A stretch of 36,240 bases of DNA from Aquabacterium olei (lineage in GTDB: Bacteria > Pseudomonadota > Gammaproteobacteria > Burkholderiales > Burkholderiaceae_C): contig JAJUHM010000004.1 in the NCBI GenBank assembly GCA_029279925.1, positions 1 to 36,240 of the forward strand, read 5' to 3'. A program made the position numbers and the translations under genes. Of this stretch, positions 1-36,240 are shown piece after piece (the stretch's first letter is position 1; the number at the start of each line of letters is the position of its first letter). The notes beneath the pieces are model-generated. The model was not told where the DNA came from. It ran no database searches and saw only the letters and a list, made by a program, of their open reading frames with translations.

Positions 1-899
1 GCGTTCATCATGATGAACATGTACTCGAGGCCGCGGTTCTCTTCGCCCACGAGGTAGCCGATGGCGCCCGGGCCCACTTCGCCCTTGTCGTCACCGTAGA
101 CCAGCACGGCCGTCGGCGATGCCTTGATGCCGAGCTTCTCTTCGATGGAGGCGCAGTACACGTCGTTGCGCTTGCCCAGCGAGCCGTCTTCGTTGACCAT
201 GAACTTGGGCACGACGAACAGCGAGATGCCCTTCACGCCTTCCGGCGCATCCGGCGTGCGCGCCAGCACCAGGTGCACGATGTTCTCGGACATGTCGTGC
301 TCACCGTAGGTGATGAAGATCTTCTGGCCGCTGATGCGGTAGGTGCCGTCAGCCTGCTTCACGGCCTTGGAGCGCACCAGGGCCAGATCCGAACCCGCCT
401 GGGGTTCGGTCAGGTTCATGGTACCCGTCCAGCTGCCTTCGATCATCTTGGGGATGTAGCGCTGCTTCAGCTCATCGCTGGCGGCGGTCAGCAGGGCTTC
501 GGTGGCGCCGGTCGTGAGGATCGAGCACAGCGAGAAGCTCAGGTTGGCGGCCATCGTCATTTCGATGCAGGCCGCGCCGATGGTCTTGGGCAGGCCCTGG
601 CCACCGTACTAGGTCGGCATCTGCAGACCTTGCCAGCCGCCTTCGGTCAGCGCCTTGTAGGCTTCCTTGAAGCCCGGCGAGGCCTTCACGACGCCGTTGT
701 CCCACGAGCCGTGGTCCTGGTCGCCGCTCCAGTTCAGCGGGGCCACCACTTCTTCGTTGAACTTCGCGGCTTCTTCGAGCACAGCCTGGGCCGTCTCGTA
801 GCCGGCGTCTTCGAAGCCGGGGATTTGCGCGATCTGGTCGATGCCAGCCAGTTCCTTCATGCAGAACAGCTGGTCTTTCACGGGGGCCTTGAATGCCAT
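1..899 (-). pseudogene. Acyl-CoA dehydrogenase (runs off window start), interrupted by an in-frame TAG at 609-611
   Basis: N-terminal [22 protein letters not shown]...GGWQGLQMPT ends at TAG; the same frame continues YGGQGLPKTIGAACIEMTMAANLSFSLCS...GSWTGTMNLTEPQAGSDLALVRSKAV, typical ACAD sequence, to the window edge. Confidence 0.85.
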
Positions 900-946
900 G
901 GTGTGTCACTCCACGTTCAACGTCCGATGCGAGGGATTCTCGGACG

Positions 947-974
947 AAAAAAGGGGCGCCTCGAAGGACGCCCC
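947..974 (-). terminator. Rho-independent terminator downstream of etfA
   Basis: Minus strand GGGGCGTCCTTCGAGGCGCCCCTTTTTT: GGGGCG/CGCCCC stem followed by T6. Confidence 0.7.
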
Positions 975-1025
975 GGTGCGGTGCTCAGTCAGACATGGTG
1001 ATCTGCCTGCATCACCACGGGTTCA

Positions 1026-1958
1026 TCACAGTGCCTTCACGAGCTCGGGCACGGCGGTGAACAGATCGGCTTCCAGACCGAAGTCGGCCACCTGGAAGAT
1101 CGGGGCTTCCGGATCCTTGTTGATGGCCACGATGACCTTCGAATCCTTCATGCCGGCCAGGTGCTGGATGGCGCCCGAGATGCCGCAGGCCACGTACAGC
1201 TGCGGCGCGACGATCTTGCCGGTCTGGCCGACCTGCCAGTCGTTCGGGGCGTAGCCAGCGTCCACCGCAGCGCGCGAGGCGCCCAGGGCGGCGCCCAGCT
1301 TGTCGGCCAGCGGCGACATGACTTCGTTGAACTTCTCGGCCGAACCCAGCGCACGGCCACCCGACACCACGATCTTGGCAGCGGTCAGCTCGGGGCGCTC
1401 GGACTTGGTCACTTCGCGGCCCACGAAGGCCGAGGTGCCGGCGTCTGCAGCGGCGGCGACGGTTTCCACGGCGGCCGAACCACCGGTGGTGGCGGCGGCG
1501 TCGAAGGCGGTGCCGCGCACGGTCAGCACCTTCACGGCGTCAGCCGATTGCACGGTGGCGATGGCGTTGCCGGCGTAGATCGGGCGCTCGAAGGTGTCGG
1601 CGCTGACCACCTTGGTGATTTCCGAGATCTGCGCGACGTCCAGCTTGGCGGCCACGCGGGGGGCCACGTTCTTGCCCGACGCGGTGGCCGGGAAGACGAT
1701 GTGGCTGTAGGCCGAGGCCACGGCCAGCACCTGGGCGGCGAGGTTTTCAGCCAGGCCGTCGGCGAACTGGGCGCCGTCGGCGTGCAGCACCTTGGCCACG
1801 CCGGCGATCTGGGCCGCAGCCGAGGCAGCGGCACCAGCGTTGGCACCGGCCACCAGCACGTGCACGTCGCCACCGATCGCCTTGGCGGCCGTCACGGTGT
1901 TGAGCGTGGCGCCCTTGATGCTGTTGTTGTCGTGTTCAGCAATGACGAGAACGGTCAT
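1026..1958 (-). CDS. etfA: Electron transfer flavoprotein alpha subunit
   Basis: [25 protein letters not shown]...; C-terminal [60 protein letters not shown]-binding motif; paired with etfB. Confidence 0.96.
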
Positions 1959-1968
1959 GGGTTACTCC

Positions 1969-2718
1969 TCAGATCACTTTGGCGTCGTTCTTGAGCTTGC
2001 TCACCAGGGTGGCCACGTCGGGCACCTTGATGCCGGCGGAGCGCTTGGGCGGCTCGGCGACGCTCAGGGTCTTGATGCGCGGAGCCACGTCCACACCCAG
2101 GTCGGCCGGCTTGACGGTCTCCAGGGGCTTCTTCTTGGCCTTCATGATGTTGGGCAGCGTGACGTAGCGCGGCTCGTTCAGGCGCAGGTCGGTGGTGACC
2201 ACGGCCGGCAGCTTGAGCTTCACGGTTTCCAGGCCACCGTCGACTTCGCGGGTGACCACGGCGTGGCCGTCAGCGACTTCGACCTTCGAGGCGAACGTGC
2301 CTTGCGGCAGGTCGGCCAGCGCAGCCAGCATCTGGCCGGTCTGGTTGCTGTCGTCGTCGATGGCCTGCTTGCCCAGAATGACCAGGTCGGGCTTTTCCTT
2401 GTCGACCAGCGCCTTGAGCACCTTGGCCACGGCCAGGGGCTGCACTTCGGCGTCGGTCTCGACCAGGATGCCGCGGTCGGCACCAATGGCCATCGCGGTG
2501 CGCAGGGTTTCCTGGCATTGGGCCACGCCGATCGACACGGCCACGATTTCAGTGACGATGCCCTTTTCCTTCAGACGCGTCGCCTCTTCCACGGCGATCT
2601 CATCGAACGGGTTCATGGACATCTTGACGTTGGCGATGTCGACGCCAGAGCCGTCGGACTTGACGCGAACCTTCACGTTGTAGTCCACAACCCGCTTGAC
2701 GGGGACCAGGATCTTCAT
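1969..2718 (-). CDS. etfB: Electron transfer flavoprotein beta subunit
   Basis: [46 protein letters not shown]...; ETF-beta signature region [26 protein letters not shown]. Confidence 0.96.
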
Positions 2719-2789
2719 GCTGTGCCTGCTGTTGGTTGGTGAAAGGAAGGAATGCCCGCATTGTGGGCAGCCCCATCACCACAGCAGAC

Positions 2790-2810
2790 AGCATCAGTTT
2801 TTCTGATGCT
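2790..2810. other. Perfect 8-bp inverted repeat (AGCATCAG-TTTTT-CTGATGCT) between the GATase gene and etfB
   Basis: Read directly; possible weak terminator or attenuator, no distal T-run on the minus strand. Confidence 0.5.
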
Positions 2811-2815
2811 TAGCT

Positions 2816-3547
2816 TTATGCGCGGGTGCCCGCGGCCCGATAGGCCTCGGCCAGCGCATCCAGAAAATGAAAGAGGTACTCGTTCATCTCGGTGTGGTCG
2901 TTGGCGCGCAGGGCCTCCGGCTGCTGCACGAAACGATGCGCCTTCAAGGCATCGAACTCTCCCGCACTGGCCTCGATCAGCAAGGCCACCACCTCGGGCG
3001 TGAACTCCATGTGGCACTGAAAGCCAAAGACGCGCGGCCCGTATTCCACAATCTGCCGCGGACACCCCTCGCTGTGCGCCAGCACCTTGGCCGTGGCCGT
3101 CAGCCCTGGCATGTCGTTGTGCCAGTGCCCCACGCTCAACTGCTGCGGGAACCGCGCAAACAATGGGTTGGCGCGGCCTTCCTCGGTCAGCGTGATCGGG
3201 AACTTGCCGATCTCCTTCTCCGGGCTGTGCTCGTGGCGGGCTCCCAGCGCAGTGCCAATGAGCTGCGCACCCAGGCACACACCCACCACGGCACGGCCGG
3301 CCTCCACCGCCTGGCGAATCAGCTGGCATTCGGCCTGCGCGTCGAAGTGCGGGCATTCGGCGAGGGTGGTGGTCGGCGACTGCGGGCCGCCCATCACCAC
3401 CAGCATGTCGAACCCGGAGGCTGACTGCGGCAGGGCATCGCCCGCGTACACACGCGAATGGCTCGCGCTGTGGCCGCGGCTTTGCACCCAGGTTTCATAC
3501 GCGCCAGGTGCTTCAAAGGCTTCATGGATGACGAAGTGCACGTGCAT
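2816..3547 (-). CDS. Class I glutamine amidotransferase-like protein
   Basis: MHVHFVIHEAFEAPGAYETWVQSRGH...VVMGGPQSP...VVGVCLGAQLIGTALGA (nucleophile GVCLGAQ) and CHMEFTPE His/Glu motif. Confidence 0.88.
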   Translation of the reverse strand: MHVHFVIHEAFEAPGAYETWVQSRGHSASHSRVYAGDALPQSASGFDMLVVMGGPQSPTTTLAECPHFDAQAECQLIRQAVEAGRAVVGVCLGAQLIGTALGARHEHSPEKEIGKFPITLTEEGRANPLFARFPQQLSVGHWHNDMPGLTATAKVLAHSEGCPRQIVEYGPRVFGFQCHMEFTPEVVALLIEASAGEFDALKAHRFVQQPEALRANDHTEMNEYLFHFLDALAEAYRAAGTRA

Positions 3548-3621
3548 GGTGGTTCGCTCTTGGGTGGGTCGGTGAGGGGTGCTCGGGCGTGCCCGATGGC
3601 ACCCATCATGCCGCGGTTGGC

Positions 3622-4155
3622 TTACTTCAGCGCCACCTTCGGGAAGTCGACCGGCACGTCGAACGCCACATTGATGTAGTTGGTGAACAGGTTCAAGGCC
3701 ACGTGGGCCATGATCTCGACCACCTGCTCGTCCTTGAAGCCAGCATCACGCAGGGCCGCCACATCGGTGGCATCGATGTGGGCGCGCTGTTCGACCACCT
3801 TCAAGGCAAAACGCAGCGCGGCGGCCGTCCGGGGGTCTTCTGACTCGCCCACTTGCGCGGCCGACATGGCAGCGAGCGAGGCACCGGCTTTCTGCCCCAG
3901 CACCGTGTGCGCGGCCAGGCAGTATTCGCAGCGATTGCGGTTGGCGATGGCCACGGCGATCTGCTCGCCCAGCTGCGCGCCCAGCGTGCCCTGGCCGAGG
4001 GCACCGAATGAGGCCCACATGCTCTTCAAGGCCGCAGGCGAGTTGGCCACCGCCTTGAACATGTTCGGCGTGCTGCCGAAGGCCTGCTGAATCTGCTGCA
4101 GCAAGGGCTGGCTGGCGGCGGGGGCGAGGTGGGTGTCGGTGTTGATGCGTGGCAT
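3622..4155 (-). CDS. Carboxymuconolactone decarboxylase/AhpD-family protein
   Basis: MPRINTDTHLAPAASQPLLQQIQQAFGSTPNMFKAVANSPAALKSM...CEYCLAAHTVLGQKAG (CxxCxxxH motif). Confidence 0.87.
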   Translation of the reverse strand: MPRINTDTHLAPAASQPLLQQIQQAFGSTPNMFKAVANSPAALKSMWASFGALGQGTLGAQLGEQIAVAIANRNRCEYCLAAHTVLGQKAGASLAAMSAAQVGESEDPRTAAALRFALKVVEQRAHIDATDVAALRDAGFKDEQVVEIMAHVALNLFTNYINVAFDVPVDFPKVALK

Positions 4156-4247
4156 GGTGTGCTCCAGTTGAGTGAATGGTTTGGCAGCCGGCTGTTCGCA
4201 GTATGGGCACGCGGTCCGTATGATGGGTTGCCAAACGTGCTGAAAAC

Positions 4248-5132
4248 ATGACCATTCGTACGCCACCACCCGAACCGGCACCCGACCGCCTGTCTTCGCT
4301 TCTGGAGCGCTTTCGCGTGCGTGCGCAGCTGCACCACGCGGGCGCGCTGTGCGGCATCACCCACTTCGATGCGGCCGAGGGGCATGCCTACCTGCACGTG
4401 CTGCGGCGCGGGCAACTGGAGGTCAGCCATCCGGCGGCGCGCGGCCGCACCCAGCGCCTGCGCTTCACCGAGCCGACGCTGCTGCTGTACCCGGTGCCGT
4501 TCACGCATCGTTTCCACAACCCGCCCGTGGACGGCTCCGACTTCACCTGCGCTCGACTGCGTTTTGACGGAGGCGCGAGCCATCCGCTGGCGCGTGCCCT
4601 GGGGCCCTTCATCACGCTGCCGCTCGACAAGGTGCCGGGCCTGGCTGCCACGCTGGAGCTGCTGTTTGCCGAGACCCACCAGGTGCGATGCGGCCATCGC
4701 CTGCTGGCAGACCGGCTGTTCGAGGTGGTCGTCATCCAGCTGCTGCGGTGGCTGCTTGACCAGCCCGAGCAGATCGGCAGGCCCGTGGGGCTGATTGCCG
4801 GCTTGTCGGACCCACAGCTGTCGAGGGCGCTGGTGGCGATGCACGACGCACCGGGGCAGGCATGGAACCTGGACCGCATGGCGGCGTGCGCGGGGATGTC
4901 ACGGACGGTGTTTGCGGCGCGGTTCCGGGAGGTGGTGGGGCAGACCCCGGCGGCATACCTGACGGCATGGCGCATGGCTCTGGCGCAGAGCCGCTTGAGT
5001 GAAGGCGCGTCGTTGAAGCAGCTGGCGGATGAGCTGGGTTACGGCAGTGCCGCGGCGCTTTCGCGGGCGTTTTCAGGGACAGTGGGGGTGTCGGCGAAAG
5101 CGTGGTTGGCGGCGCGGGGGGTGGAGGGGTGA
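4248..5132 (+). CDS. AraC-family transcriptional regulator with cupin-type N-terminal domain, divergent from the AhpD-like gene
   Basis: C-terminal HTH: WNLDRMAACAGMSRTVFAARFREVVGQTPAAYLTAWRMALAQSRLSEGASLKQLADELGYGSAAALSRAFSGTVGVSAKAW. Confidence 0.92.
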   Translation: MTIRTPPPEPAPDRLSSLLERFRVRAQLHHAGALCGITHFDAAEGHAYLHVLRRGQLEVSHPAARGRTQRLRFTEPTLLLYPVPFTHRFHNPPVDGSDFTCARLRFDGGASHPLARALGPFITLPLDKVPGLAATLELLFAETHQVRCGHRLLADRLFEVVVIQLLRWLLDQPEQIGRPVGLIAGLSDPQLSRALVAMHDAPGQAWNLDRMAACAGMSRTVFAARFREVVGQTPAAYLTAWRMALAQSRLSEGASLKQLADELGYGSAAALSRAFSGTVGVSAKAWLAARGVEG

Positions 5133-5185
5133 GCGAAGGGGTCACGCCGAGGGGCGGCTGTGCAGCGGGTACGGTCGTCCAGCGC

Positions 5186-6088
5186 TCAGACCCAGCGCAG
5201 GGCTTCAGGGCGCCATGTGGCCGTTGCCTGACTGCCTGAGGCAGCGACCTGGGTCGGCGGCCACAGCAGGTCGTCCAGGAGCGCCACCGTGTCACCCAAG
5301 CTGGCGGCCTCGACGCGGTTCTTGTTGAGGAAGGCTTGCCATTGGCGCAGCTTGGCAGCGTCACCGCTGAACCCCTTGGTCAACGCCAGCGGACGTTCGG
5401 TGGGCAGCGCGGTCTGACGCCGGGCAAAGGTGGCGGCGATGGCTGCGGCCAAGGTGCCACCGTCCAGCTCCGTACGCCGGGCAATGACGGCCAGGTCGAA
5501 GAAGTCCTTCATGCGGCTGTTCGCTTGCCCCAGCATCACCATGGCCTGGTACTTCTCGGCGATCACGGTGTAGACCGGATAGACGCGCAGCACCGGGGCT
5601 GAAAAGTCGCCCAGCAAGGTCGGGTAGGCCACCGTTTGGGGCCCTGGCGTCACGGCGTCGCCGAAGCCCACGTCGATCTGCAAAGCGCAGCGGGCAGACC
5701 CGATGCGTGCCACCAGCGTAATGCGCGTGCCGCCATAGGTGTTGTCCTCTCGAATGGCGTCGGCCTTTACGGAGTCGAGGTCGAACACGATTGCGTCGCC
5801 CAAGTCCATGCGGGCGATGTCGCGGAAGGTGGCGATCAGGTTCGCTTCATCGTCAGGGCCGAAGCCGAGCAAGTCGGCGTCCCTTGTCGGCCGGTGCGGG
5901 GCGTCGTACCAGAGGGCGAAGAGCAGCGCGCCTTTGAGCAGAAACCGGTCGGCATGTGGTGAAGCGCTCACGCGAGCCAGCAGACGCTCCATGCCGAAAC
6001 GGTTGAGCAGCAGGCTGTAGTCGTCGCCGCGCTGCTTGGCGAGGGTCAGCAAGCGGGCCAGGACCGAAGCAGACAGGTTGCCGCTCAT
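5186..6088 (-). CDS. abiEii: AbiEii-type nucleotidyltransferase toxin (type IV toxin-antitoxin)
   Basis: DRFLLKGALLFALWYDAPHRPTRDADLLGFG (nucleotidyltransferase D-x-D) ...AEKYQAMVMLGQANSRMKDFFDL; start overlaps the upstream stop (ATGA). Confidence 0.88.
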   Translation of the reverse strand: MSGNLSASVLARLLTLAKQRGDDYSLLLNRFGMERLLARVSASPHADRFLLKGALLFALWYDAPHRPTRDADLLGFGPDDEANLIATFRDIARMDLGDAIVFDLDSVKADAIREDNTYGGTRITLVARIGSARCALQIDVGFGDAVTPGPQTVAYPTLLGDFSAPVLRVYPVYTVIAEKYQAMVMLGQANSRMKDFFDLAVIARRTELDGGTLAAAIAATFARRQTALPTERPLALTKGFSGDAAKLRQWQAFLNKNRVEAASLGDTVALLDDLLWPPTQVAASGSQATATWRPEALRWV

Positions 6089-6717
6089 TGCGCCAGGGCC
6101 TCCAGATAGGGCTGCATGACCCGCTCGACCCGATTGATCTTGGCAAAGTGACTCAGGTCGGCCATCGTGACCTTGCGGCTGCGCCAAGCGTCTTTGAGTG
6201 CCTCCAGCGCCACATCCAGACCGATCTTGTTGCGGAACTTGAAGCAGTCGGTCACCGTCTTGGCCGCGCTGTACACGCGGATGGGGGCACCGTGATCTGT
6301 CACGGTCTGGATGCCGTCGCTGTAGGCTGCGCCGCGCAGGCGCGCGATGCGCAGCTTGGGGTAGTTCAACACCGGGGTCTGACTGCCTTCAGGCAGCGCG
6401 ATCCACACCTCGTGCGGCAGTTGCGTGCCGATCTCGTGGAATTGCAGCGCGCTCAACAGGCACAGCACCCCCTTGGGCACACGTTGGCAGACTTCGATCA
6501 GGGTCTGATGCTCGGTGACGTCGGCATCGGGCAGCCCATACAGGCCCCGGGCAATGCGTTGCAGCTTGCCCAACTGGTGCAGGCGGATCAGCAACTGCGG
6601 TGACCAACCGTGCGCGCGCACATCCTCTGCCCGCAGCACGCGCCGGTGCTGGGCCAGTTGGAGGATGTGATCAGACTGGTTCACGAGGGGTAGTTTAGTA
6701 TCCTCATTACATTTCAT
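6085..6717 (-). CDS. abiEi: AbiEi-type antitoxin/transcriptional regulator
   Basis: MKCNEDTKLPLVNQSDHILQLAQHRRVLRAEDVRAHGWSPQLLIRLHQLGKLQRIARGLYGLPDADVTEHQTLIEVCQRVPKGVLCLLSAL, typical AbiEi wHTH N-terminus; 4-nt overlap with abiEii. Confidence 0.87.
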   Translation of the reverse strand: MKCNEDTKLPLVNQSDHILQLAQHRRVLRAEDVRAHGWSPQLLIRLHQLGKLQRIARGLYGLPDADVTEHQTLIEVCQRVPKGVLCLLSALQFHEIGTQLPHEVWIALPEGSQTPVLNYPKLRIARLRGAAYSDGIQTVTDHGAPIRVYSAAKTVTDCFKFRNKIGLDVALEALKDAWRSRKVTMADLSHFAKINRVERVMQPYLEALAQ

Positions 6718-6726
6718 CAAGTAATG
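6705..6726. promoter_or_regulatory. Candidate AbiEi autoregulatory operator: CATTAC-N10-GTAATG
   Basis: Perfect 6-bp inverted repeat overlapping the abiEi start codon, in an AT-rich patch. Confidence 0.45.
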
Positions 6727-7589
6727 CGGTTTTCAAACCACCAGGCGGCGCTACACAGTACACAGGTCATTGAGCGATCACAGCCTCGGCGGGAGTGCCG
6801 ACAGATGCGAGCATCGGCTCGACGGCTTCGCCCGACGCGGACGGGTTGGCGTGCCAGTCGCCCAGGATCGTATGGCGTGGCGCAGGTTCAGGGTCAGGTG
6901 AACCGTTGACCCTCTCCGAGAGCTGGTGGGTACAGCGAAGCGCAAACACGTTGTGGCCTCGGGGTTCAGTTCAGATCTGTGAGTCGAGGCTTTTCAGCGT
7001 TGAGGCTGCGCAGCTTGCGCCGTCAGCGGTCTCCCTGATTGGGGCGGCCACTGGCCGGCCCGAAATCGCGTGACGCTCGCTGACCTATGTCTGAGCCACC
7101 AGACAACAAGTGTGCAGCGGTTGTCTCCTTGGTTGACGTCAGTCCGCTTTGCAGCGGGAGCAATCGCTCGTCGGCTGCACGCGAACTTCCGGTAAGTGAC
7201 CTAAAGCCGACGCTCGAATTGGCGCATAACTAACGACTTTCTCCTTGGCGGCGTTGCTATGCGTCGGTGGCTGTTCCGGGATTTCTGGGAATGCCTTGCA
7301 GCTATCTCACGCGGTCATTTTTCGCCTCCAGTGACCCTATGCGTTACCGCGCCAAGCCTGAGCGCGAACCTGTCCTCATCTAGCAACTAGTCCAAGTGGT
7401 TATTTTTGAGGTGCTGAACTCCCCATAATCAGAATCCGCACTTGAGCTCTCCTTACAGGCGCGTCAGTGTCATAGAAGCGCCGCAACAGGTCTGAAATGG
7501 ATTCAGAATGCATCTACAAGGTAAGGGGCACATTGATCCGAACCGGGCAGAGTACAGGAGAGGGCTGCACTGTCTGGCGCGAGCATGTC

Positions 7590-7611
7590 CCCCTCACAGA
7601 ACCATGAGGGG
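7590..7611 (+). promoter_or_regulatory. Hairpin CCCCTCA-CAGAACCA-TGAGGGG covering the likely Shine-Dalgarno of the OLD nuclease gene
   Basis: GAGGGG (7606-7611) lies 6 nt upstream of GTG 7618 and forms the 3' arm of a perfect 7-bp stem. Confidence 0.5.
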
Positions 7612-7617
7612 AAACTA

Positions 7618-10017
7618 GTGAAGCTTCAAGCATATCGCTTGCGAAACTACCGCAGACTGCGCGATGTCGTCATTGAATTGGACGACAAGATTTCTATCTT
7701 TGTGGGTGCCAACAACAGCGGGAAGACATCCGCGGTCCAGGGGCTGTACTCCATGCTCCGCGGCGAAGCGAAGCGATTCGAGCTCTTTGACTTCAGCGCT
7801 GCCCTGTGGCCTGGCATCGACGATGTTGGAGAAGCGGCCGCCGGTGACGAAGACGCGCCGAAGGCGCTTCCAACCATCTCGCTCGACATGTGGTTTCGCG
7901 TCGGCGAGGAAGACTTGGTCGTCGCTATGCCGCTGCTCCCCAGCACAGATTGGGACGGTAAGTGCGTCGGCATCCGCGTGTCCTTCGAGCCAAAGAACCC
8001 CTCCGAGCTCGTTCAACGTTTCAGACAGTTGCGTGAGAAGGGAAACGCAGCTGTGACGGCGCTTGCAGAGAGGGTGGCTGCGGCAAACGAAGGTGGCGCT
8101 GCAGACGCCGCACTGGCTGGCGCGGCGGTAGCGCCGGACGTCAGCGGCTACAAGCCTTGGCCCGAGAGCCTGACGAAGTACCTCACAAGAGAACTGTCTA
8201 AGGAATATACCTTCCGCTACTACGTGCTGGACGAACGCGAGTTCGAGGGATATCAGGAAAAAGGCCCTGCCTACTCTCCGTTGCCTATTGCCGGAGACAA
8301 AGACAAAGGTGGCGCAGCGGTCATCAACTCATTGCTGAAGGTCGACTTTCTGCGCGCGCAGCGCCACTTGGACGACCCGGATGAAGGAACCAGCTCCCGT
8401 TCGGAGAACCTATCCCGCAAGCTCAGCCGCTTCTACCAGCGCCACCTGGAGAAACGAGGAGACGACCACCAAGCTCTTCAGGCTCTTGATGCCTCCGAGA
8501 AAGGCTTGAACTTCCACTTGCAGGAGGTCTTCAAAGACACCCTCGACCGGCTCAAGAAGCTCGGCTACCCTGGCGTCAATAACCCCGAAATCGTTATTCG
8601 AGCCGCCTTGGAACCGAGCACCGTCCTCGGCCAAGACGCAAAGGTCCACTACGTTGTTCCTGGAGACGTCCCGGCACATCTGCCCGATAGCTACAACGGG
8701 CTTGGTTTCAAGAACCTCGTGTACATGGTCGTCGAGCTTCTCGACCTACACGAACGGTGGAACGGTGGTGAAGCAGAGCGCGCACCCTTGCACCTCGTCT
8801 TCATCGAGGAGCCAGAGGCGCATCTGCACGCGCAGATTCAGCAGGTTTTCATTCGTAACGTTCTCAAACTGCTCGAGGAGGACAAGGACCATGACTCCTT
8901 CTTCCACACTCAGTTGGTGGTGACGACGCACTCGCCCCACATCCTCTACGAGAGGGGGTTCTCGCCAATCCGCTACTTCCGCCGCGTCAGTGCCGAATTG
9001 GAGCACCACACAGACGTCCGCAATCTCTCCCGCTTCAAGGCCGGCGACACCGAGAAGGAGGCACGCGAGTTCCTGCAGCGATACCTCAAGCTTACGCACT
9101 GCGACCTGTTCTTTTCGGATGCCGCCGTGCTGGTGGAGGGGAACGTCGAGCGGCTGCTGATGCCCGCCATGATTGAGACGGCGGCACCGCGGCTACGGTC
9201 ATCTGCGCTCACCATCCTGGAGGTTGGTGGAGCGTTCGCACATCGCTTCCAGGAGCTCATCGAGTTCGTCGGACTCACCACCCTGGTCGTAACCGACCTG
9301 GACAGTGTGGAGGTCAAGGAAAATGCAGCAGCTGGCGCGGACGCGGATATGGGCGCCGATGAGGATGAAGATGAGCTTCGACCGTTCGAGGTCGAAGAGG
9401 ATGCCGAAGGCGGTGGCGGAGAGAAGGCAACTTCCAAGAAGCGCGGAAGCACCTGTCATGCGCACGTTCCTAACGCAGTGACGGCGAACCAGACGCTCAT
9501 CAGTTGGCTCCCGAAGAAGCGCTCCCTAGATGAGCTTTGGGCAGTCTCAGCCGAGCAGAAGGTGCTTGCGCTTGCCAACGAGACCAACGCGCATGTCCGC
9601 GTTGCCTACCAGACACCAATACCGGTCACGGTCGGGGGCAAAACGGTGGAGCGTTGCGGTCGAACCCTGGAAGAAGCATTCGGCCTCGAGAACGCCGCTT
9701 GGTGCCAGGCCGAGGCCAATCGGCCGATTGGGCTCAAGCTGCGCAAGGCTGCCACCACACCCGAGGAGCTTGCGCTAGGGCTTCACAAGCGCGTGGTCAG
9801 CCGGAGCTTCGACAAGACTCGATTCGCCTTGGAGGTTTTGGCCAGCGGACCCCTCAACCAGTGGAAGGTGCCAACCTACATCGCCGAAGGCCTGGTCTGG
9901 CTAGAGGGGCTAGTCGCACACGAGCAGGACGCGGAGGGCGCTGTCGCGGCTGGCGCCTGCACGATCGAGCCAGTGAACGGCGGCGCTATCCCTGCAGAGG
10001 GCGGAGCAGCGCAATGA
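7618..10017 (+). CDS. OLD-family ATP-dependent endonuclease (AAA/ABC ATPase + TOPRIM; GajA-like/class 2 OLD); the ORF also allows ATG at 7585
   Basis: Walker A FVGANNSGKTS; Walker B LVFIEEPEAHLHAQIQ; H-loop TTHSPHI; TOPRIM AAVLVEGNVERLLMP...ILEVGGAF...LVVTDLDS; followed by a UvrD-like helicase with ATGA overlap. Confidence 0.93.
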   Translation: MKLQAYRLRNYRRLRDVVIELDDKISIFVGANNSGKTSAVQGLYSMLRGEAKRFELFDFSAALWPGIDDVGEAAAGDEDAPKALPTISLDMWFRVGEEDLVVAMPLLPSTDWDGKCVGIRVSFEPKNPSELVQRFRQLREKGNAAVTALAERVAAANEGGAADAALAGAAVAPDVSGYKPWPESLTKYLTRELSKEYTFRYYVLDEREFEGYQEKGPAYSPLPIAGDKDKGGAAVINSLLKVDFLRAQRHLDDPDEGTSSRSENLSRKLSRFYQRHLEKRGDDHQALQALDASEKGLNFHLQEVFKDTLDRLKKLGYPGVNNPEIVIRAALEPSTVLGQDAKVHYVVPGDVPAHLPDSYNGLGFKNLVYMVVELLDLHERWNGGEAERAPLHLVFIEEPEAHLHAQIQQVFIRNVLKLLEEDKDHDSFFHTQLVVTTHSPHILYERGFSPIRYFRRVSAELEHHTDVRNLSRFKAGDTEKEAREFLQRYLKLTHCDLFFSDAAVLVEGNVERLLMPAMIETAAPRLRSSALTILEVGGAFAHRFQELIEFVGLTTLVVTDLDSVEVKENAAAGADADMGADEDEDELRPFEVEEDAEGGGGEKATSKKRGSTCHAHVPNAVTANQTLISWLPKKRSLDELWAVSAEQKVLALANETNAHVRVAYQTPIPVTVGGKTVERCGRTLEEAFGLENAAWCQAEANRPIGLKLRKAATTPEELALGLHKRVVSRSFDKTRFALEVLASGPLNQWKVPTYIAEGLVWLEGLVAHEQDAEGAVAAGACTIEPVNGGAIPAEGGAAQ

Positions 10018-11924
10018 GCAGGCGCACGAACAGTCCAGACACGGATGCGGACAGAGAAATCCATGCGTGTATCAAATCCGTCCCGCCAACGCCTTTCGTA
10101 GTTACAGCTGGAGCAGGTTCGGGCAAGACGACATCGCTCATCAAGGCGATGGACCGCGTGATTGCTGAGCACGGCGCGAAAATGCTGATGAAGAAGCAGA
10201 AAGTCGCCTGCATCACGTACACGGAAGTTGCTGCGAACGAAATTCGAGAGGATGTCAACGCAGACGCGCTCGTACATGTCTCGACCATTCACAGCTTCTA
10301 CTGGACCATCGCAAGCAGCTTCCAAGCTGACATCAAGGTTTGGCTGCGTATGACCCTTCAACGCAGGATTGACGAATTGGTCGAGACGGCGAAGAACTTC
10401 GGTCCGAGGGTTCGTCAGAACACGCGAGACAACAACAAGCGTGACCAGGAACGCCTCTCAAGGCACTTGGAGGAGATAGAGAAGGTCACGTCGTTCCGGT
10501 ACGGCATGGGCAGTGACTATCCGAGGGGCATTCTGGGCCACGAAGACATCATTCAACTCGCGGACCATCTTCTGAAGAATCGGCCCTTGTTCAGGCGACT
10601 TGTAGCGCTGAACTACCCCTTCGTCTTCATCGACGAGAGTCAGGATACGTTCAAAGAGGTCGTCGAGTCCTTCAAGATGGTGGAGGCACAGATGCGGGGC
10701 CGGTTCTGTATCGGCTTCTTCGGCGACCCAATGCAGAAGATTTATCTGAGAGGGTCAGGTTCTATTGGGCTCGAAGACGGGTGGAGAGGCATCACAAAGC
10801 CAGAAAACTTTCGGTGTGCCCAGAGCATCTTGCACGTCGCGAATGCCATCAGGGCACAGGGCGATGGACTGAAGCAGGAACGAGGACTACACGAAGAGCT
10901 GAACGGAACCGAGCGACCAATCGAGGGCTCTGCTCGCATCTTCATCCTGCCCAGGACGATGAACCGAAACGAGGCTCTGGCCCAGGTCCGAGCATGGTGT
11001 GCAATGGCGGACAACGATGAGGGCTGGGCGACGCCGGAGCTTGCGGTAAAGATACTGGTCATCGTCCACCGAATCGCAGCGAAGCGCCTAGGCTGGGATG
11101 GCATCTTCGCCGCTTTGTCGGATAGAGCGCCCGACAGCATCAAGCAAGGACTTCTGGATGGGACGAGCTGGCCAGTGCAGCCGTTCCTGGGCTTCGTGCT
11201 CCCGCTCGTCGCTGCCGTGCAGGACGGGAATGAGTTCGAGGCGATGAACATGCTACGCACGCGCTGTCCTCGCCTGGCAGCAAGCAACCTTGCCGGGAAG
11301 AATGGGGCCCAGTTGCTTCGCGAGGTGCGTGAGGCCAAGCTGGAGTTGGTCCGAATGATGAGCGACGAAGGCTGCTCGATTCGCGACGTGGCGATGCACT
11401 TGCGCGCAACTGGCCTGCTTGCCCTAGATGAGCGTCTTGAACGCGTGCTTGATCTCCAAATCGCCCCGGACGAAGCCGAAGGAGGTGAGGCGGAAGGAGG
11501 GCAGCCTTCGGACTTGCCCGTCCTCAAGTTCCTGAACTGCCCGGCGCCGCAGCTGTCGTCCTACAGCCGATACATCTCGGAAGGGTCTCCCTTCGCGACA
11601 CAGCACGGCGTCAAGGGTGCGCAGTTCGACCGTGTGCTGGTGGTGATCGATGAAGAGGAAAGCGACTATCGGCTATATGACTACGAGAAGGTACTTGGAG
11701 ACGCACAAGTCAGTGCTGCTGACCGAGCGGCATTTGCGAATGGTGAGGACAACACATGGAGCCGGACTTTGCGGCTGCTCTATGTGTGCTGCACCCGTGC
11801 CAAGCGAGGTCTGTCACTGGTCTTTTTCGTGGCCGACCCCGACGTCACTTCTGCTCACATCGTGGCAAACGGCATATTCCCTGAAGGTTCGGTCGTAACC
11901 CAGGCCGTCCTCACCAAAGGTTGA
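10014..11924 (+). CDS. UvrD/Rep-like SF1 helicase (GajB-like)
   Basis: Walker A VVTAGAGSGKTTSLI; motif Ia ITYTEVAANEI; motif II FVFIDESQDT; motif III GDPMQKIY; motif V HGVKGAQFDRVLVV; motif VI RLLYVCCTRAKRGL. Confidence 0.93.
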   Translation: MSRRTNSPDTDADREIHACIKSVPPTPFVVTAGAGSGKTTSLIKAMDRVIAEHGAKMLMKKQKVACITYTEVAANEIREDVNADALVHVSTIHSFYWTIASSFQADIKVWLRMTLQRRIDELVETAKNFGPRVRQNTRDNNKRDQERLSRHLEEIEKVTSFRYGMGSDYPRGILGHEDIIQLADHLLKNRPLFRRLVALNYPFVFIDESQDTFKEVVESFKMVEAQMRGRFCIGFFGDPMQKIYLRGSGSIGLEDGWRGITKPENFRCAQSILHVANAIRAQGDGLKQERGLHEELNGTERPIEGSARIFILPRTMNRNEALAQVRAWCAMADNDEGWATPELAVKILVIVHRIAAKRLGWDGIFAALSDRAPDSIKQGLLDGTSWPVQPFLGFVLPLVAAVQDGNEFEAMNMLRTRCPRLAASNLAGKNGAQLLREVREAKLELVRMMSDEGCSIRDVAMHLRATGLLALDERLERVLDLQIAPDEAEGGEAEGGQPSDLPVLKFLNCPAPQLSSYSRYISEGSPFATQHGVKGAQFDRVLVVIDEEESDYRLYDYEKVLGDAQVSAADRAAFANGEDNTWSRTLRLLYVCCTRAKRGLSLVFFVADPDVTSAHIVANGIFPEGSVVTQAVLTKG

Positions 11925-11972
11925 TACGGACAGGCAATCGGTGCCGCAATAAGCGAGCAGAGAGGACTCCGA

Positions 11973-13364
11973 TTGGATGCACAGAACCCAGATTTACTGC
12001 CGCCGCCAAAGTTTAGGCCCCGCCGGCGGCGTGGCGTGCCGAGTCCTGGTGAGTCACTTGCAGTCGAGAAGCCGGCCATCGCTTCGGTCATGGACACTGA
12101 GACAGGCGCGCACCTTCCTGTCGAATCCGTGATTGGGACGGACTTTGATGCCTTGATGCAACTGCGCATGCGAGTCAGGACCTGCATGCATGCAGATGCG
12201 CCGCTGTATCGGTGCTCGCTGTGTTGCTCGCCTGTACACCTTTGCTGCCAAAAGCAGTCCACTCGGTTCTATTTCAAGCACCGACATGAGCATGGCAACT
12301 GTCCTGCCATCACGCGTGGAGAGTTGAGCCAAGACGAGATTGATGCCCGTCGCTACAACGGCGCCAAGGAAAGCACGCTGCATCTCCGGATGAAGGCGTG
12401 GCTGGCGGCCTGCCTGGCAATCGATGGGCGATTCCAGGACATTGAGCAGGAGAAGACCTGGAAGGGGGCGCTCACCGGCGAATGGCGCAGGCCGGACGTG
12501 CGTGCGGTCTACCAAGGCATTCCGATTGCCTTCGAGATTCAACTGTCAACGACCTACCTGAACGTCATCGTGGAGCGGCGGCAGTTCTACCTACAGAACG
12601 GTGGACTGCTGTTCTGGGTATTCGCCTTGTTCGACAACGAACATCGCCGGATGACCGAAGAGGACGTCTTCTACAACAACAACCAGAACGCGTTCATCAT
12701 CGACGCGAAGACCGTTGAGGCCACGAAAGGCCAGGGGCGCTTCATGCTGGAATGCGTGTGGACAGAGCCAACTCCGGGCGGCGGCACCAGCGCATTGCAC
12801 CGCAAGACCGTCGGCTTTGATGAGTTGACCCTGCGCCCGGAAAAGCAACTGGCCTACTACTTCGACTATGCCGGTCGTAAGGCCGCATTGGCATCGGCGA
12901 AGGAGAGCGAAGCCCAGAGCCTGCGTGACGAAATAGAAGCGTGGTGGGGGAGCGGTGACCCAAGGGGCCCTGACGGGCATCTGCAATGGGCGCGATTTGC
13001 CACGAGACTTCGCCGGCTTGGCGTACAGGTGCCCTCCGAGTTCCGCAAGGTAAACAAATACGCCGTCATCGGTTTGTATTCAGCCAAGCATAACTATCCT
13101 TTCGGCCAGGGGAAGAAGCGGTTGGTCGAGATTGCGCACCACATCGCCAGTGGCTACAAGCACAACCTCAGTTGGTTCATGCATGCGGTCAAGCACTACG
13201 GCCGCAAGGAGAGCATGGAGGCTGAAGGGGATCCCGCGAAATGGGTCGAGAAGCGCAAAGAGTGCGTGGTAGCTTACAAGGTGGACCCCAAACCCTTTGA
13301 GCCCGACAGAGCTAGCCAGCCGCTGATTGAGTTCTTGTTCCCTGAACTGAAGCCATTGCCCTGA
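11973..13364 (+). CDS. Cys/His-rich finger + CoiA-like PD-(D/E)xK nuclease-fold protein (possibly DUF6035-type); TTG start
   Basis: RBS AGAGAGG then TTG GAT GCA; finger YRCSLCCSPVHLCCQKQSTRFYFKHRHEHGNCP; nuclease core AKESTLHLRMKAWL...EWRRPDVRAVYQGIPIAFEIQLSTTYLNVIVERRQFYLQ; 48 nt downstream of the helicase. Confidence 0.75.
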   Translation: MDAQNPDLLPPPKFRPRRRRGVPSPGESLAVEKPAIASVMDTETGAHLPVESVIGTDFDALMQLRMRVRTCMHADAPLYRCSLCCSPVHLCCQKQSTRFYFKHRHEHGNCPAITRGELSQDEIDARRYNGAKESTLHLRMKAWLAACLAIDGRFQDIEQEKTWKGALTGEWRRPDVRAVYQGIPIAFEIQLSTTYLNVIVERRQFYLQNGGLLFWVFALFDNEHRRMTEEDVFYNNNQNAFIIDAKTVEATKGQGRFMLECVWTEPTPGGGTSALHRKTVGFDELTLRPEKQLAYYFDYAGRKAALASAKESEAQSLRDEIEAWWGSGDPRGPDGHLQWARFATRLRRLGVQVPSEFRKVNKYAVIGLYSAKHNYPFGQGKKRLVEIAHHIASGYKHNLSWFMHAVKHYGRKESMEAEGDPAKWVEKRKECVVAYKVDPKPFEPDRASQPLIEFLFPELKPLP

Positions 13365-13617
13365 GCGGCTGAAGGGGGCGAGGACTCGACGTACTAGAAG
13401 TTCCTGGACTAGAAATGACGTCACTCGAGCACTTCGCATGTGAACGTCAAGCCCAATGGCCGGTTCCTGGCGCGAAGCCGTCAGCCAGGCCGCGCCAGGT
13501 CGTTCGACCGCTTCTGGCAACAGCAGTCAATGGGAGCGCCATGGTCGAACGTCCGAGATCAGCCTTGAACTGCCTCTCGCCGAGCTTGCCCGTCGACGCC
13601 GGCGCTCATGGCACTCC

Positions 13618-13642
13618 GAGCCCCGCGCAACCTGCGCGGCTC
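13618..13642. terminator. Possible hairpin terminator between convergent genes
   Basis: GAGCCCCGCGCA-AC-C-TGCGCGGCTC: about 10-bp stem with a 2-nt bulge, no clear T-run. Confidence 0.3.
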
Positions 13643-13674
13643 CCAGTTAACAGCCCCAAAGCCCCCTCCCCCTC

Positions 13675-14592
13675 TCACCGGCGCAAAAACTTCAACTGAT
13701 GCGCCAGCATCTCCCGAAACAGCGGATCAAAGTAAGGATCGAAGTGGTTGGCCGCCACCTCGATCACCTGCACGTTCGGGTTGCCCACGCGCTTGACCTT
13801 GTCCGACACGAATGGCGCCACCGTGTCGCCCGTGGCGCCGATCATCAGCATCGGGATCTTCACGTCCTTCAGGCGCACCCAAGGGCGATACAGCGGCAGG
13901 GGCAGCACCGACCTGGCGGCCACGCGGTTGTCGTACTTGTGGTCTGGGTGGGCCGCCAGCGCAGCCTGCAGCGCTTCCAGGCCACCGTCACGGTCCATAG
14001 TGGAGAACTCGCCCTCACGCGACAAGGTCGGCACATGAATGGGTGCACCCGGCTTGATCAGGTCCAGCAGGCCGAGCGCGACCATCTTCGAAAGTCGCCC
14101 GATCGGCGTGGCGAACATCGCGGCCAGCCCGTCGAGCATCGGCACCTGAACGATGGCGCCTTTCAGCTCAGGGTGCTGCGTGGCCAGATCCACCACGTGC
14201 CCGCCACCGAACGACGTGCCCCACAGCGTGATGTCATGCGCCAGCACCTGCTGCTGCGACTTCAGGTGAGCCAGCGCCGTGTCGGCCACCCGCGTTCTGC
14301 GCCAGGGGTTGATGCCTTGGCGCGGGAAGCCGCCGCTGTCGCCCCAGCCCGGGTAATCGAACTCCATCACCGCGAAGCCAGCGTCGACAAAGCTCAAGGT
14401 GAACGACGAGGTCAAGGCCATCTGAACGCTGCCCCAGCCGCCCACCATGAGGATGGCGGGCAGTTGCTGATCGGGTGGCGTGTCCTTCGGCACATAGAGG
14501 GTGGCCGCACACAGCGCGCCCTCTGCCGTGAAGGTGGACTTGATGGCGCGCGCACGCTCCAGCGAGATGTTGGGGTAACGACGGGTGTTCAC
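13675..14592 (-). CDS. Alpha/beta hydrolase (dienelactone hydrolase-like); GTG start
   Basis: NTRRYPNISLERARAIKSTFTAEGALCAATLYVPKDTPPDQQLPAILMVGGWGSVQ...; nucleophile elbow LWGTSFGGGHV; C-terminal VAANHFDPYFDPLF. Confidence 0.88.
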   Translation of the reverse strand: MNTRRYPNISLERARAIKSTFTAEGALCAATLYVPKDTPPDQQLPAILMVGGWGSVQMALTSSFTLSFVDAGFAVMEFDYPGWGDSGGFPRQGINPWRRTRVADTALAHLKSQQQVLAHDITLWGTSFGGGHVVDLATQHPELKGAIVQVPMLDGLAAMFATPIGRLSKMVALGLLDLIKPGAPIHVPTLSREGEFSTMDRDGGLEALQAALAAHPDHKYDNRVAARSVLPLPLYRPWVRLKDVKIPMLMIGATGDTVAPFVSDKVKRVGNPNVQVIEVAANHFDPYFDPLFREMLAHQLKFLRR

Positions 14593-14633
14593 GTTGGACT
14601 TCTTTGATGCGGTGATGGCGGACAGCGGAAGGC

Positions 14634-16154
14634 TCAAGCGGCTGTGACGGTGGCGCCCGTGGCAGCAACGGATTCGGGTGGAGAGAACCGATAGGCGTCG
14701 AGGGATGCGTACCGCGTGAGCCAGCGGTAGCCGAAGGTGAAGCCGGGCCAGTTGGTGCTGTTGTGGCCATTGGCATCGACATACCAGCTCTTGCAGCCTT
14801 GCCACACGGTGTCGCGCAGGCGCGCTTGCACGGTGGCGTTGAAGTGGCTGTAGCGCTGCGCATCGACCTCGATGGCGCTGGCCCGGGCTCGCTGCGCGGC
14901 CTTCATGCAGCGGATGACGTGCGCAATCTGGCTTTCCAGCATGTAGATGATCGAGCTGTGGCCCAGGTTGGTGTTGGGGCCGTAGAGCATGAAGAAATTG
15001 GGGAAGCCCGGCACCGTCATGCCCAGGTAGGCTTGCGCGCCCTTGCGCCACGCGGTGTTGAGTTCCAGCCCATTGCGCCCCGTGATCGTCATGGGTGCGA
15101 GGAACTCCGTGGCCGCAAAGCCGGTGCCGTAGACGATCGCGTCAGCGGGGTGGTGCTGCCCGTCCACCGTCTCGATGCCCGTGGGTGTGATGCGGCGGAT
15201 GCCCTGGGTCACGAGGTGAACGTTGGGCTTGGCCATGGTGGCCAGGTACTCGTTGGACAGCAGGATGCGCTTGCACCCGATGGGGTAGTCGGGCGTGAGC
15301 TGCGCACGCAGTTCCGGGTCTTGCACCTGCCGGTGCAGCAGCCCCTTGAAGGGCACGCCCACTGCCAGATTCATCAGCGCCTTGATGCGCGTGAAGCCGA
15401 TGGCGCGGCTTTCGTACTGGGCATAGATGCGGGCCCGGTGCAGTTTCATCGTCCAGGGCAGCATCCGGAACAGGGCCTTGCGCCAGCCGGCATACGGGCC
15501 ATCCGGGCGCGGCAGGATGTAGGCGGCCGAGCGTTGGAACACGGTCAACCGGCTCACCTGCCCTGCGATGGCCGGCACGAACTGGATGGCCGAGGCCCCC
15601 GTGCCGATCACCGCCACGCGCTTGCCTTTCATGTCGTAGCCGTGGTCCCAATGCGCCGAGTGGCAGACGTGCCCCTGGAAGCTGTCCATGCCCTCGATCC
15701 GCGGATAGACCGGGCGGCTGAGTTGCCCGGTGGCCGTGACCACATGGCGGGCCTGCAGTACTTGGCCGGTGGTCAGCGTCACGGTCCACAGTGCGTGGGC
15801 TTCGTCGTACTGCGCCTGTGCCACTTCACAGCCAAAGCGGATGGCAGGCAGCAGGCCATACTTCTTGGCGCAGTGCCTCAGGTACTGGTGGATCTCGGCC
15901 TGGCGCGCAAACACCCTGGACCAGTTCGGGTTGGGCTCGAACGAGAACTAATACACGTGCGACGGCACGTCGCAAGCGGCGCCGGGGTAGGTGTTGTCTC
16001 GCCACACACCACCCACGTCGTTCTGCTTTTCCAGGATGAGGAACTCGCCCAGGCCCGCCTTCTTCAGCGCAATGGCCATGCCGATGCCTGCGAAGCCAGA
16101 TCCGATGATGAGGGTGTGGAACGGGGTGCTGCCCCCTGTGCCGGTGCGGTGCAT
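14634..16154 (-). pseudogene. Flavin-containing/Baeyer-Villiger-type monooxygenase interrupted by in-frame TAG at 15948-15950
   Basis: N-part [34 protein letters not shown]...[21 protein letters not shown] then TAG; same frame continues FSFEPNPNWSRVFARQAEIHQYLRHCAKKYGL...GKRVAVIGTGASAIQFVPAIA. Confidence 0.87.
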
Positions 16155-16287
16155 GTCTTGAAGCCTCACGTTGCGACGAAGGTCTGCTTGTCGAGCGCGA
16201 ATCATCCGTAAATCGACCGGCACAGAGAATGTTGACTCAGGTCAAACGCTTTATGATTTGGGCCAACGTCATCGGGATTCACCCTTC

Positions 16288-17322
16288 ATGCGCTTCTGGG
16301 ATTTCAAGCGGAGTTCAGCCAGCGTGCGGCTGCTGGTCGAGTTTGGCCAGGAGCGGGGGCTGGACGCCGCCCGGATCCTGTCGCGCTCACGGTTGAAGGT
16401 GGCCGATCTGGCCGATCCGGCGATCGAACTGGAGGCCAGCCAGGAGCTGTGCGTGGTGGGCAACCTCATCCGCGCCTGCAGGCAACCGGGCCTGGGGCTG
16501 GAGGTGGGCATGCGCTACAACTTCGCGTCCTACGGGCTGTGGGGTCTGGGCCTGATCAGCAGCGCCACCGCGGGTGATGCCCTGGCGCTGGCCCTGCGCT
16601 CCATCCCGCTGACGTTCGCGTTCTGCCGCATATCGGGCGGGCTGGACGGTGAGACCTACACCGTGACCTTCGAGCCTCCCGACGTCGAGCCGGCCGTGCA
16701 GCGCTTTCTGGTCGAGCGCGACGTGGCGGCGGCGGCCCGCTTGATGAAGGAGGTGCTGGGAGCGGAGTTCGCCTTGACCCGGTTTACCCTTCAGCACCAG
16801 GTCGAACGGGGGGCGAGCAGCATCGAGGCGCTCGCGCGCATGGCCGGGGTGCGGCCCGAGTTCGGCGCCCGCTGCACCAGCCTGTCCTTTGATCCCAGCA
16901 AGCTGGCACTGCGGCTGCCTCAGGCCAACCCCGTCACGGTGGCCATGTGCGAGCGGGCGTGCGACGAGCTGATGGAGCGGCGCCGCGCCCGCCTGGGCAC
17001 CAGCGAGTGCCTGCGTCAGTACCTGGAAGCGGCCCCCAGCCATGCCGCACCGGACCTGCCTCAGGCAGCACGGGCGCTGGGGCTCAGCGACAGGACGTTG
17101 AAGCGACGGCTGCAGGACGAAGGCATCTCTTACAGAGTGCTGCTTGCCGAGGTACGCGGCCGCCAGGCCAACCGCTTGCTCGAGGATGAAACGCTGTCGC
17201 TCACGGAGATCGCCGAGCGCATGGGCTTCAGCGATCTGTCCAGCTTCTCGCAGGCCTACAAGCGGTGGTTTGGCGTGGCGCCGAGCGTCGGGCGAGCCGG
17301 CACCCAGACCCGTGGTGTGTGA
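16288..17322 (+). CDS. AraC-family transcriptional regulator (arabinose-binding-like N-terminal domain), divergent from the monooxygenase
   Basis: MRFWDFKRSSASVRLLVEFGQERGLDAARIL...; HTH LPQAARALGLSDRTLKRRLQDEGISYRVLLAEVRGRQANRLLEDETLSLTEIAERMGFSDLSSFSQAYKRWFGVAPS. Confidence 0.9.
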   Translation: MRFWDFKRSSASVRLLVEFGQERGLDAARILSRSRLKVADLADPAIELEASQELCVVGNLIRACRQPGLGLEVGMRYNFASYGLWGLGLISSATAGDALALALRSIPLTFAFCRISGGLDGETYTVTFEPPDVEPAVQRFLVERDVAAAARLMKEVLGAEFALTRFTLQHQVERGASSIEALARMAGVRPEFGARCTSLSFDPSKLALRLPQANPVTVAMCERACDELMERRRARLGTSECLRQYLEAAPSHAAPDLPQAARALGLSDRTLKRRLQDEGISYRVLLAEVRGRQANRLLEDETLSLTEIAERMGFSDLSSFSQAYKRWFGVAPSVGRAGTQTRGV

Positions 17323-17358
17323 GAGCCCGCCCGTCCCGCCCCATGGGTTCAGGCGCCG

Positions 17359-18372
17359 TCATTCAACCGCCACCGCCTCGTCCTCCGCATGCCGATCCGG
17401 CTCGGTCGTGCACAGGATCTCGCCCAACACCGACGTGGCGTAGTTCCCGGCAGGCAGCGAGAACGTGATCACCAGCTGATCGGCGTGCGGCCATTCCCAC
17501 GCCATCTCGCCCGGGCTTGCCACCAGAGAGCGCCGCTCCTGATCCAGCCCGGCGTGCTCCATGCCATCGCACAAGACGGCATGGCGTTCGGCCACACCGT
17601 TCTCCAGCGCCTGCGCCTGATCGGTCGTGGTCACGCGCCCCCGTCCCCAGAGCGGCCCGGTCGGCTGGCCCGCCTCGTCCATGACGTCGCCGGGCAGGGT
17701 CTTGCCCCAGAGCCCCTGCTGGATGCGCAGCGCCAACACTTCGTTGAACACGAAGGATCGCACCGCCGACAGGTAGATGCCCTTCTTCTTCGGGTTGCGC
17801 ACGCGGATCTCGCGCGCCAGCATGGCCCGGCCCTGCTCGACGTTGCCGCCGTCGTGCCCGAAGCGCTGCGCGCCGAAGTAGTTCGGCACGCCGTGTGACG
17901 CCACAGCCTTCAGGTTTGCCTCGATGGCATCGCGGTCGCCGGTCACGTCGCGCAGCACGATGCGGAACCGGTTGCCCAGCAGGTCGCCAGGGCGCAGCTT
18001 CTTCACGTGGCGGCTCTGGCCCAGCACCTTGAACTCCGGGTGCTGAAGCTGGGTCAGGTCGGGGGTCTCGCCCTTGGGCAGGTAGATGCTGAACCACTGG
18101 CGGGTGATGGCGTAGCGGTCCTTGAGGCCGGCATAGCCCACGTCCCGCTCCTCCACGCCCGCGGCCGCGGCCAGTTGCTGGGCGACGAACGCGGTGTTGG
18201 CGCCGTTCTTCTCGACATCCAGCCAGAGGTGTTCACCCGCACCGGAGGGCAGCTGCAGCGGCAGCTCGGTCACGATGAAGTCCTCGTTGAGGCGTTTCAG
18301 GGTGGCACGGGCGCCGCTGGCCGGATAAGCGTGAGGCCATTGCGGCAAGGTTGTGTAGTGAGCGTCGGTCAT
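17359..18372 (-). CDS. truD: tRNA pseudouridine(13) synthase TruD
   Basis: RLNEDFIVTELPLQLPSGAGEHLWLDVEKNGANTAFVAQQLA...VGYAGLKDRYAITRQWFSI; GVPNYFGAQRFGHDGGN. Confidence 0.95.
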   Translation of the reverse strand: MTDAHYTTLPQWPHAYPASGARATLKRLNEDFIVTELPLQLPSGAGEHLWLDVEKNGANTAFVAQQLAAAAGVEERDVGYAGLKDRYAITRQWFSIYLPKGETPDLTQLQHPEFKVLGQSRHVKKLRPGDLLGNRFRIVLRDVTGDRDAIEANLKAVASHGVPNYFGAQRFGHDGGNVEQGRAMLAREIRVRNPKKKGIYLSAVRSFVFNEVLALRIQQGLWGKTLPGDVMDEAGQPTGPLWGRGRVTTTDQAQALENGVAERHAVLCDGMEHAGLDQERRSLVASPGEMAWEWPHADQLVITFSLPAGNYATSVLGEILCTTEPDRHAEDEAVAVE

Positions 18373-18406
18373 GAGGCGCTCACGTTAGCAGATACGGACC
18401 GGCTGT

Positions 18407-21400
18407 CTACCTGACAGGGGGCAGTCCACCCGGCCCTGACGGCTTCATCCAGACCATGTACAGCGCTGGTACAAAGACCAGCGTCAGCACGGTGGCGGCG
18501 ATGAGCCCGCCCATGATCGACATGGCCATCGGCCCCCAGAAGACGCTGCTGCTCAAGGGCACCATGGCGAACACCGCGGCGGCGGCCGTCAACACCACCG
18601 GGCGCGCGCGCCGTACGGTTGCTTCCACAACGGCCTGCGCCTGTGGCATGCCCGAGGCGATGTCGCTGTCGATCTGGTCGACCAGGATCACGGCGTTGCG
18701 CATGATCATCCCACCCAGCGCAATCACGCCCAACAACGCCACGAAGCCGAAGGGCGCGTTGAAGATGAGCAGCGCCGGCACCACCCCGATGAGGCCGAGG
18801 GGCGCGGTCAGAAAAACCATCCACATGCGCGAGAAGCTCTGCAGCTGCATCATCAGGATCAGCAGCATCACCACGAGCATCAGCGGAAAGACGGCGAACA
18901 GTGCCTGATTCGACTTGTCGCTTTCTTCGATGGCACCGCCTTGCTCGATGCGGTAGCCGGGTGGCAGCTTGTCGATGATCGGCTGGAGCGAAGGCCAGAT
19001 CTTCATCGTGGCCGAGGGACCCTGCACACCATCGCGCACATCGCTGCGCACGGTGAGCACCATGTCGCGGTTACGGCGCCACAGTACAGGCTCCTCGAAG
19101 GTGGGCGTCAGCGTGGCCACCTGCGAAAGCGGCACGATGGCACCGCTGCGGGTGAAGAGGTTCACATCGCCAAGCTGCTCCAGCGCCAGGCGCTCGCTAG
19201 GGGCGGCGCGCAAGGTCACGTCGATGAGGTCTTCGCCGCGACGAATCTGCGTGGCGGGCGCTCCGCTCAACACTATCTGCATCATGGCCGAGACATCAGC
19301 GCTGGTGATGCCCAGAAGGCGCGCCTTGTCCTGGTCCAGCTGCACGCGCAAGGCCCTCACCTGCTCGTTCCAGTCCAGCTGGGTGTCGCGCACCAGGGGG
19401 CTTTGCCGCACGGCATCACGCACCTGGTAGGCGATCTCGCGAACCTTGCCCGTGTCCGGTCCCACCACGCGGAACTGCACCGGGAAGCCCACAGGCGGCC
19501 CGAACTCGAAGCGCGTGACACGTCCGCGCAGGTCGGGGAAGGCACGCTCGGCGGCAAAGAGGTCGAGCAACCGGCGCCGCACGGCCTCACGGTCGGCCAC
19601 GTTGGCCGTCTTGATCACGATCTGCGCATAACTCGGGTTGGGCAGCTCGATGGGCAGCGACAGGAAGAAGCGCGGCGCACCAGCACCCGTGTAGGCGCTG
19701 AAGTGCTGAACCTGGGGATCGTTCTTGAGGATGTGTTCGAAGCGCTTGACCTGGGCTTCGGTGGCCGAGAACGACGCACCTTCTCGCAGGCGCAGGTCAA
19801 CGATGAGCTCCAGCCGGGAAGCTGTCGGGAAAAACTGCTGCTGCACGAGGCCCATGCCGGCAATCGCGCTGGCAAAGAGGACCCCGGTGACACCCAGCAC
19901 CATCACGCGGTGGGCCATGCACCACTGCAGGAGTCGGCGCAGACGTTGGTAGAGCGGCGTCGCGTAGGGGTCGTGGGCTGCGCCCCCATGCGCCTTCATG
20001 TTCTTTGGCAGCAGCACAACGCCGAGGTAGGGCGTGAAGACGACGGCCACGAACCAGGATGCGATCAAGGCAACGCCCACCACCCAGAAGATGCCGCCGG
20101 CGTACTCGCCGCTGATGGACTTGGCAAATCCCACCGGCATGAAGCCGGCCACCGTGACCAGCGTGCCAGTCAGCATGGGAAAGGCTGTGGAGGTATAGGC
20201 GAAGGTGGCCGCGCTGATGCGGTCCCAACCCTGCTCGATCTTCACGACCATCATTTCGACGGCGATGATGGCGTCGTCCACCAGCAGGCCCAGCGCAATG
20301 ATCAACGCACCCAGCGAGATGCGGTCCAGGCTCCAGCCGGCGGCCAGCATCACGATGGCCACGATGGCCAGCACCAAAGGCACGGACGCGGCCACCACGA
20401 TGCCTGTGCGCCAGCCCAGAAAGAGGAAACACACCGCCAGCACGATGGCCAGCGCCTCCAGGAAGGCGCGTTCGAACTCCCACACCGACTCCGCAACAAT
20501 GGTCGGCTGGTCGGCCACTTTCTCCACCGCCACGTCCACGGGCAGACCGGCCTTCAGCGCAGTCATGCGCGCCTCGAGTTCCTCGCCGAGCTTCAGGATG
20601 TTGCCGTGTCGATCGAAGGTGATGGCAAGCATCAGCACGGGTTTGCCGTCATGCCGCACGGTGAACGTCGGCGGGTCTTCCAGGCCTGACGTGACCTTCG
20701 CGACATCGCCCAGGCGCAGCAGCTTGCCACCGGCCGCGATGGACACGTCGGCCACATCCCGTGCGTCGCGCAAGCTGCCATCCACCCGTACAAACACCTG
20801 ATCGCTTCGGCCTTCGGACGAGCCAGACGGGCTGACGGTGTTCTGACGCGCAAGCGCCTCGATCACGGTCTGCACGCTGATTCCCAGTGACGCCAGCCTC
20901 TGGCTGGAGAACTCGACGTGAACCTTCTCGGCCTGCCGGCCAAACACGTCCACCTTCGTCACACCGGAAAGCCCCTGAACGTCGCGCTTGATGTCCTCGG
21001 TCAACACCTGCAATTCAGGCCAGCTCAGATCCGGAGCGCTGATGGCGTACATCACGCTGTAGACATCGCTGAACTCGTCATTGAAGATCGGGCCGAGCAC
21101 GCCCTCCGGGAACTGGTGACGCACATCGCCAATCTTCTTGCGCGCCTGGTACCACGCCCGCTCGAGATTGGCCTTGGACGTGCCACCCTTCATCCACAGG
21201 TTGACCGCGCCATAGCCCTGGCGCGAGAAGCTGCGGATGAAGTCGACGCCCTCGATCTTCTGCAGCTCGCGCTCCATGCGGTTGAGCACCTGGTCCTGCA
21301 CCTGCTGGGCCGAAGCCCCTGGCCATGCCACCATGGCGGTCATCGTCGGCACCATGAACTGCGGGTCTTCCAGGCGGCCCAGCCGCGTGAAGGCGAACGC

Positions 21401-21484
21401 GCCCACCAGCAGGCTACCGATCATGAAGAACAGCACCATGGCGCGGTGCGTGACGGCCCACTCCGACAGGTTGAACGACTTCAT
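18407..21484 (-). CDS. Efflux RND transporter permease subunit
   Basis: MKSFNLSEWAVTHRAMVLFFMIGSLLVGAFAFTRLGRLEDPQFMVPTMTAMVAWPGASAQQVQDQV...; AcrB-type architecture, about 1025 aa; TGATG overlap with the MFP gene; ends with TAG. Confidence 0.95.
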   Translation of the reverse strand: MKSFNLSEWAVTHRAMVLFFMIGSLLVGAFAFTRLGRLEDPQFMVPTMTAMVAWPGASAQQVQDQVLNRMERELQKIEGVDFIRSFSRQGYGAVNLWMKGGTSKANLERAWYQARKKIGDVRHQFPEGVLGPIFNDEFSDVYSVMYAISAPDLSWPELQVLTEDIKRDVQGLSGVTKVDVFGRQAEKVHVEFSSQRLASLGISVQTVIEALARQNTVSPSGSSEGRSDQVFVRVDGSLRDARDVADVSIAAGGKLLRLGDVAKVTSGLEDPPTFTVRHDGKPVLMLAITFDRHGNILKLGEELEARMTALKAGLPVDVAVEKVADQPTIVAESVWEFERAFLEALAIVLAVCFLFLGWRTGIVVAASVPLVLAIVAIVMLAAGWSLDRISLGALIIALGLLVDDAIIAVEMMVVKIEQGWDRISAATFAYTSTAFPMLTGTLVTVAGFMPVGFAKSISGEYAGGIFWVVGVALIASWFVAVVFTPYLGVVLLPKNMKAHGGAAHDPYATPLYQRLRRLLQWCMAHRVMVLGVTGVLFASAIAGMGLVQQQFFPTASRLELIVDLRLREGASFSATEAQVKRFEHILKNDPQVQHFSAYTGAGAPRFFLSLPIELPNPSYAQIVIKTANVADREAVRRRLLDLFAAERAFPDLRGRVTRFEFGPPVGFPVQFRVVGPDTGKVREIAYQVRDAVRQSPLVRDTQLDWNEQVRALRVQLDQDKARLLGITSADVSAMMQIVLSGAPATQIRRGEDLIDVTLRAAPSERLALEQLGDVNLFTRSGAIVPLSQVATLTPTFEEPVLWRRNRDMVLTVRSDVRDGVQGPSATMKIWPSLQPIIDKLPPGYRIEQGGAIEESDKSNQALFAVFPLMLVVMLLILMMQLQSFSRMWMVFLTAPLGLIGVVPALLIFNAPFGFVALLGVIALGGMIMRNAVILVDQIDSDIASGMPQAQAVVEATVRRARPVVLTAAAAVFAMVPLSSSVFWGPMAMSIMGGLIAATVLTLVFVPALYMVWMKPSGPGGLPPVR

Positions 21485-22596
21485 CACAGGCTCCCTGGGC
21501 GCTTGACGGCCTGCACCTTCATGCCTGCGTCCAGCTTTTGCGCGCCGGCCGAGACCACCATGGCGCCATCCGGCAAGCCGGCCACACGGACCCGGTCGGT
21601 CGATTGCGATAACAGCGTCACGGTCTGGCGTGTCAAGGTGCCGGACCGGTCGTTGACCAGCCAGACCGACGGGGCCGTCTGGGTGCTGAGCAGCGCGCCC
21701 GCCGGCAGTTCCGCCGAGGCGGTGCCGCCCCTCCGGGTCAGCCGGACGTCGGCTGTCACGCCCATGCGCAGCCCCTCTGGTGGCGACACGATGGCGTAGC
21801 GTGCCCGGAAGGTTCGGGCCTGCGCCGAAGCACTGGGCGACAGCTCGCGCAGGTTCAGCCTGACTTCGTACGGCACGCCTGCGACGCGTGCTTGCCCGAT
21901 GCGATTGCGCACATCAGCGGCAAGGACTTCAGGCACCTCCACTTCCACTTCCAGCTCGCCGGGCTTGGCCACTGCGATCACGGGCTGGCCTTCCGAGACC
22001 ATCTGCCCCACTTCCAACTGCAGGCCGGTCACCACGCCGTCGAAGGGCGCTGACAGCACGGCGTAGCCCACTCGATTGCGCAGCACGTCCAATTGGCGTT
22101 CCGCCTGTACGAGGCGCGCGCTGGCGGCATCCGATCGCGCCTGCTGACGCTCTTGGTCCGCTGCGCCGACAGACCCGTCCTGCATCAGCCGCGTGAAGCG
22201 CGCTGCATCGCTGGCGGCCTGTGCGGCATCCACCTGGGCCGCCCGAAGTTGTTCGGCCGCGGCATCGGCGGCCAACTGGTAGTCGGCCGCGTCGATGCGG
22301 GCCAGCGGCTGACCGGCACGCACGGTCTGACCGATGTCCACCAGCCGGGCCGTGACCTTGCCTCCAGCCCGGAATGCCAGGTTGCTTTCGATGCGCGGGC
22401 GTATGGCGCCCCTCAGGACGCGCACGTCCTCACCCTGGTCGTTGTGGACGGTCGAAACGTAGACGGCCGGGATCGGCGCCGCCTTTTCTGGCGGCGGGGA
22501 GCAGGCCGACAACGTCACCAGAGCGCTGAGGGCCAGCCCCTGCCAGGCCAGCGAGGGGCGCACGTTGCTCAAGCGGAGATCAAAGAAGTGGGTCAT
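21484..22596 (-). CDS. RND efflux periplasmic adaptor (membrane fusion) subunit
   Basis: Lipoprotein-like LSACSPPPEKAAP; lipoyl/hairpin region FRAGGKVTARLVDIGQTVRAGQPLARIDAADYQ; ATGA overlap with the OMF gene. Confidence 0.93.
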   Translation of the reverse strand: MTHFFDLRLSNVRPSLAWQGLALSALVTLSACSPPPEKAAPIPAVYVSTVHNDQGEDVRVLRGAIRPRIESNLAFRAGGKVTARLVDIGQTVRAGQPLARIDAADYQLAADAAAEQLRAAQVDAAQAASDAARFTRLMQDGSVGAADQERQQARSDAASARLVQAERQLDVLRNRVGYAVLSAPFDGVVTGLQLEVGQMVSEGQPVIAVAKPGELEVEVEVPEVLAADVRNRIGQARVAGVPYEVRLNLRELSPSASAQARTFRARYAIVSPPEGLRMGVTADVRLTRRGGTASAELPAGALLSTQTAPSVWLVNDRSGTLTRQTVTLLSQSTDRVRVAGLPDGAMVVSAGAQKLDAGMKVQAVKRPGSL

Positions 22597-24089
22597 GGCT
22601 GGCTTTCAGACGTGGGGCTGGGATGGGGCGTGGTGCGGGAGGCGACTGGGGAAGCAGGGCCTGAGCCCTGGGTGGACGGCCATCCGCCGCCCACAGCCGT
22701 GGCCAGCTGGACGGTGCTGAGCGCCAGTTGCGTCTGGCCGTCGAGGGCGGCCAACTCGGAGGCCAGCACGGCACGTTGCGCGTCAAGCAGTTGCAGCAGG
22801 TCGATCTGACCTTCTCGGTGAAGCGATTCAGCGTGGCGCAGGCCCGCCCGCCTTTGCTGGACACTGGCGGCCAGAGCGGTAAGGCGATCGCGGTCCTGCG
22901 ACAAGGCCACGAGGCTGTCGTCCACATCCTTGATGGCGCCCAGCACGGCCTTCTCGAATCGCAGGGTGGCCATGCGCTCCTGGGCCGACTGTCGCTCCAC
23001 CGCGGCGCGCAAGCGGCCGGCGTCGAACAGCGGCACCGTGAAGGCCAACGCAGCGGTGCTGTAACCAACGGGCGTCAGGTCCAGGGCGTTGAGGCGCAGA
23101 TCCTGGCGCCCGAGCACCGTAGCCAGGAAGAACTTGGGCCACCGGTCAGCGTGTGCCATGCGCAGGCGCGCGGCCTCGGCCAAGAGCTGATGTTGCGCCA
23201 CACGCAGATCCGGGCGGCGCATCAAGAGGTCCACCGGCTGCCCAGCCGACAGACTGGGTGGCTTGGGCAACGCGGGCAGTGCGGACTGGTCCAGCTCGCG
23301 CAGCGGTCGGTTCGGATTGGCCCCCACCAACACCGCGAGTTGGGTCTCCATCACAGCAGCAAAGGTGCGCAGAGGCGGCAGTTGCGCAGCGAGCGATTGC
23401 ACCTCGCCTGCAGCGCGGGCCACGTCAAACCGGCTGGCCAGACCGGCTGCTTCCCGGCTCCGAGTCAAACGCTCCGTGTCGACCTGCGCCTCCAACAAAG
23501 CCTCGAGCTTGGCCAGTCTCAGTCGCGCGCCTTGCCACATGATGTACTGCCGCGCCACCTCGCTGCTCACCATCCATCGGGCAACGTCAACCGCGTCGTC
23601 CGCGCTCAGCGCGCCCAGTTCGGCAGCGTCGGCACCCGCGCGCACTGCGCCGAACAGATCGAGCTCCCAGCCCAACTCCAGCGCCCTTCTGTAGGCCCGT
23701 GTGTCCGGCTTGCCCTGCTTGACCCGGTCCGGCAAGCCGCTGCGCTCATCCGATGCAGACCCCGTGAGCGACACGGTGGGCCCAAGCCGGGAGGCCGCCG
23801 CCGTCTGCCCTGCCCGGGCCTGACGCACGCGCTGCTTCGCGATGCGAACGTCGTGGTTGACCGCCTGGGCGCGCTCGACCAAGGCGATGAGCGCTTCGTC
23901 GCCAAAGCCGCGCCACCAGGTCGTGTCGACCGACGCGACGAGATCGGGCGCATGGCGGAAGCCAGCATCGACGGTGGCCGACACATCAGGCGGCTCGGGC
24001 GCAGGGGCCGCACAGGCGGACAGCAAGGCGGCCAGGCACAAGGCAAACGCGGGCGGCCATGGCCGATATCGCAAGGTCAAGGTGGACAT
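22593..24089 (-). CDS. RND efflux outer-membrane factor (NodT/OprM-like)
   Basis: MSTLTLRYRPWPPAFALCLAALLSACAAPAPEPP (lipobox LSAC); WWRGFGDEALIALVERAQAVNHDVRIAKQRVRQARA; RRPDLRVAQHQLLAEAARLRMAHADRWPKF. Confidence 0.93.
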   Translation of the reverse strand: MSTLTLRYRPWPPAFALCLAALLSACAAPAPEPPDVSATVDAGFRHAPDLVASVDTTWWRGFGDEALIALVERAQAVNHDVRIAKQRVRQARAGQTAAASRLGPTVSLTGSASDERSGLPDRVKQGKPDTRAYRRALELGWELDLFGAVRAGADAAELGALSADDAVDVARWMVSSEVARQYIMWQGARLRLAKLEALLEAQVDTERLTRSREAAGLASRFDVARAAGEVQSLAAQLPPLRTFAAVMETQLAVLVGANPNRPLRELDQSALPALPKPPSLSAGQPVDLLMRRPDLRVAQHQLLAEAARLRMAHADRWPKFFLATVLGRQDLRLNALDLTPVGYSTAALAFTVPLFDAGRLRAAVERQSAQERMATLRFEKAVLGAIKDVDDSLVALSQDRDRLTALAASVQQRRAGLRHAESLHREGQIDLLQLLDAQRAVLASELAALDGQTQLALSTVQLATAVGGGWPSTQGSGPASPVASRTTPHPSPTSESQP

Positions 24090-24099
24090 GGGTGTCGGC

Positions 24100-24156
24100 C
24101 CGTGGTTGACAGTGTCTACCATTGTGCAGGCATGCGGTAGACAGTGTCAACCACGG
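24100..24156. promoter_or_regulatory. Large inverted-repeat operator in the tetR/efflux divergent promoter
   Basis: ccgtggttgacagtgtctacc-N15-ggtagacagtgtcaaccacgg: 21-bp arms complementary except one central position; each arm contains the palindrome GACAGTGTC and a TTGACA hexamer directed outward. Confidence 0.75.
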
Positions 24157-24206
24157 CTGCTCTGTTGCCTGATCCAGCGCCTCATGGCAGCGCTAGACTC
24201 ACCCGC

Positions 24207-24875
24207 ATGCCCAAGAAGCCCCCCTCACTCGCAGCGCCCCTCGAACTGCGCGAGGCATGCGTCATCGCTGCGCAGGAAGTCATCGCAGAAAAAGGCATCG
24301 AGAACCTGAGCCTGCGCGACGTGGCGCGCAGGCTCGGTGTGTCGCATCAGGCACCGTACAAGCACTACCCCAGCCGGGATCACCTCCTGGCCGAGGTGAT
24401 GCGGCGCTGCTTTCAGCGATTTGCTGCGCACCTCGATGCACGCGGGCACTTCGACACACCCCAGGAAGACTTGGCTGCGCTAGGACGCCAGTACCTCAGC
24501 TATGCGCGGGACCATCCCCTGGAATACCGCCTGATGTTCGATACACAGTGGCCCCAATCAGCAGAGCATCCAGACCTCATCAGGGACGCCGCCCACACTT
24601 TCGACATCCTGCGCAAGGTATTGCGACGTCTGCATGGTGACGCTGCTGCCGCGAACGACCGCGTGGATCTGGATGCCCTCTACATCTGGTCGACAGTACA
24701 TGGGATGGCTGGTGTGTTGAATGGCAACTGCATCGACAAGCTGAACCTGAAGCGGGCGGTCGTGGAGCAAGCCATCGAACACGCGATCGTGATGGTCGAG
24801 CTCGGGCTATCGCAGAGCTTCAGTGCCCGAGGCTCGGCGCCTCCGACGAAAGCAGCGAATCCGCCAGCACCCTGA
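24207..24875 (+). CDS. TetR/AcrR-family transcriptional regulator
   Basis: AAQEVIAEKGIENLSLRDVARRLGVSHQAPYKHYPSRDHLLAEVMRRCFQRFAAHL; divergent from the RND operon. Confidence 0.93.
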   Translation: MPKKPPSLAAPLELREACVIAAQEVIAEKGIENLSLRDVARRLGVSHQAPYKHYPSRDHLLAEVMRRCFQRFAAHLDARGHFDTPQEDLAALGRQYLSYARDHPLEYRLMFDTQWPQSAEHPDLIRDAAHTFDILRKVLRRLHGDAAAANDRVDLDALYIWSTVHGMAGVLNGNCIDKLNLKRAVVEQAIEHAIVMVELGLSQSFSARGSAPPTKAANPPAP

Positions 24876-25758
24876 CCGCCGCCAGCTCGGCGCCTTGCGG
24901 TGTCATGCACACCAGCAGCTTCCGGGTCGCCCAGCGATCGGCCAAGGCCAGCACCCGCGTGCCCTCGGCGCGAAACCGCATTGCCGCGCTCTCCGGCATC
25001 ACCGCGGCCCCGACGCCCGCGGCCACGAGTTGCGCCATGCCATCGAATCCCGAGAGCCGCACGCGATGTCGGGGTACGCGACCGCTGCGGCTGGCCTGCG
25101 CGGACAGGAAGCGGCTGAGTCCGCTGTCGCCGGGAAGGCCGACCAGGGGATGCTCCAGCAGCTCGCCAAACGCGATGGTGCGTCGCCTGCCCATCGGCCA
25201 GCTTCGGGGCAGCAACGCCACCAGGCGGTCATCCAGCCAGGGGTGCACCGTGAAGCCGGTTGTGTCCACATGGTCTGCCACGACGGCGATGTCGGCGAAG
25301 CCGCGCCGCAGGGTATCCAATGCAGCATCACTCGCCATCTCGCGCACGTCCAGGTCGATCTCGGGGTGATGGCACAGAAAGCGCGCCACGGATCTAGGCA
25401 GCGCCTCAGACATGGCCGCCGTGTTGCACAACAGCCGGACGGTGCCCCGCAAGCCGCGGCCGAAACTGGCCATCTCCACATGCAGGGACTCCAGCTCCGT
25501 CAGCACGCGGTTCGCGTTTCGCGCCAGGGCCCTTCCGGCATCGGTGGGAACCGCCCCGGCCTTGGAGCGGATGAGGAGGCGCGCGCCTGTGGCGTCTTCC
25601 AGCGCCTTGAGGCGGGCGCTCGCTGCAGCCAGAGAAAGGCTCACCGCCTCTGCAGCCGCCGTGATGGAGCCATGGGCGATCACGGCAGAGAAAAGGTGCA
25701 GGTCGAAAGGGTCGATGCGGTAGTCAACGGTGCGACGGGGGGTGGCCATGGCGTTCAT
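24820..25758 (-). CDS. LysR-family transcriptional regulator (start could be 25749)
   Basis: IDPFDLHLFSAVIAHGSITAAAEAVSLSLAAASARLKALEDATGARLLIRSKAGAVPTDAG; 3' end overlaps the convergent tetR by 56 bp. Confidence 0.92.
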   Translation of the reverse strand: MNAMATPRRTVDYRIDPFDLHLFSAVIAHGSITAAAEAVSLSLAAASARLKALEDATGARLLIRSKAGAVPTDAGRALARNANRVLTELESLHVEMASFGRGLRGTVRLLCNTAAMSEALPRSVARFLCHHPEIDLDVREMASDAALDTLRRGFADIAVVADHVDTTGFTVHPWLDDRLVALLPRSWPMGRRRTIAFGELLEHPLVGLPGDSGLSRFLSAQASRSGRVPRHRVRLSGFDGMAQLVAAGVGAAVMPESAAMRFRAEGTRVLALADRWATRKLLVCMTPQGAELAAVRVLADSLLSSEAPSLGH

Positions 25759-25779
25759 CCTTCGGTTTCACCGAAGGAT
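25757..25779. promoter_or_regulatory. Candidate LysR-type operator ATCCTTCGG-TTTCA-CCGAAGGAT
   Basis: Perfect 9-bp inverted repeat containing T-N11-A, between divergent lysR and tauE-like genes. Confidence 0.6.
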
Positions 25780-25832
25780 AGGGGCAGGTGAATGGAATGG
25801 TGTGAGGCCCCGATTCGGCACACCATACCGCC

Positions 25833-26576
25833 ATGGACATCATGCAGACCTTGTGGGTGGCGGCCGTGTTTGCCGTGGCCGGTGGCGTGAAAGGCATCAC
25901 CGGGATGGGCTTGCCGACTGTGGCGATGAGCCTGCTCGGCCTGTGGATGCCCCCTGCACAGGCCGCTGCGCTGCTGGTAGTCCCGTCGCTGTCCACCAAC
26001 GTGGCGCAATGCCGCGGGCCACATCTGCGCCCACTCGCAAGCCGGCTGTGGCCGGGCTGGTTGGCGATTGCAGTGGTCACGGCCTTCGCGCCCGGCCTGG
26101 GTGGCGGCGGCCCGACGGATGCGGCATCGCGCTGGCTTGGCGGTGTGCTGGTGGGCTACGGCCTGTGGGGCCTGTCGCGCCCTGCCCTGCCCGACCTCTC
26201 ACAGCGCGGCCGGTGGCTGGGCGCAGTGGCAGGGGCCGCCACCGGTCTGATCACGTCGATGACCGCGGTGTTCGTGCTGCCGTGGGTGCCCTATCTGCAA
26301 TCGCTGCGGCTGGACAAGGAGGCCACCGTTCAGGCGCTGGGCCTGTCGTTCACGGTGGCAACGCTGGCGTTGGCATTTCGGTTGCAGACCTCGGCGCCAT
26401 TCGGCGAGGTCTCGGCTGGAACAGCCTGGCTGTGGGGCGGCGCAATGGGGGGCGCCTTCGCGGGCATGAAGCTGGGCGAGATGCTGAGGGGGCGCCTGGC
26501 GGGCCCGACGTTTCAGAAGGCGCTCTTCATGGTGTTCATTGCGCTGGGTGTGGCGAACCTGATGAGAGGAGGGTGA
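25833..26576 (+). CDS. TauE/SafE-family sulfite exporter-like membrane protein
   Basis: MDIMQTLWVAAVFAVAGGVKGITGMGLPTVAMSLLGLWMPPAQAAALLVVPSLSTNVAQC...GAATGLITSMTAVFVLPWVPYLQSL. Confidence 0.85.
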   Translation: MDIMQTLWVAAVFAVAGGVKGITGMGLPTVAMSLLGLWMPPAQAAALLVVPSLSTNVAQCRGPHLRPLASRLWPGWLAIAVVTAFAPGLGGGGPTDAASRWLGGVLVGYGLWGLSRPALPDLSQRGRWLGAVAGAATGLITSMTAVFVLPWVPYLQSLRLDKEATVQALGLSFTVATLALAFRLQTSAPFGEVSAGTAWLWGGAMGGAFAGMKLGEMLRGRLAGPTFQKALFMVFIALGVANLMRGG

Positions 26577-26604
26577 GAACCACACGTCGTTGAGCGAGTC
26601 GCTT

Positions 26605-26640
26605 GACGCACACCAGCCTTTGCGAGAGGCTGGTGGCGTC
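26605..26640 (+). promoter_or_regulatory. Strong hairpin in the arsA leader
   Basis: GACGC-A-CACCAGCCT-TTGCGAG-AGGCTGGTG-GCGTC: 14-bp stem with one bulged A, between the tauE-like stop and arsA ATG 26659. Confidence 0.5.
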
Positions 26641-26658
26641 TTGAGCTGCGACCCGAAA

Positions 26659-28413
26659 ATGAAGCTGCTACCCCATCCCACCCGCTACCTGTTCTTCACT
26701 GGCAAGGGCGGCGTCGGCAAGACATCCTTGTCGACCGCCACGGCGATCCAGCTTGCCGATGAGGGGCTGCGCGTTCTGCTCGTCAGCACCGATGCAGCAT
26801 CCAACCTGGATGAAATGCTTGGTGTGCCGCTTCGGAACACACCGACGCCCGTCCCCGGAGTGCCTCGCCTGTCGGTGTTGAACATCGACCCCGATGTGGC
26901 CGCAGAGAACTACCGGCAGCGTGTGCTGGCCCAGATGCAAGACAGCAGCACCGACGAAGAACGGAAAACGGTTCGTGAGCAGCTCTCCGGGGCCTGCACC
27001 ACCGAGATCGCGTCGTTCGACGAATTCTCCAGCCTGCTGAGCGACAGCGCCGCCGCCTACGACCACGTGGTGTTCGACACGGCCCCGACGGGCCACACCT
27101 TGCGCTTGCTCAGCCTGCCCAAGGCCTGGAGCGGTTTTCTCAAGGACAACGACCGGGGGGCGTCCTGCCTCGGACCCCACTCGGGCTTGAAGATGCAGGA
27201 GGCGCGCTTCAATGCCGCGCTGGCTGCCCTGAGCGACGAAAAGCAGACGACGGTTGTGCTGGTGGCCCGTGCCGACAAGGGCGCACTGAGCGAAGCCGCC
27301 CGCACGTCCGTCGAACTGCAGGAACTGGGGCTGCGGCACCAGCGCCTGGTGTTGAATGGCGTGTTCCGTGCGACCGCCCCCGGTGACGCCGTGGCCGATG
27401 CGCTGGAAGCGCTGAACAATGAAGCCCTGCACAGCATGCCCGACGTCCTGAAGACACTGCCCCAGGCAGTTGTTCCGCTGCGCGCATTCGACACGGTCGG
27501 CATCGCTGCACTGCGTTCACTGCTGGATGACAAGGGCGCCCCCGCATGGCTTCCCGCCGAGGACGTGGATGACAGCCGCTGGGCCGCCGAGGGCCTGCAG
27601 AAGCTGATCGACGAACTGGCGGCTGCGGGCAAGGGGCTGATCATGGTGATGGGCAAGGGCGGTGTCGGCAAGACCACCATCGCGGCCGCGTTGGCCGTGG
27701 GCCTGGTCCGGCGTGGTCACGCCGTGCACCTGAGCACCACCGACCCCGCAGCCCATCTGGCCTCGACGCTGGAGGGCCAGCTTCCCGGGCTGGAGGTGAG
27801 CCGCATTGATCCGAAGGTGGAAACGCAGCGCTACATCGACAAGATCATGACTTCGCGAGGAGCGGGCCTCGATGAGCAGGAAAGGGCGTTGCTGCTGGAA
27901 GACCTGCAGTCGCCCTGTACGGAAGAGGTGGCGGTGTTCCACGCTTTCTCGCGCACGGTGGCTTCCGCGCGCAGTGCATTTGTCGTGCTCGACACCGCAC
28001 CGACCGGGCATTCGTTGCTGCTGATGGACACCACAGGGGCCTACCACCGCCAGATGACCCGCGAGTTCGAAGGCAAGTCCACCGCGCACGTGGTCACGCC
28101 CCTGATGCGGCTGCAGGACCCCGACTACACGCGCATCATCCTCGTGACCTTGCCTGAAACCACGCCGGTCTCTCAGGCGGCGGCGCTGCAGGACGACCTT
28201 CGCCGGGCCCGGATCGAGCCGTACGCCTGGGTGGTGAACAAGTCGATTCTGGCTGCACGCACGCAGGACCCGGTTCTGAAAGCCCGCCTGCAAGGCGAGC
28301 GCCGCCAGTTGGCCCGCATCGCCGACGGCCTGGCGACGAAGGCGTTCTTCATTCCCTGGGCCGCCAGACCGCCGGTTGGCGTGGCCGGGCTCGAGCAGTT
28401 GTTGAAGTCGTGA
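26659..28413 (+). CDS. arsA: ArsA, arsenical pump-driving ATPase with two NTPase halves (ORF also open from TTG 26590)
   Basis: Two P-loops FFTGKGGVGKTSLS and MVMGKGGVGKTTIA; Cys-containing motifs SGACTTEIASFDEF, ASCLGPHSGLKMQ, SPCTEEVAVFHAFS resembling metal-site cysteines of E. coli plasmid R773 ArsA. Confidence 0.94.
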   Translation: MKLLPHPTRYLFFTGKGGVGKTSLSTATAIQLADEGLRVLLVSTDAASNLDEMLGVPLRNTPTPVPGVPRLSVLNIDPDVAAENYRQRVLAQMQDSSTDEERKTVREQLSGACTTEIASFDEFSSLLSDSAAAYDHVVFDTAPTGHTLRLLSLPKAWSGFLKDNDRGASCLGPHSGLKMQEARFNAALAALSDEKQTTVVLVARADKGALSEAARTSVELQELGLRHQRLVLNGVFRATAPGDAVADALEALNNEALHSMPDVLKTLPQAVVPLRAFDTVGIAALRSLLDDKGAPAWLPAEDVDDSRWAAEGLQKLIDELAAAGKGLIMVMGKGGVGKTTIAAALAVGLVRRGHAVHLSTTDPAAHLASTLEGQLPGLEVSRIDPKVETQRYIDKIMTSRGAGLDEQERALLLEDLQSPCTEEVAVFHAFSRTVASARSAFVVLDTAPTGHSLLLMDTTGAYHRQMTREFEGKSTAHVVTPLMRLQDPDYTRIILVTLPETTPVSQAAALQDDLRRARIEPYAWVVNKSILAARTQDPVLKARLQGERRQLARIADGLATKAFFIPWAARPPVGVAGLEQLLKS

Positions 28414-28543
28414 TGGGTGGAAACGAATGGGGCGTTCAAAAAGTTGACCATTCACAGAGTAGGGATTGAAGGCCGGAGATCGGCTCGCTAAGTTTTGCGG
28501 CAGTCGACCGCATCGCCTTGCGGGACTCACTCGGGAGCTCATC

Positions 28544-29590
28544 ATGCAAATGATTCATGGATTCAGACGTCGCTCGCTTGCGGCCGTCTTTGTGGCAGCC
28601 ATGGTGCCGTTGGCGCCGCTCGCCGCCAAGGAGGCCCACTACAACGTCACCCACACCCTGACCATCAAGCCCAATGTGGGGTTTGACGGTGAATGGCAGG
28701 CCGGCTGGCGCTACATCGTAGGCGAGGTGGAGGCCAGCTACGACGGCAAGAAAGTTCAAGCACCGACGCTGAAAGGGCAAATCGAACCCCTGATCGGGGC
28801 CGGCACGCCGCAAAGCCGCACCGCGACCATCGGCCCCTCCTCAGCCTTCGGTCAATCCCAGGCGACCGCCACCTTCACCACCGGCAGTCAGCCATTCAAT
28901 GGCTCGATCAACGTGAACGGAACGGCCACCACCAATCCGCCGCCGGGGCACAGCGGCCGGGCTTTCGCATCCAGCCAGTCGCAGCTGGTGGCCGGACTCA
29001 AGCGGACCAGTTCAAGCGGGCACATCAGCTGGAACTCCGTCTCGTCTGTCCGGGCCGTGGGTTGCACGTCGCCCTGCGTGGCAGGCAAGGACCCCATCAG
29101 CTTCAGCCTGGTGGACCCGGTCACCGGCGACACGGTCGAGGGCACGTTGCTGTCGATCGACCTGTCCATCGAGGGTGGCGACGGCCAGCTCGAATGGCGC
29201 AATGGCACCTTGTCGGTCTCGACCGACCATCTGCTCAGCGGCAGCTTCAGCATCGATCAGTCGAGCCGCTTCGTCACCAATCCGGGCACGCTGGAAGTCG
29301 CCTTCGAAAAGAACATCGTCACGCGAAGCGTGGCGACGGGCATCTATGCCGGTCTGGCACCCGCGGTGGGCCAGTCGGCGCTCGGTGCGTTCAACATCGG
29401 CGAGCCGGGCGTGGGATACGACTTCGGCTATGGCGATGTGCCCGTCGCAGTCGACTTCGGCTTCGGCAACGCCGGCACGGCGTCGGTGGCGGTGGTGCCG
29501 GAACCCTCGGCCTGGCTCATGGCGCTGGCTGGCCTGGGTGTGACAGCGGGGGCCACGCGTCGCAAGAAAGGCCAGACCGGCCTCTGCTGA
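28544..29590 (+). CDS. Secreted PEP-CTERM sorting-domain protein
   Basis: N-terminal signal MQMIHGFRRRSLAAVFVAAMVPLAPLAAKEA; C-terminal VVPEPSAWLMALAGLGVTAGATRRKKGQ (PEP motif, TM segment, basic tail). Confidence 0.88.
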   Translation: MQMIHGFRRRSLAAVFVAAMVPLAPLAAKEAHYNVTHTLTIKPNVGFDGEWQAGWRYIVGEVEASYDGKKVQAPTLKGQIEPLIGAGTPQSRTATIGPSSAFGQSQATATFTTGSQPFNGSINVNGTATTNPPPGHSGRAFASSQSQLVAGLKRTSSSGHISWNSVSSVRAVGCTSPCVAGKDPISFSLVDPVTGDTVEGTLLSIDLSIEGGDGQLEWRNGTLSVSTDHLLSGSFSIDQSSRFVTNPGTLEVAFEKNIVTRSVATGIYAGLAPAVGQSALGAFNIGEPGVGYDFGYGDVPVAVDFGFGNAGTASVAVVPEPSAWLMALAGLGVTAGATRRKKGQTGLC

Positions 29591-29621
29591 CGCGACCACA
29601 CAGCACGCTCGAACACAAGCA

Positions 29622-29649
29622 GAAAGCCCGGCCATGCGGCCGGGCTTTC
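29622..29649. terminator. Bidirectional terminator between the PEP-CTERM gene and amtB
   Basis: GAAAGCCCGGCC-ATGC-GGCCGGGCTTTC: perfect 12-bp stem, between convergent genes. Confidence 0.85.
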
Positions 29650-29672
29650 ACGCGTCAGCGTGGCTCACCCGA

Positions 29673-31103
29673 TCACAGGTGATATGCCCGCTCACCGTGC
29701 GCGCTCAGGTCCAGCCCTTCGCGCTCTTCGTCTTCGCTCACGCGCAGACCCAGGGTCAGGTCGGCCACCTTGAAGGACACGTAGGACACCACGCCCGACC
29801 ACACCACGGCCACGCCCACGCCCCACAGCTGGCTCAGCATCTGAGCCGCCATATCGTAGTCGGCCACACTGTTGGTCACGTAGTCGTACACACCCGTGCC
29901 ACCCAGGGCCGGCGAAGCGAACACCCCGGTCAGCAGCGCACCCAGGATGCCGCCCACGCCGTGCACGCCGAACACGTCCAGGCTGTCGTCGACACCCAGC
30001 ATGCGCTTGAGGCCGTTGACACCCCAGTAGCACACCACGCCGCCCAGCAGACCGATCACCATCCCGCCCATCGGGCCGACGAAGCCGCAGGCCGGCGTGA
30101 TGGCCACCAGGCCAGCGATGGCACCCGAGGCCGCACCCAGCATCGAGGGCTTGCCCTTGGCGAACCACTCGACCAGCGTCCAAGACACCGTGGCAGCACA
30201 GGTGGCCAGGAAGGTGTTGAGGAAGGCCAGGCCCGCCGTGCCCGACACCTCGAGGTTGGAGCCGACGTTGAAGCCGAACCAGCCCACCCACAGCAGCGAG
30301 GCACCGATCATCGTCATCGTGAGGCTGTGCGGCGGCATCGGCTCCTTGCCGAACCCGACGCGGCGGCCGATCATGAAGGCTCCGACCAGACCCGCCATGG
30401 CCGCGTTGATGTGCACCACGGTGCCGCCCGCGAAGTCGATGGCACCCTTCTGGAACAGGAAGCCGGCCGTGGCACCCGCGGCATCCGCCGCTTGTGCGCT
30501 GGTGTAGGCGTCCGGACCCGCCCAGAACCACACCATGTGGGCCAGCGGAAGGTAGCTGAACGTGAACCACAGCACCATGAACAGCAGCAAGGCCGAGAAC
30601 TTCACACGCTCAGCCAGTGAGCCGATGATGAGGGCCGGCGTGATGGCCGCGAACGTCATCTGGAAGGCGACGTACAGGTACTCGGGGATGTACACGCCCT
30701 TGCTGAAGGTGCCGGCCAGCGTGTCGACCGTCACCCCCTTCAGGAAGGCCTTATCGAATCCGCCGAAGAAGGCGTTGCCCTCGGTGAAGGCCAGGCTGTA
30801 GCCGTACAGGCACCACAGCACGCCCAGCAACGAGAAGGTGATCATCACCTGCATCATCACCGACAGCATGTTCTTGGCGCGCACCATGCCGCCATAGAAC
30901 AGCGGCAGCCCGGGCACGGCCATCAGGATCACCAGCACGGTGGCCACGATGATCCAGGCGGCATCGCCCTTCTGAACGACCGGTGCAACGGCCTCGGCCG
31001 CGGAGGCAGCCGCCGTCACAGCGGCAGTGGCTTCCTGAGCATGAGCGGGCACGGCCCACGCCGCACCCAGGGCTGCGGCAGCAAGTAGAGCTTTCAACAT
31101 CAT
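29673..31103 (-). CDS. amtB: Ammonium transporter
   Basis: GDAAWIIVATVLVILMAVPGLPLFYGGMVRAKNMLSVMMQ...DDSLDVFGVHGVGGILGALLTGVFA, AmtB signatures; downstream of glnK. Confidence 0.96.
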   Translation of the reverse strand: MMLKALLAAAALGAAWAVPAHAQEATAAVTAAASAAEAVAPVVQKGDAAWIIVATVLVILMAVPGLPLFYGGMVRAKNMLSVMMQVMITFSLLGVLWCLYGYSLAFTEGNAFFGGFDKAFLKGVTVDTLAGTFSKGVYIPEYLYVAFQMTFAAITPALIIGSLAERVKFSALLLFMVLWFTFSYLPLAHMVWFWAGPDAYTSAQAADAAGATAGFLFQKGAIDFAGGTVVHINAAMAGLVGAFMIGRRVGFGKEPMPPHSLTMTMIGASLLWVGWFGFNVGSNLEVSGTAGLAFLNTFLATCAATVSWTLVEWFAKGKPSMLGAASGAIAGLVAITPACGFVGPMGGMVIGLLGGVVCYWGVNGLKRMLGVDDSLDVFGVHGVGGILGALLTGVFASPALGGTGVYDYVTNSVADYDMAAQMLSQLWGVGVAVVWSGVVSYVSFKVADLTLGLRVSEDEEREGLDLSAHGERAYHL

Positions 31104-31123
31104 CGACTCCTGCTGTGGCGACC

Positions 31124-31480
<357 letters not shown>

Positions 31481-31484
31481 TCAT

Positions 31485-31505
31485 GCAGTCAGCCCCCCTG
31501 ACTGC
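31485..31505 (-). promoter_or_regulatory. Leader hairpin upstream of glnK
   Basis: GCAGTCAG-CCCCC-CTGACTGC, perfect 8-bp stem between the sigma-54 promoter and the glnK start. Confidence 0.5.
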
Positions 31506-31518
31506 TCCGATGAAGATG

Positions 31519-31536
31519 ATGCAACCCCTGTGCCAA
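31519..31536 (-). promoter_or_regulatory. Sigma-54 (RpoN) -24/-12 promoter for glnK-amtB
   Basis: Minus strand TTGGCACAGGGGTTGCAT matches TGGCACR-N4-TTGCW with 10-nt GG-to-GC spacing. Confidence 0.85.
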
Positions 31537-31575
31537 TGTTTCCTATTGAGATACGTTGATTAACCACAGGAAACA
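31537..31575. promoter_or_regulatory. Inverted repeat TGTTTCCT-N23-AGGAAACA abutting the glnK sigma-54 promoter
   Basis: Read directly; same arms and same N23 spacing recur at 36088-36126. Confidence 0.65.
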
Positions 31576-31609
31576 CGCCGCACCCCGGTGCACCGCCCCA
31601 TTGCGGGGA

Positions 31610-32428
31610 TCAGGCTGCACCAGCGCGTGTCACGCTCAGCTGTGCCAGACCGGCCTGCAGCATGGCCTCGAGCAGCGGCTGAACCTGGCCGGCCACGTCC
31701 GGCTCATACGAGAACGGCGCGTCTTCCTGCATGTACAGGCGCTGGCTCATCTCCAGCTGGATGGCGTGGATGCCGTCGGAGGGCTGACCGTAATGACGCG
31801 TGATATAGCCGCCCTTGAAGCGCCCGTTGACCACATGCGTGTAGGGCCCCGTGCGCGCCACATCGACGACCGCCGACAGGATGGCGGGATCGCAGCTGCG
31901 GCCATCGGCCGTGCCGAAGTTCAGGTCCGGCAGACGGCCTTCGAACAGGCGCGGCAACACGCTGGCAATCGAGTGGGCATCCCACAGCATCACCGCGCCA
32001 TGCAACGCCTTCAGCCGATCCAGCTCGGTGCGGATCTGTTCGTGGTACGGCCGCCAGTACGTTTCCAGGCGCCGCGCCTGCTCGGCGTCGTCCGGCACAT
32101 GGCCCGGCAGGTACAGCGGCTCGCCGCGGAAGGTGTCCATCGGGCACAGCGACGTCGTGGTCTGCCCGGGATACAGGCTTTCGCCGTTGGGCGGGCGGTT
32201 CAGGTCGATCACATAACGAGACACCTTGGCCTGGATGATGGACGCGCCCATCTCGCGCGCGAAAGCGTACAGGCGGTCGAGGTGCCAGTCGGTGTCCTGG
32301 CGGATGCCGGCCACATCGGCCATGCCGGTCTGCAATGGCGCGGGGATGTGCGTGCCCAGGTGGGGCATCGAGATCAGCAGCGGCAGCGTGCCGGACGTGA
32401 AGGTGTAGGTGGGCGTGTCGATCTTCAT
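31610..32428 (-). CDS. hutG: N-formylglutamate deformylase/amidohydrolase (HutG-like)
   Basis: TLPLLISMPHLGTHIPAPLQTGMADVAGIRQDTDWHLDRLYAFAREMGASIIQAKVSRYVIDLNRPPNGESLYPGQ...MLWDAHSI. Confidence 0.9.
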   Translation of the reverse strand: MKIDTPTYTFTSGTLPLLISMPHLGTHIPAPLQTGMADVAGIRQDTDWHLDRLYAFAREMGASIIQAKVSRYVIDLNRPPNGESLYPGQTTTSLCPMDTFRGEPLYLPGHVPDDAEQARRLETYWRPYHEQIRTELDRLKALHGAVMLWDAHSIASVLPRLFEGRLPDLNFGTADGRSCDPAILSAVVDVARTGPYTHVVNGRFKGGYITRHYGQPSDGIHAIQLEMSQRLYMQEDAPFSYEPDVAGQVQPLLEAMLQAGLAQLSVTRAGAA

Positions 32429-33522
32429 GTGAAATCCTCTTCAGGACAGGACAGGGCTGCCGGCGCGAGGGCGGGGATGGCCTTGCGGATGGCCGGCGCG
32501 GTGTCGAGGCGGATGACGTCGCGCGTGACCCGCACGACCTCTTCATCCAGCCCGGCCCACTCGCCTTCGCGCGACAGCAGAAAGAAATGACGCTGCCCCA
32601 GCCGACTCGCGGGCAGGGGCACGACGTTGACGGCATCCAGGTACTGCCGCGACTGCCACAGGCACAAGGGCGTGCTCAGGGCCCAGCCCAGGCCGGAGGC
32701 CACCAGGCTGAGCAGCGGGTCGGTGGCATCGAACTCGTAGCAACGCGGCGCATCGACGCCCACATGGCGCAGGAAACGCTCGATCTGCTGGCCCGTGACC
32801 GAACGCTGGCTGTAGCGGATCAAGGGCAGCTTGCCAGCCGCCGCAGACAGCCCGCGCAGGGAGGTCAGCACAGGCAGGCTGTGGTGCTTGGGATAGACCG
32901 CCACCCAGGACTCCGAGAACAGCAGACGCTGCGAGACGCGGGGGTCTTCCACCGCAGATTCGGTGCAGATGACCATGTCGAGCTCGCGTCCCTGCATCTG
33001 GTCGGCCAGTCCGGGCGTCAGGCCCGACCACATGCGGATCTGGCGCGCCTTGCCGGCCATCGCCTTGATGAGCTGCGGGCCCACGGTGGCCGCGAACGAA
33101 TCGACGCAGCCCAGACGGATCTGCTCCATTTCCTGTCGCGCGGAAGCCCGCACCCGGTCCATTGCCAGCCGCGCCTGCGCCAGCAGCTGGGCCGAGGCCT
33201 CGTGCATCAGGCGTCCGGCCAGCGTGGGCCGTGCCGGCCGCACTTCGCGGTCCATCAACTGCAGGCCCAGGTCTTCTTCCAGTGACTTGATGGACTGGCT
33301 CACGGCGCTCTGGCTCAGGCCCAGACGTTCGGCCGCCAGGACCATCGAGCTGGCATCGCAGACCGCGACAAAGATTTCCAGGGCGCGCAGATCGGGCACC
33401 CCGGCATGTCGGCGTTGGGCAGGTGACGCTTTGGGTATTGCCATGTCGGGCATCCTCAAGGGGTTCGGGGCAGACACGGCCAACTTCAGTTTTTCCGCAT
33501 CTCTGATGGTGATTTTCTTCAT
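32425..33522 (-). CDS. LysR-family transcriptional regulator (start uncertain)
   Basis: PDLRALEIFVAVCDASSMVLAAERLGLSQSAVSQSIKSLEEDLGLQLMDREVRPARPTLAG; ATGA overlap with the hutG-like gene. Confidence 0.92.
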   Translation of the reverse strand: MKKITIRDAEKLKLAVSAPNPLRMPDMAIPKASPAQRRHAGVPDLRALEIFVAVCDASSMVLAAERLGLSQSAVSQSIKSLEEDLGLQLMDREVRPARPTLAGRLMHEASAQLLAQARLAMDRVRASARQEMEQIRLGCVDSFAATVGPQLIKAMAGKARQIRMWSGLTPGLADQMQGRELDMVICTESAVEDPRVSQRLLFSESWVAVYPKHHSLPVLTSLRGLSAAAGKLPLIRYSQRSVTGQQIERFLRHVGVDAPRCYEFDATDPLLSLVASGLGWALSTPLCLWQSRQYLDAVNVVPLPASRLGQRHFFLLSREGEWAGLDEEVVRVTRDVIRLDTAPAIRKAIPALAPAALSCPEEDFT

Positions 33523-33592
33523 CTAACAAGAGCCATGCCAGGCGCGACTACGCTGACTTCATCCCAACCTCTTGAACCCAGAAAGGCTGACG

Positions 33593-34780
33593 ATGGAAAG
33601 CTATGACGCCATCGTGATCGGGGCCGGTGTGATCGGCTCTTCGGTTGCTTACCACCTTGCCCGTTTCGGCGCGAAGAAGGTGCTCGTGCTGGACCGGTCG
33701 CAGATCGGTGCCGGCACCAGCACGCAGTCCTCGGGCATCCTGCGCACGCACTACTCGGTGATCGAGAACGTGGAGCTGGCAAAGCGCTCGTGGTCGGTCT
33801 TCACCGACTTCTCGGCCTACCTGGAAGACGAGGAAGCCGCATCCGGCCTGGTCAAGTGTGGCTACCTGATCTGCGCGCCGGACGGCCCCAAGCTGTCTCC
33901 GCTGCAGTTGGCCCTCGAGGGTCAGCGCGCCATGGGCATCGAAGTCCAGTTCCTGGGCAAGGAAGAAGCCCGCTCGCTGCTGCCCATTGCCCACTTCGAT
34001 GACGCCGCGCTGATCGGCTACGAGCCCGAAGCCGGCTTCGCCGATGCCTACCTCGTGGCCACGAGCTTTGCCCGCGCCGCACGCCGCCTGGGCGTCAAGA
34101 TCATGGAGGGCGTCAACGTCGAGAAGCTGCTGGTGGACAACGGCCGCGTCTGCGGCGTCGAAACCTCGCAGGGCACCTTCCGCAGCAACACGGTCATCAG
34201 CACGCAGAACATCTGGGCCACCGACATCGAGCGCTGGACCGGCATCCCCACCCCCGTGGTGCCCGAGCGCCACGCCGTGCTGGCCCTGGAATGCGCCGAT
34301 GCGCACTACACCTTCAAGATGCCCGTCTTCAAGGACCTGGGCTCGCCGGGCATGCTGTACTGCCGCAGCTATGGCGGCAACCAGATGCTGGTGAGCGAAG
34401 GCATCGTCGGCGAGACGCTGGCCGTGCCGGACAACGAGCAGGGCGACATCTCGATGGACTACGTGGTCGAGGTCGGTGCCCAGGTGGCCGAGCGTTTCCC
34501 GGCCTACGAGACCGCCGGCCTGGCCTCGTCGTGGACCGGCGTCTACGACGTCACCCCCGACTGGAACCCGGTGCTGGGCCGTCTGCCCGGCATCCAGGGC
34601 CTGATCGTGGGCTATGGCTTCTCGGGCCATGGCTTCAAGCTGTCTCCGGCGGTCGGCCGCGTGCTGGCGCAAGAGGCACTGGGCCTGCCGACCGATGTGT
34701 CGCTGGCACCGTATGCGCTGGAGCGGTTCAGCACCGGTCAGCTGCTGACGGGCAAGTACGGCCTGGGTGCGGTGTCCTGA
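33593..34780 (+). CDS. FAD-dependent oxidoreductase (sarcosine/D-amino-acid oxidase-like, DAO fold)
   Basis: MESYDAIVIGAGVIGSSVAYHLARFGAKKVLVLDRSQIGAGTSTQSSGILRTHYS; C-terminal VYDVTPDWNPVLGRLPGIQGLIVGYGFSGHGFKLSPAVG. Confidence 0.92.
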   Translation: MESYDAIVIGAGVIGSSVAYHLARFGAKKVLVLDRSQIGAGTSTQSSGILRTHYSVIENVELAKRSWSVFTDFSAYLEDEEAASGLVKCGYLICAPDGPKLSPLQLALEGQRAMGIEVQFLGKEEARSLLPIAHFDDAALIGYEPEAGFADAYLVATSFARAARRLGVKIMEGVNVEKLLVDNGRVCGVETSQGTFRSNTVISTQNIWATDIERWTGIPTPVVPERHAVLALECADAHYTFKMPVFKDLGSPGMLYCRSYGGNQMLVSEGIVGETLAVPDNEQGDISMDYVVEVGAQVAERFPAYETAGLASSWTGVYDVTPDWNPVLGRLPGIQGLIVGYGFSGHGFKLSPAVGRVLAQEALGLPTDVSLAPYALERFSTGQLLTGKYGLGAVS

Positions 34781-35377
34781 GTGATCACGCACGTGATGGC
34801 CCTCCCGGAGGGCCTGACCCGACTCTCGCTGGCCACACTGCCACGCGAACGCTGGCGCAACGGCAAGGGGTGGACCCGGCTGGTTGCGCAGGCCGACGCC
34901 GGGACCCCGCCGCCATGGCGGGTGAGCCTGGCCGAAATCACCGAGGCGGCGCCCTTCTCCGTGTTCGATGGCATCGACCGCACAACAGTGCTGGTGCAGG
35001 GCGGGCCCGTCTCGCTGCTGGCGGCCGAGCAACAGTGGACGCTGTCCGAGCCGGGCGACACCGCACAGTACCCGGGCGAACTGGCGCTGCGCAACACGGC
35101 GCCCGCCGATGACACCCTGTTCTGGAACGTCATGACCCAAAGGGGACGCGCCACGGCCCGCACCCGTCTGGTTCGTGACAAGCTGGTTCTGCCCGAGCGG
35201 GGGCACAGCCTGATCTGGGTCCTGCGTGGCACCTTCGATCTGGCGGGCGAGGCCTTGCCCGTCGGCATCCGCATCGAAGCCGCAGAAGGCCTGCACTGGC
35301 AAGGGGGCACCACCCGCCTTGCCATCCAGCCGGCAGAGGCGGACAGCCTGTTGCTGCACACCCTGCTCACCGAGTGA
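34781..35377 (+). CDS. hutD: HutD/Ves-family cupin protein; GTG start immediately after the upstream stop
   Basis: LPRERWRNGKGWTRLVAQADAGTPPPWRVSLAEITEAAPFSVFDGIDRTTVLVQGGPVSLL. Confidence 0.82.
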   Translation: MITHVMALPEGLTRLSLATLPRERWRNGKGWTRLVAQADAGTPPPWRVSLAEITEAAPFSVFDGIDRTTVLVQGGPVSLLAAEQQWTLSEPGDTAQYPGELALRNTAPADDTLFWNVMTQRGRATARTRLVRDKLVLPERGHSLIWVLRGTFDLAGEALPVGIRIEAAEGLHWQGGTTRLAIQPAEADSLLLHTLLTE

Positions 35378-35406
35378 GACAGTGTGTTCACCCGGTCAGG
35401 CAGCAC

Positions 35407-36009
35407 TCAGTCTGCCTGGCGCGGGTACACGATCACCGACAGGAACTTGATCGGGCACTTGGCCAGGCGTTCCGGCCCGTGCGGCACTTCCCCTTCGAAA
35501 GACAGCGAATCACCGGGTTCGAGCAGGTAGGTTTCCTGCCCGACCCGGTATTCGATCTTGCCTTCCAGCATGTAGAGGAACTCGTGCCCCGGGTGCTCGA
35601 AGGTCGGGTAGCGCTCCGTGTCATCGTCGATGGTGATGAGAAAGGGCTCGAACAGCTTGACCGGGCCCTGGTCGTAGGCCAGCAGGTGGTAGGTATGCCC
35701 GCTTTTGGTGCCCCGACGCACCACTTCCATGCCGGCGCCCTTCTTGATGTGCTGCGCCGAGCTGGAGGTCGCGTCGTACTTGCTGAACAGCATCGACATC
35801 GACACGCCCAGCACGCGCGCAATGCGGGCCAAGGTGTCCATGCCGGCTGTGGTCTGCCCGTTCTCGATCTTGGACAGCATGCCGCGGCTGATGCCCGCCT
35901 GTTCAGCCACCTGTGCCAGGGTGAGGCTGTGCCGCTGCCGCTGCTCGCGGATGGCCGCACCCACGGTTTCTTCCAGTGATGGCAGGTTGCCGCTCTGGTC
36001 CCTATCCAA
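35407..36009 (-). CDS. XRE-family transcriptional regulator with C-terminal cupin domain; TTG start
   Basis: HTH LTLAQVAEQAGISRGMLSKIENGQTTAGMDTLARIARVLGVSMSMLF; cupin TFEHPGHEFLYMLEGKIEYRVGQETYLLEPGDSLSFEGEVPHGPE; RBS AAAGGAG upstream of TTG. Confidence 0.92.
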   Translation of the reverse strand: MDRDQSGNLPSLEETVGAAIREQRQRHSLTLAQVAEQAGISRGMLSKIENGQTTAGMDTLARIARVLGVSMSMLFSKYDATSSSAQHIKKGAGMEVVRRGTKSGHTYHLLAYDQGPVKLFEPFLITIDDDTERYPTFEHPGHEFLYMLEGKIEYRVGQETYLLEPGDSLSFEGEVPHGPERLAKCPIKFLSVIVYPRQAD

Positions 36010-36085
36010 GCCTCGCTCCTTTGAACATTGCCGTGAAACGCAGTGTACGTGGACACCTGAAACGCAGCGCCTCGCTCACCAAAAT

Positions 36086-36128
36086 GGTGTTTCCTTGCAG
36101 GCACACTAGTTGCATTACAGGAAACACC
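36086..36128. promoter_or_regulatory. Inverted repeat GGTGTTTCCT-N23-AGGAAACACC between the XRE-cupin regulator and the next divergent gene
   Basis: Perfect 10-bp arms; likely XRE operator. Confidence 0.7.
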
Positions 36129-36206
36129 GCGATAAGCTTCCTTCCCATGAAGCAGCGCGCACCGCACCGGGACTGAACCCGGTCCCAACACCTGAAGGAG
36201 CCTGCC

Positions 36207-36240
36207 TTGAACGCTGCCATCCCCCTTCCCCTTGATGCCC
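36207..36240 (+). CDS. Start of a truncated CDS (TTG start, MNAAIPLPLDA...), product not determinable
   Basis: RBS AAGGAG at 36195-36200, then TTG AAC GCT GCC ATC CCC, open to the window end. Confidence 0.5.
   Translation, partial: MNAAIPLPLDA

Follow-up and report, generated by a model that had tools for sequence, protein, structure and literature searches.

Gabija, among the commonest of defence systems (about 8.5–15% of genomes; PMC10568477), is by published definition a class 2 OLD gene adjoining a UvrD/PcrA/Rep-like gene (PMC10568477). The assembly formed by its two products, GajA and GajB, has been described (PMC10781630), and one proposal holds that the system targets linear DNA free of RecBCD (PMC12407980). 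A protein with a CoiA domain is among the defence systems experimentally selected in Escherichia coli (Vassallo et al. 2022, PMC9519451). Here we analyse a locus from Aquabacterium olei, within a stretch of 36,240 nucleotides that we call the window, in which an OLD-type and a UvrD-like gene are followed by a gene for a protein with DUF7830 and DUF6035 domains. A preliminary description had read the three genes as one operon with a functional third component, a helicase joined by two nucleases. We find that the locus probably consists of a standard two-gene Gabija system (gajA–gajB) and, downstream of it, an independent single-gene nuclease from the DUF6035 family.

Gene layout and genomic setting

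The three open reading frames are confirmed at the following positions of the window, all in the same direction, as are the ATGA overlap of the first two and the ribosome-binding site and TTG start of the third that had been described for them. An AbiE-type pair precedes them.

5186–6720, minus strand: AbiEii nucleotidyltransferase toxin and AbiEi antitoxin pair, by Pfam
7618..10017, plus strand: gajA (gene 1), 799 residues from GTG 7618, or 810 residues from ATG 7585
10014..11924, plus strand: gajB (gene 2), 636 residues, ATG start, ATGA overlap with gajA
11973..13364, plus strand: DUF7830 and DUF6035 gene (gene 3), 463 residues, TTG start

Gene 3 starts 48 nt past the end of gajB, its TTG preceded by AGAGGA, and because this gap holds no terminator-like site on that strand, gajAB and gene 3 are likely to be co-transcribed. 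The GC content of the three genes (0.58–0.60) lies below that of the flanking housekeeping genes (0.64–0.69), as does their GC3 (0.69–0.72 against 0.80–0.89), and codon usage is alike in all three against the flanks. The low GC and GC3 are compatible with acquired DNA, a pattern that one acquisition or two would leave alike.

In a congeneric sister species (G430, locus L127), the ETF genes lie ~190 bases from the ammonium-transporter region; in the window, the ETF genes stop at 2729 and the ammonium-transporter region picks up again at 29672. Because the two regions nearly adjoin in the sister species, ~27 kb (window 2730–29671), holding AbiE, Gabija, DUF6035 and an efflux operon, is missing from the corresponding site there; the source assembly is fragmented (a draft of 640 contigs, 87% complete), which leaves some small chance of misassembly at the locus. 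The same interval combines its defence genes with genes for TruD, TauE and an ArsA-type ATPase and with an RND efflux operon, and a hydrolase/AraC pair in it (13675–17322) has its counterpart in the sister species on a different contig (L128). The AbiEii/AbiEi pair, upstream of gajA and divergent from it, is a second defence-type module in the window.

The GajA–GajB pair

Profile matches of all three genes, to PADLOC or Pfam, lie well above chance level. GajA matches the PADLOC model PDLC00095 (E 5.4e-285, 745 of 752 model positions covered) and GajB the model PDLC00143 (E 7.4e-246, 631 of 632). As the GajA match begins only at residue 13, GTG 7618 is a plausible start for the gene, and residues are numbered from it below. 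The Pfam domains of GajA, AAA_15 and OLD-like_TOPRIM, mark it as an OLD-family ABC ATPase and TOPRIM nuclease, and its sequence matches the solved GajA structures 8sm3/8j4t at E about 4e-9. GajB carries the Pfam UvrD-helicase domain of a UvrD/Rep-like SF1 helicase-family protein. The Walker, TOPRIM and helicase motifs are all intact: Walker A GANNSGKT (30), Walker B VFIEEPE (394) and the TOPRIM motifs VLVEG (504) and VTDLD (558) in GajA, and Walker A GAGSGKT (33), DESQ (207) and YVCCTRA (590) in GajB.

What defines Gabija is present here, namely an OLD-type ABC ATPase–TOPRIM fusion with intact motifs and a UvrD/PcrA/Rep-like gene directly adjoining it, and by sequence the first two genes form a canonical two-gene system of the Gabija (class 2 OLD) type. 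The preliminary description had made the same assignment, which the PADLOC and Pfam matches and the intact motifs bear out; a PADLOC search returns standard Gabija for genes 1 and 2 and leaves gene 3 unmatched. As in published Gabija (PMC10781630, PMC10568477), an OLD ATPase–TOPRIM gene is followed directly by a UvrD-like gene, with all catalytic motifs in place; the locus differs in having an extra, unrelated gene downstream. The window proteins are also longer than GajA of Bacillus cereus, whose solved chains have about 575–600 residues, and GajA is longer than any of the solved GajA chains that it matches by sequence (575–675 residues). That difference in size had been remarked on before and holds, but the separate clade of large Gabija proteins suggested on the strength of it is rejected: PDLC00095 and PDLC00143, 752 and 632 positions long, are among several PADLOC models of such length, and they already span both proteins end to end.

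By its membership, the pair most likely works by the mechanism described for Gabija elsewhere. GajA, the OLD ATPase–TOPRIM nuclease, and the UvrD-like GajB would assemble into a large GajAB complex, which would cleave or block the linear DNA of an invading phage, such as molecules unengaged by RecBCD/AddAB.

A finger protein with a predicted nuclease core

The product of gene 3 scores above both curated cut-offs for DUF7830 (PF25169; 4.9e-15, residues 46–116) and DUF6035 (PF19500; 1.1e-14, residues 130–299; 55.2 bits against a gathering cut-off of 22.6), and nothing notable sets it apart from the DUF6035 family. The CoiA nuclease-like domain CoiA_nuc (PF06054; 4.2e-5), also above cut-off, overlaps DUF6035. 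Across 50 relatives, C81, C84, H103 and C110 of the zinc finger are invariant, as are E160, P174-D175 and E188-x-Q190 of the PD-(D/E)xK core and three further residues counted with it (E133, H137 and K141). The AlphaFold model (mean pLDDT 90.6, pTM 0.83) has a helical C-terminal half, and the conserved E...PD...ExQ/K core sits on an alpha-beta fold, as in the PD-(D/E)xK superfamily. Fold matches are weak, with none in the PDB below E 0.001; the top ones, which include RecU, Hjc, Can2, MGME1 and XisH, are mostly PD-(D/E)xK nucleases, and the closest viral fold belongs to a predicted ‘Competence protein’ (E 1.5e-7). Profiles, conserved residues and model together establish the domain and active-site assignment, and a zinc-finger protein with a PD-(D/E)xK nuclease core is a well-supported prediction. 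The CoiA-like finger nuclease that the preliminary description had proposed for gene 3 is in this respect sustained, with Pfam, the invariance among relatives, the AlphaFold model and the weak fold matches all in agreement.

Gene 3 shares with CoiA-type proteins the finger, the PD-(D/E)xK-type core and the CoiA_nuc match; it differs from them in its long helical C-terminal half, and it has no match among PADLOC models even at E 10. Searches of the NCBIfam and PHROGs families gave no match, and a sequence search gave no relative of solved structure. The likeness to the CoiA-domain system of Vassallo et al. (2022, PMC9519451) is drawn at the level of domains. Relatives of like length and architecture are spread across Pseudomonadota, and the family occurs on plasmids and in a few phages too. 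In the literature, DUF6035 receives a single passing mention, for being widespread in Acinetobacter; the terms DUF7830 and PF19500 were not found, nor was a functional study of DUF6035, stand-alone phage defence included.

Because CoiA is a competence protein, the CoiA_nuc similarity would fit a reading in which Gabija stands as above and the DUF6035 protein has no part in defence, being instead a CoiA-like nuclease that serves mobile elements, DNA uptake or recombination and lies in a variable region by chance. The variability of this region between sister species and the occurrence of the family on plasmids and in phages point the same way. We consider this reading unlikely, as defence genes recur among the neighbours of DUF6035. 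The recognisable ones are mixed (GajA, BrxC/D, HipA, SngC, AbiJ-NTD4 and AbiEii), GajA being the commonest at 5 of 97 neighbouring proteins. DUF6035 also occurs in two viral contigs without Gabija. A Vibrio phage genome (L113 5920–7170, PQ189354.1) ends in a lone DUF6035 gene, a few genes beyond the integrase, and this solitary, cargo-like place argues against a non-defence role too, since phage cargo positions such as the P2 old locus are often home to defence genes (PMC10568477). Gene 3 is most likely an independent defence-associated nuclease.

Gabija and DUF6035 as neighbours

A second nuclease acting with GajAB, and required for protection here or broadening it, is suggested by the 48-nt spacing on the same strand, by the low GC and codon usage common to all three genes against the flanks, and by Gabija–DUF6035 neighbourhoods elsewhere (L042, L048/L049, L063 and a rhizobial group). 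Seen from GajA, the evidence runs the other way. GajB follows GajA in 16 of 16 relatives (10 plasmid and 6 genome loci, 33–71% identity by tblastn), and a DUF6035 profile search of these loci, with flanks up to about 8 kb, found the family in none (0/16). A different conserved third gene behind the GajAB clade of the window is likewise rejected: one locus (L118) stops right after gajB, so that 15 of the 16 can speak to what lies downstream, and the set shows no conserved third gene beside GajAB, the sole hint of a common one being a weak 28% similarity of a Shedu gene in L106 to an open reading frame in L116. Two loci of this set have features of their own. On a Haematobacter plasmid, a reverse-transcriptase-domain gene lies immediately upstream of gajA (L104 6324–7901); on a Klebsiella pneumoniae plasmid, the gajA match is split in two pieces with no annotated gene (L107 8001–10237), which suggests a broken gene.

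Seen from DUF6035, the association is similarly loose. Among 88 loci (8 plasmid and 80 genome loci, with flanks of up to 9 kb and many contigs shorter), Gabija went undetected in the available flank at 77, and a Gabija-type pair was present at 11 (L005, L042, L048, L049, L056, L063, L068, L076, L077, L079 and L089), which vary in Gabija clade, order and strand. The tight same-strand order gajA–gajB–DUF6035 of the window is repeated in none of these 11. On the DUF6035 gene tree, Gabija adjacency requires at least six changes, the window counted in, and none of the eight clade mates of the window gene (L010–L016 and L020; 100% local support) has Gabija. The tightest association outside the window is in the near-identical loci L048 (8926–14317) and L049, where DUF6035 lies about 100 nt upstream, on the same strand, of a Gabija pair different from that of the window; in L063 it is divergent from Gabija. 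The rhizobial DUF6035 genes (L005, L068, L076, L077 and L079) have a fixed, divergent neighbourhood in common, in which a divergent Gabija pair lies behind an AbiJ-NTD4-type gene.

Genome-level overlap is nil. Among 398 genomes of the order to which the window belongs, 4 besides the source genome carry DUF6035 and 11 carry a window-type GajA (E at most 1e-30), with none of them carrying both; an OLD-like TOPRIM of any kind is found in 63 besides it, one of which also has DUF6035, on a different contig. In a control with Shedu neighbourhoods, 0 of 12 loci lay near Gabija, a sample too small to gauge DUF6035 enrichment, and Gabija at 11 of 88 DUF6035 loci may be an excess or the background of defence islands.

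Because DUF6035 and Gabija each generally occur without the other, the DUF6035 protein is very unlikely to be a third part that Gabija requires. The preliminary description had named rarity of the third family beside OLD–UvrD pairs as grounds for giving up its three-part system, and the system falls on that count: 0 of 16 GajA relatives have DUF6035, and the available flanks of 77 of 88 DUF6035 loci, those of the closest relatives included, show no Gabija. With order and strand unconserved as well, we regard a three-component Gabija variant as highly improbable. There would be little more room for a looser arrangement, in which DUF6035 acts with several different Gabija lineages on meeting them, making the locus a facultative system of a helicase plus two nucleases; the variable, repeated Gabija–DUF6035 neighbourhoods would then be the trace of facultative cooperation, a reading to which we give only a slim chance. 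Cooperation special to this locus is conceivable, but nothing speaks for it.

For an independent DUF6035 nuclease beside a standard Gabija pair, we infer that the N-terminal zinc finger probably serves to bind either DNA or some phage trigger and that the PD-(D/E)xK domain would cut nucleic acid. The gene would serve defence on its own, having its island, and possibly its transcript, in common with Gabija.

This settles the locus as a two-gene system already known rather than a novel one of three genes. The modest lead that remains is DUF6035 itself, a conserved finger nuclease whose genes are spread over Pseudomonadota, plasmids and a few phages, often amid defence genes. If it protects alone, it would be one more single-gene defence nuclease.
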